From Terriglobales bacterium (lineage in GTDB: Bacteria > Acidobacteriota > Terriglobia > Terriglobales > Acidobacteriaceae): a stretch of DNA of 38,095 nucleotides. Numbering within the stretch: position 1 is the stretch's first letter; each line of letters begins with the position of its first letter. Where the stretch lies: NCBI GenBank assembly GCA_024281115.1, contig JAMXLI010000221.1, forward strand, positions 1 through 38,095. The letters run 5' to 3'. Both the position numbers and the translations under genes were made by a program. Positions 1 through 38,095 of this stretch are shown here, piece by piece. A model generated the notes under the pieces. The model had not been told where the DNA came from. It made no database searches and was given only the letters and a program-made list of their open reading frames with translations.

Positions 1-1399
1 TCTTGGGATGAACGTGGAATCCTGCCGGCCAGGCGGTGAGCTTGGCGCCGAGCTCCTCGATTTCTGCGGCGCCGATTCCGGTGTCCACCTCGTACTCCGG
101 CTTGTAGCGCCCGCCCTTATAGGCCCCCCAGTAGGCGGGCAGGTCGCGCATGGTGGGCCGCTTCATGCCGCCGGCATTCTTCTGCGCCGTCTCGTATTCA
201 GACCGAATGCGCTCGAGCGCGGGGGCAGGATCGGCCCCAATATCCTCCGCGTACACCTGCCACAGCGGCGGATGCTGCTTGATCGCCTTATAGAGCAGCG
301 GCTGGGTAATGGTCGGGTCGTCCACCTCGCTGTGCCCGTGCCGGCGGTAGCCGATGATGTCCACCACCACGTCGCTGGCGAATTGGTAGCGGTACTCCGC
401 GGCCATGCGTCCCACGCGCACCACCGCGTCGGCATCTTCGCCGTTCACGTGGAAGATGGGAATGTCCTGGCGGCGGGCGAGGTCGGCGGCGAAGCGCGCC
501 GAGTGCAGCTCCGAGGGCAGGGTGGTGAACCCGATCAGGTTGTTCACGATCACGTGCACCGTGCCGCCCACATTGAAGCCGCGCAGGCTGGCGTAGTTCA
601 TCGTTTCCGCCCAGATGCCTTGCCCGGCAAAGGCCGCGTCCCCGTGCAGCAGGATGGGCAGACTGAAGGTGGCGCCTCCCTCCCCGATGCGCGCCTGCTT
701 GGCTCGCGCCCGGCCAAGCACCACCGGGTCCACGGCTTCCAGGTGGCTGGGATTCGAAACCAGGTGGATGTTCACGGTGCGCCCGCTGCGCGTGCGGTAC
801 TCCCCGGTCGCCCCCATGTGGTACTTCACGTCGCCGCCGCCCAGCACGCTCTTGGGGTCCACGTCTTCAAAGCCGGCAAAGATTTCTTCCGGTGAGCGCC
901 CCACGATCTGCGCCATCACGTTGAGGCGGCCGCGGTGGCTCATGCCCACGATAGCCTGGCCGGCGCCGTTCTCTGCCGCCGCCTCCAGAACCTCATCGAG
1001 CAGCGGGATGAGCCCGGTCACGCCTTCCAGGGAGAAGCGCTTGCTGCCGAGATAGCGCGCTTGCATCACCTGTTCGAATAACTCGGCGCGTATGAGGCGC
1101 TCGAGTACGCGCTGCTGATCGAACGCTTGGGGCTTGCCTTCCATCTGTTGCTCGATCCAATGGCGGCGCTCGGGATCGGCAATGTGCATGAATTCCGCCC
1201 CGATGGTGCCGCAGTAGACACGGCGGGCGGCGTGGGCAGCAGGAGCATCGAGGTCCAGTTCGGGGTGGGGCTGGGGCCCCAGAACTCCCAGCGGGTCGAG
1301 GTCGGCTTGCAGGTAGCCCCAGCGGCGGAATGCGTTCCAGATGTGGGCGGGAGCCTGCGAGACTTCCCCGGTCGCCAGTTCCAACCGCGTCTGAGCCAT
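1..1399 (-). CDS. sucA: 2-oxoglutarate dehydrogenase E1 component (5' part; runs off the left edge)
   Basis: This is the thiamine-diphosphate E1 subunit of the 2-oxoglutarate dehydrogenase complex, a cytoplasmic TCA-cycle enzyme that decarboxylates 2-oxoglutarate and passes succinyl to the E2 lipoyl domain. About 466 residues are visible. E1o landmarks appear in order: YCGTIGAEFMHI, KRFSLEGV, GMSHRGRLNV, GGGDVKYHMG, NPSHLEAVDP, HGDAAFAGQGI and YRRHGHSEVDDP. The ATG at 1397-1399 has AAGAAG just upstream and an in-frame TAA two codons before it, so the protein cannot start earlier. It begins only a few residues before the segment equal to E. coli HANLDPLG, so the roughly 80-residue N-terminal E2-binding region of E. 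coli SucA is absent. The C-terminal half lies outside the window. Family assignment is very secure. Confidence 0.95.
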   Translation of the reverse strand, partial: MAQTRLELATGEVSQAPAHIWNAFRRWGYLQADLDPLGVLGPQPHPELDLDAPAAHAARRVYCGTIGAEFMHIADPERRHWIEQQMEGKPQAFDQQRVLERLIRAELFEQVMQARYLGSKRFSLEGVTGLIPLLDEVLEAAAENGAGQAIVGMSHRGRLNVMAQIVGRSPEEIFAGFEDVDPKSVLGGGDVKYHMGATGEYRTRSGRTVNIHLVSNPSHLEAVDPVVLGRARAKQARIGEGGATFSLPILLHGDAAFAGQGIWAETMNYASLRGFNVGGTVHVIVNNLIGFTTLPSELHSARFAADLARRQDIPIFHVNGEDADAVVRVGRMAAEYRYQFASDVVVDIIGYRRHGHSEVDDPTITQPLLYKAIKQHPPLWQVYAEDIGADPAPALERIRSEYETAQKNAGGMKRPTMRDLPAYWGAYKGGRYKPEYEVDTGIGAAEIEELGAKLTAWPAGFHVHPK

Positions 1400-1461
1400 A
1401 ACTTCTTAGTTTACAAGATGCGCGCACAAAGTCCCGGGACGCACACTGGCTGCACGGGAGT

Positions 1462-1467
1462 TAGAAT
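1462..1467 (+). promoter_or_regulatory. Possible -10 element before the GH39 gene
   Basis: TAGAAT matches the sigma-70 -10 consensus at five of six positions and lies 20 nt before the chosen ATG (8 nt before an alternative GTG). No convincing -35 is visible 16-18 nt upstream. The same 10-mer TAGAATCGAA occurs upstream of metK on the other strand. The call is tentative. Confidence 0.25.
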
Positions 1468-1486
1468 CGAACGCGTGCTCCCCGCG

Positions 1487-3022
1487 ATGAATCGAATGCC
1501 CCTGCTTGCATTGCCGGCGCGTGCACTGCCCGTGCTCACGGCAACGCTTGCTGCGCTCCTGCTTCTCTCCTCGATGGCTGCGGCGCAGGCGGCCCCGGAA
1601 ACCATCCGGGTGGACGCCACCGCCCCCGGCCGCCCCTTTCCCCACTTCTGGGAAAACATGTTTGGCTCCGGACGCGCCAGTCTCAGCCTGCGCGACTCTT
1701 ATCGCCGCGATCTCCGCGCAGTGAAGCGCATTACCGATTTTTCCTACGTGCGTTTTCACGCCATCCTGCTGGACGACATGGGCGTGTACGACGAAGACGC
1801 GCAGGGGAGGCCACTCTACAATTTTTCCTATGTAGACCAGGTGTATGACGGCCTGCTGCAGAACCACGTTCGTCCGTTCGTTGAAATCAGCTTCATGCCC
1901 AAGAAGCTGGCGTCCCGCGAGGCCCTGCACGCGTTCTGGTACAAGCAGAACGTGGCGCCGCCCAAGGATTGGGGCAAGTGGGACGACCTCATCACTGCCC
2001 TGGCGCAGCACCTGCTGGAGCGTTATGGGCCCGACGAGGTGGCGCAGTGGTATTTCGAAGTATGGAACGAGCCCAACATTGATTTCTGGGCGGGCGAGCC
2101 CAAGCAGCCTACATACTTCGAGCTCTACGATCACACCGCGCGCGCCCTCAAGCGAGTAAGCCCCCGACTGCGGGTGGGCGGGCCGGCCACCGACCGCGCC
2201 TTATGGGTGGACGAGTTCATCCGTCACTGCGTCGAGAACCACGTGCCGCTCGACTTCGTTTCCACCCACGTCTACGGCAACAATCGCTCCCAGGAGGTGC
2301 TCGGCACCGACGAAACCGTCCCGCGCGAGCAATTGGTCTGCCGCGCGGTGAAGAAGGTGCACGACCAGATCCAGGCTTCGAGCCTGCCCCGGCTGCCGCT
2401 GATCTGGAGCGAGTTCAATGCCAGCTACATGACGGAGCCCGCGGTCACCGATTCGGTGTACATGGGACCGTGGCTGGCCAATACCATCCGCCAGTGCGAT
2501 GGCCTGGTGGACCAGATGTCCTATTGGACCTTCTCCGACGTTTTGGAGGAACAGGGAGTCGTAAAGCAGCCGTTTTATGGCGGCTACGGGCTGATCGCAG
2601 CGGGAGGCATACCCAAGCCCGCATTCAACGCGTTCCGCTTACTGCACCGGCTGGGCGGCGAGCGGGTGCCGCTGGATTCGGCTTCCGCCTTGCTGACTCG
2701 CCGCGCCGATGGCTCCATGGTATTGGCGGTGTGGAACCTGGTCCCGGCGGAAATGGCTGGAGCGTCGAAAGCTCTTACGCTTCGCTTCACGCACTTGCAA
2801 CCTGGGCAACGTGGGTACATTACGCGACTGGACGCCGATCACGGCGATGTGCACGCTGCCTACGCTGCCATGGGGTCGCCGCGCTACCCAACGCAGGCGC
2901 AGATCATGAAGCTGCGGGCAGCCGCCGAGCTTTCCCCACCCGAAGTGCGCGACCTCGGTAGCGGGGAGCTAAGCCTCACGCTGCCGCCCAAGGGGTTGGC
3001 CCTGATCGAGGTGCGCAAGTAG
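1487..3022 (+). CDS. Secreted GH39-family glycosidase (beta-xylosidase-like)
   Basis: A 511-residue retaining glycoside hydrolase of the GH39/clan GH-A type. An N-terminal Sec signal peptide (hydrophobic core around residues 14-32, Ala-rich cleavage region ending AQA) sends it to the periplasm or outside. The TIM-barrel carries the acid/base Glu in WNEPN (E195) and the nucleophile Glu in WSEFN (E309), the spacing expected for GH39. A beta-sandwich-like C-terminus follows from about residue 400. GH39 members act on beta-xylosides, alpha-L-iduronides and some other substrates, and the sequence alone does not choose between them. The start is the ATG giving MNRM; an in-frame GTG 12 nt upstream is possible. 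It is divergent from sucA and has no operon partner; its closeness to the beta-glucan genes may be incidental. Confidence 0.85.
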   Translation: MNRMPLLALPARALPVLTATLAALLLLSSMAAAQAAPETIRVDATAPGRPFPHFWENMFGSGRASLSLRDSYRRDLRAVKRITDFSYVRFHAILLDDMGVYDEDAQGRPLYNFSYVDQVYDGLLQNHVRPFVEISFMPKKLASREALHAFWYKQNVAPPKDWGKWDDLITALAQHLLERYGPDEVAQWYFEVWNEPNIDFWAGEPKQPTYFELYDHTARALKRVSPRLRVGGPATDRALWVDEFIRHCVENHVPLDFVSTHVYGNNRSQEVLGTDETVPREQLVCRAVKKVHDQIQASSLPRLPLIWSEFNASYMTEPAVTDSVYMGPWLANTIRQCDGLVDQMSYWTFSDVLEEQGVVKQPFYGGYGLIAAGGIPKPAFNAFRLLHRLGGERVPLDSASALLTRRADGSMVLAVWNLVPAEMAGASKALTLRFTHLQPGQRGYITRLDADHGDVHAAYAAMGSPRYPTQAQIMKLRAAAELSPPEVRDLGSGELSLTLPPKGLALIEVRK

Positions 3023-3160
3023 GGGTAATAGCAACCACTCCGGCATCAACTTCGGGAGCATTGGCGGGCAGGCCGGCGAGTTATACAAACCGCGAAGGCT
3101 GGCCTGAGCTCGAACTTCTCGACCTGCACGACGATGCTCGGAAATTGCGGAACGAGCTCT

Positions 3161-4474
3161 TCAGGTGCGGGCGCGCCGCGCCGGCCGGAAACCCGCGCGT
3201 GCCATGGCCAGGGGAAGCTCGCGATTGTTCATGAAGGTGTTCCACACAAATTGGCTGCGCAGGTTCTCCGCCATCAGCGTGCTGATCCCAACATCAATAC
3301 CTAAGACGTCGGGGCTGGCCCACCCGGTAAGCGGATTGAAGGCGTCCACGAAGCCGTAACGTTTCCAGATAGGCTTGGTGTCGTAGGCGCGCAGGGTACG
3401 CAGCACGGTCAGCGCTTCGCGCGAGATGAAGGCCAGCGATCCTGCGGCGGCCGCGGGCACGATAGTGCCGTCAATGGGCCCTTGCTGCGGTGGTCCGCCC
3501 CAAACCACGTAGCCACTGCTTGAGTCCGAGGCCGTAATGCCCCAGAGCTCCTTGGTGTAGCAGGGGAACTTTTCGCTCAACTCCTCGCAGAATTTGCGGT
3601 GCGCCTGCGAGGCCAGCACCGAGTTCACGAAATAGTCGGTATAGTCGTCCCGCTTGTTGCGGAAATCCACCCAGGCATGGGAGAACTGGTGAATGAACAG
3701 GGGCGCCGGTGTGGAAATGAACTTGTAGCCACCATACGTTATCCAGGGACGGCGGATGGCGTGCCAGCACTCCCCCGGGATGGGGTGCGTGGGTGAACCC
3801 ATGGCCAGCAGGTAGAGCATCATGGACTCGCAGTAGGAATCCCAGCGCAAGGCGCTGAACCCCAGTTCCGGCACCCAGTCCAGCGCGAAGGTGTTGCCGC
3901 CGTTCAGGGCCCAGGGCCAGTCCACGCGCTGATAAATCTCGGTGGCGTCGCGGCGGATGCCAGGATCGGCAAAATACTGCCGGCAGGTGAGCACGCCGCA
4001 GAGCAAAATTGCCATGTCAATGGGCGAAAGCTCAGAGACGCCAAAGCGCTCCCCCGACTCGATGTTGATGAAGTGGTAAAAGAAGCCGCGCACGTGCGGC
4101 GCTTCGTGCGCCAGGAAGCTCAGGGTATCGCGCACCCGCGCCTCGATTTCGTCACGAGAACGGTATTGCCGCAGGTGTCCGATGCAGAGCGCGGTCAGTC
4201 CAAAACCGGCAGCCGCAATGCTGCCCCGGGGGCGGGTATCACCCCCATCGGCATTGGCTCGGTCCCGCACCAGCCCGGTACTCGGATCTGTTTCATTCCA
4301 AAAGAATTCGAAGCCGGCGCGCTCCAATTCGTCGAGCAGCGCGATATCCTCCCGGCTGAGGGGAACGACGCTGCGGCGCAGCAGGGCGTCGGAAGCGGCG
4401 GCGCTCCCGGCCAGAGGGAGAGCGGCGGCCCCGGCCAGAAGCGTGCGCACAAATTCACGTCGGGTCCAGGTCAT
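3161..4474 (-). CDS. Tat-exported GH144-type glycoside hydrolase (glycoamylase-like, beta-1,2-glucanase family)
   Basis: A 437-residue protein of the glycoamylase-like family (COG5368 / PF10091), whose characterised members are GH144 endo-beta-1,2-glucanases. The ATG at 4472-4474 gives a twin-arginine signal: TRREFVRTLL, then a hydrophobic Ala/Leu stretch ending around residue 28, so export is folded and to the periplasm. Family landmarks include GFEFFWNETDPSTGLVRDR near residues 55-73, SIAAAGFGLTAL, the GFFYHF segment, ALDWVPELGFSALRWDSYCE and the C-terminal GFVDAFNP. A frame-open extension 12 codons upstream would put residues before the Tat motif and is disfavoured. It diverges from the ABC exporter and glucan-synthase operon, which suggests it trims or turns over a periplasmic beta-1,2-glucan. 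Family call is firm; substrate is inferred from family and neighbours. Confidence 0.85.
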   Translation of the reverse strand: MTWTRREFVRTLLAGAAALPLAGSAAASDALLRRSVVPLSREDIALLDELERAGFEFFWNETDPSTGLVRDRANADGGDTRPRGSIAAAGFGLTALCIGHLRQYRSRDEIEARVRDTLSFLAHEAPHVRGFFYHFINIESGERFGVSELSPIDMAILLCGVLTCRQYFADPGIRRDATEIYQRVDWPWALNGGNTFALDWVPELGFSALRWDSYCESMMLYLLAMGSPTHPIPGECWHAIRRPWITYGGYKFISTPAPLFIHQFSHAWVDFRNKRDDYTDYFVNSVLASQAHRKFCEELSEKFPCYTKELWGITASDSSSGYVVWGGPPQQGPIDGTIVPAAAAGSLAFISREALTVLRTLRAYDTKPIWKRYGFVDAFNPLTGWASPDVLGIDVGISTLMAENLRSQFVWNTFMNNRELPLAMARAGFRPARRART

Positions 4475-4906
4475 TGAAGCGGCGCAACGATATAGTATCT
4501 TGCAGGGCACGTGCCGGCCGTAGCCGGCTGGCTCGCAAGCCCATCCCCTCTCAATCCACTCTAGGAACCGGCCTATTGTGAGTCAATCTTCGGTGCCCGG
4601 GGACGATTACTGGAGTAACCTCCGAGGAACGCTCCACAACCGTTGACATCCGAAGCCATCAGCAGGTTGCAGACGGCTTAGGTTTTGGTCCCCGATCGTC
4701 CCGGCGTACCATGGAACGGAGTTCTAAGTCCGGATTGCGCGCGGGCCCTTTCCGGACTAGTCTCTTGGCTCGTAAGCTGTTGCAAAAGCAAACTTAGCGG
4801 GGGGAACCGCATCTCTGGTAGAGCGAGTCCTGCCCTCATGTTTGTGCTCCGGCGTTTGCGTTCCGCCGGCCAGGGAACGCGGCGCACCCGGACCACGGAT
4901 TTGGCG
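4475..4906. other. Divergent intergenic region between the GH144 gene and the ABC/glucan synthase operon
   Basis: This 432-nt stretch must hold the promoters for both directions. It contains a perfect 10-bp palindrome GGCACGTGCC at 4506-4515 and beside it GCCGGC-CGTA-GCCGGC. The palindrome lies just upstream of a TACTAT -10-like element read leftward toward the GH144 start. A TTGACA at 4643-4648 reads rightward but has no good -10 at normal spacing. An in-frame ATG at 4838 could extend the ABC gene by 23 codons. No other coding signal is convincing. Confidence 0.4.
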
Positions 4907-6727
4907 ATGACCCAGCAAGAAGGCTTCTGGAGCGGATGGGAAGAGCGTCTATCAGCCCTCTGCAATGTCCCCCCCGTGTTGCGCATTGTGTGGGAATCGG
5001 GACGCTGGGTCGTGTCGCTGGGCCTGCTCTTCCGCGCTGTTGCCGCGCTCCTGCCGGTCGCATTGCTGGCCGTCACCAAGCTGATTATTGACGCGATTGT
5101 GCGCGCGGTCAGCAACCACCAGCCCGTCGCCTCGCGGTTTTGGTGGCTGATCGTCGCCGAATTCACCCTGGCCGTAATCGCCAGTTTCCTCAGCCGCGTC
5201 ATTGACTACCTCGACGCTCTGCTGGCGGACAAGTACACGCGCCACGTCAGCATCCAGGTGATGAAGCACGCCGCGGCGCTCGACCTGATCGCCTACGAAG
5301 ACCCTGTTTTCTACGACCGCCTGGAACGGGCACGCGTGCAGGCCACGGACCGGTTGGGAATGATCCAGTCCATCGGGCGGCTGGTGCAGCTCGTCATCAC
5401 TACGCTGACGCTGTCCGTTTCCATTATGGTGTTCTCGCCCTGGCTCATGCTGCTGCTCATCGCGGGCGTCGTGCCCGCGTTTCTGGGCGAGAGCCACTTC
5501 GCGTTTCTTGGCTATGCGAAAAATTTCCGCCAGACGCCGGTGCGCCGGCAACTGGACTACCTGCGTGTGCTGGGCGGCAGCCGCGAAGCCGCCAAGGAAC
5601 TGAAGCTCTTCGGCCTGAAGGATTTTTTAACCGAGCGTTTCACCCGCCTCTCCGACGAGATTTACCAGGAGAATGTGGAGCTGGCGCGGCGGCGGTTGTG
5701 GGCGGGCTCCCTGTTCTCGCTCATCGGCACGATCGGCTACTACTCGGCCTATGTGTACGTGATCTGGCGGACCGTAGTGGGCGCGCTCAGCATCGGCACG
5801 CTGACCTTCCTGGCGGGCGCCATCATGCAGGCCAGCAGCAACATCCAGCAGATCTTCTCCACGCTTTCGAGCATCGCCGACCAGGCGCTGTTCCTCACCG
5901 ACCTGCTGGCCTTTTTCGAGATGCAGCCTACCATCCGCTCCAAGCCCAACGCCTTGCGCGCGCCACAGCCCATCACGCGCGGCTTCGAGTTCCGCAACGT
6001 ATCGTTTCGCTATCCCGGCAGCGACCGCCTCATCCTGGAGGGACTGAACTTCTGCCTCCGTCCCGGCGAGCGGGTGGCCCTGATCGGTGAAAACGGGCAG
6101 GGCAAGACCACCATCGTGAAGCTGATCACCCGTCTCTACGATCCCAGCGAGGGCGAGATTCTGCTCGACGGCGTAGACCTGCGGGAATACGACCTCGACG
6201 ACCTGTACCGCGAGATTGGCGTGATTTTCCAGGACTTCATGCGCTACGAGATGACGGCGCGGGAAAACATCGCGGTGGGCCGTATCGAGGATCTGGACCA
6301 CGCCGAGCGGCTCCACGAGGCCGCGCGCAAGAGCCTGGCCGACCAGGTGATCGCCAAGCTGCCACGCGCCTACGAGCAGATGCTGGGGCGCCGCTTCGAG
6401 GGCGGCCTGGACCTTTCCGGAGGCGAATGGCAGAAGGTGGCGCTGGCGCGAGCCTACCTGCGCGACGCCCAGCTTCTGATCCTCGATGAGCCTACGGCAG
6501 CGCTGGACGCGCGCAGCGAGTTCGAGGTCTTCCAGCGCTTTGCTGAATTGACGGCGGGGAAGATGGCCCTGTTCATCTCTCACCGGTTTTCCACCGTGCG
6601 CATGGCCGACCGTATCGTGGTGCTGGAAGGCGGGCGGATCGCCGAGGAAGGCAGCCACGAGCAGTTGTCCCGCATGGGCGGACGTTACGCCGAAATGTTT
6701 GAGTTGCAGGCAGCCAGTTACCGCTAG
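4907..6727 (+). CDS. ABC exporter, fused membrane and ATPase domains (candidate glucan exporter, NdvA-like role)
   Basis: A 606-residue half-transporter: an N-terminal six-helix exporter domain (to about residue 330) followed by an ATPase. The nucleotide-binding motifs are intact: Walker A GENGQGKTT (394-402), signature LSGGE (503-507), Walker B LLILDEP (523-529) and the H-loop His in ISHRFS (H559). It would act as a homodimer in the inner membrane. Its stop lies 17 nt before the glucan-synthase start, so the two are almost certainly cotranscribed. This mirrors the pairing of the cyclic beta-1,2-glucan exporter NdvA/ChvA with its synthase NdvB/ChvB in rhizobia. The export substrate is inferred from that context; the sequence itself only shows a generic type-I exporter. 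The start may instead be the in-frame ATG at 4838; neither candidate has a strong ribosome-binding site. Confidence 0.85.
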   Translation: MTQQEGFWSGWEERLSALCNVPPVLRIVWESGRWVVSLGLLFRAVAALLPVALLAVTKLIIDAIVRAVSNHQPVASRFWWLIVAEFTLAVIASFLSRVIDYLDALLADKYTRHVSIQVMKHAAALDLIAYEDPVFYDRLERARVQATDRLGMIQSIGRLVQLVITTLTLSVSIMVFSPWLMLLLIAGVVPAFLGESHFAFLGYAKNFRQTPVRRQLDYLRVLGGSREAAKELKLFGLKDFLTERFTRLSDEIYQENVELARRRLWAGSLFSLIGTIGYYSAYVYVIWRTVVGALSIGTLTFLAGAIMQASSNIQQIFSTLSSIADQALFLTDLLAFFEMQPTIRSKPNALRAPQPITRGFEFRNVSFRYPGSDRLILEGLNFCLRPGERVALIGENGQGKTTIVKLITRLYDPSEGEILLDGVDLREYDLDDLYREIGVIFQDFMRYEMTARENIAVGRIEDLDHAERLHEAARKSLADQVIAKLPRAYEQMLGRRFEGGLDLSGGEWQKVALARAYLRDAQLLILDEPTAALDARSEFEVFQRFAELTAGKMALFISHRFSTVRMADRIVVLEGGRIAEEGSHEQLSRMGGRYAEMFELQAASYR

Positions 6728-6744
6728 CGCCGACAGTTAAGCCA

Positions 6745-9700
6745 ATGCCGCAAAACACGCATTTGGAACTCGTCACCGAAGAGGCCGCGCCCAGCGCCGA
6801 GCGCTTCGACTTCCAGGCCTTGCGCGAGCATGCGGCGCAACTGGCGCGTGAGGCGCGCTGGGTCCCCGGCGCTTACGAATCCGAGCACTTCGCGCAACGC
6901 GTGCGCGCGCTGGCCCGCGGCTTGCGACCGGTGCTGAAGCCGCTGCGCTCGCCGCGTCCGGCGGGCACCGTTTCCGACGACTTCCGCTGGCTGCACGACC
7001 ACGGCAAGCTTCTATACACCGAATTGCAGAATGCTCGTGAGACGTTAAAGCCGGTGCGGAAGATCCCGCACGTGCGCCGCGAAGGCGGTTTGACCGTGCC
7101 CCGCGTGCTCGCGCTGGCGGAAGGCTTTCTGGTTTTTTGCGGATATCAGTTCAACGAACAGGCCCTGGGCGCCTACGTGGAGGCCTACCAGCAAATTATG
7201 GTGCTCAAGACGGCCGAGCTGTGGGCGCTGGCTCCGGCGCTCAAGCTGGTGCTGCTCGAGCAAGTGGCGGAGCGCGGCCCCGCCATTCTCCAGGACCCTC
7301 AGGCCAGCAACGGGGTTGGAGCATGCGTGCGCAGCTTGCAGGAGATCGGCCAGACATCGTGGAAAGACGTGCTCGAGCCGCTGATCGCATCCGACAAGAT
7401 CCTGCGCGGCGACCCTGCCGGGGCCTACTCTCGCATGGATTACGAAAGCCGCGAGTTGTACCGCAACCAGGTGGTCGCCATTGCCGAGCAATCCGATTGC
7501 GGCGAGGTGGAAGTCGCGTCCGAGGCGATCGCCCTGGCGCGCGCGGCGGCCCAGCAGAAACACGCCAGCGGACGAGTGGCCCAGCGCCGCTCGCATGTCG
7601 GCTACTACCTGGTGGCGGAGGGCGCACCGCTGCTGCACCAGAAAACCAATTACCGGCCGCCTTTCGCCCAGCGCGTGCAGATGTTCCTGCGCCGCTATCC
7701 CGACTCGTTTTATGTTCCGGGCATTGAAATCCTGACGCTCGTCATCCTGCTCGGCCTCTTGCTGCCCGTCGTGGTGGTGTACAGCTCGGTGCCGCTGATC
7801 CTGTTTTCGATTCTGGTGCTGCTGGTGCCCTGTTCCCAGGCTGCGGTGGAATTGATGAACTACCTCGCCACCAATGTGCTCGCACCCAGGATCCTGCCCA
7901 AGCTCGATCTGTCGCAGGGCATGCCGGAGGATTGCCTTACCCTGGTGGCGGTTCCCAGCCTGCTGTTAAACGAGAAGCAGGTGCGCCGCCTGGTGGAAGA
8001 CCTGGAAGTGCGTTTTCTGGGCAATCATGACCGCAACCTGCACTTCGCTTTGCTTTCAGACCTGCCGGATTCGAGCGAGCCTCCCAAGGAAGACGATCCG
8101 CTGGTGGACCTGTGCGCCCGCTTGATCGGGGAACTCAACGAAAAGTACGCCGGCCGCGCGATGGGCTCGTTCCTGCTGCTGCACCGCCATCGCATCTACA
8201 ACCCGCGCGAGCGGGTTTGGATGGGCTGGGAGCGGAAACGCGGCAAGCTGCTGGACCTGAACAAGCTGCTGCGCAACCAGTACGACAGCTTTCCCGTGAA
8301 GGTGGGCGACACCTCGGTGCTGGAGCGCATCCGCTTTGTCATCACGCTGGACGCGGACACGGAGCTGCCGCGCGGAACGGCGCACCGGATGGTGGGCGCC
8401 CTGGCCCACCCCTTGAACCAGGCCATTATCGATCCGGAACGCAATGTCGTCGTCGCCGGCTACGGCATCCTGCAGCCACGGGTGGGTGTAAGCGTGCAGA
8501 GCGCGGCCAGCTCCCGTCTGGCGCAAATCTATTCCGGCCAGACCGGCTTCGACATCTACACGCGCGCGGTCTCCAATGTCTACCAGGACCTGTATGGCGA
8601 AGGCATCTTTGCCGGGAAGGGAATTTACGAGGTGGACACGGTGCACGGCGTGCTCGACCGGCGCTTCCCGCGTAATGCCTTGTTGAGTCACGACCTGATT
8701 GAGGGCGCCTACGCGCGCGCCGGATTGGCCAGCGACATCGAAGTGATCGAGGACTATCCTTCGCATTACAGCGCCTACAACCGGCGCAAACATCGCTGGC
8801 TACGCGGCGACTGGCAGATTGCGGGCTGGTTGCGGGCGTGGGTGTACGACGAATCCGGACGACCCGCGCCCAATCCCATCTCCATCGTTTCTCGGTGGAA
8901 GATATTCGACAATCTGCGGCGCAGCCTGGTCGAGCCGGCCACCTTCTTACTCCTGCTGCTCGGCTGGCTCATGCTGCCGGGGCGCCCACGCTACTGGACC
9001 CTCGCCACCCTGCTGCTGCTCTTCCTGCCGGCGTGGTTGCAGTTCCTGTTCACCTTGTTGCGCGCCGCCTTCGACTGGAACCGGCAGATCGCGCGCGACG
9101 CGCTCGACGGATTATTCGACGCTAATGTCAGCGTGCTCTTGACGCTCACCTTCCTGGCCCACCAGACCCTGCTCTCGGTGGACGCGGTGGTGCGCGCGGT
9201 TGTGCGTCGGACCGTGACCCGGCGGCGCCTGCTCGAGTGGGAGACCGCCGCCGAGGCCGAATCGGGCGCGCGCCGCCGTACCCCCATCGATACCTACCTC
9301 GACCTAATGCCGCTGCTCGCCGCCGGCGTGGGCGTGGTGCTCTGGTACCTGCGCCCCTCCGGGTTCTGGCCGGCGCTGCCCATCCTGCTGTTGTGGGCGG
9401 GAAGCAAGCCTATCTCCCTGTGGCTGAACCGTCCGCCTCGTCCGCTGCGTCACGAGGTCTCGCACAAGGACGAGCTGTTCCTGCGGCGCGCCGCTTTGCG
9501 CACCTGGCGGTACTTCGCTGAGCTGTGCACGGAGGAGCACAACTGGCTGGTGCCGGACAATGTGCAGGAAGAGCCGCCGGCGGTGGCGGCGCGGATCTCG
9601 CCCACCAACCTGGCCTTCCTTCTGAACGCGCGGCAGGTGGCGTGCGAGATGGGATACTTGAGCGTTGCCGAGCTTGCCGAACTGACCCGCCGCACGCTGG

Positions 9701-11232
9701 CGACTACCGGCCGGCTCAGCAAGCACCGCGGCCACCTCTACAACTGGTACGACACGCGCACCCTGGAGCCCTTGCCCCCGCGCTTTGTCTCTTCGGTCGA
9801 TAGCGGCAATCTGGCCGCCGGCCTGTGGACGCTGCAGCGCGGCCTGCTGCGGGCCTTGACCCAGCCGCTCGTGGCACACGCGGCCGCCGAGGGCCTGCTC
9901 GACCACCTGCGCACGCTGGTGAACTTTCGCGCCTTTCCCCGCCGCCGCTTCCGGCGCATTCAGCAGCAGATGAAACAGGCGGGCTGGCTGCAACACCTGC
10001 TCAGTTTTCCGGACGGCGCATTAGGGGATTTGCCGCCCCGGGTGGCGGCCTCCCCCCTGCGCGTGCGCGAGGCGCGGTGGTTCCTAGAGGAGGCGGAGGC
10101 ACGGGTTCGCGCCGTCAAGCAGGCGGTGCGGCTGCATGCGCCCTGGCTGCTGCCGGAATTTGCGCCGGTGCGCAAGGATCCGGCGATGAACCTGAAATCG
10201 TCGTTTGAGGGGCTGGCGCTGGGCCGGCTACCGGAGTTCATTGATGCTTTGTCCGTGCGCCTGCAGTTGGCGCTTTTGCACTCCACCCCTACCGCCGCCC
10301 AGAAAGAGCTCTACGAGCGGTTGCAGACAATGTTGCCGGAGGCGCGCGCGCAAGCGGTGAAGCTGACCTGCGATCTGCGCGCCTGTGCCGAGGACGCCGG
10401 CGCGCTGGCCGACACGATGGATTTTCGCTTCTTGCTCAATCGGCGCCGCAAGCTGCTTTCAGCGGGCTACGACGCGGACGCCCAGAAGCTGCACACCGCT
10501 TGCTATGACCTGCTGGCTTCCGAGTCGCGCACCGCCGTCTTTGTGGCCATTGCAAAAGAGGACATCCCCCAAGAGAGCTGGTTCTTGCTGGGGCGGGCGC
10601 ACACCCTGCACGAAGGGCAGCCGGTGCTGCTCTCCTGGACGGGGACGATGTTCGAGTACCTGATGCCGGCCCTCTGGATGCGCACCCATCCCAACACTCT
10701 GCTCGACCGCTCGCGCGCGGTGGCGGTCCAGGCGCAGCAGGATTACACACAAGGCAAGAGAGCGCCCTGGGGCATCTCCGAATCGGCCCTCTACGAAACC
10801 GATGAAGCCGGCAACTACCAGTACTTTGCCTCCGGATTGCCCAAACTGGCCTTGCGCAAAGGCGCGCAGGACGCGCTGGTAATCTCGCCCTATTCCACCT
10901 TCCTGGCGTTGCCGGTCAATCCCGCCGCCGCGCTGCATAACCTCCGGCGCATGTCAGCGCTCGGATGGATGAGCGTCTATGGCTTCTATGAATCGGCGGA
11001 CTTCAGCCGGGCACGCCGGAATTGGCTGCGCCGTTATCAATTGGTGCGCTGCTGGATGGCCCATCATCAAGGCATGAGCCTGCTGGCGGTTGCCAATTTT
11101 CTGCACGACGGCGTAGTGCAGGAATGGTTCCACTCCGACCCACGCGTGATGGCCACTGAATTATTGCTGCACGAGAAGCCGGTAGCGCACGTTAGCTCCG
11201 CCGAGCCCAGCTTCGAGAGCGCCGCAGCCTGA
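6745..11232 (+). CDS. Cyclic beta-1,2-glucan synthase-like protein (GT84 plus cyclisation-type domain) lacking the GH94 domain
   Basis: A 1495-residue membrane protein that matches the N-terminal half of the roughly 2800-residue NdvB/ChvB synthases. A soluble N-terminus is followed by membrane helices around 322-375 and again near 725-775, 793-815 and 850-880. They flank a GT84 glycosyltransferase domain with the DAD motif (D536, D538), a downstream HDLIEG segment and the RxxRW-type motif RKHRW ending at W685. From about residue 890 comes the glycoamylase-like middle domain (DNVQEEPP, ISPTNLAFLLNA, YNWYDT, SVDSGNLAAGL, SWTGTMFEYLMP, PWGISESA, WMAHHQGMS) that performs cyclisation (GH189) in known synthases. 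The C-terminal GH94 phosphorylase domain that sets chain length is missing, and the next 56 bases before the convergent neighbour hold no remnant of it. The gene follows the ABC exporter directly. Confidence 0.88.
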   Translation: MPQNTHLELVTEEAAPSAERFDFQALREHAAQLAREARWVPGAYESEHFAQRVRALARGLRPVLKPLRSPRPAGTVSDDFRWLHDHGKLLYTELQNARETLKPVRKIPHVRREGGLTVPRVLALAEGFLVFCGYQFNEQALGAYVEAYQQIMVLKTAELWALAPALKLVLLEQVAERGPAILQDPQASNGVGACVRSLQEIGQTSWKDVLEPLIASDKILRGDPAGAYSRMDYESRELYRNQVVAIAEQSDCGEVEVASEAIALARAAAQQKHASGRVAQRRSHVGYYLVAEGAPLLHQKTNYRPPFAQRVQMFLRRYPDSFYVPGIEILTLVILLGLLLPVVVVYSSVPLILFSILVLLVPCSQAAVELMNYLATNVLAPRILPKLDLSQGMPEDCLTLVAVPSLLLNEKQVRRLVEDLEVRFLGNHDRNLHFALLSDLPDSSEPPKEDDPLVDLCARLIGELNEKYAGRAMGSFLLLHRHRIYNPRERVWMGWERKRGKLLDLNKLLRNQYDSFPVKVGDTSVLERIRFVITLDADTELPRGTAHRMVGALAHPLNQAIIDPERNVVVAGYGILQPRVGVSVQSAASSRLAQIYSGQTGFDIYTRAVSNVYQDLYGEGIFAGKGIYEVDTVHGVLDRRFPRNALLSHDLIEGAYARAGLASDIEVIEDYPSHYSAYNRRKHRWLRGDWQIAGWLRAWVYDESGRPAPNPISIVSRWKIFDNLRRSLVEPATFLLLLLGWLMLPGRPRYWTLATLLLLFLPAWLQFLFTLLRAAFDWNRQIARDALDGLFDANVSVLLTLTFLAHQTLLSVDAVVRAVVRRTVTRRRLLEWETAAEAESGARRRTPIDTYLDLMPLLAAGVGVVLWYLRPSGFWPALPILLLWAGSKPISLWLNRPPRPLRHEVSHKDELFLRRAALRTWRYFAELCTEEHNWLVPDNVQEEPPAVAARISPTNLAFLLNARQVACEMGYLSVAELAELTRRTLATTGRLSKHRGHLYNWYDTRTLEPLPPRFVSSVDSGNLAAGLWTLQRGLLRALTQPLVAHAAAEGLLDHLRTLVNFRAFPRRRFRRIQQQMKQAGWLQHLLSFPDGALGDLPPRVAASPLRVREARWFLEEAEARVRAVKQAVRLHAPWLLPEFAPVRKDPAMNLKSSFEGLALGRLPEFIDALSVRLQLALLHSTPTAAQKELYERLQTMLPEARAQAVKLTCDLRACAEDAGALADTMDFRFLLNRRRKLLSAGYDADAQKLHTACYDLLASESRTAVFVAIAKEDIPQESWFLLGRAHTLHEGQPVLLSWTGTMFEYLMPALWMRTHPNTLLDRSRAVAVQAQQDYTQGKRAPWGISESALYETDEAGNYQYFASGLPKLALRKGAQDALVISPYSTFLALPVNPAAALHNLRRMSALGWMSVYGFYESADFSRARRNWLRRYQLVRCWMAHHQGMSLLAVANFLHDGVVQEWFHSDPRVMATELLLHEKPVAHVSSAEPSFESAAA

Positions 11233-11288
11233 AAGCATCTGTCCGCGAAGGCCATTCGCCCCGACGGGAGGCCTGAATGCTGACCTCT

Positions 11289-12422
11289 TTACTTCGGAAT
11301 TGAGATAGAGGTGGGAACGGACAAGGTTGAGAAAGGCGAACCGTTCACCGGTGTCAGGGCGCCGCTCGAAGAATTGATGACCAGTTCCGAGAGGCCGGGC
11401 GACACCTCGTTGCCGACGAAAAGAAATTTGCCCGAAGGATCCACCGCAACAAAGGCGGGAGACTGCGCTCCTCCAAAGGGCGAGCCGGAAACATTGGTAG
11501 GGACGCCGCTCGCCGTGTCCAGCGAAAATACCGAGATCGTGCTGGGCGTGAAATTCGAGACGTAGAGAAACTTGCCCGCCGGATCCACCGCCACCGAGTT
11601 GGGATTGGCCCCGGCCAGAAAGGGTGATCCGGCAATCGGGCTTAAGCCACCCCCGGCGACAATGCGGAACCCGGACAAGCGGTTTCCGAGCAGGCTGGCG
11701 ACGTAGAGGAAGTCCCCCGAGGGGTGCACCGCAATCGAGGTGGGATTTGTGGGGACTGCGACCGGCGAAGACGCGATTTGCACCAGCACGCCCGAATTGG
11801 CGGTGATGCTGTAAATGGAAACCGAGGCTGAATTGGCTGCCGCAACGTACAGGGTCGCGCCCGAGGGCGAGACCGCGAGCGCGCTGGGATCGAGTCCCGT
11901 GGGGAAAGGGGAACCGGGCACGGCGGATAGAGCGCCCGTCCCCGCATCGATCGCGAACACGGAGACGTCGTTCGAGCCGGCGTTGGCGACGAAGAGGAAA
12001 TTGCCGCCGGAATCAATGGCCAGCGCGCCTGGATTGAGTCCGCCGTCCGGCACCCGCGGCAAAACCTCGCGCAAGGCATCGGACACGGGATCGATGGTGT
12101 AGAGCGAGATATTGTTCTCGCCGGCATTGCTCACGTAAGCAAACTTTCGCGAGGGATGAATCTGGATGGCGTTCGGCGATCGCCCCGTGATGAACGGCGA
12201 GTTGATCAGTTGTTGCAGCTTTCCCGACGAATTGTCCACCAGGTAGCCGGCAACGGCATTGCTCGCCGATAGGGTGACGTAGGCCACATGCCGTGAATTG
12301 CTGGAGCAGCCCAGTTGGGCGGCGATCGGGAATACCATGCAGGCCGCCAAAGCCAGGGTCCTGGCCGCGACGGCACCGGGCCGCATCGCGATTGCGCCGG
12401 ATTGAGGGAATCGTAATCTCAT
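11289..12422 (-). CDS. Exported YVTN/lactonase-type beta-propeller protein
   Basis: 377 residues with an N-terminal hydrophobic signal around residues 18-38 and then about seven imperfect repeats of roughly 48 residues. Each has the pattern (I/L)AV-P-G-FLYVA-N-VS-(V/I)(F/Y)-(I/L)D--TG-L--V-GSPF, the YVTN/6-phosphogluconolactonase-like propeller. A Cys after AAQLG could be lipidated, but Gln at -3 is a poor lipobox. The start is set by an ATGA overlap with the upstream barrel gene, which implies translational coupling. A second in-frame ATG 12 codons later would give a shorter signal. Such propellers in Acidobacteriota are mostly uncharacterised; no catalytic residue is evident, so a binding or scaffold role outside the inner membrane is likely. 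Confidence 0.8.
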   Translation of the reverse strand: MRLRFPQSGAIAMRPGAVAARTLALAACMVFPIAAQLGCSSNSRHVAYVTLSASNAVAGYLVDNSSGKLQQLINSPFITGRSPNAIQIHPSRKFAYVSNAGENNISLYTIDPVSDALREVLPRVPDGGLNPGALAIDSGGNFLFVANAGSNDVSVFAIDAGTGALSAVPGSPFPTGLDPSALAVSPSGATLYVAAANSASVSIYSITANSGVLVQIASSPVAVPTNPTSIAVHPSGDFLYVASLLGNRLSGFRIVAGGGLSPIAGSPFLAGANPNSVAVDPAGKFLYVSNFTPSTISVFSLDTASGVPTNVSGSPFGGAQSPAFVAVDPSGKFLFVGNEVSPGLSELVINSSSGALTPVNGSPFSTLSVPTSISIPK

Positions 12423-13027
12423 GGGCTGGGAGGGTTCAGGTTCTTGCCGAAGGTAAGCACGATAGCCGCCGAGATGCGCAGGCTCTTCTGCGTCGTGGAA
12501 AATGTGTTGGAACGAATGTAGTCAGCCTGCACCGGGCGCAGCACCCAATAGGGGGTTAGGCGATACTCATACCCGCCCCCAGCGCCCCAGGCCAGACCGC
12601 TGTCGGTGGCTTGCAGGCCGGAGACGGCGTTGCGCGCCCCGCCCACCAGTCCCCGTGCCAGAAAACTGGAGCGCCCCCTGCGATAGGCTGCCTGCGGGCC
12701 CGCCAACGCATAAAAAGTGCGAAACTTGTTACCGCCATTGGACCCGTAGTTGCCGCTCAGGTCAGCCACGATGGCCAGCCACGGGTTCAGGTGCACGCCC
12801 ATGCCGAAAACGCCGCCATGGGAATTTGTGTACTCGGTTAGCCCGAGGGCGCGGGTGTCCAGCCGGAGGTAGGAGTAGCCGGCCGACATCTCGAAGCGGT
12901 CCACCTCCTGCGCGCTGGCGAGCCCCGGCACAAGCAGCACCAGGGCCGCGGCCAGGAGAATACATCCCCGAAGGAACGACACCTTGGCTGGGGCTGATTG
13001 AAGGGAGCCGGCGGGATCCACGCGCAT
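12419..13027 (-). CDS. Outer-membrane beta-barrel protein (OmpA-like small porin fold)
   Basis: 202 residues from the ATG at 13025-13027. A signal peptide (hydrophobic core CILLAAALVLLVPGLASAQ near residues 22-40) is followed by alternating hydrophobic strands: FEMSAGYSYLRL, GGVFGMGVHL, WLAIVADLSGNYG, KFRTFYALAGPQAAY, AGGGYEYRLTPYWVLRPVQADYI. The terminal strand ISAAIVLTFG resembles an outer-membrane insertion signal, with residues after it. This is the OMP_b-brl eight-strand pattern; function is unknown. An open frame extends 14 codons upstream to a TTG but lacks support. The stop overlaps the propeller gene start by 4 nt (ATGA), so the two are an operon and may form an envelope pair. Confidence 0.75.
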   Translation of the reverse strand: MRVDPAGSLQSAPAKVSFLRGCILLAAALVLLVPGLASAQEVDRFEMSAGYSYLRLDTRALGLTEYTNSHGGVFGMGVHLNPWLAIVADLSGNYGSNGGNKFRTFYALAGPQAAYRRGRSSFLARGLVGGARNAVSGLQATDSGLAWGAGGGYEYRLTPYWVLRPVQADYIRSNTFSTTQKSLRISAAIVLTFGKNLNPPSP

Positions 13028-13199
13028 AGGGTTCGGAGCAGCGGAAGCATTATATGCATAGGGATGCAAGCCGCGGCGAGAAAAGGGGCTGGGTTAAGCG
13101 GGCCGGCTGGCGCTCGTGCGTGGCCGACTTTGCGCCGCCGCTCCGGAGAGGCGGCGCACAGCGGGCGGTGCGCGGCGGGGTACCCCAGGAGTCCAGGGC

Positions 13200-13226
13200 T
13201 TTTTACAACTTTTTACTTCGTTTTAC
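13200..13226 (+). repeat. Three TTTTAC direct repeats with exact 10-bp period (putative response-regulator site)
   Basis: TTTTAC starts at 13201, 13211 and 13221, one helical turn apart, ending 6 nt before a TTGACA -35 box at 13233. Direct repeats phased at 10-11 bp beside the -35 are the usual arrangement for OmpR/PhoB-family activators. The operon downstream encodes such a regulator, so autoregulation is the simplest reading. A related pair occurs upstream of the RND gene at 17347-17363. Confidence 0.55.
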
Positions 13227-13232
13227 GTGGCG

Positions 13233-13262
13233 TTGACACTCGCCTGCAACAATTTCGATATC
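13233..13262 (+). promoter_or_regulatory. Promoter candidate for the histidine kinase operon
   Basis: A perfect -35 TTGACA (13233-13238) is followed, 18 nt later, by the weak -10 GATATC (13257-13262). Transcription would begin near 13270, about 30 nt before the kinase ATG. A consensus -35 with a poor -10, preceded by phased repeats, fits an activator-assisted promoter. Confidence 0.45.
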
Positions 13263-13302
13263 GTTCGTGGCCGTGAACAGTAACGGCCGCGCAGAGGTTG
13301 CC

Positions 13303-15002
<1,700 letters not shown>

Positions 15003-15006
<4 letters not shown>

Positions 15007-15683
15007 CCCGGATCCTGATCGTGGAAGACGAGCCCAACATGGTTGCCGGCCTGCGCGATAACTTCGAATTCGAAGGTTACGAGGTGATCAGCGCGCACGA
15101 TGGAGTGGAAGGCCTGCAACGGGCGCTGGACGATTCCCCCGACCTGGTGGTCCTGGACGTGATGATGCCGCGCATGAGCGGCCTTGACGTCTGCAAGCAG
15201 CTCAAGATGAAGAAGCCGGCCCTGCCCGTCATCATGCTCACCGCCCGCGGCCAGGAAGTAGACAAGGTGGTGGGCCTGGAGCTGGGCGCCGACGATTACG
15301 TGACCAAGCCGTTTTCGATTCGCGAACTGCTGGCGCGCATCAAGGCGGTGCTGCGCCGCGCCCACGCCACCGGCAACGGCCAGGAGCGCGTCACCTTCGG
15401 CGATATCGAAGTGGACCTGCGCGCCTGCCAGGTGGCCCGCGCGGGCAGGTCCCTGGATTTTTCCTCCAAGGAATTCGAGTTGCTCAAGTACTTCATCGGG
15501 CATCGCGGCGAGGCGCTCAGCCGCGACCGCCTGCTGGAAGACGTGTGGGGCTACGACCGGTTTCCCACCACGCGCACGGTGGACGCGCACATCGTCCGGC
15601 TGCGCCAGAAGCTGGAGCCCAGCCCGGAAGACCCGCGCTTCATTCTGACGGTGCACGGCGTCGGTTACAAGTTCGTGGGCTAG
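15003..15683 (+). CDS. OmpR/PhoB-family response regulator
   Basis: 226 residues: a receiver domain with E8-D9, phospho-acceptor D52 in VVLDVMMP, T80 and K102 all in place, then a winged-helix DNA-binding domain (about 130-226) ending VHGVGYKFVG, typical of the OmpR class. It is translationally coupled to the kinase. The class binds direct repeats at 10-11 bp spacing, which matches the TTTAC repeats before the kinase and RND genes. It is likely a transcription activator of its own operon and of the pump; that link is inference. Confidence 0.93.
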
Positions 15684-15702
15684 GCGCAGGAACGGGACGA
15701 AG

Positions 15703-16605
15703 ATGCAGGACCAGACCACAAACCGAAACAGCGGCAATCGCCCGGGATGCCGGCCCAACGCGGCCCGGCGGGAATCGCACGCCGAAGCCCTGGCTGCCGC
15801 CGAAGCGCTGGCCGCCCGCAATCGCGAGCTGGAAGAACAGATCGCATCGCTCAAGGAGGAGCGCGGGCGCCACCGCCGCTGGTTGAACGAGGCGGCGCAG
15901 GTGCAGCGCAAACTGGCTGCGCCGCGGCGGATGCGGCGGGGACCTTTCGAAGTGGCCGCCGAGGTTTTTCCCATCGAGCCCGTGTGCGGGGATTTCGTCA
16001 CCACCTTCCAGGCTGAGGAGAAGATCTTTTTCGCCATCGGCGACATCCTGGGCAAGGGCCTGCATGCCGGGATGTGGTTCACGCATCTGGTGGGGCTGCT
16101 GCGGATCTTCACTCCCGCTTTACGGGATCCGGCGGCAGTGACCGCGGCCATCAACGGCCACGTAGCCGGCTTGCAGCCTGAGCCCCCTATCACCAGCATG
16201 TTCATCGGCGAACTGGATGCGCGTACGGGCGCATTGGCCTATTGCAACGCCGGCCATCCTGCCCCGGTGCTGGTGCGCGCCAACGGAGGCGTGGAGCGGC
16301 TCTCCCAGGGCGGCCCGGTAATGGGCGCGGTCCCAGGAGTGACTTACGCGAGCAGTACGGTCGCGATCGGTGCAGCCGACACCCTGGTGGGTTATTCCGA
16401 CGGCCTGGTGGAATGCCGCAATCCGCGCGGTGAAGACTTCGGCGTTGAACGAGTGGCGGCCGCGGTGCGCAACCCGGCGCACGGTTCGGCCGACAGCATC
16501 CTGTTTTCTGTACTGGGCGCGGCCCAGGACTTCGCCGCCTCAGAACCCTGCGCAGACGATCTTGCGCTTTTGGTGGTGCACTGTGCACGCGAACACGCAA
16601 GCTGA
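15703..16605 (+). CDS. SpoIIE/RsbU-type PP2C protein phosphatase
   Basis: 300 residues. Residues 23-60 form a probable coiled coil (Ala/Glu/Arg-rich heptads), followed by a SpoIIE-type phosphatase domain. The metal-binding acids are present: D97 in CGDF, D114 in GDILGKG, D233 in YSDGLVE and D285-D286 in ADDLALL. There is no PAS, GAF or receiver domain, so control would come through the coiled coil or a partner. Family members dephosphorylate STAS anti-anti-sigma proteins in partner-switching systems, but no STAS or RsbW-type kinase gene is in the window. It starts 19 nt after the regulator gene and ends at or within the sigma-factor start, so it belongs to the same operon. Confidence 0.88.
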   Translation: MQDQTTNRNSGNRPGCRPNAARRESHAEALAAAEALAARNRELEEQIASLKEERGRHRRWLNEAAQVQRKLAAPRRMRRGPFEVAAEVFPIEPVCGDFVTTFQAEEKIFFAIGDILGKGLHAGMWFTHLVGLLRIFTPALRDPAAVTAAINGHVAGLQPEPPITSMFIGELDARTGALAYCNAGHPAPVLVRANGGVERLSQGGPVMGAVPGVTYASSTVAIGAADTLVGYSDGLVECRNPRGEDFGVERVAAAVRNPAHGSADSILFSVLGAAQDFAASEPCADDLALLVVHCAREHAS

Positions 16606-17284
16606 CTGGAATAGCACGTTGCTTTCCGACGTCAACAAGAACGCCGCCCTACTCGCCCCCGTGCTGGGGCCGGCCCCGGCATCGGCGCCCCGCGATTCCG
16701 CGCCGCTGGACAACTCGGTGCTCATTCGCCAGGCCCAGGCTGGGGATGCGTTCGCCTTCGAACAATTGGTCCGCGCCTACGATCGCGCCGTGCTGCGCCT
16801 GGCCCTGCACATTACCGGCTCGGAGCAGGACGCGCAGGACATTTACCAGGAAGTCTTTCTGCGCGCCTTCCAGAGCCTGCCGCGCTTCCGCTTCGAGTGC
16901 TCGTTCTATACCTGGCTATATCGCATCACTTCTAATCTCTGCCTGGACTATTTGCGGCGCCGGCACCGCCTGCAGAAGCATTTCTCCGTGCTGGTGTCGC
17001 CGGAGGGCGAGGAGCGGGAGGCGCTCGACCTGGTGCCCGATTCCGCCCCCGACCACGATCCCGAACGGCAACTGATCAGTGGCGAACTGCGCCTGCGGAT
17101 CAAACGCGCCCTGGGCACGCTCTCGCCGCGTGAGCGCGTGGTTTTCGACCTGAAGCACGCCCACGGACTCCGGCTTCGCACCATTGCCGACATTCTGAAG
17201 ACCAGCGAAGGCGCGGTTCGCAATACTCTATTCCGCGCCACGCAGAAGCTGCGGGGCTGCCTGGCGGAAGCCTACTCCAATTAG
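16583..17284 (+). CDS. ECF-type RNA polymerase sigma factor
   Basis: Sigma-70 family factor with region 2 (DAFAFEQLVRAYDRAVLRLA through DAQDIYQEVFLRAF, FYTWLYRITSNLCLDYLRRR) and region 4 (LSPRERVVFDLKHAHGLRLR, then the HTH IADILKTSEGAVRNTLFRAT), joined by an acidic linker. Nothing resembling regions 1 or 3 is present, so it is an ECF sigma. The start is uncertain. GTG at 16583 overlaps the phosphatase by 23 nt; TTG at 16619 or GTG at 16661 would give shorter proteins, and the conserved part begins only near 16715. No adjacent anti-sigma gene is seen, which is unusual for many ECF groups; the phosphatase just upstream may take part in its control, as an inference. Confidence 0.85.
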   Translation: MHANTQADWNSTLLSDVNKNAALLAPVLGPAPASAPRDSAPLDNSVLIRQAQAGDAFAFEQLVRAYDRAVLRLALHITGSEQDAQDIYQEVFLRAFQSLPRFRFECSFYTWLYRITSNLCLDYLRRRHRLQKHFSVLVSPEGEEREALDLVPDSAPDHDPERQLISGELRLRIKRALGTLSPRERVVFDLKHAHGLRLRTIADILKTSEGAVRNTLFRATQKLRGCLAEAYSN

Positions 17285-17346
17285 GCGCGCTGCCCGCCAG
17301 GGCGGCTGGGGCCAAAGCGCCCGTCGCAGGAAGCGCTTTCCCGCTC

Positions 17347-17363
17347 TGTAAAGCTGTGTAAAG
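17347..17363 (+). repeat. TGTAAAG direct repeat, 10-bp period, upstream of the RND genes
   Basis: TGTAAAG occurs at 17347-17353 and again at 17357-17363 with CTG between. On the opposite strand this reads TTTACA-N4-TTTACA, the same core and spacing as the three repeats before the kinase gene, but in the opposite orientation relative to the downstream gene. It lies 172 nt before the RND start and 63 nt after the sigma-factor stop. It resembles the WalR-type TGTWAH pair but with N4 spacing. Probably a site for the OmpR-type regulator encoded upstream. Confidence 0.5.
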
Positions 17364-17386
17364 AAGGCCGCCGTACCGCGACTTTT

Positions 17387-17407
17387 GGAGACCCGCTGCG
17401 GGTCTCC
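17387..17407 (+). terminator. Strong GC hairpin between the sigma factor and RND genes
   Basis: GGAGACCCGC-T-GCGGGTCTCC is a perfect 10-bp inverted repeat about 100 nt after the sigma-factor stop. No T-run follows on the top strand, so it is at best a non-canonical terminator. It could also be an operator or a processing hairpin. Confidence 0.35.
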
Positions 17408-17534
17408 ATCATCCAATTGGGGTTGCTCGGGGAAACTCCGGCGCGCGGCTCCCGCGCGTCGTCTACCTGCAGTCTTTGTCCGGTTTTTGCGAAACCGCAA
17501 GGGCGTTCCCGCCTTGAGGTTGAGGTTTTGATTC

Positions 17535-20500
17535 ATGTGGATTGTTCGTCTAGCCCTGCGTCGGCCCTATACCTTCGTGGTGCTGGCTCTCCTGCTGCTC
17601 ATCCTGGGCCCGCTGGTCATCCTGCGCACGCCGACGGATGTCTTCCCCAACATCAACATCCCGGTGGTCAGCGTGCTGTGGAACTACGCCGGCCTGAGCC
17701 CGCAGGAGATGAGCGACCGCATCGTCTCGCAAACCGAGCGCGCGCTCACCACGACCGTGGACAACATCCAGCACAGCGAGTCCCAATCCCTGAACGGGAT
17801 CGCCGTGGTGAAGGTGTTCTTTCAGCCGCACGCGAATATCGAGAAGGCCATTGCCCAGATCACCGCGATCTCGCAGACGCAACTCCGGCAATTGCCGCCG
17901 GGGACCACGCCCCCGCTGGTCATCACCTACAGCGCCTCCAGCGTGCCCATCCTCCAGCTCGCGCTTTCCGGGGATAAGCTTTCCGAGCAGCAACTGTTCG
18001 ATTACGGCGTGAATTTCATCCGCACTCGCCTGGTGACCATCCCGGGATGCGCCATCCCCTGGCCCTACGGCGGGAAACAGCGGCAGGTGCAGGTGGACCT
18101 GGATACGACGGCGCTGCAGGCCAAGGGCTTGGCGCCCATGGACGTGGTGAACGCCATCAACGCGCAGAACCTGATTTTGCCGTCGGGCACCTCCAAGATC
18201 GGTTCCCTCGAATACAACGTGGACATGAACGGCAGCCCCAAGCAGGTGGCGGACCTGAACGATCTGCCGGTGAAAACCGTGGGCGGCGCTACCATCTACC
18301 TCAGGGACGTGGCCTACGTGCGCGACGGCTTCCCCCCGCAAACCAACATCGTCCGGGTGAACGGCAAACGCGCGTCCCTGCTGGTCGTCCTGAAGACGGG
18401 AGACGCCTCCACGCTCGACATCATCTCGGGCATCAAGAGCCTGCTGCCGAAAATCGAGTCCGGCCTGCCCCCTGAGCTGCACGTCAAGCCGCTGGCCGAC
18501 CAGTCCGTGTTTGTGCGCGCCTCCATCAATGGGGTGCTGCGCGAAGGGGTGATTGCCGCTTGCCTCACCGGGCTGATGATCCTGGTATTCCTGGGAAGCT
18601 GGCGCAGCACCCTGATCATCGCGGTCTCCATCCCGCTCTCCATCCTGACGTCGGTCATTGTGCTCAGCACGCTGGGCGAGACGATCAACATCATGACCCT
18701 GGGGGGACTGGCGCTGGCGGTCGGCATCCTGGTAGACGATGCCACCGTCGAGATCGAGAACATCAACCGCAATGCCGCCATGGGCAAAGAAATCGAGCGC
18801 GCCATTCTCGACGGCGCGCAACAGGTGGCTGTGCCGGCCTTCGTTTCCACCCTGGCAATCTGCATCGTGTTCGTGCCCATGTTCTTCCTGACCGGCGTGG
18901 CCCGGTTCCTCTTCGTGCCGTTGGCCGAGGCCGTGGTGTTTGCCATGCTGGCCTCGTACCTGCTTTCCCGGACCCTGGTGCCCACCATGGCGAAGTACCT
19001 GTTGCGGGGGCACGAGCAGGAATCCGGTCACCTGGCGCGCGGCAGCCGCAATCCCCTGGTACGCCTGCAGGTGCGTTTTGAAGAGGCCTTCGAAGATCTG
19101 CGGGTGCGTTATCGCCGGCTGCTGGAAGCCTGCCTGCACCGTCAGCGCGCGTTCCTGGCCGGCTTCTTCGCGGTGTGCGTGCTGTCGGTGGTGGGGCTGG
19201 CCCCATGGCTGGGCCGCGACTTCTTTCCCGCCGTGGACAGCGGCCAGTTCAAGTTGCACTTGCGCGCGCGCACCGGCACCCGCATCGAGGAAACGGCGCG
19301 GCTTTGCGACCTGGTTGAAGCCTTCATCCGCGAGCAGATTCCGGCCGGCCAGGTGGATAGCGTTATCGACAACATCGGGCTGCCCTACAGCAGCATCAAT
19401 TTGTCCTACAGCAACTCCGCGCCCGTCGGTCCCGGGGACGCCGACATCCTGGTCACGCTTGCTCCCCACCACGCCCCCACCGACCAGTACGTGCACGAAC
19501 TGCGCCGGAAGCTGGCGCGCGCCTTCCCCGGCGTGACGTTCTCCTTCCAGGCCGCGGACATGATCAGCCAGATCCTGAACTTCGGCTTGCCTTCTCCTAT
19601 TGACATTCAGGTGGCCGGCAACAATCTGGCGGCCAATCGCCAGTTCGCCACCCAGTTGCTGCAGCGCCTGAAGTATGTTCCCGGCACGCAGGACCTGCGC
19701 ATCCAGCAGCCCTTCGATCAGCCCTACTTGCACATTGACGTGGACCGCACCAAGGCCCAGCAGGTGGGATTCACGCAGCGCGATGTTGCCACCAACCTGC
19801 TCATCTCGCTGAGCGGCAGTTTTCAGACCAGCCCAACCTACTGGCTCGATCCTAAGAACGGGGTGAGCTATTCCATTGCCACGCAGACGCCCCAATATCG
19901 CCTGGAGCGCCTGCAGGACTTGGAGAACATCCCGGTCACGGGTGCGGCGGCTGCCAGTCACCCGGCCATCTTGAGCGATGTGGCGACCATCAGCCGCGGG
20001 ACGGGGATGGGAGTGGTTTCCCACCAGGATATCCGGCCGGTGTTGGATATTTTTGGCTCGGTGCAGGGGCGCGACCTCGGCGGGGTGGCTGGTGACATCG
20101 AGAAAGTGCTGCAGGAGACAGCCGGCCAGGTTCCGCGTGGTTCCGAAGTGCTGGTGCGCGGCCAGATCGAAACCATGCGCACTTCCTATAAGGGCCTGAT
20201 CGCCGGGCTGCTGTTCGCCATTGTCTTGGTGTATCTGCTGATCGTGGTGAACTTCCAATCGTGGCTGGATCCCTTCATCATCATCTCCGCGCTGCCGGCG
20301 GCGCTTGCCGGCGTCGTATGGTTCCTGTTCGTGACCGGTACCACCATCAGCGTTCCGGCCCTGACCGGCTCGATCATGTGCATGGGCGTGGCCACGGCCA
20401 ACAGCATTCTGGTGGTGAGCTTCGCCAAGGAACAGATTGCGGAAGGGAAGCAGGCGCTCCAGGCCGCGCTGGAAGCCGGGTTCACGCGTTTCCGGCCAGT

Positions 20501-20735
20501 CATCATGACCGCCCTGGCGATGATTATAGGCATGATGCCCATGGCGCTGGGCATGGGCGAGGGCGGCGAGCAGAATGCTCCCTTGGGCCGCGCCGTAATC
20601 GGCGGCCTCATGCTGGCAACCGTGGCTACGCTATTTTTCGTCCCTGTGTTCTTCAGCCTGCTGCACGGGCGTCGGCAGCGCGCCGCGGCCAGGGAAGCGC
20701 CCAGCTACTCCGGCGCATCGGAATTGGTGAGATAA
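17535..20735 (+). CDS. RND efflux permease (AcrB/HAE1-like)
   Basis: 1066 residues, the full length for an inner-membrane RND pump: helix 1 at residues 12-31, a large periplasmic loop with the porter-like segment GIAVVKVFF, a helix bundle, the second periplasmic loop and helices to the C-terminus. The proton-relay acids of helix 4 are present as D401-D402 in GILVDDATVEIENI, which favours a drug/organic-type HAE1 pump over a metal-type one. A GAGG at 17522 is the likely ribosome-binding site. The adaptor gene follows after a 2-nt gap, so the order is pump then adaptor; no TolC-type outer-membrane channel gene is present, so one must come from elsewhere. Repeats at 17347-17363 suggest control by the upstream two-component system. 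Confidence 0.93.
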   Translation: MWIVRLALRRPYTFVVLALLLLILGPLVILRTPTDVFPNINIPVVSVLWNYAGLSPQEMSDRIVSQTERALTTTVDNIQHSESQSLNGIAVVKVFFQPHANIEKAIAQITAISQTQLRQLPPGTTPPLVITYSASSVPILQLALSGDKLSEQQLFDYGVNFIRTRLVTIPGCAIPWPYGGKQRQVQVDLDTTALQAKGLAPMDVVNAINAQNLILPSGTSKIGSLEYNVDMNGSPKQVADLNDLPVKTVGGATIYLRDVAYVRDGFPPQTNIVRVNGKRASLLVVLKTGDASTLDIISGIKSLLPKIESGLPPELHVKPLADQSVFVRASINGVLREGVIAACLTGLMILVFLGSWRSTLIIAVSIPLSILTSVIVLSTLGETINIMTLGGLALAVGILVDDATVEIENINRNAAMGKEIERAILDGAQQVAVPAFVSTLAICIVFVPMFFLTGVARFLFVPLAEAVVFAMLASYLLSRTLVPTMAKYLLRGHEQESGHLARGSRNPLVRLQVRFEEAFEDLRVRYRRLLEACLHRQRAFLAGFFAVCVLSVVGLAPWLGRDFFPAVDSGQFKLHLRARTGTRIEETARLCDLVEAFIREQIPAGQVDSVIDNIGLPYSSINLSYSNSAPVGPGDADILVTLAPHHAPTDQYVHELRRKLARAFPGVTFSFQAADMISQILNFGLPSPIDIQVAGNNLAANRQFATQLLQRLKYVPGTQDLRIQQPFDQPYLHIDVDRTKAQQVGFTQRDVATNLLISLSGSFQTSPTYWLDPKNGVSYSIATQTPQYRLERLQDLENIPVTGAAAASHPAILSDVATISRGTGMGVVSHQDIRPVLDIFGSVQGRDLGGVAGDIEKVLQETAGQVPRGSEVLVRGQIETMRTSYKGLIAGLLFAIVLVYLLIVVNFQSWLDPFIIISALPAALAGVVWFLFVTGTTISVPALTGSIMCMGVATANSILVVSFAKEQIAEGKQALQAALEAGFTRFRPVIMTALAMIIGMMPMALGMGEGGEQNAPLGRAVIGGLMLATVATLFFVPVFFSLLHGRRQRAAAREAPSYSGASELVR

Positions 20736-20737
20736 CT

Positions 20738-21976
20738 ATGCGGGTGGAAGAGCAACAAAACATGGAAACGCGCGCGGAAACGCGCCGGGAACCGGCGGCG
20801 CGCGGCACTTCCCGCCGCCGCCCCGGATTATTCGCGCTGCTCGCGCTGGCCTTGGTCGTGGCTGTGGTGGTGGCGGGCATCCTGCCGCGGGTGCGCGCGC
20901 GCACCGCGCTGCGCCGCGAAACCGCCGAGATGGCAGTGCCTGCCGTGAACGTCGTCCAGCCCAGGCGTTCCTCGCGGGCGCAGGAACTGGTTTTGCCCGG
21001 CAACGTGCAGGCCTTCAAGGACGCGCCTATCTACGCCCGCACCAATGGTTACCTGAAGCGGTGGTATGTGGACCTGGGCCAGCACGTGAAAGCGGGACAA
21101 CTGCTCGCCGAAATCGACACGCCGGAAGTGGACCAGCAGTTACGCCAGGCACGTGCCGAACTGGGCACCGCGCAGGCCAATCTGCGCCTGGCGCAGATCA
21201 CGGCGGAACGGTACTCCGGATTGCTGAAGACCGATTCGGTTTCTAAGCAGGAGGCGGACAATGCCGCGGGTGATTACGCCGCCAAGCAGGCCATGGTGCG
21301 GTCCGCCGAAGCCAACGTGAAGCGTTTGGAAGAAGTGAAATCGTGGCAGCGAATCTACGCGCCTTTCGACGGCGTCATTTCCGCCCGCAACACCGACATC
21401 GGGGCGCTTATCGACTCGGGCAGCGCCGGCGGCGTCAAGAACGAGTTGTTCCACATCGTGCAGCCCGGCCGGCTGCGGGTTTACATCAATGTTCCCGAGG
21501 CGTACTCCCAGGCGGCGCGGCCGGGCATGGCGGCCGATCTCACCCTCTCCGAGTTTCCCGGGCGCCGGTTCCAGGGGAAGCTGGTGCGCACCGCCGATGC
21601 CATTGACCCCGCTACGCGCACCCTGCTTGGCGAAGTGGACGTGGATAATTCCGCGGGCACGCTGAAGCCCGGAGCTTACACCGAGGTCCACCTCAATCTC
21701 CCGGCGGCGAGCGACTCCTACATTCTTCCCGTCAATACGCTGCTTTTCCGCGCCGAGGGTTTGCGGGTAGCGGCCGTGGGGCCGGGCGGGCAGGTTACGC
21801 TGCGCGAAATTAAGCTGGGACATGACTTCGGCAACTCCGTGGAGGTGGTCTCCGGGCTGCGGGGCAACGAGCAGGTGATCGTGAATCCGCCGGACTCGCT
21901 GACCGACGGCGAGCGTGTAACCCTGGTCTCGCCGGGGCAGGCGGGTGAGGCCAGCGCTAATTCGCAACCGGAGTGA
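20738..21976 (+). CDS. RND periplasmic adaptor (membrane fusion protein)
   Basis: 412 residues. An Arg-rich cytoplasmic N-terminus precedes one transmembrane anchor (about 31-50). Then come the split lipoyl/barrel-sandwich halves (GNVQAFKDAPIYARTNGYLK, DLGQHVKAGQLLAEIDTPE and later YAPFDGVISARNTDIGALID). Between them lies an alpha-helical hairpin of about 70 residues (QLRQARAELGTAQANLRLAQ onwards). A beta-barrel and membrane-proximal domain form the C-terminus. It links the RND pump to an outer-membrane channel. The start is the ATG two bases after the pump stop; a second in-frame ATG at 20762 has GGAAG upstream and is also possible. The C-terminal tail is low-complexity. Confidence 0.92.
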   Translation: MRVEEQQNMETRAETRREPAARGTSRRRPGLFALLALALVVAVVVAGILPRVRARTALRRETAEMAVPAVNVVQPRRSSRAQELVLPGNVQAFKDAPIYARTNGYLKRWYVDLGQHVKAGQLLAEIDTPEVDQQLRQARAELGTAQANLRLAQITAERYSGLLKTDSVSKQEADNAAGDYAAKQAMVRSAEANVKRLEEVKSWQRIYAPFDGVISARNTDIGALIDSGSAGGVKNELFHIVQPGRLRVYINVPEAYSQAARPGMAADLTLSEFPGRRFQGKLVRTADAIDPATRTLLGEVDVDNSAGTLKPGAYTEVHLNLPAASDSYILPVNTLLFRAEGLRVAAVGPGGQVTLREIKLGHDFGNSVEVVSGLRGNEQVIVNPPDSLTDGERVTLVSPGQAGEASANSQPE

Positions 21977-21994
21977 AGCGGATCAGGCAATGGC

Positions 21995-22020
21995 CCGGCA
22001 GCGCATGAGCTAGCTGCCGG
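21995..22020. terminator. Hairpin between the convergent adaptor and M48 protease genes
   Basis: CCGGCAGC (21995-22002) pairs perfectly with GCTGCCGG (22013-22020) across a 10-nt loop. It sits in the 33-nt gap between two convergent genes and runs into the last codons of the protease gene. No U-tract follows on either strand, so it may be a weak bidirectional terminator. Confidence 0.4.
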
Positions 22021-23071
22021 TGCTGCTGTTGGGCGCGCTGCTGCTGTCCGGACGGCGCTTCAGCGTCGGACGCTGGTCGTCGGGAGTGCTCTTATCTCCC
22101 CCGCTGTCGCCCGGTTGTTCGCTGGTGCGAGTGCGCCGCAGGGTCGGGCGATTGTTGTCTTTCTGCGTGTCTACCTTGTGCCTGTTTTCAATGGCTGCCA
22201 GCCGGGCTTTGACCGCGTCGAACTCCGACGTATCCAGCACGTATTGCGGGCGAGGCGGCAGGATGGTGTTGATTTCTTCCTGCGTTTTTTCCGCGCGGTC
22301 TGCCGTCATCGGGTGCGTATCGAAAGTTTTGTCCAGGAAGCCGGGCTTCTTCTTCTCCATCGCCTGCACTTTCTCGAAGAATGAGATCAGCGCCAGCGGA
22401 TCATAGCCCGACTTGTACATGTACTGCGTGCCCAGGTAATCGGCCTCGGCCTCGAAGCCGCGCGAGAACTTCAGGAACCCCAGCGGCACGGCTAGTCCGG
22501 CCGCGTTCTGGATGGCATAGCCAATCCCGCCCCCTACAAAAATCAGCGGGATGGAGGCCAGGTTTACCAGTTGGCCGCGCGTCTGCTCCCGGGCGACGTG
22601 GCAGGCGGCCACGTGCGCGATCTCGTGGGCCATCACGCCCGCCAGCTCGGCCTCGTTGTCCGCGTTGAGGATGGCACCCGAATTGACGTAGAAGAAGCCG
22701 CCGGGCAGCGCGAAGGCGTTCACTGTGTCGGCATCGACCACTTTGATAATGAACGGCACCTTGGAGTCCGAGTTGCGGACAATGTTCTGGCCGATGCGGT
22801 TTACGTACTCGGTGATCACCGGATCCTTAACCAGCTTCACCGACGACTCCACCTGCTGGGAATAGGCCTTGCCCATCGCGATCTGCTTCTCGACGCTGTA
22901 CCAGTTGCCTACACCCTTGGAGCAGCCCACGTTGCGGTTGCCGATTGCGGATACGTCCTTGATGCTTCCATCGTGGTACGCCTTCGGTTCGGCGGTGTGG
23001 TCGGCGGCGCTGGCGCCCGCCGCGCAGAGCAGCAAAACGAAAAATAGGTTAGAAATGCGGGTGAACCTCAT
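22010..23071 (-). CDS. Periplasmic M48-family metalloprotease (BepA/LoiP-like)
   Basis: 353 residues with a Sec signal peptide (cleavage near ASA at 20-22). The zinc site is HEIAH (H149, E150, H153), with the third ligand E207 in FEAEADYLG and the supporting motif DTHPMTADRAEK. Related periplasmic M48 proteases degrade misassembled outer-membrane proteins. No TPR domain follows; instead the last 70 residues are a charged, Arg/Ser/Pro-rich tail with two repeats of the form (R/Q)RPTLKRR. The start ATG has AGGAG nine bases upstream. An LPGGFFYVNSGAI segment before the zinc site is typical of the family. It is convergent with the RND adaptor and stands alone. Confidence 0.9.
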   Translation of the reverse strand: MRFTRISNLFFVLLLCAAGASAADHTAEPKAYHDGSIKDVSAIGNRNVGCSKGVGNWYSVEKQIAMGKAYSQQVESSVKLVKDPVITEYVNRIGQNIVRNSDSKVPFIIKVVDADTVNAFALPGGFFYVNSGAILNADNEAELAGVMAHEIAHVAACHVAREQTRGQLVNLASIPLIFVGGGIGYAIQNAAGLAVPLGFLKFSRGFEAEADYLGTQYMYKSGYDPLALISFFEKVQAMEKKKPGFLDKTFDTHPMTADRAEKTQEEINTILPPRPQYVLDTSEFDAVKARLAAIENRHKVDTQKDNNRPTLRRTRTSEQPGDSGGDKSTPDDQRPTLKRRPDSSSAPNSSTGS

Positions 23072-23376
23072 TGGGAGACTCCTGCAACCAGCGGCGCTGC
23101 CGGCCAGATCCTTCGGGAAATCCTTACTATGTTAGACGTTTGTGCCATAACGCCGGTTGCTGAATTTTCTAAGACATGGGCGTCTTAAGGCCCGCCGATC
23201 CTGCTCGACCCCACAACCTCGGCGGGGGACAAAACTCTGGTGTATGTACTGAAACCCCGAAAGGCCTCGCCGGGTTGCGCGAAATCAGGCTATTTGTGAG
23301 TGCTATAGGCCGGCCCGCCGGGAGGGCGTAGGTGAGCATTCCTGCGGAATAGCTGGAATTAAGCTGCTTTTAGCTG
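23072..23376. other. Intergenic region upstream of the M48 gene
   Basis: About 305 nt with no coding signal I trust and no tRNA-like cloverleaf. It should hold the leftward promoter of the protease gene. AGCTG recurs at 23351, 23362 and 23372 (11- and 10-bp steps) just beyond the small gene that ends at 23377; the significance is unknown. Confidence 0.4.
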
Positions 23377-23592
23377 TTAAGCGGCGCTGGGAAGGTCGGG
23401 GACAGACGCACGCTGCTTGTTGCGATAGCGATCAAGATAACGGTGACGCTCGCAGAATTGGGAGCCGTCCCGCGCCGCCGATCGGCAGCGCACACTGTCG
23501 TTGCGGGTTCCCAACTTGGTGGCGTCGCACCGGCGTGCGCCGCAGGAGCAAACACTGTTTCCAGCCCAGTCGTGATTCTGGTTACGGTGCAT
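23377..23592 (-). CDS. Small Cys/His-rich protein, probably zinc-binding
   Basis: 71 residues with no signal peptide. The pattern C-x-C-x4-C (VCSCGARRC), then DATKLGTRNDSVRC and AARDGSQFCERH, resembles short zinc-binding segments of the type C-x-A-T--G---C-R--A--G--FC--H found in small bacterial proteins. A basic tail (RYLDRYRNKQR) follows. The ATG at 23590-23592 has no strong Shine-Dalgarno sequence, which lowers confidence. Conserved spacing of Cys and His, and codon use with normal GC at third positions, argue for a real gene. Function is unknown; a nucleic-acid or protein-binding role is only a guess. Confidence 0.5.
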   Translation of the reverse strand: MHRNQNHDWAGNSVCSCGARRCDATKLGTRNDSVRCRSAARDGSQFCERHRYLDRYRNKQRASVPDLPSAA

Positions 23593-23684
23593 AGGTTTAT
23601 TGGATGCGCCCGAGCGTGAAAGTGCTGTGTCGTTTCTGCGGCTTACCCCGGCATTCTTGGCCGTAGCAGCGGGGTTTCAACAAG

Positions 23685-23798
23685 TTAGATACGTCCGAAC
23701 CAGACCAGGTAGCACAGTAGGCCTAATGCTGCCAGCATCCACCCGAAGTCCTTACCCCGGGCCCTAAGCGATTCATTCAGGTGGTTGATCCCTTGCAC
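23685..23798 (-). CDS. 37-residue single-pass membrane protein (GTG start)
   Basis: A very short gene supported by a near-perfect ribosome-binding site: GGAGG lies six bases before a GTG at 23796-23798. The product starts with a polar amphipathic segment (VQGINHLNESLRARGKDF), followed by one hydrophobic helix (GWMLAALGLLCYLVWFG), and ends RI. A longer open frame upstream exists but has no start with comparable signals and no protein-like composition. Small single-helix proteins of this kind often modulate a larger membrane complex; no partner is evident, since the neighbours are the Cys/His protein and the divergent REC-PilZ gene. No family is recognised. Confidence 0.5.
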   Translation of the reverse strand: MQGINHLNESLRARGKDFGWMLAALGLLCYLVWFGRI

Positions 23799-23989
23799 GG
23801 CCGTCCTCCAGGTATACGCAACAATAAGAGGGTGTCCAGTGCCGAGAAGATGCCTGCTATATGCCACAGGAACCACTGCAGGACCTGGGAGCGCTGCCTC
23901 CGAAGGTCCTGCTCGAAAGGGAGTACCACCCCAGCCCAGGTTGTAGTAAAAGCTTCTACCACCAGACCGTTTCTCGCTGCGAGGGGCAC

Positions 23990-24688
23990 ATGTCGAGCAA
24001 CGCCTTCCTGCTTTGCCCGGATAGTTCAACTGCCGAACTGCTGGCTGGGGAGCTCGCCCGGCAGGGAGTGCCGGTGGAGCGCGCCTCCGAATTCATGCAG
24101 GGCTTCGACCGCCTGGCGCAGCAGGCTTTCCAACTGATCATCGTCGATACCGCCGACAGCGAGCGCGCCCTGCTGGTGATCCACAGCGTGCGGACTGGGA
24201 CGCTGAACGCGCGGGCCTTTGTTATCGCGCTGGCCGAGCCCGGCGCGGCCGGTACCCGGAATTTCCGCGAAAGTGGCGCGAACATGCTGCTGTTCAAACC
24301 GCTCACCCCCGAGCGCGTCTCCACCAGCCTGGAGAATGCCCTTACCGCAATGAAGCACGAGCGGCGCCTTTCCTCCCGCAGGCCTCTCACCATGACCATT
24401 TCCATCGGCATGAATGGGCAGCGGGAGATGGCCGCGGAAGTGGAAGACTGCAGCGCCGGCGGCATGGCGGTGCGCACGGCCGAGCCGCTTGCTCCGGGGG
24501 GTGCTCTGAAGCTGCGCTTCCACCTCCCCAATCACCGCGAGTTGCAGGAGGCGAGCGGGGAAGTGGTATGGAAAGACCTGTCCGGGCGTTTTGGAATCCG
24601 CTTCCTCGATTTGACGGAAGACACGCGCCGCCTGCTCTCGGATTGCCTGCGACCGGAGTCGAGCGGCAGCGCCCCACGATCAGGGTAA
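23990..24688 (+). CDS. Receiver-like plus PilZ domain protein
   Basis: 232 residues from an ATG preceded by GAGGGG. Residues 1-118 look like a divergent receiver domain: the first strand SNAFLLCPDSS lacks the usual acidic pair, but D53 (IIVDTADS) and K103 (LLFKPLTPE) occupy the phospho-acceptor and Lys positions. Residues 122-215 form a PilZ domain with RLSSR (R126, R130) and DCSAGG (D153, S155, G158), the two motifs needed to bind c-di-GMP, and ending FGIRFLDL. It is thus a candidate cyclic-dinucleotide effector tied to an input receiver. It stands alone and may respond to the GGDEF enzyme encoded 6 kb away or to others. Confidence 0.82.
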   Translation: MSSNAFLLCPDSSTAELLAGELARQGVPVERASEFMQGFDRLAQQAFQLIIVDTADSERALLVIHSVRTGTLNARAFVIALAEPGAAGTRNFRESGANMLLFKPLTPERVSTSLENALTAMKHERRLSSRRPLTMTISIGMNGQREMAAEVEDCSAGGMAVRTAEPLAPGGALKLRFHLPNHRELQEASGEVVWKDLSGRFGIRFLDLTEDTRRLLSDCLRPESSGSAPRSG

Positions 24689-24759
24689 TGTTGTCGGGTT
24701 GAGTGGCTCCGTTGAACTCGTGCGCGCCTTGCAGCACGCTCCGCCACCAGCTTCTCCAC
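24663..24759 (-). pseudogene. Possible 3' remnant of a PP2C-type phosphatase gene
   Basis: Read leftward, one frame gives VEKLVAERAA and the next frame continues GAHEFNGATQPDNITLIVGR. Joined, they resemble the end of a PP2C phosphatase, where a DNIT(L/V)IV motif ends the domain. A single-base shift near 24735 separates them, and nothing phosphatase-like is visible further upstream. The remnant overlaps the 3' end of the REC-PilZ gene on the other strand. The evidence is one short motif, so chance cannot be excluded. Confidence 0.3.
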
Positions 24760-24853
24760 GGTAATTCTCGGTTTGGCCGGGGATCACCAGGGACGGGAAA
24801 CTATGGTGCGCCTGGGCCAGCCCACAAGCCTTAAAAAGCGCGATAATCAGGGG

Positions 24854-25915
24854 ATGCGAAAGTTGCCGGGCGTATCTGTGACTCTTGCGCTGCTGGTCTT
24901 GCTGGCCGGCGCCCAGGCGCAAATCCTCGCCCGGCGGCTGATCATGAAAGACGGCTCCTACCAGGCGATTACGGCCTACGAGGTCAAAAACGGCCGGGTC
25001 CGTTACCGGAGCGCTGAACGGAATGAGTGGGAAGAGGTTCCGGCGGCGCTGGTGGATTGGGAGGCGACCAAGAAATACGAAGAGCAGCGCTCGCAAGGCG
25101 CGCCGCCGCCCGAGGCCGCGGATGCGGAGAAGGAGATCCAGGCCGACGCAGCCGCCGACCGGGCAGCGGCCGAAGCCGCCACGCCCACCGTGGCCCCGGG
25201 ACTGCATCTGCCCGACGTGGAAGGCATTTTCCTCCTCGACAACTACCAGGGACAGCCGCAACTGCTGGAAGTGCAACAGAATAGCGGGGAAATCAACCGC
25301 AACACCAAGAGCAACATCCTGCGCGCAACCATCAACCCGCTGGCCTCCAGCAAGCAAACCATCGAACTGAAAGGCGCGCATTCGCCTGTGCAGGCGCACG
25401 CATTGCGCCCCACGGTTTTTATCAACCTGGAGCAGGATGCGGCCACCGACACCAAGATCCACACTGACCGGAGCGTTCCGGAGAAGGGTTCAGGGCCGCA
25501 ACAGCCGCAGGGGCCGAGCCTTGGGCGGCAGCAACCGCAGCAGCCGGAGGGACCGGTCCAGCCTTTGCACGAGCCCGGGCAGCAATACCGGTTGGTGCGC
25601 ATGGATCAGAAGAAAGACGCGCGCGTGGTGGGCGCCCTGAAGGTGGCTATCTACGGCAAGGTCTCGCAGCAGACCGGGGCCGTGATTCCGGCCACCACAG
25701 AAACCCTTTCGGGCAACTGGATCCGAGTGACTCCGCTGCACGACCTGGCGCCCGGCGAATACGCCGTGGTCGAAATGCTGAGTCCCAAGGAAATGAACCT
25801 GTACGTTTGGGATTTTGGCGTGAATCCGGCGGCGCCTCCCAACGCTTCCGCCTGGAAGCCCGCCCCAGCTCCCGGCAAGGCCGCGTCCCCGCCCGCGCTC
25901 GATAGACGCCCGTAA
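24854..25915 (+). CDS. Exported protein of unknown function
   Basis: 353 residues. A Sec signal peptide (hydrophobic core SVTLALLVLLAGAQAQ) is followed by a compact segment IMKDGSYQAITAYEVKNGRV through NEWEEVPAALVDWEATKKYE. I have the impression that this segment recurs in exported acidobacterial proteins, but cannot check it. An Ala/Glu-rich linker, a mid domain (LHLPDVEGIFLLDNYQG, IELKGAHSPVQAHALRPTVF), a Gln/Pro-rich low-complexity stretch around 215-245 and a C-terminal domain with LAPGEYAVVEML come next. There is no catalytic motif. The chosen ATG has AGGGG only a few bases before it; the open frame extends 27 codons further to a TTG, but that stretch precedes the signal peptide. It has no operon partner. 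Confidence 0.7.
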   Translation: MRKLPGVSVTLALLVLLAGAQAQILARRLIMKDGSYQAITAYEVKNGRVRYRSAERNEWEEVPAALVDWEATKKYEEQRSQGAPPPEAADAEKEIQADAAADRAAAEAATPTVAPGLHLPDVEGIFLLDNYQGQPQLLEVQQNSGEINRNTKSNILRATINPLASSKQTIELKGAHSPVQAHALRPTVFINLEQDAATDTKIHTDRSVPEKGSGPQQPQGPSLGRQQPQQPEGPVQPLHEPGQQYRLVRMDQKKDARVVGALKVAIYGKVSQQTGAVIPATTETLSGNWIRVTPLHDLAPGEYAVVEMLSPKEMNLYVWDFGVNPAAPPNASAWKPAPAPGKAASPPALDRRP

Positions 25916-26059
25916 GCTTCCGCTGCCAGCCCTTCAATCCGCTGCGGAGGCCGGTCCAGGCATCGCGAACACGCGCATGTGATCCCCGACACTGAAGCCT
26001 TCCTGCCCCCGGCATTCAATGGAAGGCAGCGCTCTGCGCGCGCAACAAGGAGATCAGGC

Positions 26060-27202
26060 ATGAGCACGCTCATTCTGGACAAGAAGGCGGACCTGGCGGG
26101 CCCGGGGATCGGCAATTACGAGGAACTCGAGAAGGTCCTGCCTAAGCATTACAAGTCGCTGCTCACCCCACGCGAAACACAGAAAGCGATTTTCGAGGTC
26201 AAGCGCTTCATCGCCGACCGGCTGTGCGAAGAACTCAACCTCATGATGGTGGAAGTGCCGCTGATCGTAGACGCCGAGAGCGGCGTAAACGACATGCTTG
26301 ACCGGGACGGCTCGCGCAGCCCCATTCAGTTCCACATCGCCAACGACCGCGAGCGGCACCCCCTTGATGCCCAGGTGGTGCAGGCCGCGACCAAGTGGAA
26401 ACGCATGGCGCTGCGCCAGTTCGGCTGCCACCCGGGCGAGGGCATCTGCACCGACATGCGCGCCGTTCGCAAGGACTATTTCCTCGACCACGATCACAGC
26501 GCTTACGTAGACCAGTGGGATTGGGAGCGGGCGATCACCGCCAAGCAGCGCAATCTCACGTTCCTGAAAGAAATTGTCGGCAAGATCTGGAAGGTCCTGG
26601 TGACCGCCGAGCAGTATGCCTTCGATTTGTTTCCCAAGCTGAAGGACCGGCGTTATCCCCAGTTGCCCGAGGAACTGACCTTCCTGCAGGCGGAGGAGAT
26701 CCTGGACATGTTTCCCGACCTGCCGCGCAAGCAGCGGGAGACTGCCATTCTGCAGAAGTATCCGGCGATCTTCATCATCGGCATCGGATGGCCGCTGGCC
26801 GACGGCTTCCCGCACGAAATGCGGGCGGCCGACTACGACGACTGGATCACCAGCACCCAGGCCGAGACCGGACGCGCCACCCACGGCTTGAACGGCGACA
26901 TCCTGGTCTGGAATCCGGTGACGCAACGGCGGCACGAGCTAAGCTCCATGGGCATCCGCGTGAACGCGGAATCGCTGAAGAAGCAACTGGAGATGTCGGG
27001 CCAGAAGGAGTTCCTGAAATTTCCCTACCACCAGGGCATCGTGGACGGCGACCTGCCGCTTTCCATCGGCGGCGGCATCGGGCAGTCGCGCACCCTGATG
27101 CTTTTGCTGCGCAAGGCGCACTTGGGCGAGGTGAGCGTGACGGTGTGGCCGAAGGTGCTGAAAACGATGTGCGCCAGGAAGCACATCTTCGTGCTCGAGT
27201 AG
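26060..27202 (+). CDS. asnA: Aspartate--ammonia ligase (asparagine synthetase A)
   Basis: 380 residues; makes asparagine from aspartate and ammonia using ATP, in the cytoplasm. The fold is that of class II aminoacyl-tRNA synthetases. AsnA landmarks are clear: VDQWDWER, GIGWPLADGFPHEMRAADYD, THGLNGDILVWNP, ELSSMGIRV and GGGIGQSRTLMLLL. It is about 50 residues longer than the E. coli enzyme, largely at the N-terminus. The ATG has AAGGAG eight bases upstream, which fixes the start. It is convergent with ahcY and shares a hairpin terminator with it. Confidence 0.95.
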   Translation: MSTLILDKKADLAGPGIGNYEELEKVLPKHYKSLLTPRETQKAIFEVKRFIADRLCEELNLMMVEVPLIVDAESGVNDMLDRDGSRSPIQFHIANDRERHPLDAQVVQAATKWKRMALRQFGCHPGEGICTDMRAVRKDYFLDHDHSAYVDQWDWERAITAKQRNLTFLKEIVGKIWKVLVTAEQYAFDLFPKLKDRRYPQLPEELTFLQAEEILDMFPDLPRKQRETAILQKYPAIFIIGIGWPLADGFPHEMRAADYDDWITSTQAETGRATHGLNGDILVWNPVTQRRHELSSMGIRVNAESLKKQLEMSGQKEFLKFPYHQGIVDGDLPLSIGGGIGQSRTLMLLLRKAHLGEVSVTVWPKVLKTMCARKHIFVLE

Positions 27203-27227
27203 AAGTCGCTGGGCGGCGCAAAAAAAC

Positions 27228-27250
27228 TGGGGCAGCTTCGCGCTGCCCCA
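27228..27250. terminator. Bidirectional intrinsic terminator between asnA and ahcY
   Basis: TGGGGCAGC pairs with GCTGCCCCA over a 5-nt loop. On the top strand seven A (27220-27226) precede and TTT follows, so the leftward transcript (ahcY) has a classic U-tract and the rightward one (asnA) a weaker one. It fits a terminator serving both convergent genes. Confidence 0.85.
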
Positions 27251-27279
27251 ATTTGATTGCTTGCCTGTCGTGTTGCGCC

Positions 27280-28557
27280 CTAGGTGCCCTCTGACCAGCT
27301 TGCCAGGTATTCCTCCTGCTCGGGCGTGAGGCGGTCAATTTTAATGCCCATGGACTCGAGCTTCAGGCGCGCCACCCGCTTATCTAAATCCTCCGGAACG
27401 GGATAGACCTTCTTCTGCAAGTCCTTGTGGTTTTTGACCAGGTATTCCACCGAGAGCGCCTGGTCGGCAAAGCTCATGTCCATCACGGCGGCGGGGTGAC
27501 CTTCGGCGGAGGCCAGGTTGATGAGCCGGCCCTCGCCGAGCAGGTTGATCTTGCGCCCGTCGCGCATGGAGTACTCCTCCACAAAGGGCCGCGTGGTGCG
27601 CTTGGAGGAAGCCATCTTCTCCAGCGTGGGAATGTCAATCTCCACGTTGAAGTGGCCGGAATTGGCGATGATCGCCCCATCCTTCATCGCCTCGAAATGC
27701 TCGCGCGCCAGAACGTTCTTGTCGCCGGTGACGGTGACAAATACGTCCCCGATGCGCGCTGCTTCGTGCATCGACATAACGCGGTAGCCGTCCATCACGG
27801 CTTCCAGCGCGCGCGTGGGATCCACTTCGGTGACGATGACTTCGGCGCCCAGGCCGCGGGCGCGCGAGGCCAGGCCGCGCCCGCACCAGCCATACCCCGC
27901 GACCACGAACTTGCTTCCCGCCAGCAGCACGTTCGTGGCGCGCACCACGCCATCCACCGTGGATTGGCCGGTGCCGTAACGGTTGTCGAACAGGTGCTTG
28001 GTAAGGGCGTCGTTGACCGCGATGATGGGATAGCGCAGCACTCCTTCCTTGGCCATGGCCCGCAGCCGGATCACGCCGGTGGTGGTCTCCTCGGTGCCGC
28101 CCAGGATGCCCTCGGCCACATCGGTGCGCTTGGTGAGAACGCAGGTGACCAGGTCGGCGCCGTCATCCATAGTGATGTGTGGCTTGTGGTCGAGCGCGGC
28201 GGTGAGGTGGCTGTAATAGGTGTCGTTGTCCTCGCCCTTAATGGCGAACACGGGGATGCCGTAATCGCGCACCAGGCAGGCGGCGACGTCATCCTGGGTG
28301 GAGAGAGGATTCGAGGCGCACAAGGCCACTTCGGCGCCGCCATCGCGCAGGCAGATGCCCAGGTTGGCCGTCTCGGCGGTCACGTGCAGGCAGGCGGAAA
28401 TGCGAATGCCCTTCAGCGGCTGGTTCTTGATGAACTCTTTGCGGATGCCCTGGAGCACTTTCATGGACTGGTTGGCCCAGTCGATGCGCTTCCTGCCAAG
28501 GTCGGCGAGCTCCAGGCTCCGAATATCGCAGGCGATTTGAGCGGGCGTGGTGGACAT
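27280..28557 (-). CDS. ahcY: Adenosylhomocysteinase (S-adenosylhomocysteine hydrolase)
   Basis: 425 residues; splits S-adenosylhomocysteine to adenosine and homocysteine with bound NAD in the cytoplasm, relieving product inhibition of methyltransferases. Landmarks: [53 protein letters not shown], the NAD-binding [13 protein letters not shown] and [10 protein letters not shown]. The length indicates the short form, without the roughly 40-residue insert of many bacterial and eukaryotic enzymes. AAGGAG stands only 3 nt before the ATG. It lies 113 nt downstream of metK in the same direction, a logical SAM-cycle pair. Confidence 0.96.
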
Positions 28558-28620
28558 AGGCTCCTTCGTGCAGTTGGGAGTGACTCCTCAGGATAAAGGA
28601 AAAGCCCGGACCCGAAAAGG

Positions 28621-28647
28621 GAGGCAGCGCCACGCGGAGCGCGCCTC
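28621..28647 (-). other. Hairpin in the metK-ahcY intergenic gap
   Basis: On the transcribed (leftward) strand GAGGC-GCGC pairs with GCGC-T-GCCTC, a 9-bp stem with one bulged base and an 8-nt loop, followed by CCTTTT. It could be an attenuator or partial terminator setting ahcY against metK expression. It does not match the SAH riboswitch consensus as I know it. Confidence 0.35.
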
Positions 28648-28670
28648 TCATTTGCCTGAGCCTTCGACCG

Positions 28671-29861
28671 CTATCGGCTGACCGCGTGTACCGGCTGGTC
28701 GGCCTTGCTCAAGCCGGCATCGCTGCGCAAAGCGTCGGCTTTGTCGGTGGCTTCCCAACTGAAGTCTGGATCAGGACGGCCGAAGTGGCCGTAGGCCGCC
28801 GTCTTCTTGTAGATCGGTCGGCGCAGCCGCAGCGACTCAATGATGCCCTTGGGCGTGAGCTTGAAGTGCGCCCGCACCAGCTCCTGAATCTTCTCGGGAG
28901 CGATTTTGTGCGTTCCGAACGTGTCCACCAGAACGCTTACCGGCTCGGCCACACCGATGGCGTAGGCGAGCTGCACTTCGCAGCGGTCGGCAACGCCCGA
29001 GGCGACCACATTCTTGGCGATGTAGCGCGCCATATAGCAGGCCGAGCGGTCCACCTTGGTCGGGTCTTTGCCGCTGAAGCAGCCGCCGCCATGACGGCCC
29101 ATGCCCCCGTACGTGTCCACGATGATTTTGCGCCCGGTCAGCCCGGTGTCGCCCATCGGACCTCCCACCACGAAGCGCCCGGTGGGATTGATGTGGTACT
29201 TGGTGTCGGGGTCGAGCATGTGCGCGGGCAGCACGGACTGGATCACGTGCTTCAGCACCTCGGCGCGAATCTTGTTGTTGTCCACCGTTTCCGAGTGCTG
29301 GGTGGAGATCACCACGGCGTCAATGCGGACGGGCTTATGGTTGGAATCGTACTCAACGGTGACTTGCGACTTGCCGTCGGGGCGGAGCCAATCGAGGTCG
29401 CCATTCTTGCGCACATCTGAAAGCCGGTGGGTCAGCTTGTGCGCCAGCATGATGGGCGTGGGCATGAGCTGCTCGTTCTCGTTGCTGGCGTAGCCAAACA
29501 TCATGCCCTGGTCGCCGGCGCCGCCCGGGTCCACGCCCATGGCGATGTCGGGCGACTGCTCGTGAATGGAGGAAATCACCGCGCAGGTCTGCGAATCGAA
29601 GCCGTAAGTAGCGTCGATGTAACCCACGGAGGTGACGGTTCCCCGGACGATGGAGGGAAAGTCCACATAAGCTTTCGTCGTGATCTCACCCGCGATGAAG
29701 GCTAACCCGGTGGTCAGCAGGGTCTCGCAGGCGACGCGGCTGTACTCGTCCTCGGTGAGGCAGGCGTCCACGATGGCATCGGAAATCTGGTCGGCAATCT
29801 TGTCGGGATGGCCTTCGGTGACCGATTCAGAGGTAAAAAGAAAACGGTTTCTTGCTGCCAA
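28671..29861 (-). CDS. metK: S-adenosylmethionine synthetase
   Basis: 396 residues; makes SAM from methionine and ATP in the cytoplasm. Landmarks: [20 protein letters not shown], the MgATP-binding [33 protein letters not shown] and [17 protein letters not shown]. The start is chosen as the TTG at 29859-29861, giving LAARNRFLF, because AAGGAG sits exactly six bases upstream. The GTG 16 codons earlier has no such site and would add a tail that is not typical of the family. A TAGAAT element at 29961-29966 may be the promoter. It is probably cotranscribed with ahcY. Confidence 0.95.
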
Positions 29862-30165
29862 AGCAGGCTCCTTGCGCGATGTGGAGGCCGTTCCGGAGGG
29901 CACAGCCACAAAAGTTCAAAAGTCATCCCGGCCGCACAGCAGAACACCGGGACACCTTCGATTCTATTGAGGTTAGCAAACCGGGACGGGGGGTGCAATC
30001 GGCGCCCGGCAGACGGCGAATCTGGGCGGTTCAGCAGCGCCAGGTGCCTGCCCAGAGGCAGCTTGCAACGTTACAAAAGGTATGCCGGGCACTCGGGCGG
30101 CGGTTGCCGGTGTGCGGAAGCGAGGCGATAATGAGGCACCCCTTGCACGCTGACGGGACCCAACC
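29862..30165. other. Divergent region between metK and the GGDEF gene
   Basis: 304 nt holding the promoters of both genes. On the bottom strand CAATAGAATCGAAGG (29955-29969) includes a -10-like TAGAAT (29961-29966) about 100 nt before metK. An inverted repeat GGTT-TGCT-AACC lies just upstream of it. No S-box, SAM-II or c-di-GMP/cGAMP (GEMM) riboswitch core is recognisable by eye. Confidence 0.4.
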
Positions 30166-31218
30166 ATGACCGAGGCGGCCGGCACGGAGAGGAAGCGCTA
30201 TATCGCGGAAATGAACATTTTCCACGATGTAGCCAAAGCCCTCACCTCGTCCCTGGACCTGGCTTCCATCCTGCAAACCATCATGGAAAAGATGGCGGAG
30301 TACTTCCGCCCCGACACCTGGTCGCTGCTCATGGTGGACGAGGAGCGCGACGAACTCTATTTCGCCATCGCCGTGGGCGACGCGGCCGAGAAGCTGAAGA
30401 GCGCGCGCGTGAAGATGGGGGAGGGCATCGCGGGCTGGGTGGCGCGCCACGGCGAGCCGCTGGTCGTGCCCGACGTGCGCACCGACCCGCGCTTTGCCAA
30501 GCGCTTCGATCAGATGACCCAGTGGGAAACCCATTCCATCATCTGCCTGCCGCTGCGTTCCAAGCACCGCGTGATGGGGGTCATCCAGCTGGTGAACGTC
30601 AGCATGGACGGTTTTGGCGAGAACGAGATGTTCTTCCTGCAGTCGCTGTGCGATTACGCCGCCATCGCCATTGAGAATGCCAAAGCTTTCGAGCGCATCC
30701 AGGAACTCACCATCACCGACGACTGCACCGGGCTGTTCAACGCGCGCCACCTGTACAAGACGCTGGAAACCGAGGTGTATCGCGCTTCCCGCTTCGGGCA
30801 GGAATTCACCGTGGTCTTCATTGATCTGGACCATTTTAAGCAGGTGAACGACACCCACGGCCACCTGGTAGGCAGCAAGTTGCTGGCCGAGGTGGGCTAC
30901 GCGGTCAAGGCGCGCCTGCGGCTGATTGATTACGCCTTCCGTTATGGCGGCGACGAGTTCGTGGTGCTGCTGCCCCAAACCGGCAAGGACGCCGCCCTCG
31001 TCGTAGCCAAGCGGCTGCGCGAGATGTTCCGCTCCAGTTGCTTCTGCAAAGACGAAGGCTTGAACCTGAACGTGCGTGCCAGCATGGGCCTGGCTACCTT
31101 TCCCGCCGACGCGCACAGCGCCCACGAGATCATCCGCCAGGCCGACGAGATGATGTACGTCGTGAAGAACAGCACGCGCGACAACATCAGCGTGGCCAAG
31201 CGCGGCCTGGTGAAGTAA
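30166..31218 (+). CDS. GAF-GGDEF cyclic-dinucleotide synthase, candidate Hypr type (3',3'-cGAMP)
   Basis: 350 residues: a GAF domain (about 16-175; IAGWVARHGEPLVVPDVRTD, SIICLPLRSKHRVMGVIQLV), a short helix with TDDCTGLFNARHL, then a GGDEF domain. The active-site YGGDEF (261-265) is intact, with an I-site RLID (R252-D255) five residues before it. The key feature is in FKQVNDTHGHLVGSKLL. N228 matches PleD N335, but the guanine-contacting Asp (PleD D344) is Ser237. Asp-to-Ser here is the hallmark of Hypr GGDEF enzymes, which accept ATP and make 3',3'-cGAMP, known from Geobacter and reported from an acidobacterium. Making c-di-GMP as well remains possible. It lacks membrane segments and so is cytoplasmic; the GAF ligand is unknown. 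The gene is monocistronic or leads into tldD, 133 nt downstream. Confidence 0.88.
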   Translation: MTEAAGTERKRYIAEMNIFHDVAKALTSSLDLASILQTIMEKMAEYFRPDTWSLLMVDEERDELYFAIAVGDAAEKLKSARVKMGEGIAGWVARHGEPLVVPDVRTDPRFAKRFDQMTQWETHSIICLPLRSKHRVMGVIQLVNVSMDGFGENEMFFLQSLCDYAAIAIENAKAFERIQELTITDDCTGLFNARHLYKTLETEVYRASRFGQEFTVVFIDLDHFKQVNDTHGHLVGSKLLAEVGYAVKARLRLIDYAFRYGGDEFVVLLPQTGKDAALVVAKRLREMFRSSCFCKDEGLNLNVRASMGLATFPADAHSAHEIIRQADEMMYVVKNSTRDNISVAKRGLVK

Positions 31219-31351
31219 GCGCAAATCCCCCTGGCAGTGCCTTCGGTCGTTTGTCGCTGTTCTCCAGAAAATCGTCCAATTTCTCGGCCGGTCGCTTCTC
31301 CTCGCGTCTTCCCGGTGCGCACCGCGGCTGTGATAAGTTGGAAGCCCTGGC

Positions 31352-32818
31352 ATGAAAGCGGTCGCAGAGTGGGCGTTGGATACTGCCGCGCAGCGCGGCG
31401 CCTCGTACGCGGACGCGCGCGTGGTGGACGAGCGCAGCCGGCTGCTGGCGACCAAAAACGCTCGCGTGGGCCATGCTTCCAGCTCGGACTCGCTGGGCGT
31501 GGGCGTGCGAGTGCTGGCGGATGGTGCGTGGGGATTTGCGGCCACCCAGGACCTGGGGCGCGAATCGGTCGAGGCCACGGCGGCCAGGGCGGTAGCCATC
31601 GCGCGCGCCTCTGCGCGCGTGAAGCAAGAGGATGTACGGCTGGCGCCCGAAAAGCCGAGGGTGGACGAGTACACCACTCCCATTCGCCTGGACCCTTTCG
31701 CCACCTCCATCGAGCAGAACCTGGAGCTGCTGCTGCAGGTAGACCGCGAGTTGCTGGCCGTCCCCGGGATCACGCTTACCGAGAGCAGCATGCACTTCCG
31801 GCGGTACGAGCAGTGGTTCTTTTCCAGCGAGGGCGCGGCCATTCACGAGACGCGCTACATCTCGGGCGCGGGCTTTGCCGCCTTCTCCTTCCAGGGCAGC
31901 GAGATTCAGAAGCGCTCCTATCCCAACTCCTTTGGCGGGCAGTACCAGAACAAGGGCTATGAACTGGTTGAGGAACTTCAGCTTCTGGATAACGCGCGGC
32001 GCATCGGCGAGGAGGCGGTCGCGTTGCACAGCGCCGACCAGTGCCCGGAAGGCGTCGCCACCCTGGTGCTCGACTCTTCTCAGCTGGCACTGCAGATTCA
32101 CGAGTCGGTGGGCCATCCCATTGAGCTCGATCGCGTGCTGGGCATGGAAGCAAACTACGCCGGCACTTCGTTCCTGACCGCCGACAAGTTGCGCAAGCTG
32201 CGCTACGGCAGCGGGCTGGTGAACGTGGTGGCCGACGCGCGCCCGCAGCACGGCCCCGGCCTCGGCACCTTCGCCTATGACGACGAAGGTGTGCCCGCGC
32301 AGTGCACTCCCATCATCACCCGGGGGCTGTTCACCGGGTACCTGTCATCGCGGGAGACAGCCTCCGCCATCGGCGAGCAGCGCTCCGGCGGCACCATGCG
32401 CGCCGAAAGCTGGAACCGCATCCCCCTCATCCGCATGACCAATATCAGCCTGTTGCCGGGAGAGCAGCCGATGAGCTTCGCCCAGCTGCTGAACGCCACC
32501 GATGACGGCATATTCATGCAGACCAATCGCTCGTGGTCCATTGACGATAAGCGCTACAACTTTCAGTTCGGCACCGAGATTGGATGGGAAATCAAGGGCG
32601 GCAAACTCGGCCGCATGTTCAAGAACCCGTCGTACTCGGGAATCACCACGGAGTTTTGGAGCTCGATGGACGCCCTCTGCTCCAGCGACGAGTGGACCCT
32701 TTGGGGAACGCCCAATTGCGGCAAAGGACAGCCGGCGCAGACCATGGGCACCGGTCACGGCGCCGTGCCGGCGCGCTTCCGCCGGATCAAGGTGGGAAGC
32801 GCATATCGGGGCAGCTGA
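31352..32818 (+). CDS. tldD: TldD-type metalloprotease subunit
   Basis: 488 residues, the length of E. coli TldD. The catalytic HESVGH (H250-H255, HExxxH) follows VLDSSQLALQI, and the third zinc ligand Cys is present in NCGKGQPA (C456). Other landmarks are FAYDDEGVPAQ, GTMRAESWNRIPLIRMTNI and GTGHGA. TldD pairs with TldE to form a heterodimeric protease that threads unfolded peptides; in known systems it matures microcin B17, degrades the antitoxin CcdA or trims RiPPs. No RiPP precursor or toxin-antitoxin gene lies nearby, so a housekeeping role is likely. GGAAG lies about 10 nt before the ATG. The partner tldE follows after 6 nt. Confidence 0.94.
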   Translation: MKAVAEWALDTAAQRGASYADARVVDERSRLLATKNARVGHASSSDSLGVGVRVLADGAWGFAATQDLGRESVEATAARAVAIARASARVKQEDVRLAPEKPRVDEYTTPIRLDPFATSIEQNLELLLQVDRELLAVPGITLTESSMHFRRYEQWFFSSEGAAIHETRYISGAGFAAFSFQGSEIQKRSYPNSFGGQYQNKGYELVEELQLLDNARRIGEEAVALHSADQCPEGVATLVLDSSQLALQIHESVGHPIELDRVLGMEANYAGTSFLTADKLRKLRYGSGLVNVVADARPQHGPGLGTFAYDDEGVPAQCTPIITRGLFTGYLSSRETASAIGEQRSGGTMRAESWNRIPLIRMTNISLLPGEQPMSFAQLLNATDDGIFMQTNRSWSIDDKRYNFQFGTEIGWEIKGGKLGRMFKNPSYSGITTEFWSSMDALCSSDEWTLWGTPNCGKGQPAQTMGTGHGAVPARFRRIKVGSAYRGS

Positions 32819-32824
32819 ACGCGC

Positions 32825-34246
32825 ATGGCGAGAACCGAATCTGAATTGCGGAGCGCGAATCGCGGAATGCTGACGAGGGAAGCCGCCCGCGGCATTTTTG
32901 AGCGGATCCAGAAATTCTCGTCCGCCGATGAGGTCGAAGTCCTGATCGCAGGCGGGCGGAGCGCTCTGACGCGCTTTGCCAACAACACCATCCACCAGAA
33001 TGTTGCCGAGCAGAACTGGGTAGTCTCGGTGCGCAGCTCGTTCGGGCAACGCACGGCGCGGGCGACTACCAACAAGCTGGACGACGAAAGCCTGCGGCGG
33101 GCGGTGCGCGCCTCGGAGGAAATTGCCCGGGTCACGGAAGCCGATCCCGATCTGCTGCCCATGGTTGCGCCGCCGGAGGCGGGCTCGACGCTTGCGCCCT
33201 CCCGCCACTTCGCCGAGACAGCGGAGGTTGAACCCGAGCAGCGTGCCCAGTCCGTGCAGCGGATGGTCGCGGTGGCGCAGAAGAATAAGCTGACCGCGGC
33301 GGGCATTTTCTCCACGTCCGAATCGCTGGAAGCGGTTTTCAATTCCCGCGGACTGAATGCCTTTCACGCGCAAACCTCAGCCGAGATTTCTGTCACCATG
33401 CTGGGGGACGACTCTTCCGGCTGGCAAAAGGCGAATTCGCCGGACGTGCGCCACCTGGACCCGGCCCGGCTGGCCGAAACTGCCGCGCGCAAGGCGCTCG
33501 AGTCCGTACACCCGCGCGAGCTCGCGCCCGGCAAGTACACCGTCATCCTCGAGCCGGCCGCGGTACTCGATATAGTCGGCTTCATGTTCTGGGACTTCGG
33601 CGGTATGGCCATCCTGGACCAGCGCTCCTTCCTCAACAACCGCATCGGAAAGCAGATTTTCGGTAGCAACATCACCATAGCCGACGACGTGACTCACCCC
33701 ATGCAGTCGGGCGCCCCTTTTGACGGCGAGGGCATGTGCCGGCAGCGCGTTGCCCTGGTGGAACAGGGCGTGGTGAAACGGCTGGTGTACGCGCGGGCCA
33801 CGGCGGCGCGCATGAAGAACTCGGAGCACGCCGCCGCGGTCGGCCCCATCGCGCCCACTGGCCACGGTTTTCCATTGCCGAACGAGATGGGCGAAGCTCC
33901 CATGAACATCGTGCTGGCGGGCGACGGCGCTCCGCACAGCCTGGAGGAGATGATTCGCTCTACCGAGCGCGGCATCCTGGTGACGCGTCTCTGGTATATC
34001 CGCGAGGTGGATCCTTACGAGAAAATCCTGACCGGCATGACACGCGACGGCACCTTCCTGGTGGAAAATGGCAGGCTGGCGGGCGGGGTGCGCAATTTCC
34101 GCTTCAACGAAAGCCTGTTGGCGATGCTCTCCAACGTGGAGCAGATGGGCGAGCCGGTGCGGGCCAGCGGGGAGGAGTCATTCGACATGGTCGTCCCCGC
34201 CATGAAGGTGCGCGAGTTCAACTTCACCGAGGTCACCAAGTTTTAA
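32825..34246 (+). CDS. tldE: TldE/PmbA-type protease subunit
   Basis: 473 residues; the catalytically empty partner of TldD. It lacks the HExxxH motif but shares the fold, with FNSRGLNAFHAQTSAEISV, MFWDFGGMAILDQRSFL, DDVTHPMQSGAPFDGEGM and a C-terminal GTFLVENGRLAGGVRNFRFN. It completes the protease tunnel. The start is taken as the first ATG, six bases after tldD; an ATG at 32867 is also possible, since the first 14 residues are not family-like and neither has a strong ribosome-binding site. Cotranscription with tldD is near certain. Confidence 0.93.
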   Translation: MARTESELRSANRGMLTREAARGIFERIQKFSSADEVEVLIAGGRSALTRFANNTIHQNVAEQNWVVSVRSSFGQRTARATTNKLDDESLRRAVRASEEIARVTEADPDLLPMVAPPEAGSTLAPSRHFAETAEVEPEQRAQSVQRMVAVAQKNKLTAAGIFSTSESLEAVFNSRGLNAFHAQTSAEISVTMLGDDSSGWQKANSPDVRHLDPARLAETAARKALESVHPRELAPGKYTVILEPAAVLDIVGFMFWDFGGMAILDQRSFLNNRIGKQIFGSNITIADDVTHPMQSGAPFDGEGMCRQRVALVEQGVVKRLVYARATAARMKNSEHAAAVGPIAPTGHGFPLPNEMGEAPMNIVLAGDGAPHSLEEMIRSTERGILVTRLWYIREVDPYEKILTGMTRDGTFLVENGRLAGGVRNFRFNESLLAMLSNVEQMGEPVRASGEESFDMVVPAMKVREFNFTEVTKF

Positions 34247-34544
34247 GGGCAGTCGCTGAACCACCTCGCAGCGCGGTTCCGCAGCCGGTGAGCCGCGGTG
34301 CCATCCGGATGCTGCGATCTCTCTTCGCCGAGGCTTGCCGCGCAAGCTCTGACCGGAACCCCGGTGCTGCCGTGCTGCGCCTTCTCCCTAAGTGACTGTA
34401 CTGACGCGTTTTACCCCGGAAATTCACTAACTTTCGTAACTCTGCTGCCCTGGTGCCGCGCTGTAAGCTCCGAGTCGTAATCAGCTACAGGTCAAGTTTT
34501 GCGGGCGGTTCCCCGGCTGCTCCAACTTGCTGGAGAGGTTAAAG
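34247..34544. other. Intergenic region before the PilZ gene
   Basis: About 298 nt with no coding signal I trust and no recognisable riboswitch. It should contain the promoter of the PilZ/NarL pair; no good -35/-10 pair stands out. Confidence 0.35.
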
Positions 34545-34913
34545 GTGCCTGAAGACCTTTTGCCGGAAATAGCAGTGGAAGTCCCGGAATCGCAGCCCTG
34601 CCAGCGCTATCCCGAGATGCAGAGCGCGGTGCGTTTCCCCTTGCAGCTGGGAGTGGAGCTGCGCGGTCCGGATGGCGCACACGCGGGCGAGACGCGCAAC
34701 ATTTCCGCCAATGGCGTGCTGCTGCAGGTGGATGCCGACATGCCTCTCGGGGCCAGCGTCGCATTTTCCATCAACATGCCCTCCCAGGTACTGGGCGCTC
34801 CTTCCGACGTGGTGGTGAACTGCCGCGGCCGGGTGGCGCGCTGCTTCCAGGATGAACAACACCACCATTGGGTAGGAGTGGTGATTGATCAGTACGGATT
34901 TGAGCGCCGGTAG
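34545..34913 (+). CDS. PilZ-domain protein
   Basis: 122 residues from a GTG that has GGAGAGG six bases upstream; a TTG six codons earlier is less likely. A single PilZ beta-barrel follows a 25-residue acidic N-terminus: VRFPLQLGVELRG, NISANGVLLQVD and HHHWVGVVID. The (D/N)xSxxG motif is present (NISANG), but the preceding RxxxR is reduced to one Arg (R30), so cyclic-dinucleotide binding may be weak or lost. Such domains can act as effectors or interaction modules. It lies 18 nt before the NarL-type regulator gene, so the two are probably an operon. Confidence 0.8.
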   Translation: MPEDLLPEIAVEVPESQPCQRYPEMQSAVRFPLQLGVELRGPDGAHAGETRNISANGVLLQVDADMPLGASVAFSINMPSQVLGAPSDVVVNCRGRVARCFQDEQHHHWVGVVIDQYGFERR

Positions 34914-34931
34914 GATGCGCTGAGGGACGGA

Positions 34932-35723
34932 ATGGGCGGGAGCACGGTCAACGCAAGCGAAAGCCAGGGAGCGTCCCACCAGCAGGATGCCGGCACGGCG
35001 TCTCTGAGTGTGATCCTCGCCGACAGCCAGACGATCTTCCGCGTCGGGCTGCGCAAAGTATTCGCCCTGGAAGACGATCTGCGGGTCGTGGGCCAGGCGG
35101 AAAGTTTCGGACAGGCGATTGCCGCTCTGAGCAAGTTTGCCGCCGATGTGATCTTGTTCGAGGCGGCGCTGGCCGCCAATCCCGCTGAGGCGGTAGCCGA
35201 GCTTATCCGGCGCGCTCCCAACACCAAAGTCGTGGTGCTCACTTCCTCCTCGGAGGAAGAGCCCACGCTCGAATTCTTCCGCCGGGGCGCCCATGGCATC
35301 GTGGACCGCGCCGTCGCCCCCGAGCAGCTGATCGAGTGCTTGCGCAAGGTGGCGCACGGCGAGCTGTGGCTGCAGCCCCAGGCAATCAACTGGGTGCTGA
35401 ACGCCTATCGCACGCAGGGAACGCGGCCCATCGCGAATCCGCCCAAGGTGCACCTGACCCATAAGGAACTGCTCATCGTTTCCTGCGTGGCTCAGGGTAT
35501 GAAGAACAAGGAAATCGCGCAGCGCGTGAACACGACTGAGCAGGTGGTAAAGAACTACCTGCGCAAGGTATACGACAAGCTGGGCGTCTCCGACCGGCTC
35601 GAACTGGCATTGTATTGTCTGCACCATCGGCTGCTCGACGGCGCCGAGCCCGGGTCGCCGGCGCAGCAGGCAGCCTCCACCGAACCGGCGGTGGCCGCCA
35701 TGGCCCATAAGGCCGGCCAGTAA
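34932..35723 (+). CDS. NarL/LuxR-family regulator with a non-canonical receiver domain
   Basis: 263 residues. The receiver domain (about 25-140) has the usual order, but the phospho-acceptor Asp is Glu (E77 in DVILFEAAL), the conserved Lys is Arg (R126 in GIVDRAVAP) and the second N-terminal acid is Ser (ILADSQ). The LuxR-type helix-turn-helix (180-235; LTHKELLIVSCVAQGMKNKE, VKNYLRKVYDKLG) is intact, so it should bind DNA. Glu can mimic the phosphorylated state, so this regulator may be permanently active or controlled by a ligand or partner, not by a kinase; no kinase gene adjoins it. It follows the PilZ gene closely, which suggests that the PilZ protein could be such a partner. Confidence 0.88.
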   Translation: MGGSTVNASESQGASHQQDAGTASLSVILADSQTIFRVGLRKVFALEDDLRVVGQAESFGQAIAALSKFAADVILFEAALAANPAEAVAELIRRAPNTKVVVLTSSSEEEPTLEFFRRGAHGIVDRAVAPEQLIECLRKVAHGELWLQPQAINWVLNAYRTQGTRPIANPPKVHLTHKELLIVSCVAQGMKNKEIAQRVNTTEQVVKNYLRKVYDKLGVSDRLELALYCLHHRLLDGAEPGSPAQQAASTEPAVAAMAHKAGQ

Positions 35724-36043
35724 TCCGGCATCTTCCGGCGCGAGCCAAAACCGCAATTCCACTTGCGCAAGCATTGTTCCAGGACTCTTTTGCCCTGACC
35801 CGCGCCGCTTTCCATCTGGCCTCCGCGAACGTCGCCTGCTAAGATTCGTCCGCTTTTGTGGACATCGGTTGCGAGGAACGCGCCATGGCCACAATGGGCC
35901 TGCTTCAATCCCTGGCGCCAGCGGATCGCAGCGCCGCCGAGAGAAGAAATGATCGGCGCATCCAAGGCTTGTACGCGGAGACGGCAACTGGAAATGAGCT
36001 ACGCAGGCGATGCGGCCGCTATTCCGGCCCTGGCGAGGTCACA
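35724..36043. other. Intergenic region before the nitrilase gene
   Basis: 320 nt. An open frame runs in from 35858 to the nitrilase but has no family-like sequence, so it is treated as leader. A TAAGAT with an extended TG at 35837-35845 is a possible -10. A perfect palindrome CTTGCGCAAG lies at 35762-35771. No terminator for the preceding gene is clear. Confidence 0.35.
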
Positions 36044-37153
36044 ATGAAGCCGTCGGACAAGGTCCTGGGCGGACGCAAGAGCGTCAAGGTCGCGGTTGTG
36101 CAGACCCCACCGGTCTATCTGGACCGCGAAGCCACCGTCTCCCGCGCCTGCGAAAAGATTGCGGAGGCCTCGCGCCAAGGCGCCGAACTGATCGCCTTTA
36201 CCGAGACCTGGCTGGCCGGCTATCCCTATTGGGATGAAGGCTGGGGATCGCAACTGCAGCATTGGATTCCGGTGCGCACCCGGTTCTACGATGCCGCCCT
36301 GGTTATTCCCAGCGAAGACACGGACCGGCTATGCGAAGCCGCGGCCCGCGCCCGCGCTCAGGTGGTCCTGGGGTGCAACGAACTCGACGGTCGGCGCGGG
36401 GTGCATACGCTCTACAACACGCTGCTGTTCATCGGCAGCGAGGGCAAAATTCTCGGGCGGCACCGCAAAACCGTGCCCACGTTCGTGGAGCGCGCGGTCT
36501 GGGGCCAGGGCGATGGCTCCGACCTGGTGACCTACGAAACCGAAATTGGCCGCATTGGCGGGCTCATCTGCGGCGAGCACCTGATGCCGCTGGTGCGCGC
36601 GCGCATGATCGAGCAGGGTGAGGACTTCCACATCGCCGTTTTTCCCGGCGCTTTCTCCTTGCACACCGGGCCGCAACTGGAAGAGCCCGACCTGGAGGGC
36701 CGCTTCTTCTGGGGACACACCTTGACCCGCGCGCACGCCATGGAGGCGGGCTGCTTCGTGCTCTCGGCCTGTGGCCTTATGCGGCGCCCGGACTTTCCCC
36801 CAGATTTTCCTCTGCTCGACAAAGTGAACTGCGGCTATGCTCACGGCGGCAGTCAGATCGTGGCGCCGCTCGGAATCCCGCTGGTGGCGCCCACTTCCGG
36901 CGATACCATCCTGTATGCCGACTGCCAGGCCGATATGATCAAGGTGTGGAAGGCAATCATCGACACGGTGGGGCATTATGCGCGTCCCGACGTCGTGCGC
37001 CTGCAGTATGTGGGCGGGCCGCCATCATTTGGCACCCTGGCGCAGGCCGCGGTCCAGGGATCTCCCGGGGTCATGGACCGCAGCGCCGATAAGCATTGCG
37101 TCAGCAGGCAGGAACTGGAAGCGGCGCTGGAACGCGCGGCCGGCGAGAAGTAA
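36044..37153 (+). CDS. Nitrilase-family carbon-nitrogen hydrolase
   Basis: 369 residues with the catalytic triad E54 (FTETW), K142 (HRKTVPT) and C176 (LICGEHL). The second Glu region (FVERAVWGQGDGSDL) and the aromatic-rich segment GYPYWDEG also fit true nitrilases, which convert nitriles to carboxylic acids and ammonia. The residue after the catalytic Cys is Gly (CGEH), where many plant and bacterial nitrilases have Trp (CWE), so substrate preference may differ. The start ATG has GAGG a few bases upstream; an open frame extends 62 codons further but looks non-coding. The isochorismatase-type gene follows after 24 nt. Cytoplasmic; substrate not readable from sequence. Confidence 0.9.
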   Translation: MKPSDKVLGGRKSVKVAVVQTPPVYLDREATVSRACEKIAEASRQGAELIAFTETWLAGYPYWDEGWGSQLQHWIPVRTRFYDAALVIPSEDTDRLCEAAARARAQVVLGCNELDGRRGVHTLYNTLLFIGSEGKILGRHRKTVPTFVERAVWGQGDGSDLVTYETEIGRIGGLICGEHLMPLVRARMIEQGEDFHIAVFPGAFSLHTGPQLEEPDLEGRFFWGHTLTRAHAMEAGCFVLSACGLMRRPDFPPDFPLLDKVNCGYAHGGSQIVAPLGIPLVAPTSGDTILYADCQADMIKVWKAIIDTVGHYARPDVVRLQYVGGPPSFGTLAQAAVQGSPGVMDRSADKHCVSRQELEAALERAAGEK

Positions 37154-37177
37154 TGGCGTCATGATGGAGACGAGAGC

Positions 37178-37852
37178 ATGAGCGGCCCCAGTGCCACCGG
37201 CGCAGACTTCTTCGAGATTGAGCCCCGCCGCTGCGCCCTCCTCGTGATTGACATGCAGAATGCTTTCGTGGCTGAAGGCGCCCCCTTCGAAACCCCGGGA
37301 GCGCGTGCCATGATCCCCCGCCTTCGCCAGTTGATTGAATTGGCGCGCGGTGCCGGGGTCCCCATCGTGTGGACGCAATCCGACCACCGCCCTCCCTATG
37401 GCGGACTCATGCTGCGCAAGTTTCCCGCCATCGCGCGCGACCGCGTGCTCTGGCGCGGGGAAGCGAGCTACGAGATGTATCCCGAGATGACGCAACCGCG
37501 GGAAGGGCCGCTCGAGTACCGCATCGTCAAGCACAAGTTCGACGCCTTCTTCGAGACCGGCCTGGACGCCATCCTGCGTTTCCATCATGCAGACACGGTC
37601 ATTATTACCGGGACCGCCACCAACGCCTGCTGCGAATCCACGGCGCGCAGCGCTTTCATGCGCGATTACAAGGTGGTATTTCCCAGCGATGCCAACGCGA
37701 CCTTCGACCCGGCAATGCACGAGGCCACGCTCAAAAATATCGAGCTGCTGTTTGGCCGCGTCATGACCACCGCCGACCTGCTGCGCGAACTAGAAGAGAA
37801 GCTGGCGCGTTCGGAATCCTCGGCGAGGGCCGCCACTCGTCCTGCCGTATAG
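37178..37852 (+). CDS. Isochorismatase-family cysteine hydrolase
   Basis: 224 residues with the triad D25 (LLVIDMQNAF), K118 (IVKHKFDAF) and C151 (GTATNACCEST). This is the cysteine-hydrolase superfamily that includes isochorismatase, nicotinamidase, N-carbamoylsarcosine amidase and biuret hydrolase. The cis-peptide region before the Cys (GTATNA) resembles the amidase branches more than nicotinamidase, and no nicotinamidase metal motif is obvious. GGAG lies 9 nt before the ATG. Cotranscription with the nitrilase suggests successive cleavage of a nitrile/amide compound; that is inference. Confidence 0.88.
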   Translation: MSGPSATGADFFEIEPRRCALLVIDMQNAFVAEGAPFETPGARAMIPRLRQLIELARGAGVPIVWTQSDHRPPYGGLMLRKFPAIARDRVLWRGEASYEMYPEMTQPREGPLEYRIVKHKFDAFFETGLDAILRFHHADTVIITGTATNACCESTARSAFMRDYKVVFPSDANATFDPAMHEATLKNIELLFGRVMTTADLLRELEEKLARSESSARAATRPAV

Positions 37853-37970
37853 CTCCGGGTCGCGCCCTCGGCGCGGCGCCCTCCTCGCCCCAGGCCTGCT
37901 GCCGGACTTTCGCGAGGTCGCCGCGCTGTTGTACGGTTGAGCGGCCGAGTACCCGTCAAGGAGCAGGTCT

Positions 37971-38095
37971 TTGGATTCGGAAACCGCGCGCATCGAGGCG
38001 TTCTCCGACGGCGTGTCTGCCATCGCCATCACACTGTTGATCCTGGAAATCCGGGTGCCCTCGAACCCGGCTGAGGACCTGCGCGCCCAGTTGCT
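37971..38095 (+). CDS. TMEM175-family potassium channel (5' end only)
   Basis: The first 41 codons are visible. From a TTG preceded at seven bases by AAGGAG, the product begins with an acidic/polar stretch and the family signature RIEAFSDGVSAIAITLLILE, the first helix of TMEM175 (DUF1211). The FSD core is intact; Ser stands where many members have Phe (GVFAIA). Bacterial TMEM175 proteins are tetrameric K+-conducting inner-membrane channels. The rest lies beyond the right edge, so nothing can be said of completeness. No ATG in frame is available near this start. Confidence 0.85.
   Translation, partial: MDSETARIEAFSDGVSAIAITLLILEIRVPSNPAEDLRAQL

Follow-up and report, generated by a model that had tools for sequence, protein, structure and literature searches.

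What is the product of a GGDEF protein that carries Ser at the position where canonical diguanylate cyclases have Asp, what switches such an enzyme on and what does it control? The question is raised by a gene for a GAF-GGDEF protein in the window (the whole stretch of DNA analysed, 38,095 bases of contig 221 of a draft genome of 3.58 Mb in 349 contigs); the features of the locus are collected in Table 1. The initial annotation had equated N228 and S237 of the protein with N335 and D344 of PleD, and had described the YGGDEF motif and the RLID I-site as intact. Both equivalences held when the protein was aligned, at residue level, with PleD and the crystallised Geobacter metallireducens GacA sequence (6d9m) and its residues were counted directly, and the direct count found both motifs in place. 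N339 and S348 lie at the expected offsets within the 6d9m sequence when it is aligned to the window protein, and because 6d9m is a crystal structure the alignment register is fixed.

Table 1. Features of the Hypr locus in the window (GmGacA, G. metallireducens GacA)
Feature	Position	Strand	Basis or remark
GAF-GGDEF protein, predicted Hypr-type 3',3'-cGAMP synthase, 350 aa	30166..31218	+	ORF, ATG start
GAF domain, cyclic-nucleotide-binding kind, residues 31-169	30256..30672	+	Pfam; solved relatives 5w10 (Lcd1), 1ykd, PDE5, PDE10
GGDEF catalytic domain, residues 183-339	30712..31182	+	Pfam; top solved match 6d9m
Ala193, cross-dimer position (= Tyr304 GmGacA; Arg in most diguanylate cyclases)	30742..30744	+	alignment; role PMC6456294
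Asn228, base recognition (= PleD N335, GmGacA N339)	30847..30849	+	alignment, direct count
Ser237, selectivity residue (= PleD D344, GmGacA S348)	30874..30876	+	alignment, direct count
RLID inhibitory site, residues 252-255, intact	30919..30930	+	direct count, alignment
GGDEF motif, Asp form, residues 261-265 (YGGDEF = 260-265)	30946..30960	+	direct count
metK, divergent neighbour of the Hypr gene	28671..29909	-	Pfam; gene order
ahcY, the other member of this divergent pair	27280..28557	-	Pfam; gene order
Secreted protein without assigned function	24773..25915	+	in about 40 relatives, homologues convergent with the Hypr gene and immediately downstream of it

Three marks distinguish Hypr enzymes, namely position 348 occupied by Ser or Thr, a GGDEF motif in its Asp form and a cross-dimer residue other than Arg; the Asp form goes exclusively with Ser/Thr in these enzymes, which never carry GGEEF (the 'Goldilocks' pairing), and 94% of predicted diguanylate cyclases have Arg as the cross-dimer residue (PMC6456294). 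The window protein bears all three, with Ser237 where canonical diguanylate cyclases have Asp and Hypr enzymes Ser or Thr, a GGDEF motif with Asp, and Ala193. When it was compared with characterised Hypr domains, as the initial annotation had proposed, its best solved GGDEF match was the Hypr domain of GacA (6d9m; 146.9 bits vs 105.3 for the next GGDEF entry, 41 bits apart). At the sequence level, these features agree throughout with the candidate Hypr enzyme of that annotation, and two of them, the non-Arg cross-dimer residue and the combination of Ser with GGDEF, go beyond it. We infer that the product is very probably mainly cGAMP. A homodimer would join one ATP and one GTP to give mainly 3',3'-cGAMP and, as a by-product, c-di-GMP; Ser237 would allow the pocket to accept adenine or guanine, Asp263 of the GGDEF motif would maintain the right metal distance, at the cross-dimer position Ala193 would take the place of an Arg that favours guanine, and the RLID site would serve feedback inhibition by c-di-GMP. 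Another protein to be considered here is Cabther_A1065, whose source we take to be Chloracidobacterium, an acidobacterium. Its citation in an earlier study (PMC6456294) agrees with the statement in the initial annotation that acidobacterial Hypr relatives had been reported.

The closest solved GAF domain is that of Lcd1 of Leptospira (5w10), and the other close solved relatives are those of a cyanobacterial adenylate cyclase (1ykd), PDE5, PDE10 and PDE2. Lcd1 has the same order of domains as the window protein, GAF and then GGDEF, and its GAF domain, which responds to cAMP, activates the GGDEF domain (PMC8846402); Lcd1 is, however, a c-di-GMP synthase, whereas the window enzyme has a Hypr pocket. 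The genome of the window contains three clear class III cyclase domains. The likeness to cyclic-nucleotide GAF domains, the example of cAMP-activated Lcd1 and the presence of these cyclases together point to gating by cAMP: as in Lcd1, the GAF domain may bind cAMP and thereby switch the enzyme on, an analogy on which we place evenly balanced confidence.

To place the protein among its relatives, we supplemented the sampling by a scan of named genomes, which added acidobacterial, myxobacterial, desulfuromonad and bdellovibrio sequences as well as many canonical GGDEF domains, and the three trait columns were taken out before tree building. In a quick tree of 165 rows, 76 of the 77 Ser/Thr rows and five Gly/Ala rows made up one branch that held no Asp row (SH-aLRT 95), and both GacA and the window protein were inside it. 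A careful tree of 80 rows gave nearly the same picture, with one long-branched Asp row (L205) inside the Ser/Thr group, and constraining the Ser/Thr group to stay together did not worsen that tree (lnL +0.46, p-AU 0.50). The group also contains myxobacterial and bdellovibrio relatives. Clustering with canonical enzymes that happen to carry Ser, which the initial annotation had named as the outcome to watch for, did not occur; the protein grouped with GacA although the trait columns had been removed. In the trees, one Ser-bearing GGDEF domain (L199) did not group with the Hypr enzymes and is perhaps an independent gain.

Within the Ser/Thr group, GacA branches with proteins of the receiver type (96/93); the window protein joins GAF-GGDEF proteins from its own class, from Myxococcaceae and from Desulfuromonas (97/89). 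This GAF-GGDEF subgroup, whose members are known here from sequence alone, is a branch separate from the receiver-type GacA subgroup. We therefore assign the protein to the known Hypr family as a new member; the GAF-GGDEF branch to which it belongs is widespread across its class. GacA of Geobacter (GSU1658; Gmet_1914, PDB 6d9m) is 47% identical to it over the GGDEF domain and has in common with it the Ser, the GGDEF motif, the Asn, a non-Arg cross-dimer residue, the I-site and the tree group, but GacA has an N-terminal receiver domain, which the window protein lacks; the latter has a GAF domain of the cyclic-nucleotide kind instead. A Corallococcus protein (L173, Myxococcaceae), 48% identical over 338 residues, resembles it further in its GAF-GGDEF layout (Pfam), in having Ser at the selectivity position and Ala at the cross-dimer position, and in tree subgroup; its gene lies upstream of mreC and PBP2, whereas the window gene lies beside metK and tldD. 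The counterpart of this Myxococcaceae GAF-GGDEF Hypr protein in M. xanthus is, judging by length, presumably MXAN2643. Bd0367 of Bdellovibrio bacteriovorus, a Hypr enzyme with Ser (S214) and an intact I-site for which cGAMP has been shown in vivo (PMC9140294), is like the window protein, by its published description, in having both the Ser and the intact I-site; a bdellovibrio relative of it (L188) is placed, unlike the window protein, in the receiver-type subgroup.

When the genome of the window and those of 60 relatives were searched, 48 of these 61 genomes gave matches at E <= 1e-40, some of the weaker ones being Asp-type paralogues. Identity was 70-83% across many genera of the window's family and 54-61% in the other families of the class, and every class-wide orthologue read kept the selectivity Ser (sometimes Thr), YGGDEF and a non-Arg cross-dimer residue. 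Since Hypr-type domains account for 0.17% of GGDEF domains (PMC9140294), yet Ser/Thr is invariant in the orthologues read, chance does not explain the residue. At this position Asp is found in the five further full GGDEF domains that were read in the window's genome (L001-L004, L006). Among all collected rows, a few duplicates included, the GGDEF motif had Asp in 137 of the 137 aligned Ser/Thr rows and the cross-dimer residue was Arg in none of them, compared with 65 of the 88 aligned Asp rows. The remoter best matches across the phylum mostly have Ser, and a few have Gly or Ala. These results would widen the known range of cGAMP signalling, so far a few deltaproteobacteria, to most sampled genera of the window's family and to many families of the phylum, in which the Hypr gene appears to be a core gene and not an oddity. 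In several Hypr-group proteins from acidobacteria, the selectivity Ser is replaced by Gly (L095, L096, L098, L118) or Ala (L109), and most of these proteins keep GGDEF, a non-Arg cross-dimer residue and a neighbourhood with FecR and mreB.

GacA acts via cGAMP riboswitches, whereas none was found in the window protein's genome: the scan for cGAMP-type GEMM-I elements that the initial annotation had suggested returned no match to RF01051 in the draft of 349 contigs. Four of the 61 genomes have GEMM-I, in all cases of the G20 (c-di-GMP) kind; as a positive control, the same search recovered many elements, some of them A20, from Hypr-carrying desulfuromonad genomes. In the Rfam model, as we take the numbering to run, position 20 is the unpaired G that precedes the first helix. 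A cGAMP riboswitch was accordingly rejected as the output, and the signal would be read by a protein receptor instead. Six HD-GYP matches in the window's genome could be enzymes that remove it. Outside the window's class, some acidobacterial families have several GEMM-I elements (L246, L253, L260, L264, L319-L328), and in one of them (f26) GEMM-I occurs together with a Hypr gene; a few of these elements have A at position 20 or a GCC...CGGAAAG scaffold and may be cGAMP riboswitches.

The neighbours of Hypr genes were clustered and examples were checked by Pfam (MreB, MreC, PBP2, RodZ, FecR). Many acidobacterial families that do not belong to the window's class have genes for a FecR-like protein, the Hypr enzyme, MreB, MreC and PBP2 in this order on one strand. 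In the window's class the Hypr gene is divergent from the RodZ gene, often in the arrangement ahcY-metK-rodZ / Hypr, and at two Myxococcaceae loci mreC and PBP2 lie downstream of it. An mreB neighbour within 2.6 kb was found in 16 acidobacterial family groups and a rodZ neighbour in six family groups of the window's class. Within 2.6 kb, mreB, mreC, rodZ or PBP2 was present at 65 of 122 Hypr loci vs none of 93 other GGDEF loci, and an earlier count with a limit of 4.5 kb gave 68 of 130 vs 1 of 92; neither comparison is made up of independent loci, and the flanks were of unequal length. The window retains the order ahcY-metK / Hypr without rodZ, and its Hypr gene does not adjoin mre or rodZ genes; RodZ_C had no match anywhere in the draft genome, and MreB is present elsewhere in it. 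As relatives have such a neighbour and the window gene does not, the link to cell shape belongs to the enzyme lineage, from which we infer it for the window gene.

Two other genes near the window's Hypr gene were considered and rejected. TldD/PmbA as a conserved partner is not retained next to the Hypr gene in relatives, and the PilZ protein (23861-24688) as a linked receptor has no match near the Hypr gene there. The gene for the secreted protein, which has no Pfam or NCBIfam match, lies beside the PilZ gene, about 5 kb upstream of the Hypr gene in the window.

Judged from the neighbourhoods in relatives, the controlled process could be cell-wall elongation or envelope stress, and cGAMP has been tied to osmotic resistance in Myxococcus (PMC12288465). 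We tentatively propose a lineage of GAF-gated, cAMP-responsive cGAMP synthases that in both Acidobacteriota and Myxococcaceae is coupled to the rod complex, and in which cGAMP made beside MreB, MreC, PBP2 or RodZ would tune cell-wall elongation or osmotic resistance via a protein receptor; for the window enzyme itself, a rod-complex output is conceivable but doubtful. One alternative, which contests this output and not the product, is that the enzyme makes cGAMP but sits beside rod genes only through old gene order, with no functional link to cell shape, and we consider it a toss-up whether this is so. In its favour, the mre cluster is an old and stable one, the counts are not independent because the association is strong inside Acidobacteriota, and the window's lineage lost its rod-gene neighbour without losing the enzyme. 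Old gene order does not readily account, however, for two different arrangements, upstream of mreB on the same strand and divergent from rodZ, to which mreC downstream in two Myxococcaceae is added, nor for the lack of rod genes within 2.6 kb of the 93 control GGDEF loci. Among the papers searched, none was found that links cGAMP to MreB, MreC or RodZ, and the genomic link between Hypr enzymes and rod genes is apparently unreported. The proposed rod-complex wiring, if true, would be a second-messenger role not described so far, and the recurrent place beside mreB, mreC and rodZ offers a concrete and testable target process for cGAMP.

As to the product, the enzyme might in practice be a diguanylate cyclase, promiscuous in vitro, that makes mostly c-di-GMP in the cell and merely tolerates the Ser. 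GSU3350 with an Asp-to-Ser change is still a pure diguanylate cyclase, so that Ser alone is insufficient for conversion, and Hypr enzymes with Arg at the cross-dimer position yield more c-di-GMP (PMC6456294). The window protein has Ala and not Arg there, however, and natural Ser/Thr Hypr enzymes with Tyr, Ser, Ala or Gln at this position make mainly cGAMP (PMC6456294); moreover, Ser/Thr and the non-Arg residue are retained together class-wide, and we consider this alternative unlikely. That the GGDEF domain is catalytically silent and serves as a sensor of nucleotides or c-di-GMP, a receptor role known for some GGDEF domains and compatible with the intact I-site, is highly improbable, because YGGDEF, including the Glu proposed as general base (PMC6456294), and N228 are intact, all orthologues retain the active-site motif, and one sub-lineage lost the I-site yet kept the active site, the opposite of what a receptor would show. 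In this sub-lineage of orthologues (L046-L048, L050, L052-L066, L072, L074, L075), Gly replaces the Arg of the RxxD I-site while Ser/Thr and GGDEF are kept, a loss that should release these proteins from feedback inhibition.
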